Source of the DNA: a virus | DNA length: 22,222 nucleotides | Virus record (IMG/VR): IMGVR_UViG_3300029448_000495 | Span: 1-22,222 of that record | Direction: 5' to 3' (one strand) | Notes under the pieces: model-generated | The model's database searches: none | Told to the model about the DNA's origin: nothing | What the model saw: only the letters and a program-made list of their open reading frames with translations | Made by a program: the position numbers and the translations under genes | Shown: positions 1 to 22,222 of the stretch, in pieces | Numbering within the stretch: the stretch's first letter is position 1 | Layout: the number at the start of each line of letters is the position of its first letter

Positions 1-1
1 C

Positions 2-154
2 CCAGAGCATTATCACACAGTGCAGTGGCTTGAGGGTTGTGCAGATAAATGGGCAGGGTGTCCTGCAGCGTTTGCTAACAGTAGAGGTTTTGATGTATTT
101 GATCCTACGTCATTAGCTAACACACCACAGATAGAGGATAAAAGTAATGGCTAA
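2..154 (+). CDS. C-terminal fragment of an unidentified phage protein
   Basis: An open frame enters from the left edge and ends with TAA at 152-154, giving the last 50 residues of a protein. The visible part is hydrophilic with two cysteines (in GCAD and AGCPAA) and several aromatic residues, and ends in an acidic/polar tail. Its stop overlaps the next gene's start by 8 bases (ATGGCTAA), which supports it being a real, coupled gene. Its place just before small membrane proteins would suit an endolysin or a late structural gene, but I do not recognise a domain and assign no function. Confidence 0.6.
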   Translation, partial: PEHYHTVQWLEGCADKWAGCPAAFANSRGFDVFDPTSLANTPQIEDKSNG

Positions 155-410
155 TGATAACTGGCACTTGAGCAAGTCTGTACCACTGACATTAATCTTT
201 GGTTTGTTTGTGCAAGGTGCTGCTATCGTTTGGACTGTAAGCACAATGACCTCTGACATAGAAGTTAATGCTTCTAAGATTGTAGAGGTACAACAAAGGT
301 TAGGCCGTATGGAGGATGCAGTACATGGACAGGCTGTATCTATGGCTAGAATAGATGAGAATATTAAAGCTATTCGTCTGTCTGTAGAAAAGATGGCAGT
401 TAGAAATTAA
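147..410 (+). CDS. Small membrane protein with coiled coil, holin or i-spanin-like
   Basis: An 87-aa protein. Residues 1-11 are polar (the N-terminus carries NWHLSK), residues about 12-33 form one hydrophobic membrane segment, and 38-84 are a charged heptad-like helix (VEVQQRLGRMEDAV) that should form a coiled coil. One N-terminal membrane span plus a coiled coil is the layout of an inner-membrane spanin, and small proteins of this shape in marine phages are also labelled holins. Its neighbours are other small membrane or secreted proteins just before the virion genes, fitting a lysis cassette. The start overlaps the upstream gene by 8 bases and its TAA shares one base with the next ATG. The membrane topology is well supported; the exact lysis role is inference. 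Confidence 0.75.
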   Translation: MANDNWHLSKSVPLTLIFGLFVQGAAIVWTVSTMTSDIEVNASKIVEVQQRLGRMEDAVHGQAVSMARIDENIKAIRLSVEKMAVRN

Positions 411-586
411 TGTTATGTGCATTAAGCCTTGTGGCGATAGGGGTGTATCCATATGGTATAATGTACAAAGCTTGTGAGTATCGTTGCCCAAGAGAAAAAT
501 CAGAAACATATTATTATTATCCAGTTACAATTAGATTACCAACAGATATTTCTTGCCCCCTTTATTATAGAGTAGACGATGATTGA
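410..586 (+). CDS. Small cysteine-containing secreted or membrane protein (58 aa)
   Basis: A short gene filling the space between its neighbours. ATG at 410 overlaps the upstream TAA (TAATG) and TGA at 584-586 overlaps the next gene's ATG by 8 bases, so both ends are coupled. Residues 2-19 are hydrophobic (ALSLVAIGVYPYGIMY) and could be a signal or membrane segment. The rest carries cysteines at 22, 26 and 49, a run of four tyrosines (34-37) and an acidic end (DDD). Cys3 is too close to the N-terminus to be a normal lipobox cysteine. Following directly on a membrane/coiled-coil gene, it could be an outer spanin partner or another lysis accessory protein. I do not recognise the family. Confidence 0.55.
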   Translation: MLCALSLVAIGVYPYGIMYKACEYRCPREKSETYYYYPVTIRLPTDISCPLYYRVDDD

Positions 587-1046
587 AGTATTAGCATTAG
601 CAGGGGCAGTCAGTCAAATAGCTGGCTCTATAAGTTCAGCAGTCAAGGCTGGTAAAGATGTATCTGATCTGTTACCTCACTTTGGTAGACTAGCTAAACT
701 AGATGCAGACATACAGGCTGCAGAGTCAGGTAAACACAAAGGCCCACTAGGTAGACTAACATCATCAGAAGAAGAAGGTTTTGCAATAGCACAAGCCAAG
801 ATGAAACATAAGGAAGCAACTGACATGTTAAGAGAAACTTGTCAGTTATTTGGACCACCAGGGATGTGGGATTTAGTAGTAAAAGAACAAGCTGCTGCAA
901 GACAGAGACAACAGGAAGCAATAGAGTTGCAAGCTAAACAAAGAGATCAATTATTTTGGGGAATATCTGTAACAGCAGGTGCTTTAATATTTGTTGCTGG
1001 TCTTGTGTTTATGTTCTGGGGTTTAAATGAAGCAGTTAATGGATAA
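579..1046 (+). CDS. C-terminally membrane-anchored phage protein of unknown role (155 aa)
   Basis: The N-terminal 25 residues are small and hydrophobic (LALAGAVSQIAGSISSAV), like a mild amphipathic helix. Residues 60-125 are a charged, Gln-rich helix (KEQAAARQRQQEAIELQAKQR). A strong membrane span covers about 126-149 (FWGISVTAGALIFVAGLVFMFW), leaving only a few residues beyond it. The protein is therefore probably tail-anchored with its body in the cytoplasm or virion. It lies between the lysis-type small genes and the first large virion gene, 11 bases upstream of the latter, so it may be a lysis accessory or a minor virion/ejection component. No catalytic motif is visible. Confidence 0.7.
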   Translation: MIEVLALAGAVSQIAGSISSAVKAGKDVSDLLPHFGRLAKLDADIQAAESGKHKGPLGRLTSSEEEGFAIAQAKMKHKEATDMLRETCQLFGPPGMWDLVVKEQAAARQRQQEAIELQAKQRDQLFWGISVTAGALIFVAGLVFMFWGLNEAVNG

Positions 1047-1057
1047 GGTATTATAAA

Positions 1058-4000
1058 ATGTCAGAAGAAACATCAGTATTTACAGATAAAAATGCATTAA
1101 CTGAATATCTTAATGTAGATGAAAATGAATTAAAAACAAGAGTGCAAAGACTTGGAGATGCAGTTTATATATCTCAAACTACAGGTATAGGTGGCAGAGA
1201 ACTTGAAGCAGCTAAACAACGGCTAGGTATTTTTGATTGGACTGGAGGTACTGAATCTGTAAATGATTTACTTGCTACCTATGGTTATCAAAAAGGTAAT
1301 AATACTGATTATTATACTAATGCTGATTTTGATCCTGTAGATCAGGGTGCTGCTGTATTATCAGAACAATACCAAAAAGCTGCTTTAGTAGAAGCTAAAA
1401 TAGAAGCAGAGTATCAAAAAGAGTTACTAACAAACCCAGATGCAATAAAACCTCATCTTGTTTCAAATGATTATGGGGCTAACAGTGCATTTCTAGCAGA
1501 TTATGCAGCTACACAAGTAGATTTTATAACAAATGCTATAGTTAAACCTGCAAATGCTGATGTTACTGCAGAAGCAGATACTAAACTTAATGAGTTGACT
1601 AAAAATAATTCTTTTTATACTGCTTTTGGTAAACCTGCTTCTGAAACTTTACTTAATATGAGAGAGTGGGATGCTTATCTTGCGGAGAAACCAAAAGAAA
1701 AAATTATACCTACTACAACATTAAGTGGTCAACCTGTTACAGTTCAAGAGGTAGCACAAGCTCCAACTCCTACAACTACCCCAGCTAAAGTTTTAACTGC
1801 TGATCCTGAAACTTTAAAGATAGATTCTGAGTCTGTTACTCCTTATTTTAATCCAGCTAATACAACACCTACTGCTACAACAACTACACCTGCTGAACAG
1901 TTTGACGCTGGTATAACTAGACAGGGGACAGCTTTTGCAGCACGAGAAGCAGAGCAAGCTAAATTTTATCAACCACAAACTTTGACAGAAAAAAAAGAAG
2001 CTGGTGTTGCTACAAGTACTTCTTCAATATTAACTCAAAAACTATATAGAAATCCTATAACAGGTCATCAGCTTTATATTCCTTTTTATGGAGATCAACC
2101 TGCTTCACCTATTCCTGTTGGTTATTACTCAGTTGATATGTCTGGTGGAACTGCAGGTAATATTAGTTTATCAGCTTATAATCCTGTTACTGCAGGTGGT
2201 AATACTTATGATTTTAAAAATAGTCAATATATGGCAAAAGGTGGTATGATACAAGGATATCAAGAAGGTAATTTAGTAAACCCACCTATTAACTTTAAAC
2301 CTGGTGGCACTGTTAAACCTGTTGATGTATTTAATCCAGCCCTTAATACAACTGAAATAAAATTTCAAATTCAATATCCTGGTAGCAAAGATGCAGAAGG
2401 AAAAGATATTCCAGGTGGTGTTTCTCAATTTTATGACGAGATGACTCAAGCTGAACAAGCACAATCACTAGGTCTTAAAAATTTAGGTATTCCTGATTAT
2501 AATACTTACCTAAGTAATATAGGTGTTAATACAAGTCTTCCAGGTTATGATCCTGCTTCATACACTTCTCAATATCAACAGTATATTACAGACCCAACAA
2601 ACTTTGCAAAACTTCCTGCTGAACAAACTGGTACTGTAAGTTTTCAAGACCCTGTATCAGGGCAAGTAGTGTCACAAAATGTACCTGAGTACATACAAAC
2701 TCAACAAAATATAGCTGCTCAAAAAACAGTAAATCCTGGTGCTACTATAGCTCCAATGGGTGTTCAATATATGGCAGAGTATGGACAAGATGCTGAAGGT
2801 AATGTATTTGAACTTATGCCAGGAACAACTATAGAGTCAACTGCTGGTAGAGCAATACCAACTGCACCTGTAATAGCTGGTGATGAAGTGGCACAGGTAT
2901 CAGATGTAACACAATCAACAGGTGCAGTAAATCCTGGTGCAGCGCAGATGAACCTTACTCAAGGTGCACCTACAGTTTTAGCACAAGATTTTTCTCCAGC
3001 CACCCAACAAGTTCCTGCTAAAGACCCACAAGGTAATATTTTAAGAGATGCTGACGGTAATGTTATTATGGTTAGTGCACCTACTCAACAGATTACTGCA
3101 CAACAACAAGTTGGTTCTTCTATTGGTCAACCACTAACTGATGCACAAGGTAATGTACTTAGAGATGCAGAAGGTAATGTAATATTTAATGTTGCTGGTG
3201 AAACAGGAACAGCAACTGCAGTCAGTGCACCTACAGATAGAACACTACAAAGAACTAGAGTTCCTTTAAAAAATCAAGATGGCACTGTTGTTAGAGATAC
3301 AGAAGGTAACATTATGTATCAAGACAGTGAGCTAATATCTGGTAGCACTGTTGATACAAGTAAAGTAGGCACTGCCTTTGGAACAGAACAAGTAACTGCT
3401 GCATCTATTACTGGTGAACTAGCTACCCTAATGAAAGACTTTGAGGGTGGTGATACACCTGCATGGGCTGCAGGAGCTATGAGACAAGCTACAGCAATCA
3501 TGAATGAACGTGGACTAGGTGCATCTACTATGGCTGGTCAGGCTATTGTACAGGCTGCTATGGAGTCTGCACTACCTATTGCACAAGTAGAGGCTGGTAA
3601 TAAACAACAGATAGCCTTGTTTAATGCCCAACAAAGAGCTAACTTTTTAAAGCTTGACTTTGATCAAGCCTTTCAAGCTAAGGTACAGAACGCTGCTCGT
3701 ATATCTGAGATAGCTAATATGAACTTTAGTGCTGATCAAACAATAGCATTAGAAAATTCTCGTGCAACAAACACAATGAATTTAAATAATCTTTCTAATA
3801 AACAAGCTGTAACTATGGCAGAGGCTGCATCATTATCACAGTTAGATATGGCTAATTTAAATAACAGACAACAAGCTAATGTACAAAATGCCCAAAACTT
3901 TTTACAACTTGATATGGCAAATCTAAGTAACACGCAACAGTCAGCTTTATTTAAACAGCAGTCACTAGTTAATAGTATTCTTTCTGATGCTGGAGCAGCT

Positions 4001-4558
4001 AATGCTGCTGCACAGTTTAATGCCACAAGTGAAAATCAAACTAATCAGTTTTTCTCTAATCTTTCATCTCAAGTATCACAGTTTAATGCTGCACAGAAAA
4101 ATGCAATTGATCAGTTTAATGCAGAGGAAGCTAATGCAGTTCTTGAGTTTAACTCCGCTTTACAAAATCAAAGAGAAATGTTTAATGCACAGAACTACCT
4201 TGTCGTAGCACAAGCAAATGCTGCATGGAGACAAGGTATTAATACAGCAAATACTGAAGCACAAAACTTATCTAATGCTCAATATGCTAAAGATGTTAAT
4301 GGTTTAAGTCAACAAGCACTTGATAACTTTTGGCAAAAAGAAAGAGACTTAATGAATTTTGCTTTTGCTGAAGGTGAGAGTCAAAAAGATAGGGCTTTAA
4401 GAATTTTATTAGGTGAAGCTGATGAAGCTTTTGCAAGAGAACAATTAGATTTAATATCACAAGAAAATAAAACTGCTTTCTTTATGGATTTATTTTTACC
4501 TAAAGATTTTAGTCTTACAGATATATTTTCACTTGGTAATACAAAGGACACTTCGTAA
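1058..4558 (+). CDS. Large virion structural protein with Asn/Gln-rich hendecad C-terminal region
   Basis: A 1166-aa protein of clear phage-structural character. Residues 1-210 are acidic and mostly helical. Residues 218-280 are a Thr/Pro-rich linker (PTPTTTPAKV, PTATTTTPAEQ). Residues 392-405 contain a Gly-rich MAKGGMIQGYQEG stretch of a kind often met in marine phage virion proteins. Residues 656-754 hold three copies of a GN-x3-RD-x-(D/E)-GN repeat. From about 840 to 1100 the chain is rich in Ala, Asn and Gln with QFNA motifs 11 residues apart. No enzyme motif is seen. It heads a tightly spaced virion cassette (ATG of the next gene overlaps its TAA at 4558) that also encodes a transglycosylase and a 1114-aa protein, so an internal core or tail/ejection protein is the likely role. 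Being structural is confident; the exact position in the virion is not. Confidence 0.8.
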   Translation: MSEETSVFTDKNALTEYLNVDENELKTRVQRLGDAVYISQTTGIGGRELEAAKQRLGIFDWTGGTESVNDLLATYGYQKGNNTDYYTNADFDPVDQGAAVLSEQYQKAALVEAKIEAEYQKELLTNPDAIKPHLVSNDYGANSAFLADYAATQVDFITNAIVKPANADVTAEADTKLNELTKNNSFYTAFGKPASETLLNMREWDAYLAEKPKEKIIPTTTLSGQPVTVQEVAQAPTPTTTPAKVLTADPETLKIDSESVTPYFNPANTTPTATTTTPAEQFDAGITRQGTAFAAREAEQAKFYQPQTLTEKKEAGVATSTSSILTQKLYRNPITGHQLYIPFYGDQPASPIPVGYYSVDMSGGTAGNISLSAYNPVTAGGNTYDFKNSQYMAKGGMIQGYQEGNLVNPPINFKPGGTVKPVDVFNPALNTTEIKFQIQYPGSKDAEGKDIPGGVSQFYDEMTQAEQAQSLGLKNLGIPDYNTYLSNIGVNTSLPGYDPASYTSQYQQYITDPTNFAKLPAEQTGTVSFQDPVSGQVVSQNVPEYIQTQQNIAAQKTVNPGATIAPMGVQYMAEYGQDAEGNVFELMPGTTIESTAGRAIPTAPVIAGDEVAQVSDVTQSTGAVNPGAAQMNLTQGAPTVLAQDFSPATQQVPAKDPQGNILRDADGNVIMVSAPTQQITAQQQVGSSIGQPLTDAQGNVLRDAEGNVIFNVAGETGTATAVSAPTDRTLQRTRVPLKNQDGTVVRDTEGNIMYQDSELISGSTVDTSKVGTAFGTEQVTAASITGELATLMKDFEGGDTPAWAAGAMRQATAIMNERGLGASTMAGQAIVQAAMESALPIAQVEAGNKQQIALFNAQQRANFLKLDFDQAFQAKVQNAARISEIANMNFSADQTIALENSRATNTMNLNNLSNKQAVTMAEAASLSQLDMANLNNRQQANVQNAQNFLQLDMANLSNTQQSALFKQQSLVNSILSDAGAANAAAQFNATSENQTNQFFSNLSSQVSQFNAAQKNAIDQFNAEEANAVLEFNSALQNQREMFNAQNYLVVAQANAAWRQGINTANTEAQNLSNAQYAKDVNGLSQQALDNFWQKERDLMNFAFAEGESQKDRALRILLGEADEAFAREQLDLISQENKTAFFMDLFLPKDFSLTDIFSLGNTKDTS
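3023..3319 (+). repeat. Three-copy GN-x3-RD-x-(D/E)-GN protein repeat within the 1166-aa virion gene
   Basis: Three diverged copies encode residues 656-671 (DPQGNILRDADGNVIM), 695-710 (DAQGNVLRDAEGNVIF) and about 739-754 (QDGTVVRDTEGNIMY), spaced roughly 39-44 residues apart. A fourth, partial echo is DAEGNVFEL at 578-586. Copy 1 and copy 2 agree at most positions, so this looks like internal duplication. DxxGN-type turns are common in beta-rich phage fibre modules; binding of a metal or sugar by these loops would be speculation. Confidence 0.75.
3839..4189 (+). repeat. Hendecad (11-residue) repeat region in the 1166-aa virion protein
   Basis: The phenylalanines of QFNA-type motifs fall at residues 987, 1009, 1020, 1031 and 1042, spacings of 22, 11, 11 and 11. 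The motif QLDMANL recurs at 928-934 and 950-956, again 22 apart. An 11-residue period is the hallmark of right-handed or straight helical coiled coils. The residues between are mostly Ala, Asn and Gln rather than charged, which is unusual for coiled coils. Confidence 0.75.
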
Positions 4559-5331
4559 TGAGTTACTTAACATATTTAAATCAGATTAGAGAAAATCCTC
4601 TAACAGCAAAAAGTCCTGCTGCTAATCAAGGGATAGTTTCAAAACGTGACTTGTCTGTTTATAACGAAACTAAACAAGAAGTAAATCAAAGGCAAGCTGA
4701 AGAGGTAAGTAAGGCTCTTTCTAGTTTAACAAATTCTGGTAAAAAACTAGGTTCAACTATTGGTTCTGGATTTAAAAAAGAATCAGAGGTTGTAGACGTA
4801 TCTCCTAGAGCAGAAGAAAAAGAGTTTGATGATGTTACTGGAGGAGAAACAGTTGACTTGTCTCCTAATGCTGAAAGAAATGAAATGGTAGAAACTTCTG
4901 GTTCAGATATTCCTGGGTATGCAGAAGGTATTACTAAGACTGTTATAGAAGATATTATTAGAACTGAAGCAAATAAAAGAAATATGGGAGTAGATGCATC
5001 TCTTAAAATATTTTATGCTGAAGGTGCTACTGGTTATCAATCTAATATTAAAACAGGTTCTCAGAAAAAAGAAGGTGGTAGAGAAGCTTCTTATGGACCT
5101 TATCAATTATACACTGGTGCAGGTTTAGGTAAAGAATATGAAAAGGCTACAGGATTAAAACTTTCTGAAGAGAATACTTTAGAGGGTATAACAAGACAAA
5201 TTCAGTTTGCATTAGATAAAGCTGCAGAAGGTAAGTCTTGGCAACCTTGGTATGGACGTAAGAAAGCAGGGGTTTCTGTTACAGAAGGTTTAACTAATGC
5301 TAAACCTCTTTATAATTGGAGAAAAGAATAA
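4558..5331 (+). CDS. Virion-associated lytic transglycosylase/lysozyme-like protein
   Basis: A 257-aa protein whose C-terminal half looks like a lysozyme-superfamily peptidoglycan hydrolase. The candidate catalytic Glu155 lies in FYAEGATGY, followed by the SYGPYQL stretch (178-184) that matches the conserved Gly/Gln strand after the catalytic Glu in lytic transglycosylases, and by a helix ending in SWQPWYG (227-233). Residues 1-120 are a low-complexity polar region with a 20-residue internal duplication. It has no signal peptide or membrane span, so it is more likely carried in the virion than a late endolysin. T7 carries such an activity at the N-terminus of gp16; here it is separate and sits two genes before the large ejection-type protein. 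Family assignment is by motif only. Confidence 0.7.
   Translation: MSYLTYLNQIRENPLTAKSPAANQGIVSKRDLSVYNETKQEVNQRQAEEVSKALSSLTNSGKKLGSTIGSGFKKESEVVDVSPRAEEKEFDDVTGGETVDLSPNAERNEMVETSGSDIPGYAEGITKTVIEDIIRTEANKRNMGVDASLKIFYAEGATGYQSNIKTGSQKKEGGREASYGPYQLYTGAGLGKEYEKATGLKLSEENTLEGITRQIQFALDKAAEGKSWQPWYGRKKAGVSVTEGLTNAKPLYNWRKE
4792..4884 (+). repeat. Two-copy VDxSPxAExxE repeat in the transglycosylase-like gene
   Basis: Residues 79-89 (VDVSPRAEEKE) and 99-109 (VDLSPNAERNE) repeat at a 20-residue interval in the acidic linker ahead of the catalytic domain. This may be a docking motif or a duplicated linker; the function is unknown. Confidence 0.65.
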
Positions 5332-5846
5332 TGATTTTTGAAAGACCTATCCCAGGACAGTCTTTAACGACAGAACCAAAGAATGTTCCTTATGAAAATC
5401 CACCTGAGATAGTTGATCCAGAGTTAGCTGCAATGGCTCACCTACAAAAAATTAATAATGCAGATGCAGTAGAAGACTTACTATTCTTTTTAGAAAGTGG
5501 GGTAAGTGTAGTTACATTAACTGAGGGTTTATGTAGGGTTGCTGTTATGGAAGGTATCCACAGTTTAGATGTAAGTCTAGTTGTTGCACCAGTAATACAT
5601 GAGTTTATAAAATCTTGTGCTGACGCTGCTGAAATAGAATATGATGAAGGTATAGATAAGAAAATAGATAAAAAAAATATTAACTACAGTAGAGATTTTG
5701 TAAGAGCTAATAAAATACTAAAAGATTTAGAGGTTAATCCAGAACAAACTGTTTCAGAAATGAAAGAGCCTATAGAAGAACCTATAGAAAAGCCTGTAAT
5801 AGAAGATAAACCTAGAGAAGGTTTAATGTCAAGGGTGGAGATGTAG
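5331..5846 (+). CDS. Phage virion structural-type protein with FERPIPGQSLT N-terminus
   Basis: A 171-aa protein starting MIFERPIPGQSLTTEPKN. I chose ATG at 5331, which shares one base with the upstream TAA (TAATG), rather than the in-frame codon at 5316, because the next residues match a recurrent marine-phage protein start (a RPIPGQSLT...P...PPE pattern I recall from cyanophage-type structural proteins). Residues 20-110 are helical. From about 115 the tail is highly charged, with repeated Glu/Pro/Ile units (EPIEEPIEKPVIE). There are no catalytic motifs. Its place between a virion hydrolase and two further structural-type genes, one base before the next ATG, supports a minor capsid, neck or core role. 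Confidence 0.65.
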   Translation: MIFERPIPGQSLTTEPKNVPYENPPEIVDPELAAMAHLQKINNADAVEDLLFFLESGVSVVTLTEGLCRVAVMEGIHSLDVSLVVAPVIHEFIKSCADAAEIEYDEGIDKKIDKKNINYSRDFVRANKILKDLEVNPEQTVSEMKEPIEEPIEKPVIEDKPREGLMSRVEM

Positions 5847-5847
5847 C

Positions 5848-6786
5848 ATGATTAAAGATTTTAGTTTTACAGGTGCACGTAAGGTTCAACTAGCTAGACA
5901 AGCAAGAGCAGAAAGGCTTGCTCAACTACAGGCTGACGCTGATAAAGAACTTATTAGAGCAAAGGAAGCTAGACTTGCGCTTGCTCTACAACATGGTGGT
6001 AGGCCAAAAGTAATGGCTGAAGAACTAACAAGATTAAAAGCAATAGGTATGCCTGACAGTGTTGCTGCCTACCTTCTTAGGAGTGGCGAGGGAAAAGAAA
6101 TTTTATCTGTGTATGATAAACTAAAAGCTAGTGATAAATTAAATCCTGAATGGATACCAAGTCTTATAGCTAGGGTTGCAGAAACTTTAGGTGATGAAGC
6201 TTCTCCTCAAGCAATAGCTATAGCAACCCAAGCTGCTTTAAACAGTGATGAGAATATGTCTACTGAAGATGGGCAGCAAAACTCTTTATATGAAGCTATA
6301 TATGCAGTTGATTCTATTAAAGATTTTGCTGATGTTGATATAAGGATTGCTAATCTTTTTTCTAAAGAAAAAATAAGTGTTCCTGCTGTTAGGGGATTAA
6401 CTACAGGTGCTAAACAAACTGTTGGTTCTGAATTAAAAAATATTCAAAATCAAATAATTTCAAAGATTGCACCTAATTTTGGACAAGTATTTATTAAAGA
6501 TAGAGATACTGGAGATTACACAATTAATTATTCTAAACTTAAAGGTACAAGTGCTGTTGAGGTACAAAATATTGTTGATACTGCTGTTCAACAAGTTTCA
6601 AATGCAATAACAGGTGCACCAGGAGAACAGGCTATGAGGCTTGATCAGGCTATAGAATTATATGGTAACGAAGCCATAATGAAAGCACCAGAAATTATTA
6701 ATCCAAGTGGTGTAATGCCAGAAAATCCTGGAGAAGCTGTAGAAACAGGAACGGATATTTATGGAAACGTTGAAAAAGAAAGATAA
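5848..6786 (+). CDS. Putative internal virion protein (312 aa)
   Basis: The N-terminus (residues 10-60) is a very basic/alanine-rich helix (ARQARAERLAQLQADADKEL) likely to form a coiled coil. The middle is helical and acidic, and the C-terminal 40 residues are Pro/Gly-rich and probably flexible. No signal peptide, membrane span or enzymatic motif is visible. It lies one base after the 171-aa gene and two bases before the 1114-aa gene. By position and helix-rich composition it could correspond to one of the T7 core proteins (gp14/gp15 roles), but I see no direct sequence match and that is inference from context. Confidence 0.6.
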   Translation: MIKDFSFTGARKVQLARQARAERLAQLQADADKELIRAKEARLALALQHGGRPKVMAEELTRLKAIGMPDSVAAYLLRSGEGKEILSVYDKLKASDKLNPEWIPSLIARVAETLGDEASPQAIAIATQAALNSDENMSTEDGQQNSLYEAIYAVDSIKDFADVDIRIANLFSKEKISVPAVRGLTTGAKQTVGSELKNIQNQIISKIAPNFGQVFIKDRDTGDYTINYSKLKGTSAVEVQNIVDTAVQQVSNAITGAPGEQAMRLDQAIELYGNEAIMKAPEIINPSGVMPENPGEAVETGTDIYGNVEKER

Positions 6787-6788
6787 TA

Positions 6789-9700
6789 ATGAGTTCTTAT
6801 TTAGAAAATGCTAAGGGTAATACCATAGAAGACATTAAGGATGATGTTGAGTTTCAAACGGACTTAGTTCGTTTTCTTTCTAGTAGTAGAAAAAATTACA
6901 GTGTAAATGAGTTAAGGAAAAAAGGCACTGACTTTATGATAGACGAGTATGTAGAACATATGAGGGCGCATGATGTTAATGAGGCCACAGTTTTGCAGGA
7001 CGTATACTTTGCAAGAGATGAAAATGCAAGGGAAAAAGATAAAGCTGCCTATGGAAAACTTATGTTACTTTGGGATACAGTTGAAGGAGCAGGTACAGGT
7101 AAACTTAAAGCTACAGGAGATTACTTAGAGGGAATGGTTACAGCACCCTCTAACTTACTTGCTGTAGGTACTGGTGGTTTTACAAAACTTGGAACTGCTG
7201 TAGCAACACAAGCACTTAGATTAAAAGCAAGAAAAGAATTTCGTAAATTTTTATCTAAAGAGTTTGCAAAAGGTTTTGCTAGGTCTGCTGCAGTAGAGGG
7301 TGCTATAGGTTATGGAATGATTGAGGGGCAGGAGGCTGCACGAGAAGCTACTGTAGAAGATTATGAAGGTATGTCACCAACACGTAAGGCAATATCCGTA
7401 GGAGTTCAGGCAGGGATAGGTGGAACATTAGGTGGTCTTTCAAGAGCAATGGATTCTAATTCTGCAAGTAAGGCTATTGATATTATTGATAAACAAGCTA
7501 TAGAAATATCTAAAAGCAAACTTCAATCTTCTAAAAAAGCTGTAAAAAAACTTGCTGATTTAAATCAAACAAAGGCAGGTAAAGATAAAGTTAATCGTAT
7601 CCTTGATAGGATGTCTTCATTAAATGAAGTTCTTGCTAAAAGAAAAGCAAAGCTTGAACCTTTAGATGTAGCAAAAACTACAGAGGGTCTTCTAATTAAA
7701 GATGAAATTTTAAAAGAAGGTGCAGATAAAAAACTTACTAGTGGTTTATCTAGGCACACATTACAATCTATAACAGGTGCAACGCTAGAGATTGTAGATA
7801 GGTTAGATATTAAAGAGGGGGAACGAATTAGCTCTGCTGTTGCGAGAGCTATAGAAAATAATACTGTTTCTACAAAAGAGATAGATCAAGTTATAAGTGA
7901 CTATGGTTTATCTAGGGAAGAGTTTAGTTATATATTCCTCTCTGATTTATCTGAGGCAGGTAGGACTTTGGGAGAAGCAGGAAGAATATCTCAAGCAGTT
8001 CAAAAAAATATAATTAAAAATATGGAAGACCTAGCTGATCAAGGGATATCTATTTATAATAGTGACCTCACTAGACAAGTTTTTGATGTTGTAGGTGTAG
8101 AGAAAACAAAGTTTAATACTATGGTTGATACTTTAAAAGGTATGGACTCAGTACGCATTGCCTTTATGACATCTCAGTTAGGAACTACAGCAGCTAATAC
8201 TTTATTTTCCACTGCAAGATTAGGTATTGATGTTGTAGATGAAGTTTTTAGACAGACATTAAGAACAGGTGGAGCAGCAATTAGAGGAGACAAGATACCT
8301 ATAAGTAATTTTAATGCTGTAACATCTGGTATTAGAGCTTTAACTTTATCTAAAACTGATGCAAAAGTTCTTAGATTAATGTTTGAAAGAGATTTGCCAG
8401 AAGAATATAGAAGAATATTTTATGATATAAATCGTGCAGAAATGTCTGCAAATGTAAACAGTGCTGCAGGTAGGTTAGGTTCTGCAGTAAATCTTTTAAA
8501 CAGTGCTGTAGATAGTAGATTTAAACAGGCTGCATTTTATGCATCGATAGATAGACAGCTTATCGAAAGAACTGGTGAAGGGGTATCTACTTTTTTAGAA
8601 AGAAATAACAGCCTAGTAGACTTACCAGAAAGTATACGTGATAAAGCTGTTTATGATTCTTTAGATTTTGTATTTCAAAAAGGTTATTCAAAAAAAGAAG
8701 GTGGTGGTATTGCAAACTTCTTTATAAAACTACACAAAGATGCTCCGTTTGTAGTGTCAGGTTTTCTTGGCATACCTTTTCCAAGATACGTAGCAAATCA
8801 TATGGAGTTTATAAATGACTACACACCTATTGGTTTAATTACAGGTGGTCCTAAAAAATTCTCAGACAATGTGTATTCTGGTGAGTTAAAAGATGTAAAT
8901 GAACGGTGGGCAAGACAACTCACAGGTGTTACTTTATTCTCTGGGGCTGTATACGCAAGGGCTTCTCAAGTAGAGTTTAATGAAGAGGGAGAAGCAGTAC
9001 GTATGAAAACTTCTTTTTCTGACATGCAGTTTGGAGAAGAGGGCGAGACAGCAAAACTTGGGCGTGTGGCTGGACCACTTGCAGCCCATCAACTTTTAGG
9101 GGATTTATATGTAAGATGGAAATATGATCTTCCAGTTCCAAAGCCAAGTGCTTTAATATCTGATACCTTAGAGGTAGCTGCTGGTCTTGGTAACATGGGT
9201 TTTGGTAAAGGATTAGTTTCTGATATTCAAAATGCAATAGACACTGGAGAGTTTGGAAGTTTAGGTAAAAGGTTGGCTAATATAGGAGCCACATTTACTT
9301 ATCCTACAACTGTACTAAGAGATGTACAAGGTCAAATTAATCCTGAACTTGGATACACACCCTATACAAGAAACTTAATGTTAGGTGACAATGTTCAAAA
9401 AGAGTACAACCTTCTTGAAGCTATGATAACAGATACAGAATCTATTAACAGGCTTGTTAGATTCTTACCAGAAACAGAATTAAAACAGTACACTCAGTCT
9501 TTTAATGGTGAAACTTCTACGGTTATAATGGACCCTTTTAGTGGTGGTCCTGTTAGGGCAGTTAATCCTTTGACTAAACAAATATTAGGTGTAGAAATGA
9601 GAACTGCACCAACAAGACTTCAAAAAGAAATAAATACTCTTGGATTAAAAGAGTACAGACTTTACTCTAAGAGTAGACTTAAAAATTCAGCTACAGATTA

Positions 9701-10133
9701 TTTAGTAAGATATGCTCTGACTGGAAAGATGCCAATGGCAAAAGAGTTTGAAGAAGAAATATCACAACCACTTAAGGCTTACGGAGGAACTAGGTCTTGG
9801 GAAGATTTAAATAAAAATGAAAAAATAGATTGGTTAGAAAGGTTTGTAAATAATAAAATTACGGCTGCTGAATCAGCAGTAGATTTATATTTTGAAGACC
9901 TTGCAAACAAAAGCCCAAGGGCGGCTGCAACTTATTTAAGAAATGTATATGAGATAGAAAGAAAATCTAAATCAAAAGACTTATTTAACAAGGCAGTCAC
10001 TGAACTAACAGGTGGGGAGTTTGATAATCCAGATGATTACATTAATGATTCCAGTAGTATTGAACAAGAACTTGAAAGAAAAGAAAATATGATTAGGGTA
10101 GTAGACCTAATGGATTCTAGGATACGTAACTAG
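6789..10133 (+). CDS. Large internal virion (DNA-ejection-type) protein
   Basis: A 1114-aa, mostly helical protein with several Gly/Ala-rich weakly hydrophobic segments (about residues 118-143, 166-184 and 201-218) and another at 653-690 (FVVSGFLGIPFPRYVA). These are not normal membrane spans but are the kind of sequence that can insert into a membrane. Residues 225-330 are Lys-rich and helical. Size, last position in the virion cassette and absence of enzymatic motifs resemble T7 gp16-like ejection proteins, except that the peptidoglycan hydrolase is encoded separately upstream. It ends with TAG at 10131-10133, overlapping the stop of the opposing gene. Confidence 0.7.
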   Translation: MSSYLENAKGNTIEDIKDDVEFQTDLVRFLSSSRKNYSVNELRKKGTDFMIDEYVEHMRAHDVNEATVLQDVYFARDENAREKDKAAYGKLMLLWDTVEGAGTGKLKATGDYLEGMVTAPSNLLAVGTGGFTKLGTAVATQALRLKARKEFRKFLSKEFAKGFARSAAVEGAIGYGMIEGQEAAREATVEDYEGMSPTRKAISVGVQAGIGGTLGGLSRAMDSNSASKAIDIIDKQAIEISKSKLQSSKKAVKKLADLNQTKAGKDKVNRILDRMSSLNEVLAKRKAKLEPLDVAKTTEGLLIKDEILKEGADKKLTSGLSRHTLQSITGATLEIVDRLDIKEGERISSAVARAIENNTVSTKEIDQVISDYGLSREEFSYIFLSDLSEAGRTLGEAGRISQAVQKNIIKNMEDLADQGISIYNSDLTRQVFDVVGVEKTKFNTMVDTLKGMDSVRIAFMTSQLGTTAANTLFSTARLGIDVVDEVFRQTLRTGGAAIRGDKIPISNFNAVTSGIRALTLSKTDAKVLRLMFERDLPEEYRRIFYDINRAEMSANVNSAAGRLGSAVNLLNSAVDSRFKQAAFYASIDRQLIERTGEGVSTFLERNNSLVDLPESIRDKAVYDSLDFVFQKGYSKKEGGGIANFFIKLHKDAPFVVSGFLGIPFPRYVANHMEFINDYTPIGLITGGPKKFSDNVYSGELKDVNERWARQLTGVTLFSGAVYARASQVEFNEEGEAVRMKTSFSDMQFGEEGETAKLGRVAGPLAAHQLLGDLYVRWKYDLPVPKPSALISDTLEVAAGLGNMGFGKGLVSDIQNAIDTGEFGSLGKRLANIGATFTYPTTVLRDVQGQINPELGYTPYTRNLMLGDNVQKEYNLLEAMITDTESINRLVRFLPETELKQYTQSFNGETSTVIMDPFSGGPVRAVNPLTKQILGVEMRTAPTRLQKEINTLGLKEYRLYSKSRLKNSATDYLVRYALTGKMPMAKEFEEEISQPLKAYGGTRSWEDLNKNEKIDWLERFVNNKITAAESAVDLYFEDLANKSPRAAATYLRNVYEIERKSKSKDLFNKAVTELTGGEFDNPDDYINDSSSIEQELERKENMIRVVDLMDSRIRN

Positions 10134-10354
10134 TCATCTTCCTCTAACATAAAGTCAGCCCACTCATACGCCTCACGTTTTAAATCACCCTTATGCATAG
10201 GACTAGGTGATCTTGATAATAAAGCAGCCATCGCTTGACCAGCCAGATATCTACGTGATGTCAACGGCTTGGCTTTAAGCGGTGGTTTTATTTTTTTCTG
10301 AGCATACTTCTTAGCTTCTTCTTCAAGTGTGTTTAGTTTTTTTGTTCTGCTCAT
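10130..10354 (-). CDS. Small basic protein of unknown function (74 aa)
   Basis: Last gene of the leftward cluster. I place the start at ATG 10354 (MSRTKKLNTLEEE) rather than the in-frame TTG at 10372, which lacks any ribosome-binding sequence. The N-terminal half is very basic (KKYAQKKIKPPLKAKPL); the C-terminal half is helical and ends acidic (LEEDD). The C-terminal segment HKGDLKREAYEWADFML is suggestive of a small helical interaction domain. It overlaps the RMF-like gene upstream by 32 bases, and its stop overlaps the stop of the convergent 1114-aa gene. Family unknown. Confidence 0.6.
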   Translation of the reverse strand: MSRTKKLNTLEEEAKKYAQKKIKPPLKAKPLTSRRYLAGQAMAALLSRSPSPMHKGDLKREAYEWADFMLEEDD

Positions 10355-10496
10355 ATGCCTTAACTCTCTCAAGGTTTAGGAAGTAGGCTTTGTTAAAGCC
10401 CATCTCCCATTCCCTATTATTTTTACTACCCTGTTCATAAGGGTTTCCCAAGTTGCCTGTCTTAAAGGCTAGTCTACCTTGTTCGTATGGCTTCAC
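10323..10496 (-). CDS. RMF/CrpP-like microprotein (57 aa, GTG start)
   Basis: The GTG start at 10494-10496 overlaps the stop of the upstream gene as GTGA and is preceded by AAGGAG eight bases away, a strong ribosome-binding site. The protein has the pattern PYEQG (3-7), a Gly-containing turn, NPYEQG (18-23), R28-x-W30 and MGFNKA (32-37). This follows E. coli ribosome modulation factor as I recall it: a G-containing first helix, CPY, RxxW and GGWREA. The usual CP is NP here, and the W of GGW is F. PYEQG occurs twice, suggesting an internal half-repeat. RMF binds and dimerises 70S ribosomes in stressed cells; whether a phage version acts on ribosomes is inference. A basic tail (KKTKHT) follows. 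Confidence 0.65.
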   Translation of the reverse strand: MKPYEQGRLAFKTGNLGNPYEQGSKNNREWEMGFNKAYFLNLERVKAYEQNKKTKHT

Positions 10497-10852
10497 TTAT
10501 GTATCTCCTTCATTTTTTCTATTGCTTTGTTTTGATACCACTGTGATTTTTGCATATCTTCAATAGGATTACCCTTGTAACCCTCACGATGTTGATACTT
10601 AATAGAGTTCCCCTTACAATATCCCTTAAACTCTTCTGGTGTTAGTACCTGCTCAATGTAATCGATACATTCTATACCACCAAGATTGTAGTGTGCAGGT
10701 TTAGTTACAGGATCATATTCCTTTCTGATAGTAAGATCATCAAGACTTGTGTCATCAAACAGTTCTGATATATTAAAGTCCTCTTCTTCATTACGTTGGC
10801 TTTTGAAGAAGGTAGTCTCTCCGTTGATGGTAAGTGTGTCAGTGTTGTCCAT
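10493..10852 (-). CDS. DUF3310 protein, T7 gp1.7-type nucleotide kinase family
   Basis: A 119-aa protein. Residues 1-45 are acidic and variable. From about 46 it has the DUF3310 signature: DPVTKPAHYN, then GIECIDYIEQVLTPEEFKGY, GNSIKY-x-HR, and KGNPIEDMQKSQWYQNKAIEK. T7 gp1.7, a member of this family, phosphorylates dTMP and dGMP. In a cluster with RNR, ThyX and MazG, a role in the nucleotide pool fits well, although many DUF3310 members are uncharacterised. The ribosome-binding site AAGGA lies before the ATG. Its TGA overlaps the downstream GTG. Confidence 0.85.
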   Translation of the reverse strand: MDNTDTLTINGETTFFKSQRNEEEDFNISELFDDTSLDDLTIRKEYDPVTKPAHYNLGGIECIDYIEQVLTPEEFKGYCKGNSIKYQHREGYKGNPIEDMQKSQWYQNKAIEKMKEIHK

Positions 10853-10862
10853 GATAGTATCC

Positions 10863-11312
10863 TTATGCTAGTTTAATTAGTTCTGCTTCAGTGTATGGTA
10901 TATGATAGAAGGTTTCTCCATCTGGTATCCTTGGACCAAAGGCTTTCTTTAGTGCTCCCTCTGTCATCTGAGTACCGTTTACTTTCCATGCCTTGTCGTA
11001 GTGCCTGTTAAGAACATAGAAGTTTAGGTTGTCTACCTGATCTCTGTACTTCTCTACTAGTCTCCTCTTCCTTCCTGGTATACGTAAATCTTTCCAGTGA
11101 GGAGGCCAGTCATTATCCCACTGACCCTTACGTTCTACCTCACTAAAATAAATTACATTATCTTTCTCAGAAGTTACATCTGCATAGTAGTCTTCCTTTG
11201 AGTTTATTATTGTATGCCCCTCTGCTTCTAGGTGTTTGACAAGGGCTTGCTTAGAAGGTCCATCCACTCTGTCATACACTTCTTTTATAAAAGGTCTTGT
11301 GTAAGTATCCAT
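10863..11312 (-). CDS. PD-(D/E)XK-like nuclease (149 aa)
   Basis: I place the start at ATG 11312 (MDTYTRPFIKEVYDR), one base after the stop of the HNH gene and behind a GAAGAGAG ribosome-binding sequence. Motifs fit a restriction-endonuclease-like fold: Asp45 in YYADVT, followed 15 residues later by E60-R-K62 in SEVERKG, giving D-x(n)-E-x-K. A basic segment (KDLRIPGRKRRLVEKYR) and an aromatic strand (LNFYVLN) follow. It is likely to cut or trim DNA (or RNA) in phage replication or host DNA breakdown, but no close family is recognised. The nearby DNA metabolism genes support a DNA-directed role. Confidence 0.65.
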   Translation of the reverse strand: MDTYTRPFIKEVYDRVDGPSKQALVKHLEAEGHTIINSKEDYYADVTSEKDNVIYFSEVERKGQWDNDWPPHWKDLRIPGRKRRLVEKYRDQVDNLNFYVLNRHYDKAWKVNGTQMTEGALKKAFGPRIPDGETFYHIPYTEAELIKLA

Positions 11313-11313
11313 A

Positions 11314-11700
11314 CTAACTCTCTTCTTTTTTTTGATAGTGTTTTTCTTCATAGGTAACAATACTGTGACAAGTAGAACACAAAACCTCACACTTATTAAG
11401 TACCTCATTCTTTAATCTCTGTTTGGATTTTGATTTATTAGATAAACAGAAGTGATGTTTTGTACCCTTGCCTATAGTAAAAGATTTATCAGCAGGATTT
11501 ATATGATTAAACTGTAAGCCAGCATGATGTTTTTTATAACCACATACTCTACACCCTTTCATTAACTTATATCTACGTAATACCCTTGCCCCATACTCAT
11601 GTTGTTTTCTCCTTCTTTGCCTGTCATACTCTCTCCTTTTTTCAATACTATCTGCACTACGTAACGCACCTGCTTTCCAGACTTTATTACTTTTAGGCAT
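11314..11700 (-). CDS. HNH endonuclease, free-standing homing type
   Basis: A 128-aa protein. Start at ATG 11700, whose A is shared with the RNR stop (TGATG); the in-frame TTG three bases earlier lies inside that gene. Residues 1-48 are very basic (REYDRQRRRKQHEYGARVLRRY) and probably bind DNA. Then come C50-x2-C53, the HNH core LQFNHINP with His66, and C108-x2-C111-H112 in EVLCSTCH, so a zinc-stabilised beta-beta-alpha metal nuclease is well supported. HNH genes often sit beside or inside phage RNR genes as homing elements, matching its position right after the RNR. The tight coupling suggests it is long settled in the operon. Confidence 0.88.
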   Translation of the reverse strand: MPKSNKVWKAGALRSADSIEKRREYDRQRRRKQHEYGARVLRRYKLMKGCRVCGYKKHHAGLQFNHINPADKSFTIGKGTKHHFCLSNKSKSKQRLKNEVLNKCEVLCSTCHSIVTYEEKHYQKKEES

Positions 11701-13601
11701 CAAGCACCTATATCTACTATCTCACATACATCACCAGAGCAAGCCATAGTCTGACTACCTGCAGTGTTGTCCTCTTCTTCATACACTGAAAGCTTACTCC
11801 AGTCAATAGCCTTTGGCATTAAACTTAAAAGATTATTGTAATCACTCTTGCCCACCTCTTGATAGGGTGCTTGCTGATAAGTGTGTTCGTTATAAGGTAA
11901 GAATGATACACCACTCATTTCATCAAAGTGTTCGTAAACAAATGCACCTACTGCAAACCATTCATCCTTCTTTACATTGACTGTAATACTTGGCTTGTGC
12001 TCACACCAATGTCTCTGATACATAAGCCAAGTCTCTAGTTGTTCAATAGCAGACAGGTCAGAAGTAACAACAGCATTATCAGGTGACTTAACAGGAAAGC
12101 TAAACACTGTAGTAGCATCAGGCTTCATAACATCAGGCTCACTAGGTACACCTTGGTCTTTCATAAACTGTGTCAAGGGGTCTTTGTTGTCTCCTCTGAC
12201 GGTCCTAATGTAGTACTCTGAATGTCGTGCATGGATTCCAGAGGCTGAGTCAACAAGTTGGGAGACTGTACCTGATGGTTTGACACAGGTAATAGCGGTT
12301 GAGGCTGGAATACCCAGACGAGCAGACCACAAATGATTAGTATCAACAGAAAGTTCACGTAATGTTTCAAGTGTTTTATCCAATCCTTTGTTAGCTGTAG
12401 TCATCAAGGGGTTGTCCATTATCCCTGTGAGTGACACACCAAGCAGACGTTCTTCTTCTGTATTACGCTGCCACACCTTTCGCAAGTATGGGAACTTTGT
12501 GTAGGTGGACTGTATTGTTCCCAGAATAGTTGCCAAACGTACTTTATTGCTAAGAGATTCAATAGTATCTGTAGCCCTAACCACAACCTCTGTAAGATTA
12601 CAGAACTGATACGGCCTAAGTATAATCTCACTGCATGGGTTAGTTCCAAACTCATAGTTAGGATCACGCCTACCATACTTAGCAGCTTGCTTCTTGCTTG
12701 CTTCACGATTAAATATACCACGCTCTCCACTCCCTGACTCTACTAGTGCCATCCACTCACGCATAAAAGATATGGCATCTGGTTTCTCTACATAACTAAC
12801 AGAGTTATTAGCCAATGCACGTTGAGGATCATTATCCCACCATGCACCTGACTTAGCATGACGCATACGGTCATCACTTAGATTAGATAAGGATATCATA
12901 GCTGAACGTCTGACACCACCTACTACAACTACCTCACCAATCTTACACATAAGATCGTGACACTCAAGGGAAGAAAGCTTACGGCCCTGTGAGTTCTTAA
13001 AGATAGTGACTGCGAAGTTAAACAGGTCAACCAAAGGTGCAGGACCGCTTGCTCTACCGCCAAAGGTTTTAAGTCTTGCACCTGCAGGACGTACACGAGA
13101 GATATCCCACTGAGGTATCTCACCAGCCCACAGGAGAGCAAGAACTTGTCTGAACGCCTTAGCCCAACCCTCTTTACTGTCTTTGACAACAACAGTAGTC
13201 TCACTGTAGAACAACTCAGGAACTTCAGGAAGCTTACTGATGAACTGCCTCTCAACACTGAACCCAACACCAGTACCACACAAGAGAATGAACATAGCTT
13301 CATCGAAGGACTTAGGGTCATCTACGGCTAGGTAGCTACAGTTATAGCCAGCAGTGTTGTCACGCTCTAGTGCAGGTCCACTAGTCATCATGGCTCTCAT
13401 AGAGGGCATAACTTCTAGTCCTAGTATAGCTTCCTCAATACTTGAGGCTGTTGCTGCATCCACATGGTGTGCTACTACATTGTTTATGTAACGTGATACT
13501 GTCTCACTCCAGCTTTCTCTACGTCCTTCATCTTCTAACCACCTAGCATAGCGTGAGGTGTGAATAAAGGACTGGTAGTCTGTTGGTAATAAATTATTCA
13601 T
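11700..13601 (-). CDS. nrdJ: Class II (adenosylcobalamin-dependent) ribonucleotide reductase, monomeric type
   Basis: A 633-aa protein that reduces ribonucleotides to deoxyribonucleotides in the cytoplasm using a B12 cofactor. Every cysteine of the Lactobacillus-type enzyme can be placed: C88 and C334 as the redox pair, C323 in the loop NPCSE (N321, E325) as the thiyl-radical site with C334 eleven residues on, as in the reference enzyme, and C621-x4-C626 near the C-terminus as the reducing tail. The overall fold follows the single-chain RTPR group, though at 633 residues it is shorter than the roughly 740-residue bacterial enzyme. No NrdB-type partner is needed or seen. It overlaps the MazG gene by ATGA. 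The phage would depend on cobalamin in the host. Confidence 0.93.
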   Translation of the reverse strand: MNNLLPTDYQSFIHTSRYARWLEDEGRRESWSETVSRYINNVVAHHVDAATASSIEEAILGLEVMPSMRAMMTSGPALERDNTAGYNCSYLAVDDPKSFDEAMFILLCGTGVGFSVERQFISKLPEVPELFYSETTVVVKDSKEGWAKAFRQVLALLWAGEIPQWDISRVRPAGARLKTFGGRASGPAPLVDLFNFAVTIFKNSQGRKLSSLECHDLMCKIGEVVVVGGVRRSAMISLSNLSDDRMRHAKSGAWWDNDPQRALANNSVSYVEKPDAISFMREWMALVESGSGERGIFNREASKKQAAKYGRRDPNYEFGTNPCSEIILRPYQFCNLTEVVVRATDTIESLSNKVRLATILGTIQSTYTKFPYLRKVWQRNTEEERLLGVSLTGIMDNPLMTTANKGLDKTLETLRELSVDTNHLWSARLGIPASTAITCVKPSGTVSQLVDSASGIHARHSEYYIRTVRGDNKDPLTQFMKDQGVPSEPDVMKPDATTVFSFPVKSPDNAVVTSDLSAIEQLETWLMYQRHWCEHKPSITVNVKKDEWFAVGAFVYEHFDEMSGVSFLPYNEHTYQQAPYQEVGKSDYNNLLSLMPKAIDWSKLSVYEEEDNTAGSQTMACSGDVCEIVDIGA

Positions 13602-13960
13602 CTGTTGTCACCGTTCCCCTTTAGTGTATTGTTCTGTTTACGTTTAGCTAATTTATCTAAATTACCTGAGGCTACTTCACCCATGTTTAAACCTAAGTCT
13701 CTACATACTGCAGCAATGTACCACAGGCAATCTCCTAGCTCACTACCTATTGCTTCTTTGTCTAGCTTACCATCCCTAACAATCTTCTTTACCTTGTTTG
13801 CTACCTCACCTGCTTCACCAGCAAGTCCTAGTGTAGGATAGAGTATCTGTACAGATGCAGGGTAAATAGCTGTAGTGGCTGCTGCATTTTGATACTCAGT
13901 AAGTGTTAGGTCTTGTCTATTGTAGAACTCAAATGTATCTATATCATCTTGACTAATCAT
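13598..13960 (-). CDS. mazG: MazG-like nucleotide pyrophosphohydrolase
   Basis: A 120-aa protein with the metal-binding pattern of all-alpha NTP pyrophosphatases: E49-x2-E52 in LAGEAGEV and E74-x2-D77 in SELGDCLWY, 22 residues apart. These enzymes hydrolyse (d)NTPs to monophosphates; phage versions have been proposed to alter ppGpp or recycle host nucleotides. It is a single-domain form. Its start overlaps the upstream 52-aa gene by ATGA, and its stop overlaps the RNR start by ATGA, placing it in the nucleotide section of the operon. Confidence 0.9.
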   Translation of the reverse strand: MISQDDIDTFEFYNRQDLTLTEYQNAAATTAIYPASVQILYPTLGLAGEAGEVANKVKKIVRDGKLDKEAIGSELGDCLWYIAAVCRDLGLNMGEVASGNLDKLAKRKQNNTLKGNGDNR

Positions 13961-14115
13961 TTTTTAATTACCTCACATTCAGTTACAGTTACATCATCTA
14001 TATCATAGAGAGCAAGTGTTATAAGTTCTTTTATTACATCACAGTTGTTGCCTGATACCTCTAAAAAGTTAGCTCCCTTGTCTACTTGTATTGTTATTTG
14101 TATTTCATAAGACAT
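13957..14115 (-). CDS. Small unknown protein (52 aa)
   Basis: A short open frame from ATG 14115, preceded by an AGGTG ribosome-binding sequence seven bases upstream, and ending in TGA that overlaps the MazG start (ATGA). It begins MSYEIQITIQVDKG and alternates beta-prone and acidic stretches, including LALYDIDDVTVTE and two cysteines at 25 and 47. It is probably one small alpha/beta domain. The overlap and ribosome-binding site make it likely to be real; the function is unknown. Confidence 0.65.
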   Translation of the reverse strand: MSYEIQITIQVDKGANFLEVSGNNCDVIKELITLALYDIDDVTVTECEVIKK

Positions 14116-14148
14116 GGTGAAACACCTAGTTATACCTTTCTTTACACA

Positions 14149-14379
14149 TTAGTCAACATCTCCTTCTATGACTATAGGTTCTATCTGTTTAGTGAAGTAT
14201 TTTTGCCACGTATATGCTTGGTCTAAGTCTTCAAACCAAAAGTTTGTGTCCTCTATTACACCATCCACTTCTGTCTTACATACCATAAACCACTCCATAT
14301 CTTCTGGCATCTCTTCACCATCAGGTAGTTCATCTATTGACATTGGACCCTGAACAACACCCCATACTTTTACAGTCAT
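14149..14379 (-). CDS. Small acidic protein of unknown function (76 aa)
   Basis: The start is placed at ATG 14379 (MTVKVWGVVQGPM), which overlaps the upstream stop as ATGA; a longer in-frame version from 14436 would lie within the upstream nuclease gene. The protein is acidic (DELPDGEEMPEDMEWFM), with many aromatics (NFWFEDLDQAYTWQKYF) and the end IVIEGDVD. It could be a DNA mimic or an inhibitor by composition, but nothing specific supports that. It is followed by a 33-base gap holding the ribosome-binding site of the next gene. Confidence 0.65.
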   Translation of the reverse strand: MTVKVWGVVQGPMSIDELPDGEEMPEDMEWFMVCKTEVDGVIEDTNFWFEDLDQAYTWQKYFTKQIEPIVIEGDVD

Positions 14380-14720
14380 TTTTTCCAACCCCTTATTAAC
14401 TCCATATAGTGATCTAGTCCTACCATTACAACCCAAGGCTTTCTGTCTGATCTAAAGAACACGACAGGCTCATTGCTGTTGTGGTTAGATGCTTGTTCCA
14501 TGAAACCGTATACAGTTTTTAACTCTGACTTCCTTCTCTTAACCTCAATCGATAGAGGTATCTTTTTCCTGGCTGCAGGTGATAACTGAATGTCTGCCCC
14601 ACTATCCCCCATGATAGTAGACTTGATATCATCAGGCTCAAACTCAGGGAATGTCTCTAGTAACTTATCCCTTATCTCCTGTTGTCCAAGTCTACCTTTT
14701 TGTTTAGCACTCTTGGTCAT
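14376..14720 (-). CDS. Resolvase-like PD-(D/E)XK nuclease (114 aa)
   Basis: A small protein starting MTKSAKQKGRLGQQEIRDKL, with a conserved Gln/Glu helix, then GDSGAD (38-43, Asp43) and SIEVKRRKS (57-65, E59-x-K61). D-x(n)-E-x-K with an N-terminal glutamate (Glu15) is the arrangement of Holliday-junction resolvase-type endonucleases. In a phage replication cluster it would cleave branched DNA, and it directly follows the exonuclease gene (ATGA overlap), a sensible recombination pair. The C-terminus is hydrophobic and ends RGWKK. The nuclease superfamily is well supported; the substrate is not. Confidence 0.75.
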   Translation of the reverse strand: MTKSAKQKGRLGQQEIRDKLLETFPEFEPDDIKSTIMGDSGADIQLSPAARKKIPLSIEVKRRKSELKTVYGFMEQASNHNSNEPVVFFRSDRKPWVVMVGLDHYMELIRGWKK

Positions 14721-15493
14721 AGCCAGTCAGGTTTTTCAATCAGGGTATAGTCACCCCAACCAGTACCGTAATCCTCTGCACTGTCTGCCTGTGCTATGAT
14801 AGCTAGTGTCTTGTGTAGCTTCTCAGTAGCCCACTCCATTATCTCTGGACCCATGACATGCATGTGAGATATAAAGGGTGCTGACTTCTCACAACTAATA
14901 AAACTAAATTCAGTTATATCATAGCCAGCCAACTTACAGGTGTAAACATAATGAGCACCCTGTAGGAAGTAGCCATACTTCACACACTCATTTAAGAAAC
15001 CTTTAGGACTTGCATCCTGTGTAGTCTTAACGTCATACACTGTGTTCTCAGACTCAATCATTAGGTCTGGTCTAGTCTTAAGTGTTAGTCCTGAGATAGG
15101 GTCTTCAGCAAAGATACTAATCTCATTAACTCTGTCTGGATGGTTTAGTGCAGCAGCGCACACAGGGTTGGCTAGTGCACCCTTACTAATACAGTTAGCT
15201 ACATTAAACTCTACCTCAGTAAGTAGTACCTGATCCTCTGTGAGGCTATCCTTCATCTGCTTAAAGGCTACACTTGTCTTAGTCTTTGGCCCCTTAACAA
15301 CAAGGTTACGTTCTTTCTCCAGTAGGTTAGCATGTACTGCAGTACCCATAGCAAAGGCTGGATTGTTAGGGTTAATCTTCTGACCCTTCCAGTGTGCTAT
15401 TGATTTTTTAAAGACAGACTTCACTGCACTTGAAGAGACACCAGCCTTTAGATGGTACTCCTTGTTAGACATATCTGTGTTTACGTTTATCAT
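14717..15493 (-). CDS. RecB/RecE-type PD-(D/E)XK exonuclease
   Basis: A 258-aa protein of the phage exonuclease type. Motifs in order: His54 in MGTAVHANLLE, Glu124 in RVNEISIF, Asp143 in KTRPDLMI, D154-V-K156 in VYDVKTTQD, and Gln178/Tyr182 in YFLQGAHYVY. This is the RecB-family nuclease order (H, E, D, D-x-K, QxxxY). It likely digests dsDNA ends for recombination or host DNA degradation; T7 gp6 plays the matching role in that phage but is an unrelated fold. The ribosome-binding site AAGG lies seven bases before the ATG, and a strong hairpin lies just upstream. It overlaps the resolvase gene by ATGA. Confidence 0.88.
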   Translation of the reverse strand: MINVNTDMSNKEYHLKAGVSSSAVKSVFKKSIAHWKGQKINPNNPAFAMGTAVHANLLEKERNLVVKGPKTKTSVAFKQMKDSLTEDQVLLTEVEFNVANCISKGALANPVCAAALNHPDRVNEISIFAEDPISGLTLKTRPDLMIESENTVYDVKTTQDASPKGFLNECVKYGYFLQGAHYVYTCKLAGYDITEFSFISCEKSAPFISHMHVMGPEIMEWATEKLHKTLAIIAQADSAEDYGTGWGDYTLIEKPDWL

Positions 15494-15508
15494 GTTTGTC
15501 CTTAATAA

Positions 15509-15531
15509 GGGGTGAGCATTAGGCCCACCCC
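15509..15531 (-). promoter_or_regulatory. Perfect 9-bp hairpin in the leader of the exonuclease gene
   Basis: On the - strand, GGGGTGGGC and GCTCACCCC pair over nine base pairs (one G-U) around a 5-base CTAAT loop. It lies in the 47-base gap between SSB and the exonuclease, one of very few gaps in this arm, and ends about 15 bases before the ATG. A short TTATT follows, too weak for a typical intrinsic terminator. It could be a partial terminator, a 3' stabiliser of the SSB message, or a control on exonuclease translation. Confidence 0.6.
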
Positions 15532-15540
15532 AAGTTGCAC

Positions 15541-16071
15541 TTAGAATAAGATTGCATCTGATTCCAGTGTTGTTTCAGGTTTACTTGTGGCAGGGGTGTA
15601 ACCACTGTCTACCTGTTGGTTTACGTATGGCAAGTGGTCTATAACCTTTACAGACTCTAGCCGTGTACCTGTGTTACCATACTTAGGTAAGTCATAAACA
15701 GCTACCGTAGTCTCAACAATAGAACCGTTACCTATTGGACCATCAACATCATAATCCCAGAAGCTACCATCAGCCTTAGTAACAGAGGGTGCTCCACTGC
15801 TCCAATCATAGCCACTGTTAAACTTCCTATCAAACTTAACCCTAAGTCCTCTACCCTCTAGGTCAGGCTTTGGTTCCTTACCACACTTAGCTGCTGTAAG
15901 CTTGCTAATGTTTTCATCGTCAAGGATCATATCAATAGTGCAAGCACCACTGTACTTCTCGTAGCTGCCCTCTGCTTGGACGGTAGGTTTCCATCCTGTG
16001 AGGTCACGGTTCTGTTCAAATACCTTTGCCCATTCAGCAATACCGTGTAGTGTAATCATTCTAGTAGCCAT
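15541..16071 (-). CDS. Single-stranded DNA-binding protein, T7 gp2.5-like
   Basis: A 176-aa protein between the polymerase and exonuclease genes. The N-terminal 150 residues are beta-rich with many aromatics (WKPT, YDWSSG, FWDYDVDG), fitting an OB-fold. The linker 155-166 is Pro/Thr/Ser-rich. The tail ESDAILF is acidic and ends in Phe, as in gp2.5 and other SSBs where the last aromatic residue contacts polymerase or helicase. It would coat single-stranded DNA at the fork. Start at ATG 16071 with AGGAGAG nearby. It is shorter than T7 gp2.5 (232 aa). Function is inferred from position, composition and tail, with no strict signature motif. Confidence 0.8.
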   Translation of the reverse strand: MATRMITLHGIAEWAKVFEQNRDLTGWKPTVQAEGSYEKYSGACTIDMILDDENISKLTAAKCGKEPKPDLEGRGLRVKFDRKFNSGYDWSSGAPSVTKADGSFWDYDVDGPIGNGSIVETTVAVYDLPKYGNTGTRLESVKVIDHLPYVNQQVDSGYTPATSKPETTLESDAILF

Positions 16072-16082
16072 GTATCTCTCCT

Positions 16083-17915
16083 TTAGTGTACATCTGCGTA
16101 GGTTTGACCATACTGTATATCAATACCTAAGTCAACATTTAATTTTAGTTGTTCGTTAAGTTTTTCTATTGCCCACTGTAGGGCTGATGTGTGTTCATTC
16201 TCCTCACCTTTCCTAATAACATTAATACTTTCATCGTGGAACTGTCCTACAATGTTTGATCTCTTTGATCGATACAGTGCAACCCACCTATCAAAACAGT
16301 ATGCACCTGTGCTCTGGTTGATAGTAGAGAAAGCATCCTTCTTAAAACGTAGACTGTGCCAGAACTTACTAACTGGATTCTGTATCCACATATCTTTGTT
16401 TATCTCTCTTGGTTTCTGATCATTACAGAACTGCTTGACAGACCAGTTGCGGCTCCAGTAAGCCTCAAGTAAATCCTTAGCTTGGTCCTCAGACATATCT
16501 GTTTCACGAGATAGCTTAGGTGCACCAATACCATAGGTAGCAGAGTAGTTTACCACCTTGAAGTTCTTACGTAGTTCCTTTAGCTTTGGCATGTCACCTC
16601 TGTTGTATTTGTCTATCTCCTCTTGTGTAGCATATCCAGCATGTCTTGCCAAGTCTAAGTGAGGATCAAAACCAGACTGTGACATTTCTGCCACGTAGTC
16701 AGGATCATAGGGGTGCATGTAGTGACGCTTGGTTGTGTCCTCTAGTGAGGTCATGTCTGCACCACAGAGAAGGTATCCATCAGGTGCAGTCAAGCAGCCA
16801 CGTATTTCCATACCCCAAGGCTTGTCAACACCAGGAAGATTAACCAGAGGCTTCTGATGTTTGAACCGTAGTGTGTTAGTCAGGCCAGCAATCTCTGCTT
16901 TGACATAACCATCACGCTCACACTCTAAGAAACCTTTGAGTATACCTAGCCTGTGTTGCAGGACAGTTAGTCCATCAAGAACCTGCACCTGTTTGTTGTC
17001 CTTCATCAACCTCTTCACAGACTTAGTAAGCTCACCGTACACTCTGACTTGTGGTATCTTACGGTCATCAACATACTTGAATGTACATGGAGTCCAGCCA
17101 AGTCCAAACAGCCAGTCCTTAACCTGATCAGAAGACATAGGGTTAGCTGCCTCAACACCTTTAACAACTGTTACCTCACCCTCATAGTCATGGGGTAGTC
17201 CTTCATCATCTAGTATACCAAGCCACTTTTTTCCCTGTGAGGATAGTGATCCATCTTTTTTATAGCAGGACTTTGGTTTACTTTTGACTGCCATAATCTT
17301 TCGCATTGGCATAACGTCCACCAACTCTTGTGTTTTCTGATCTTGTAAATCCGTAAGCTGTTGCACGAGGTCTTGTGATTTTTGGACATCTAACTTCCAC
17401 CCTTGTTGCTCTGCTTCTTTAGCACAGTCCATTTTAAATTGAAGGTAACGAAAGAAACGATTAAGTTCTGTCTTGTCTTTGTAGATAAACATAAACCGTT
17501 TAATTAAGTCTTGCCACAGTTCACAGTTGATCTTCACATCTTCTTGACAACGATGTATATACTCCTCTTCAGTTAAGTTATGCCAATCAGTAATGACTGG
17601 TTTAGGTATACCAAAGTCTTCACCAAAGGTATCAAGACCATGCCGTGATCTGTTGTGGTTGAGCACCCAAGACATAGGTAGGGTATCAAACAACTGAGCC
17701 TTAATCTTTATACCAAGTATTCTTTCTAACAAAGGTACATCATATCGAACTATGTTATGTCCTATCAAACCCTTTGCATTAAGTAAGATATTACGCATAG
17801 CATTGTAGTCACTGGTGCTTACAAGTGGACCACCATTAGGATCACGATAGCTAAGACAATGTATCTTAGTTGCGTCCTCTAATAGACCATCTGCTTCTAT
17901 ATCAAACACTATCAT
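16083..17915 (-). CDS. DNA polymerase I-type (family A) with 3'-5' exonuclease
   Basis: A 610-aa replicative polymerase. Exonuclease motifs: D5-I-E7 (Exo I), N54...D59 (Exo II, GHNIVRYD) and Y119...D126 (Exo III), so proofreading looks intact. Polymerase motifs: A at D387 in CGADMTSLE, B at K453-V-V-N-Y457-S-A-T-Y461-G, and C at H560-D561-E562. Tyr457 sits where E. coli Pol I has Phe762, as in T7 gp5; this residue favours even use of dideoxy- and deoxynucleotides. There is no 5'-3' nuclease domain. The gene follows the primase-helicase with a 4-base ATGA overlap and is the central replication enzyme of the phage. Confidence 0.95.
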   Translation of the reverse strand: MIVFDIEADGLLEDATKIHCLSYRDPNGGPLVSTSDYNAMRNILLNAKGLIGHNIVRYDVPLLERILGIKIKAQLFDTLPMSWVLNHNRSRHGLDTFGEDFGIPKPVITDWHNLTEEEYIHRCQEDVKINCELWQDLIKRFMFIYKDKTELNRFFRYLQFKMDCAKEAEQQGWKLDVQKSQDLVQQLTDLQDQKTQELVDVMPMRKIMAVKSKPKSCYKKDGSLSSQGKKWLGILDDEGLPHDYEGEVTVVKGVEAANPMSSDQVKDWLFGLGWTPCTFKYVDDRKIPQVRVYGELTKSVKRLMKDNKQVQVLDGLTVLQHRLGILKGFLECERDGYVKAEIAGLTNTLRFKHQKPLVNLPGVDKPWGMEIRGCLTAPDGYLLCGADMTSLEDTTKRHYMHPYDPDYVAEMSQSGFDPHLDLARHAGYATQEEIDKYNRGDMPKLKELRKNFKVVNYSATYGIGAPKLSRETDMSEDQAKDLLEAYWSRNWSVKQFCNDQKPREINKDMWIQNPVSKFWHSLRFKKDAFSTINQSTGAYCFDRWVALYRSKRSNIVGQFHDESINVIRKGEENEHTSALQWAIEKLNEQLKLNVDLGIDIQYGQTYADVH

Positions 17916-19525
17916 AGGTGTACAACATTGTCTGTTTGTGTAAAGGGTACATCCTCTGTAAGTATAGTTGTATCAGGGTCATAGTAGACTGCCCCTGCAT
18001 TACCCAACCTAGCGAAGGGTCTGTTCTTATCCACGATAAAGTTAGTAGTGTTCTGCAATATTTCATCCTCTGATTCTACATCTCTGTCTATCTTTATACA
18101 GATTATTGCTTCTTCTTCAAGAGAGGCTGCGTACTTTGTTCTACCATCATCATTGACCTGTGATATAAATACCACACCAATGTTCAACTCCTTGGCTAGT
18201 TGTGCCATACGTGCACCTAGTGTTGTGAGTGTACTTGTAGCACCATCAACGCCAGTGTTAGATAGGTATGCTAAACGCTGTACGTGATCAACAAATATAT
18301 AGTCAGCCCCAAACACAGTAGCCGCAGTACGAGTATGATCAAGTAACTTAAGTGGATCATCGTGACTCCTCATTTCAAACACGATAGTTCTGTTGTTCTC
18401 TGTGTCAGCAGCTATCTGTCCTGCACGTATCACCTCGTCTATGCTTACGTTGTTTGCTGCAGCATCATCATTTGTTCTGACATTACATCCAAGATGGTAG
18501 GTAGCCATAGCTCTGTAGGTGGTAGACTTCATCTCTTCCATGTGAAGCAGTGCTACCCTAATACCATGAGTCCTTAGTAGGCCAGCCTCAAAGTAACGTA
18601 TCACCTCAGTCTTACCTGTACCCCTTGGTGCTTTGATGAATGTCAGTCCACCCTTAACCATACCCCTGATCTTACTGTCAAGACCTGAGTGACCTGTTGG
18701 TGTGTATGAGTATGGGTTCTCATTACGTATGGCTGCATCTACATCCTGACATGTGATAAAGAAGTTGTCAGGTGAATACTTCTGTGGCTTCATTGCTGCC
18801 CACATAAGTTCCTTACCATCCCCTGCAAACAGGAAGTCATTGGCATCCTTATGCTTGGACATAGGCACGTAGTAGAACTTCTCTGGTAGCACAGAATAAA
18901 TCTTATCTGCAGCAGCCTTACCTGCAGTGTCTAGTTCCCCTGCATAAATGACTGTCTCAAAAGACTTAAGGTAGTCTAGGTTCTTCTGCAGAAACTTCTC
19001 TCCTATCGATGCGCTGGGTAGTGACTTGACAGGAAACTTCTCACCAAGAATCTCATACAGACTAGCTGCATCAAACTCACCCTCAGTTAGGTACAGACGC
19101 TTGCTTGTACCTGCATTAAACTCAGGGCCAAACAGGTGTACCATACCTAAGCCTGTGTCCTTCACCCAAGTCTTAGACTTATCATTGAAAGCCCTATACT
19201 TGGTGGTGTGTGGATACTTGTAGGCATACCTAACAGGTTGCCCATCCTCACCCAACTGTATCTGAATACCATAGAGTTGACACACATCAGGCTTGATACC
19301 TCTTATGTCCTCATAGGTTCCAGACTTTACGTTTACGTCCATAATATTTATCCTTTGCTTTACTGGATATTGATCCTTAGCCCAATCAAATGTAGGCTTA
19401 GAACTAGGGTAGGAAGTACCGCAACTGTGGCAGTAGCCATACCCTTCATCGTTCCAATTAAATGCATCACTTGATCCACAGTCCTCAAACGGACAAGCCA
19501 AGTGTGGTGTATCACCGTCTGCCAT
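17912..19525 (-). CDS. T7 gp4-like primase-helicase
   Basis: A 537-aa bifunctional protein. Zinc-binding module: C11, C16, C32, C35. Toprim-like primase core: Glu149 in LTEGEFDA, and E197-L-D199 in AGELDTAGKAAA, where most primases have D-x-D. Helicase core: Walker A KAPRGTGKT (298-306), Walker B ending D413 in YIFVDHVQRL, and a later DnaB-type motif FISQVNDDGRTKYAAS (453-468). It unwinds the fork and lays primers; the 537 residues match T7 gp4 (566 aa). The gene overlaps thyX by 14 bases and carries its own GGAG ribosome-binding sequence inside it. Confidence 0.93.
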   Translation of the reverse strand: MADGDTPHLACPFEDCGSSDAFNWNDEGYGYCHSCGTSYPSSKPTFDWAKDQYPVKQRINIMDVNVKSGTYEDIRGIKPDVCQLYGIQIQLGEDGQPVRYAYKYPHTTKYRAFNDKSKTWVKDTGLGMVHLFGPEFNAGTSKRLYLTEGEFDAASLYEILGEKFPVKSLPSASIGEKFLQKNLDYLKSFETVIYAGELDTAGKAAADKIYSVLPEKFYYVPMSKHKDANDFLFAGDGKELMWAAMKPQKYSPDNFFITCQDVDAAIRNENPYSYTPTGHSGLDSKIRGMVKGGLTFIKAPRGTGKTEVIRYFEAGLLRTHGIRVALLHMEEMKSTTYRAMATYHLGCNVRTNDDAAANNVSIDEVIRAGQIAADTENNRTIVFEMRSHDDPLKLLDHTRTAATVFGADYIFVDHVQRLAYLSNTGVDGATSTLTTLGARMAQLAKELNIGVVFISQVNDDGRTKYAASLEEEAIICIKIDRDVESEDEILQNTTNFIVDKNRPFARLGNAGAVYYDPDTTILTEDVPFTQTDNVVHL

Positions 19526-20327
19526 TTGCTACACTCTTCTCCTTTCCTCTTTGTCTTTCATCTTCTGTCATGTCACGTATCGTGCTCTGTGTCAACCCCA
19601 AAAGAGATTGCCAGGAATTAGGGAATAGATCAAGCATAACTTTACTGATCTGGTGAGCTATATCTCTAGTCTCCCCCTGCGTATCATCCTTACACCTGAG
19701 TATACACATATCTGCAAATGCGTCAAGACTACCTGACCAATACCATTCTGTCATGGTGCTTTGAGGCAACACCATACGTGCTTGCTCTGGACAAATATTG
19801 TTTGCTAACAATTCTTTATAAATTGCAAAAGAGCTAGAGTAAGTATTGTCTTCTACATACCTAGACGTATTAGTTTCCCAGTAATCAGCTAAGTATGCTT
19901 TATCATCTGCATAATCTTCAGTATCGTCACATTGCAATTCGTTTACAAAACCATTACCACTCCCTTGTTTTTTATCGTCAGCCCTCTCTCTCCAGTTCTC
20001 AGGTACATAGAACTCAGGATCATTATCTACGTACCTACGGCTTATTTCATTCCACCGTAGGAACTTATGCTTCACTAGTTGTCTAGCTACGAAGATGGGA
20101 GCCTTGACATGGAACGACACAAAGCAGTGACCAAAGGGTGACATGTGCTCATGCTTGGCTAGGTAACGTATTAATTTTAGATCACTGTCATGTAAGACAG
20201 GACGCATAGTGCCACCATCTGCACCAGTGTAGCCAAGGGCTTCTACCTTTTTACCAAAGGATACCCTAGCTGCATTGACCACTGTGAGGTCATCACCCAT
20301 ATGGTTTATGTAAGTTGCTCTAATCAT
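19512..20327 (-). CDS. thyX: Flavin-dependent thymidylate synthase
   Basis: A 271-aa enzyme that methylates dUMP to dTMP using FAD and folate. The signature region is present: H61-M-S-P-F-G-H67, the strand FVSFHVKAPIFVARQ, then K86-H87-K88...R91-W-N93-E94-I-S96-R-R98-Y99. The canonical ThyX motif is RHRxxSxNExSxRY, so R, R and the first S are replaced by K, K and R while NE, S96 and RY are kept; this variant matches what I recall for marine phage ThyX proteins. PEQARMVLP (180-188) follows. An insertion-like acidic stretch (about 120-165) separates the halves. The start overlaps the 33-aa gene by ATGA. It supplies thymidine for phage DNA beside the RNR. Confidence 0.92.
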   Translation of the reverse strand: MIRATYINHMGDDLTVVNAARVSFGKKVEALGYTGADGGTMRPVLHDSDLKLIRYLAKHEHMSPFGHCFVSFHVKAPIFVARQLVKHKFLRWNEISRRYVDNDPEFYVPENWRERADDKKQGSGNGFVNELQCDDTEDYADDKAYLADYWETNTSRYVEDNTYSSSFAIYKELLANNICPEQARMVLPQSTMTEWYWSGSLDAFADMCILRCKDDTQGETRDIAHQISKVMLDLFPNSWQSLLGLTQSTIRDMTEDERQRGKEKSVANGRR

Positions 20328-20425
20328 TTATCACCTGCTAGTAGTATCTTTTCTAGTAAAGCTAAACGCCTCTCAAGTTCAAGAACACGCTTAGATAATT
20401 CTTCTACATAAAAGTTACTGTTCAT
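20324..20425 (-). CDS. 33-aa coiled-coil microprotein
   Basis: ATG at 20425 overlaps the upstream stop (ATGA) and its own TGA overlaps the thyX start (ATGA). Leucines fall in heptad-like spacing through YVEELSKRVLELERRL, giving a short leucine-zipper helix. An AGAAGGA ribosome-binding sequence lies about ten bases upstream. Such tiny proteins often form dimers or bind a partner, but no function is known. Evidence is the coupled overlaps, the ribosome-binding site and the coiled-coil pattern. Confidence 0.6.
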   Translation of the reverse strand: MNSNFYVEELSKRVLELERRLALLEKILLAGDK

Positions 20426-20598
20426 ATTTGTTTTATCCTTCTTATTATGTATCCAAAAAGTACAACCTGCATCCATACTATCCAGATAACTATTGTGTCT
20501 ATATCCTCTACATTAATTCCTACAGTAACCATAACAGCTACGTTTAAAATCATCAGGAAGTAAGCTATCATAGGAATTAATATCAAGAACCATATCAT
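20422..20598 (-). CDS. 58-aa two-membrane-span protein
   Basis: The start overlaps the upstream gene by ATGA and its TGA overlaps the downstream ATG by ATGA. Residues about 3-27 (WFLILIPMIAYFLMILNVAV) and 36-52 (IVIWIVWMQVVLFGYII) are hydrophobic, separated by an acidic turn (VEDID) and followed by a basic tail RRIKQI, consistent with a hairpin in the inner membrane and both ends inside. Its role is unknown. It forms a small membrane cluster with the putative lipoprotein just upstream. Confidence 0.65.
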   Translation of the reverse strand: MIWFLILIPMIAYFLMILNVAVMVTVGINVEDIDTIVIWIVWMQVVLFGYIIRRIKQI

Positions 20599-20795
20599 TT
20601 AGTTTTCCCCATATTCATAGGTGCATACACCTCACCATTGTAGTTTGGATACTTCTTCTTATCATCAACTCCAAAGTTACATGATGCAAGAAGGAGTAGC
20701 GTACCTATGATTACATACGTACCTGTCTTACACCACTGTAAGAAGCTCATGTATGTAGCCTCTGCTTCTATCTGCGCTGCTTCTCTAGGGGTCAT
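20595..20795 (-). CDS. Putative small lipoprotein or membrane protein (66 aa)
   Basis: I place the start at ATG 20795 (MTPREAAQIEAEATYM), behind a GGGGGAGAAA ribosome-binding region inside the upstream gene. Residues 25-39 form a hydrophobic segment ending L36-A-S-C39, a good lipobox. The segment before it is long for a lipoprotein signal (24 residues), but Met16 (ATG at 20750, with AGAGG upstream) would give a classical signal, so two starts may exist. After C39 comes a short polar tail (DDKKKYPNYNGEVYAP). If processed it would be lipid-anchored outside the cytoplasmic membrane. Early phage lipoproteins often block superinfecting phage; that role is inference only. Confidence 0.6.
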   Translation of the reverse strand: MTPREAAQIEAEATYMSFLQWCKTGTYVIIGTLLLLASCNFGVDDKKKYPNYNGEVYAPMNMGKTK

Positions 20796-21000
20796 ACATT
20801 TCTCCCCCATCTCCAAACATTGCATCCCAATCATCAGGGGTAATACCTGTCTTAATAAACTCTCTTTCATCAGGTGTCAAGTTAGGAAATGCATCTTGTA
20901 TCAATGCACCTTTTTCCCAAGCAACAAACTGATCTTTGGTTACGTCTAAATCCATAACATTTATCTTACCAGATATAGGACTAAGCCTTGGAAATTTCAT
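20785..21000 (-). CDS. Small conserved-type phage protein of unknown function (71 aa)
   Basis: Start at ATG 21000 (MKFPRLSPISGKINVMDLD), seven bases after AAGGAG; an in-frame GTG two codons earlier is less well placed. It is acidic with a helical core containing GALIQDAFPNLTPDEREFIKTG followed by ITPDDWDAMFG. I recognise this pattern (LIQDAFP..TPDEREF.. TGITP..WD) from small early proteins of many marine and other phages, where it has no assigned function. It overlaps the T5orf172 gene upstream by 20 bases and the putative lipoprotein downstream by 11 bases. Confidence 0.8.
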   Translation of the reverse strand: MKFPRLSPISGKINVMDLDVTKDQFVAWEKGALIQDAFPNLTPDEREFIKTGITPDDWDAMFGDGGEMYDP

Positions 21001-21478
21001 CTTCACTCTCCTTTATGTGTTCTAGTATAACTATAGCTTCCTCACCTGTGATCTTAAACCACTCACCCTGTCTCTCACCACATAGGGCTGCGGCCTTGTG
21101 TGCTACACGCTCTGCCTTACCCCTATCCTGAGAGGATACAGAGTGTATCAGTTTATAGTCACGCATAGGTGAGCTTGTCTGATACCCATTGAGCCTATCC
21201 TCTGCATCGATTGCCATACCTATCTTGATCCAGTCAGGCCATGCAGGATTACTGATTGCATACACGTACCCCTCTTTTACTTTTACATCCTTCTGTAGAG
21301 AAGTAAAGGCAGCATCATTAAAGTTAGAATAACGTCCTGGTTTATGTAATGGGTGAGCCATAGGTATATACTTACCGTTGACCCACATCTGAGATTCTTT
21401 TCTTTTCTTTACTGATTCTGGATTATCCTTGTAGTAATATTTCTTACCTGTCTTTGGATTAATTTCTTGAGTCATCAT
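20981..21478 (-). CDS. T5orf172-domain protein (GIY-YIG-like nuclease fold)
   Basis: A 165-aa protein. Residues 1-65 are basic and polar, with KTGKKYYYKDNPESVKKRKE and a MWVNGKYIP motif. From 70 on there is a GIY-YIG superfamily signature of the T5orf172/MUG113 type: GYVYAISNP (70-78), WIKIG (83-87), Arg95, Glu123 in GKAERVAHKAA, and GEWFKIT (138-144). The fold suggests a DNA nuclease or DNA-binding role. GGAG lies a few bases before the first of two adjacent ATGs. It sits between the integrase-side small gene and the 71-aa gene in the early cluster. Activity is unproven for most members of this family. Confidence 0.8.
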   Translation of the reverse strand: MMTQEINPKTGKKYYYKDNPESVKKRKESQMWVNGKYIPMAHPLHKPGRYSNFNDAAFTSLQKDVKVKEGYVYAISNPAWPDWIKIGMAIDAEDRLNGYQTSSPMRDYKLIHSVSSQDRGKAERVAHKAAALCGERQGEWFKITGEEAIVILEHIKESEDEISKA

Positions 21479-21602
21479 AACTATCTCCTTTGTGCTTCTC
21501 TTTACGTACTGGTTTAGGTTTCTTCTTGTCAGGTATCACCTGCTGTTTGTACTTAGGTTGCCTGACATCCTTAGCCATAGGGTTTTTAATGTAGCTTTTC
21601 AC
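21459..21602 (-). CDS. 47-aa Lys/Pro-rich basic microprotein (GTG start)
   Basis: GTG at 21600-21602 overlaps the integrase TGA as GTGA and is preceded by TAGGAG nine bases away. The protein contains KNPMAKDVRQPKYKQQVIPD and then KKKPKPVRKEKHKGD. The pattern NP-x-AK-x-(L/V)R-x-P-(K/Q)-(Y/F)-x-x-x-V followed by a Lys-rich tail is one I recall from many short phage proteins of unknown function. Very basic and small, it may bind nucleic acid. An alternative start is ATG at 21578 (39 aa), which lacks a clear ribosome-binding site. Confidence 0.7.
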   Translation of the reverse strand: MKSYIKNPMAKDVRQPKYKQQVIPDKKKPKPVRKEKHKGDSYDDSRN

Positions 21603-22222
21603 TGTCTCTGTCTCCTATCCAAGGCAGACCTAGCTGTTTCCAAAGTAAACTTATTGTATGGGTTAAGGCTTGCTACATTCTTGTGTCCTGTTGCTGACTG
21701 TATTGCTAGTGCCTCTGCGCCACCCAATATCATTTCAATTATTGCAGTCTTCCTTAAGTCTCCCACTTGTAGTTCATCAGGTAGACCAACAGCATCCTTA
21801 ACTTGTCTTAGCTGGTGTGTCATTTGCATAACTGTTAGTGGTCTGTAGGCATTGTCCTGTGGTCTGTGGTGAGGTACTACCCATTCCTGAAAGCCCCATG
21901 TATCCTCTTGCTGTTTGAGCATAGCATTTAAGTTATCAGGAACAGGTAGTTCCACCCTCGCACCACGCTTGGTCTGCTTAATCTTTACCACTTGCTTATC
22001 TAAGTCTACGTTATCCCACCTTAAACTTCTGATATCGATTGGACGCTGCGCCCACTCATAGGCCATCATCACAATCAATCCAATGCTTGTCCAGTTACCT
22101 CTCGTAAATGCTGTATCAAGGAACGACATAACCTGATCATGTGTCCACACTACAGACCTTGGCTCACTTGTTCTCTTCCTAACCTTAGCCATTGGGTTCT
22201 TTGATATAAAGTCCATAGCCAC
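21599..22222 (-). CDS. int: Tyrosine recombinase/integrase, C-terminal catalytic part
   Basis: The frame runs off the right edge; the visible 207 residues contain the catalytic domain. R60 (AQRPIDIRSLRW), K85 (KQTKRGAR), the G154-D-L-R157 box, G179-H180 (ATGHKNVAS) and the nucleophile Y189 (NPYNKF) are in order. The first position of the HxxR box is Gly rather than His. Such enzymes join phage and host att sites. The core-binding N-terminal domain should lie beyond the window. No attP, excisionase or repressor is visible here. It is the first gene of the leftward cluster in this window and its stop overlaps the next GTG. Confidence 0.88.
   Translation of the reverse strand: MAMDFISKNPMAKVRKRTSEPRSVVWTHDQVMSFLDTAFTRGNWTSIGLIVMMAYEWAQRPIDIRSLRWDNVDLDKQVVKIKQTKRGARVELPVPDNLNAMLKQQEDTWGFQEWVVPHHRPQDNAYRPLTVMQMTHQLRQVKDAVGLPDELQVGDLRKTAIIEMILGGAEALAIQSATGHKNVASLNPYNKFTLETARSALDRRQRQ

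Follow-up and report, generated by a model that had tools for sequence, protein, structure and literature searches.

A predicted RMF/CrpP-fold small protein encoded among nucleotide-metabolism genes defines a divergent subfamily in marine podoviruses

The 57-aa product of a small gene on a 22,222-base viral contig (the window) is very probably a member of the Rmf/CrpP fold superfamily. Binding of the ribosome or of RNA by this protein is quite possible, at somewhat short of an even chance, and the combination of the fold identity with ribosome or RNA binding is put forward tentatively. The window type is described as a divergent marine-podovirus subfamily in which the basic N-terminal tail of ribosome modulation factor (RMF) is missing and the C-terminal helix is long. 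Phage Rmf/CrpP-fold proteins are already named in NCBIfam (Rmf_like_phage, NF041887) and a protein of phage Milano has already been named as RMF-type (PMC6588377), so the window protein adds a divergent representative to a known phage RMF/CrpP type. What is new is the divergent subfamily, unannotated in phages CRP-1, CRP-345 and HMO-2011, with an account of the residues kept and lost. An RMF/CrpP-fold assignment is now available for the hypothetical proteins of these three phages and for those on hundreds of metagenomic contigs, and the alignment of RMF residues that are kept (fold) and lost (tail, R45) makes action on the ribosome directly testable instead of leaving a name copied from an HMM.

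The first-pass annotation had described a 57-aa gene between the DUF3310 gene and the last gene of the operon, preceded by an AAGGAG site and with a GTG start and a GTGA overlap. All of these elements were confirmed, with the addition that the gene lies on the minus strand, which had been left unstated (Table 1). Its translation is MKPYEQGRLAFKTGNLGNPYEQGSKNNREWEMGFNKAYFLNLERVKAYEQNKKTKHT. The codon immediately 5' of the GTG start is TAA, the AAGGAG position is purine-rich in the orthologues, and an ATGA or GTGA overlap with DUF3310 was present in 109 of 114 window-type loci. Over codons 2-46, pN/pS was 0.11-0.42 against the 19 non-identical orthologues, dN/dS was mostly 0.05-0.27 where computable, and one copy (L001) was identical to the window. 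The open reading frame is a real gene under purifying selection, beyond chance. At 5 of the 114 loci (including L023, L024, L109 and L111) GTA or ATA stands in place of the start codon, which would favour the view that it is not a real gene; this view has practically no chance of being correct, as it is refuted by the codon analysis, and the conserved ribosome-binding site and the occurrence of at least 462 relatives on viral contigs also stand against it. In the GTA- and ATA-start loci the DUF3310 stop and the remaining frame are intact, and an in-frame ATG upstream inside DUF3310 would add a basic N-terminal tail.

Table 1. Features of the RMF-like gene and its neighbours, in positions of the window.
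Feature	Position	Strand	Remark
Probable RMF/CrpP-fold small protein, 57 aa, GTG start	10323..10496	minus	
Shine-Dalgarno AAGGAG	10505..10510	minus	8 nt upstream of GTG
GTGA start/stop overlap with DUF3310 gene, 4 nt	10493..10496	minus	likely translational coupling
First PYEQG, residues 3-7, start of helix 1	10476..10490	minus	conserved as P[YF][ED]xG
Second PYEQG, residues 19-23, inter-helix loop	10428..10442	minus	only NPY/NPF/NPH conserved
C-terminal helix extension, residues 38-55, AYFxNLxRVKxxEQ	10332..10385	minus	kept across marine phage group, absent from RMF
DUF3310 protein (T7 1.7-type nucleotide-kinase-associated domain)	10493..10852	minus	directly upstream of RMF-like gene
Last operon gene, no assigned function	10130..10354	minus	32-nt overlap with RMF-like gene

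The RMF sequence pattern that had been noted in the protein was found in full, with NPY at residues 18-20, R28-E29-W30 and G33-F-N-K-A37. Homology to RMF was supported at the level of the fold, through matches of orthologues and structure comparison, but not as a Pfam match of the protein itself. Searched alone, the window protein had no match in Pfam, NCBIfam or PHROGs, and PF04957 gave nothing at E ≤ 1 against it, the curated cut-off being 27.9 bits. Orthologues matched PF04957 below this cut-off (12.8-16.4 bits), with E-values of 0.017 for L006 (which shares 84-88% identity with the window protein, according to the method used), 0.0098 for L080, 0.019 for L076, 0.026 for L112 and 0.13 for L024. 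Among 30 aligned relatives, PF04957 was matched by 12 (best E 0.0013) and was the commonest Pfam match, at three times any other family. The NCBIfam model Rmf_CrpP_fam (NF041886) was matched by five of these relatives (best E 0.00085) and Rmf_like_phage by three (best E 0.0075), the NCBIfam matches being confined to Rmf/CrpP models and one stray.

A chain of linking sequences to curated Rmf/CrpP members was found, made up of the Milano protein (34.5 bits against PF04957, above the cut-off), CcrSC gp271 (scoring 22.7 bits against a profile built from five canonical RMFs and 14.2 bits against that of the window type) and a three-subfamily profile built locally from window-type, CRP-1-type and HMO-2011-type proteins. 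E. coli RMF scored 16.1 bits with the three-subfamily profile (P ~5e-7 for one comparison), and the hhalign score of this profile against RMF was above all 200 column shuffles. With a tool-built version of this wide profile, E. coli RMF ranked first of 177,635 PDB sequences at an E-value of 0.5 that is not significant alone, and rmf was not returned when an E. coli chromosome was searched with it. A mixed profile of RMF and phage proteins gave the window protein 23.1 bits; there is some circularity in this score and in the A3-A5 hhalign match, Milano having been the route to the phage members, and neither is relied on. When the window-type family was compared with the five canonical RMFs by hhalign, the probability was 0.2, equal to that of column shuffles, and with the canonical-RMF profile the score of the window protein did not exceed that of shuffled sequences. 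No significance was reached when profiles were compared directly with gammaproteobacterial RMF alone, and profiles without the tailed subfamilies in number gave no significant match to RMF.

The predicted structure of the 57-aa protein has the helix-loop-helix fold of RMF. One of five models was good in the first AF2 run, and with a deeper alignment all five had a pLDDT of 88.9-92.7, with a helix at residues 3-13, a loop and a helix at residues 25-55. A comparison with E. coli RMF had been proposed as a check, and RMF structures were the best match for the models of both runs. In VIA-align, E. coli RMF had Z 5.4 (44 residues, rmsd 2.3 for the 9iot entry; 2jrm and 9iot are both RMF) and Vibrio RMF likewise Z 5.4 (49 residues, rmsd 2.9), the next entry being at Z 3.0, and window protein residues 1-45 were aligned with RMF 10-55. 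RMF was also the first Foldseek match in both runs, with weak E-values (2.2 and 3.6) for a very small protein. Many small phage proteins, including some that carry the name ribosome modulation factor, were matched by the model in a comparison with predicted viral proteins.

In E. coli RMF, ribosome binding needs the N-terminal residues, G16, C29, W40 and W44, and dimerisation needs R3, K5, R11, G23, P30, G43 and R45 (PMC8126665). RMF without its 5 or 10 N-terminal residues shows neither binding nor dimerisation, C29A and W44A lose binding, R45A strongly impairs dimerisation, R45 is a reported rRNA contact, and the factor acts on the 30S subunit close to the anti-SD sequence (PMC8126665). The window protein has each of the two residue sets in part. 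For binding, G16 and W40 are kept as G7 and W30, and C29 and W44 are replaced by N18 and F34. For dimerisation, G23, P30 and G43 are kept as G14, P19 and G33, R11 corresponds to K2 (the replacement for R11 being Lys or Arg) and R45 is replaced by N35. The basic N-terminal tail of RMF, including R3 and K5, has no counterpart. The window protein retains the residues by which the two helices of RMF are held together, and its net charge is +4.6 compared with +6.6 for E. coli RMF. The window protein therefore shares with E. coli and Vibrio RMF (PF04957; 6H4N, 9IOT, 2JRM) the two-helix hairpin, the size, the basic charge and the five kept positions, and differs from them in the missing tail, the long extra C-terminal helix, the three substitutions and a score below the PF04957 cut-off. 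Canonical 100S formation is unlikely because the tail and R45 are missing and the fold residues alone are kept. The first-pass suggestion that the protein parks host ribosomes is unsupported, and the absence of the tail, C29 and R45 partly argues against it.

Both copies of PYEQG highlighted in the first-pass annotation are present, but the second is not conserved and lies in a variable loop. Among window-type orthologues, the second copy was found only in the window virus and L001, the others having NPYQAQT, NPHRPNT, NPYSKNT or NPFVEDT at the site. Any repeated 5-mer occurred in 157 of 100,000 shuffles of the window protein, so the repeat is unlikely by composition. Origin by recent DNA duplication was considered and rejected, since there are differences between the copies at three third codon positions and the second copy is absent from neighbours. 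The doubled PYEQG is given no functional meaning.

DUF3310 lies directly upstream of the RMF-like gene in 112 of 114 related viral loci and the same next gene follows it in 113. The gene was always located among RNR, MazG and DUF3310 genes, and its neighbour varies by subfamily (DUF3310 in the window type, MazG in the CRP-1 and HMO-2011 types), which implies no fixed partner gene. By hand count, restricted to contigs that reach the last gene of the module, 33 of 50 phages with a related polymerase carry it, and in phages without it DUF3310 often directly adjoins the last gene. A probable SleB/CwlJ-type cell-wall hydrolase, recognised by eye from the sequence, occupies the slot in L362 (16850-17272) and L365 (16832-17251). 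The RMF-like gene is thus accessory and sits in a variable slot, being present in part of these phages with the slot elsewhere empty or taken by the putative hydrolase.

The DNA polymerase of the window is closest to that of roseophage CRP-6, and a virion-module gene (6789-10133) is closest to CRP-13 and CRP-2; for these reasons an assignment of the phage to the HMO-2011 type was dropped. The CRP-6-type polymerase lies within 16083-22222 together with an integrase at the edge of the contig. The phage is a recombinant and probably temperate, in agreement with reported recombinants that combine a CRP-6-type replication module with an HMO-2011-type virion module and an integrase (PMC8528129). A host of the Roseobacter or SAR116 kind is likely because cultured relatives infect these alphaproteobacteria. 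A scan of bacterial genomes for the RMF-like protein returned only one contig, from an archaeal-labelled MAG, in which the match adjoins phage-type RNR and DUF3310.

We infer, for both its timing and its docking, a small basic docking protein that would be made early alongside the nucleotide-metabolism genes. Its most likely single target would be the 30S subunit of the host, or RNA carried on that subunit; there an RMF-fold protein could tune translation as the phage takes over, with no 100S dimers formed. Phages are known to carry genes for the ribosome-associated proteins HPF, bS21 and bL12 (PMC6375957). The full proposal, that a tail-less RMF-fold protein of abundant marine podoviruses, produced together with the genes for DNA building blocks, sits at the RMF site of the host 30S subunit and steers translation as a hibernation-factor variant with no ribosome dimers, is unlikely in so specific a form. 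Strong SD sites in several genes of the window phage count against a blocking of the anti-SD sequence, since this would also harm the phage.

Ribosome or RNA binding without dimerisation is about equally likely as a protein target away from the ribosome. According to the latter reading, itself a possibility of rather less than even chance, the RMF fold has a non-ribosomal job and binds a host or phage protein through the conserved face REWEMGFNKAYFxNLxRVKxxEQ, candidate partners being a regulator, a kinase, a defence component or a nucleotide-metabolism enzyme. BatR (PA3049) of P. aeruginosa gives a precedent, as an RMF homologue that has the kinase PA0486 as an interaction partner and plays no part in ribosome hibernation (PMC13411936); it is likened to the window protein by description only and is a chromosomal bacterial gene, unlike the phage-borne window gene. 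The loss of the rRNA-contacting residues of RMF with conservation of the long phage-specific helix, and the constant setting among RNR, MazG and DUF3310 genes in a variable slot, also favour a protein target, whereas the retained basic character and the change of adjoining gene between subfamilies do not, and any candidate partner is hypothetical. A canonical hibernation factor that converts host 70S ribosomes into 100S dimers is very improbable. It would agree with the fold match, the five kept positions and the Lys or Arg at R11, but not with the missing tail or the changes at C29, W44 and R45; moreover, 100S formation by RMF is described as gammaproteobacterial and the cultured relatives infect alphaproteobacteria. 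It is improbable, too, that the likeness to RMF reflects convergence of a small two-helix hairpin in an unrelated phage family. The non-significant direct comparisons and a Z of 5.4, modest for a small helical protein, would allow this, but G-x6-G, P, W, GF and A occur in identical order across the phage subfamilies, and the predominance of PF04957 among Pfam matches and the linking sequences argue for a relationship.

Returning to the Rmf/CrpP-fold assignment, the protein named in Agrobacterium phage Milano (gp060, QBQ72082, RMF-domain superfamily) is, like the window protein, phage-encoded and tail-less, and the two share the core MxPYxQG...NPYE.G...W..G[FY] with 44% identity in the aligned part. 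Milano is a myophage, and gp060 has no long C-terminal helix and exceeds the PF04957 cut-off, unlike the window protein. The Milano genome (L078, MK637516) has three PF04957 matches, at 43456, 43598 and 49523, of which one is over the cut-off.

The proteins CRP-1 gp29, CRP-345 gp38 and HMO-2011 gene 20, annotated as hypothetical, share both the core and the C-terminal helix with the window protein (38-52% identity in the aligned part) and are encoded in the same module behind RNR, in genes that precede MazG. Unlike the window protein, they are extended at the N-terminus by a conserved tail, GLGKYDAPLK or GLTKYDAPLK. In the tailed relatives (L076, L077, L079 and L179-L305) this tail is almost invariant as GL[GTS]KYDAPL[KR]; in the CRP-1 and HMO-2011 proteins it is preceded by basic residues and differs from the RMF tail. 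HMO-2011-type proteins also have a loop insertion of ~10-13 residues. An RMF-like stretch was also observed near the N-terminus of a 143-aa hypothetical protein on the Pseudomonas plasmids pPma4326F and pQBR103 (L170, L171).
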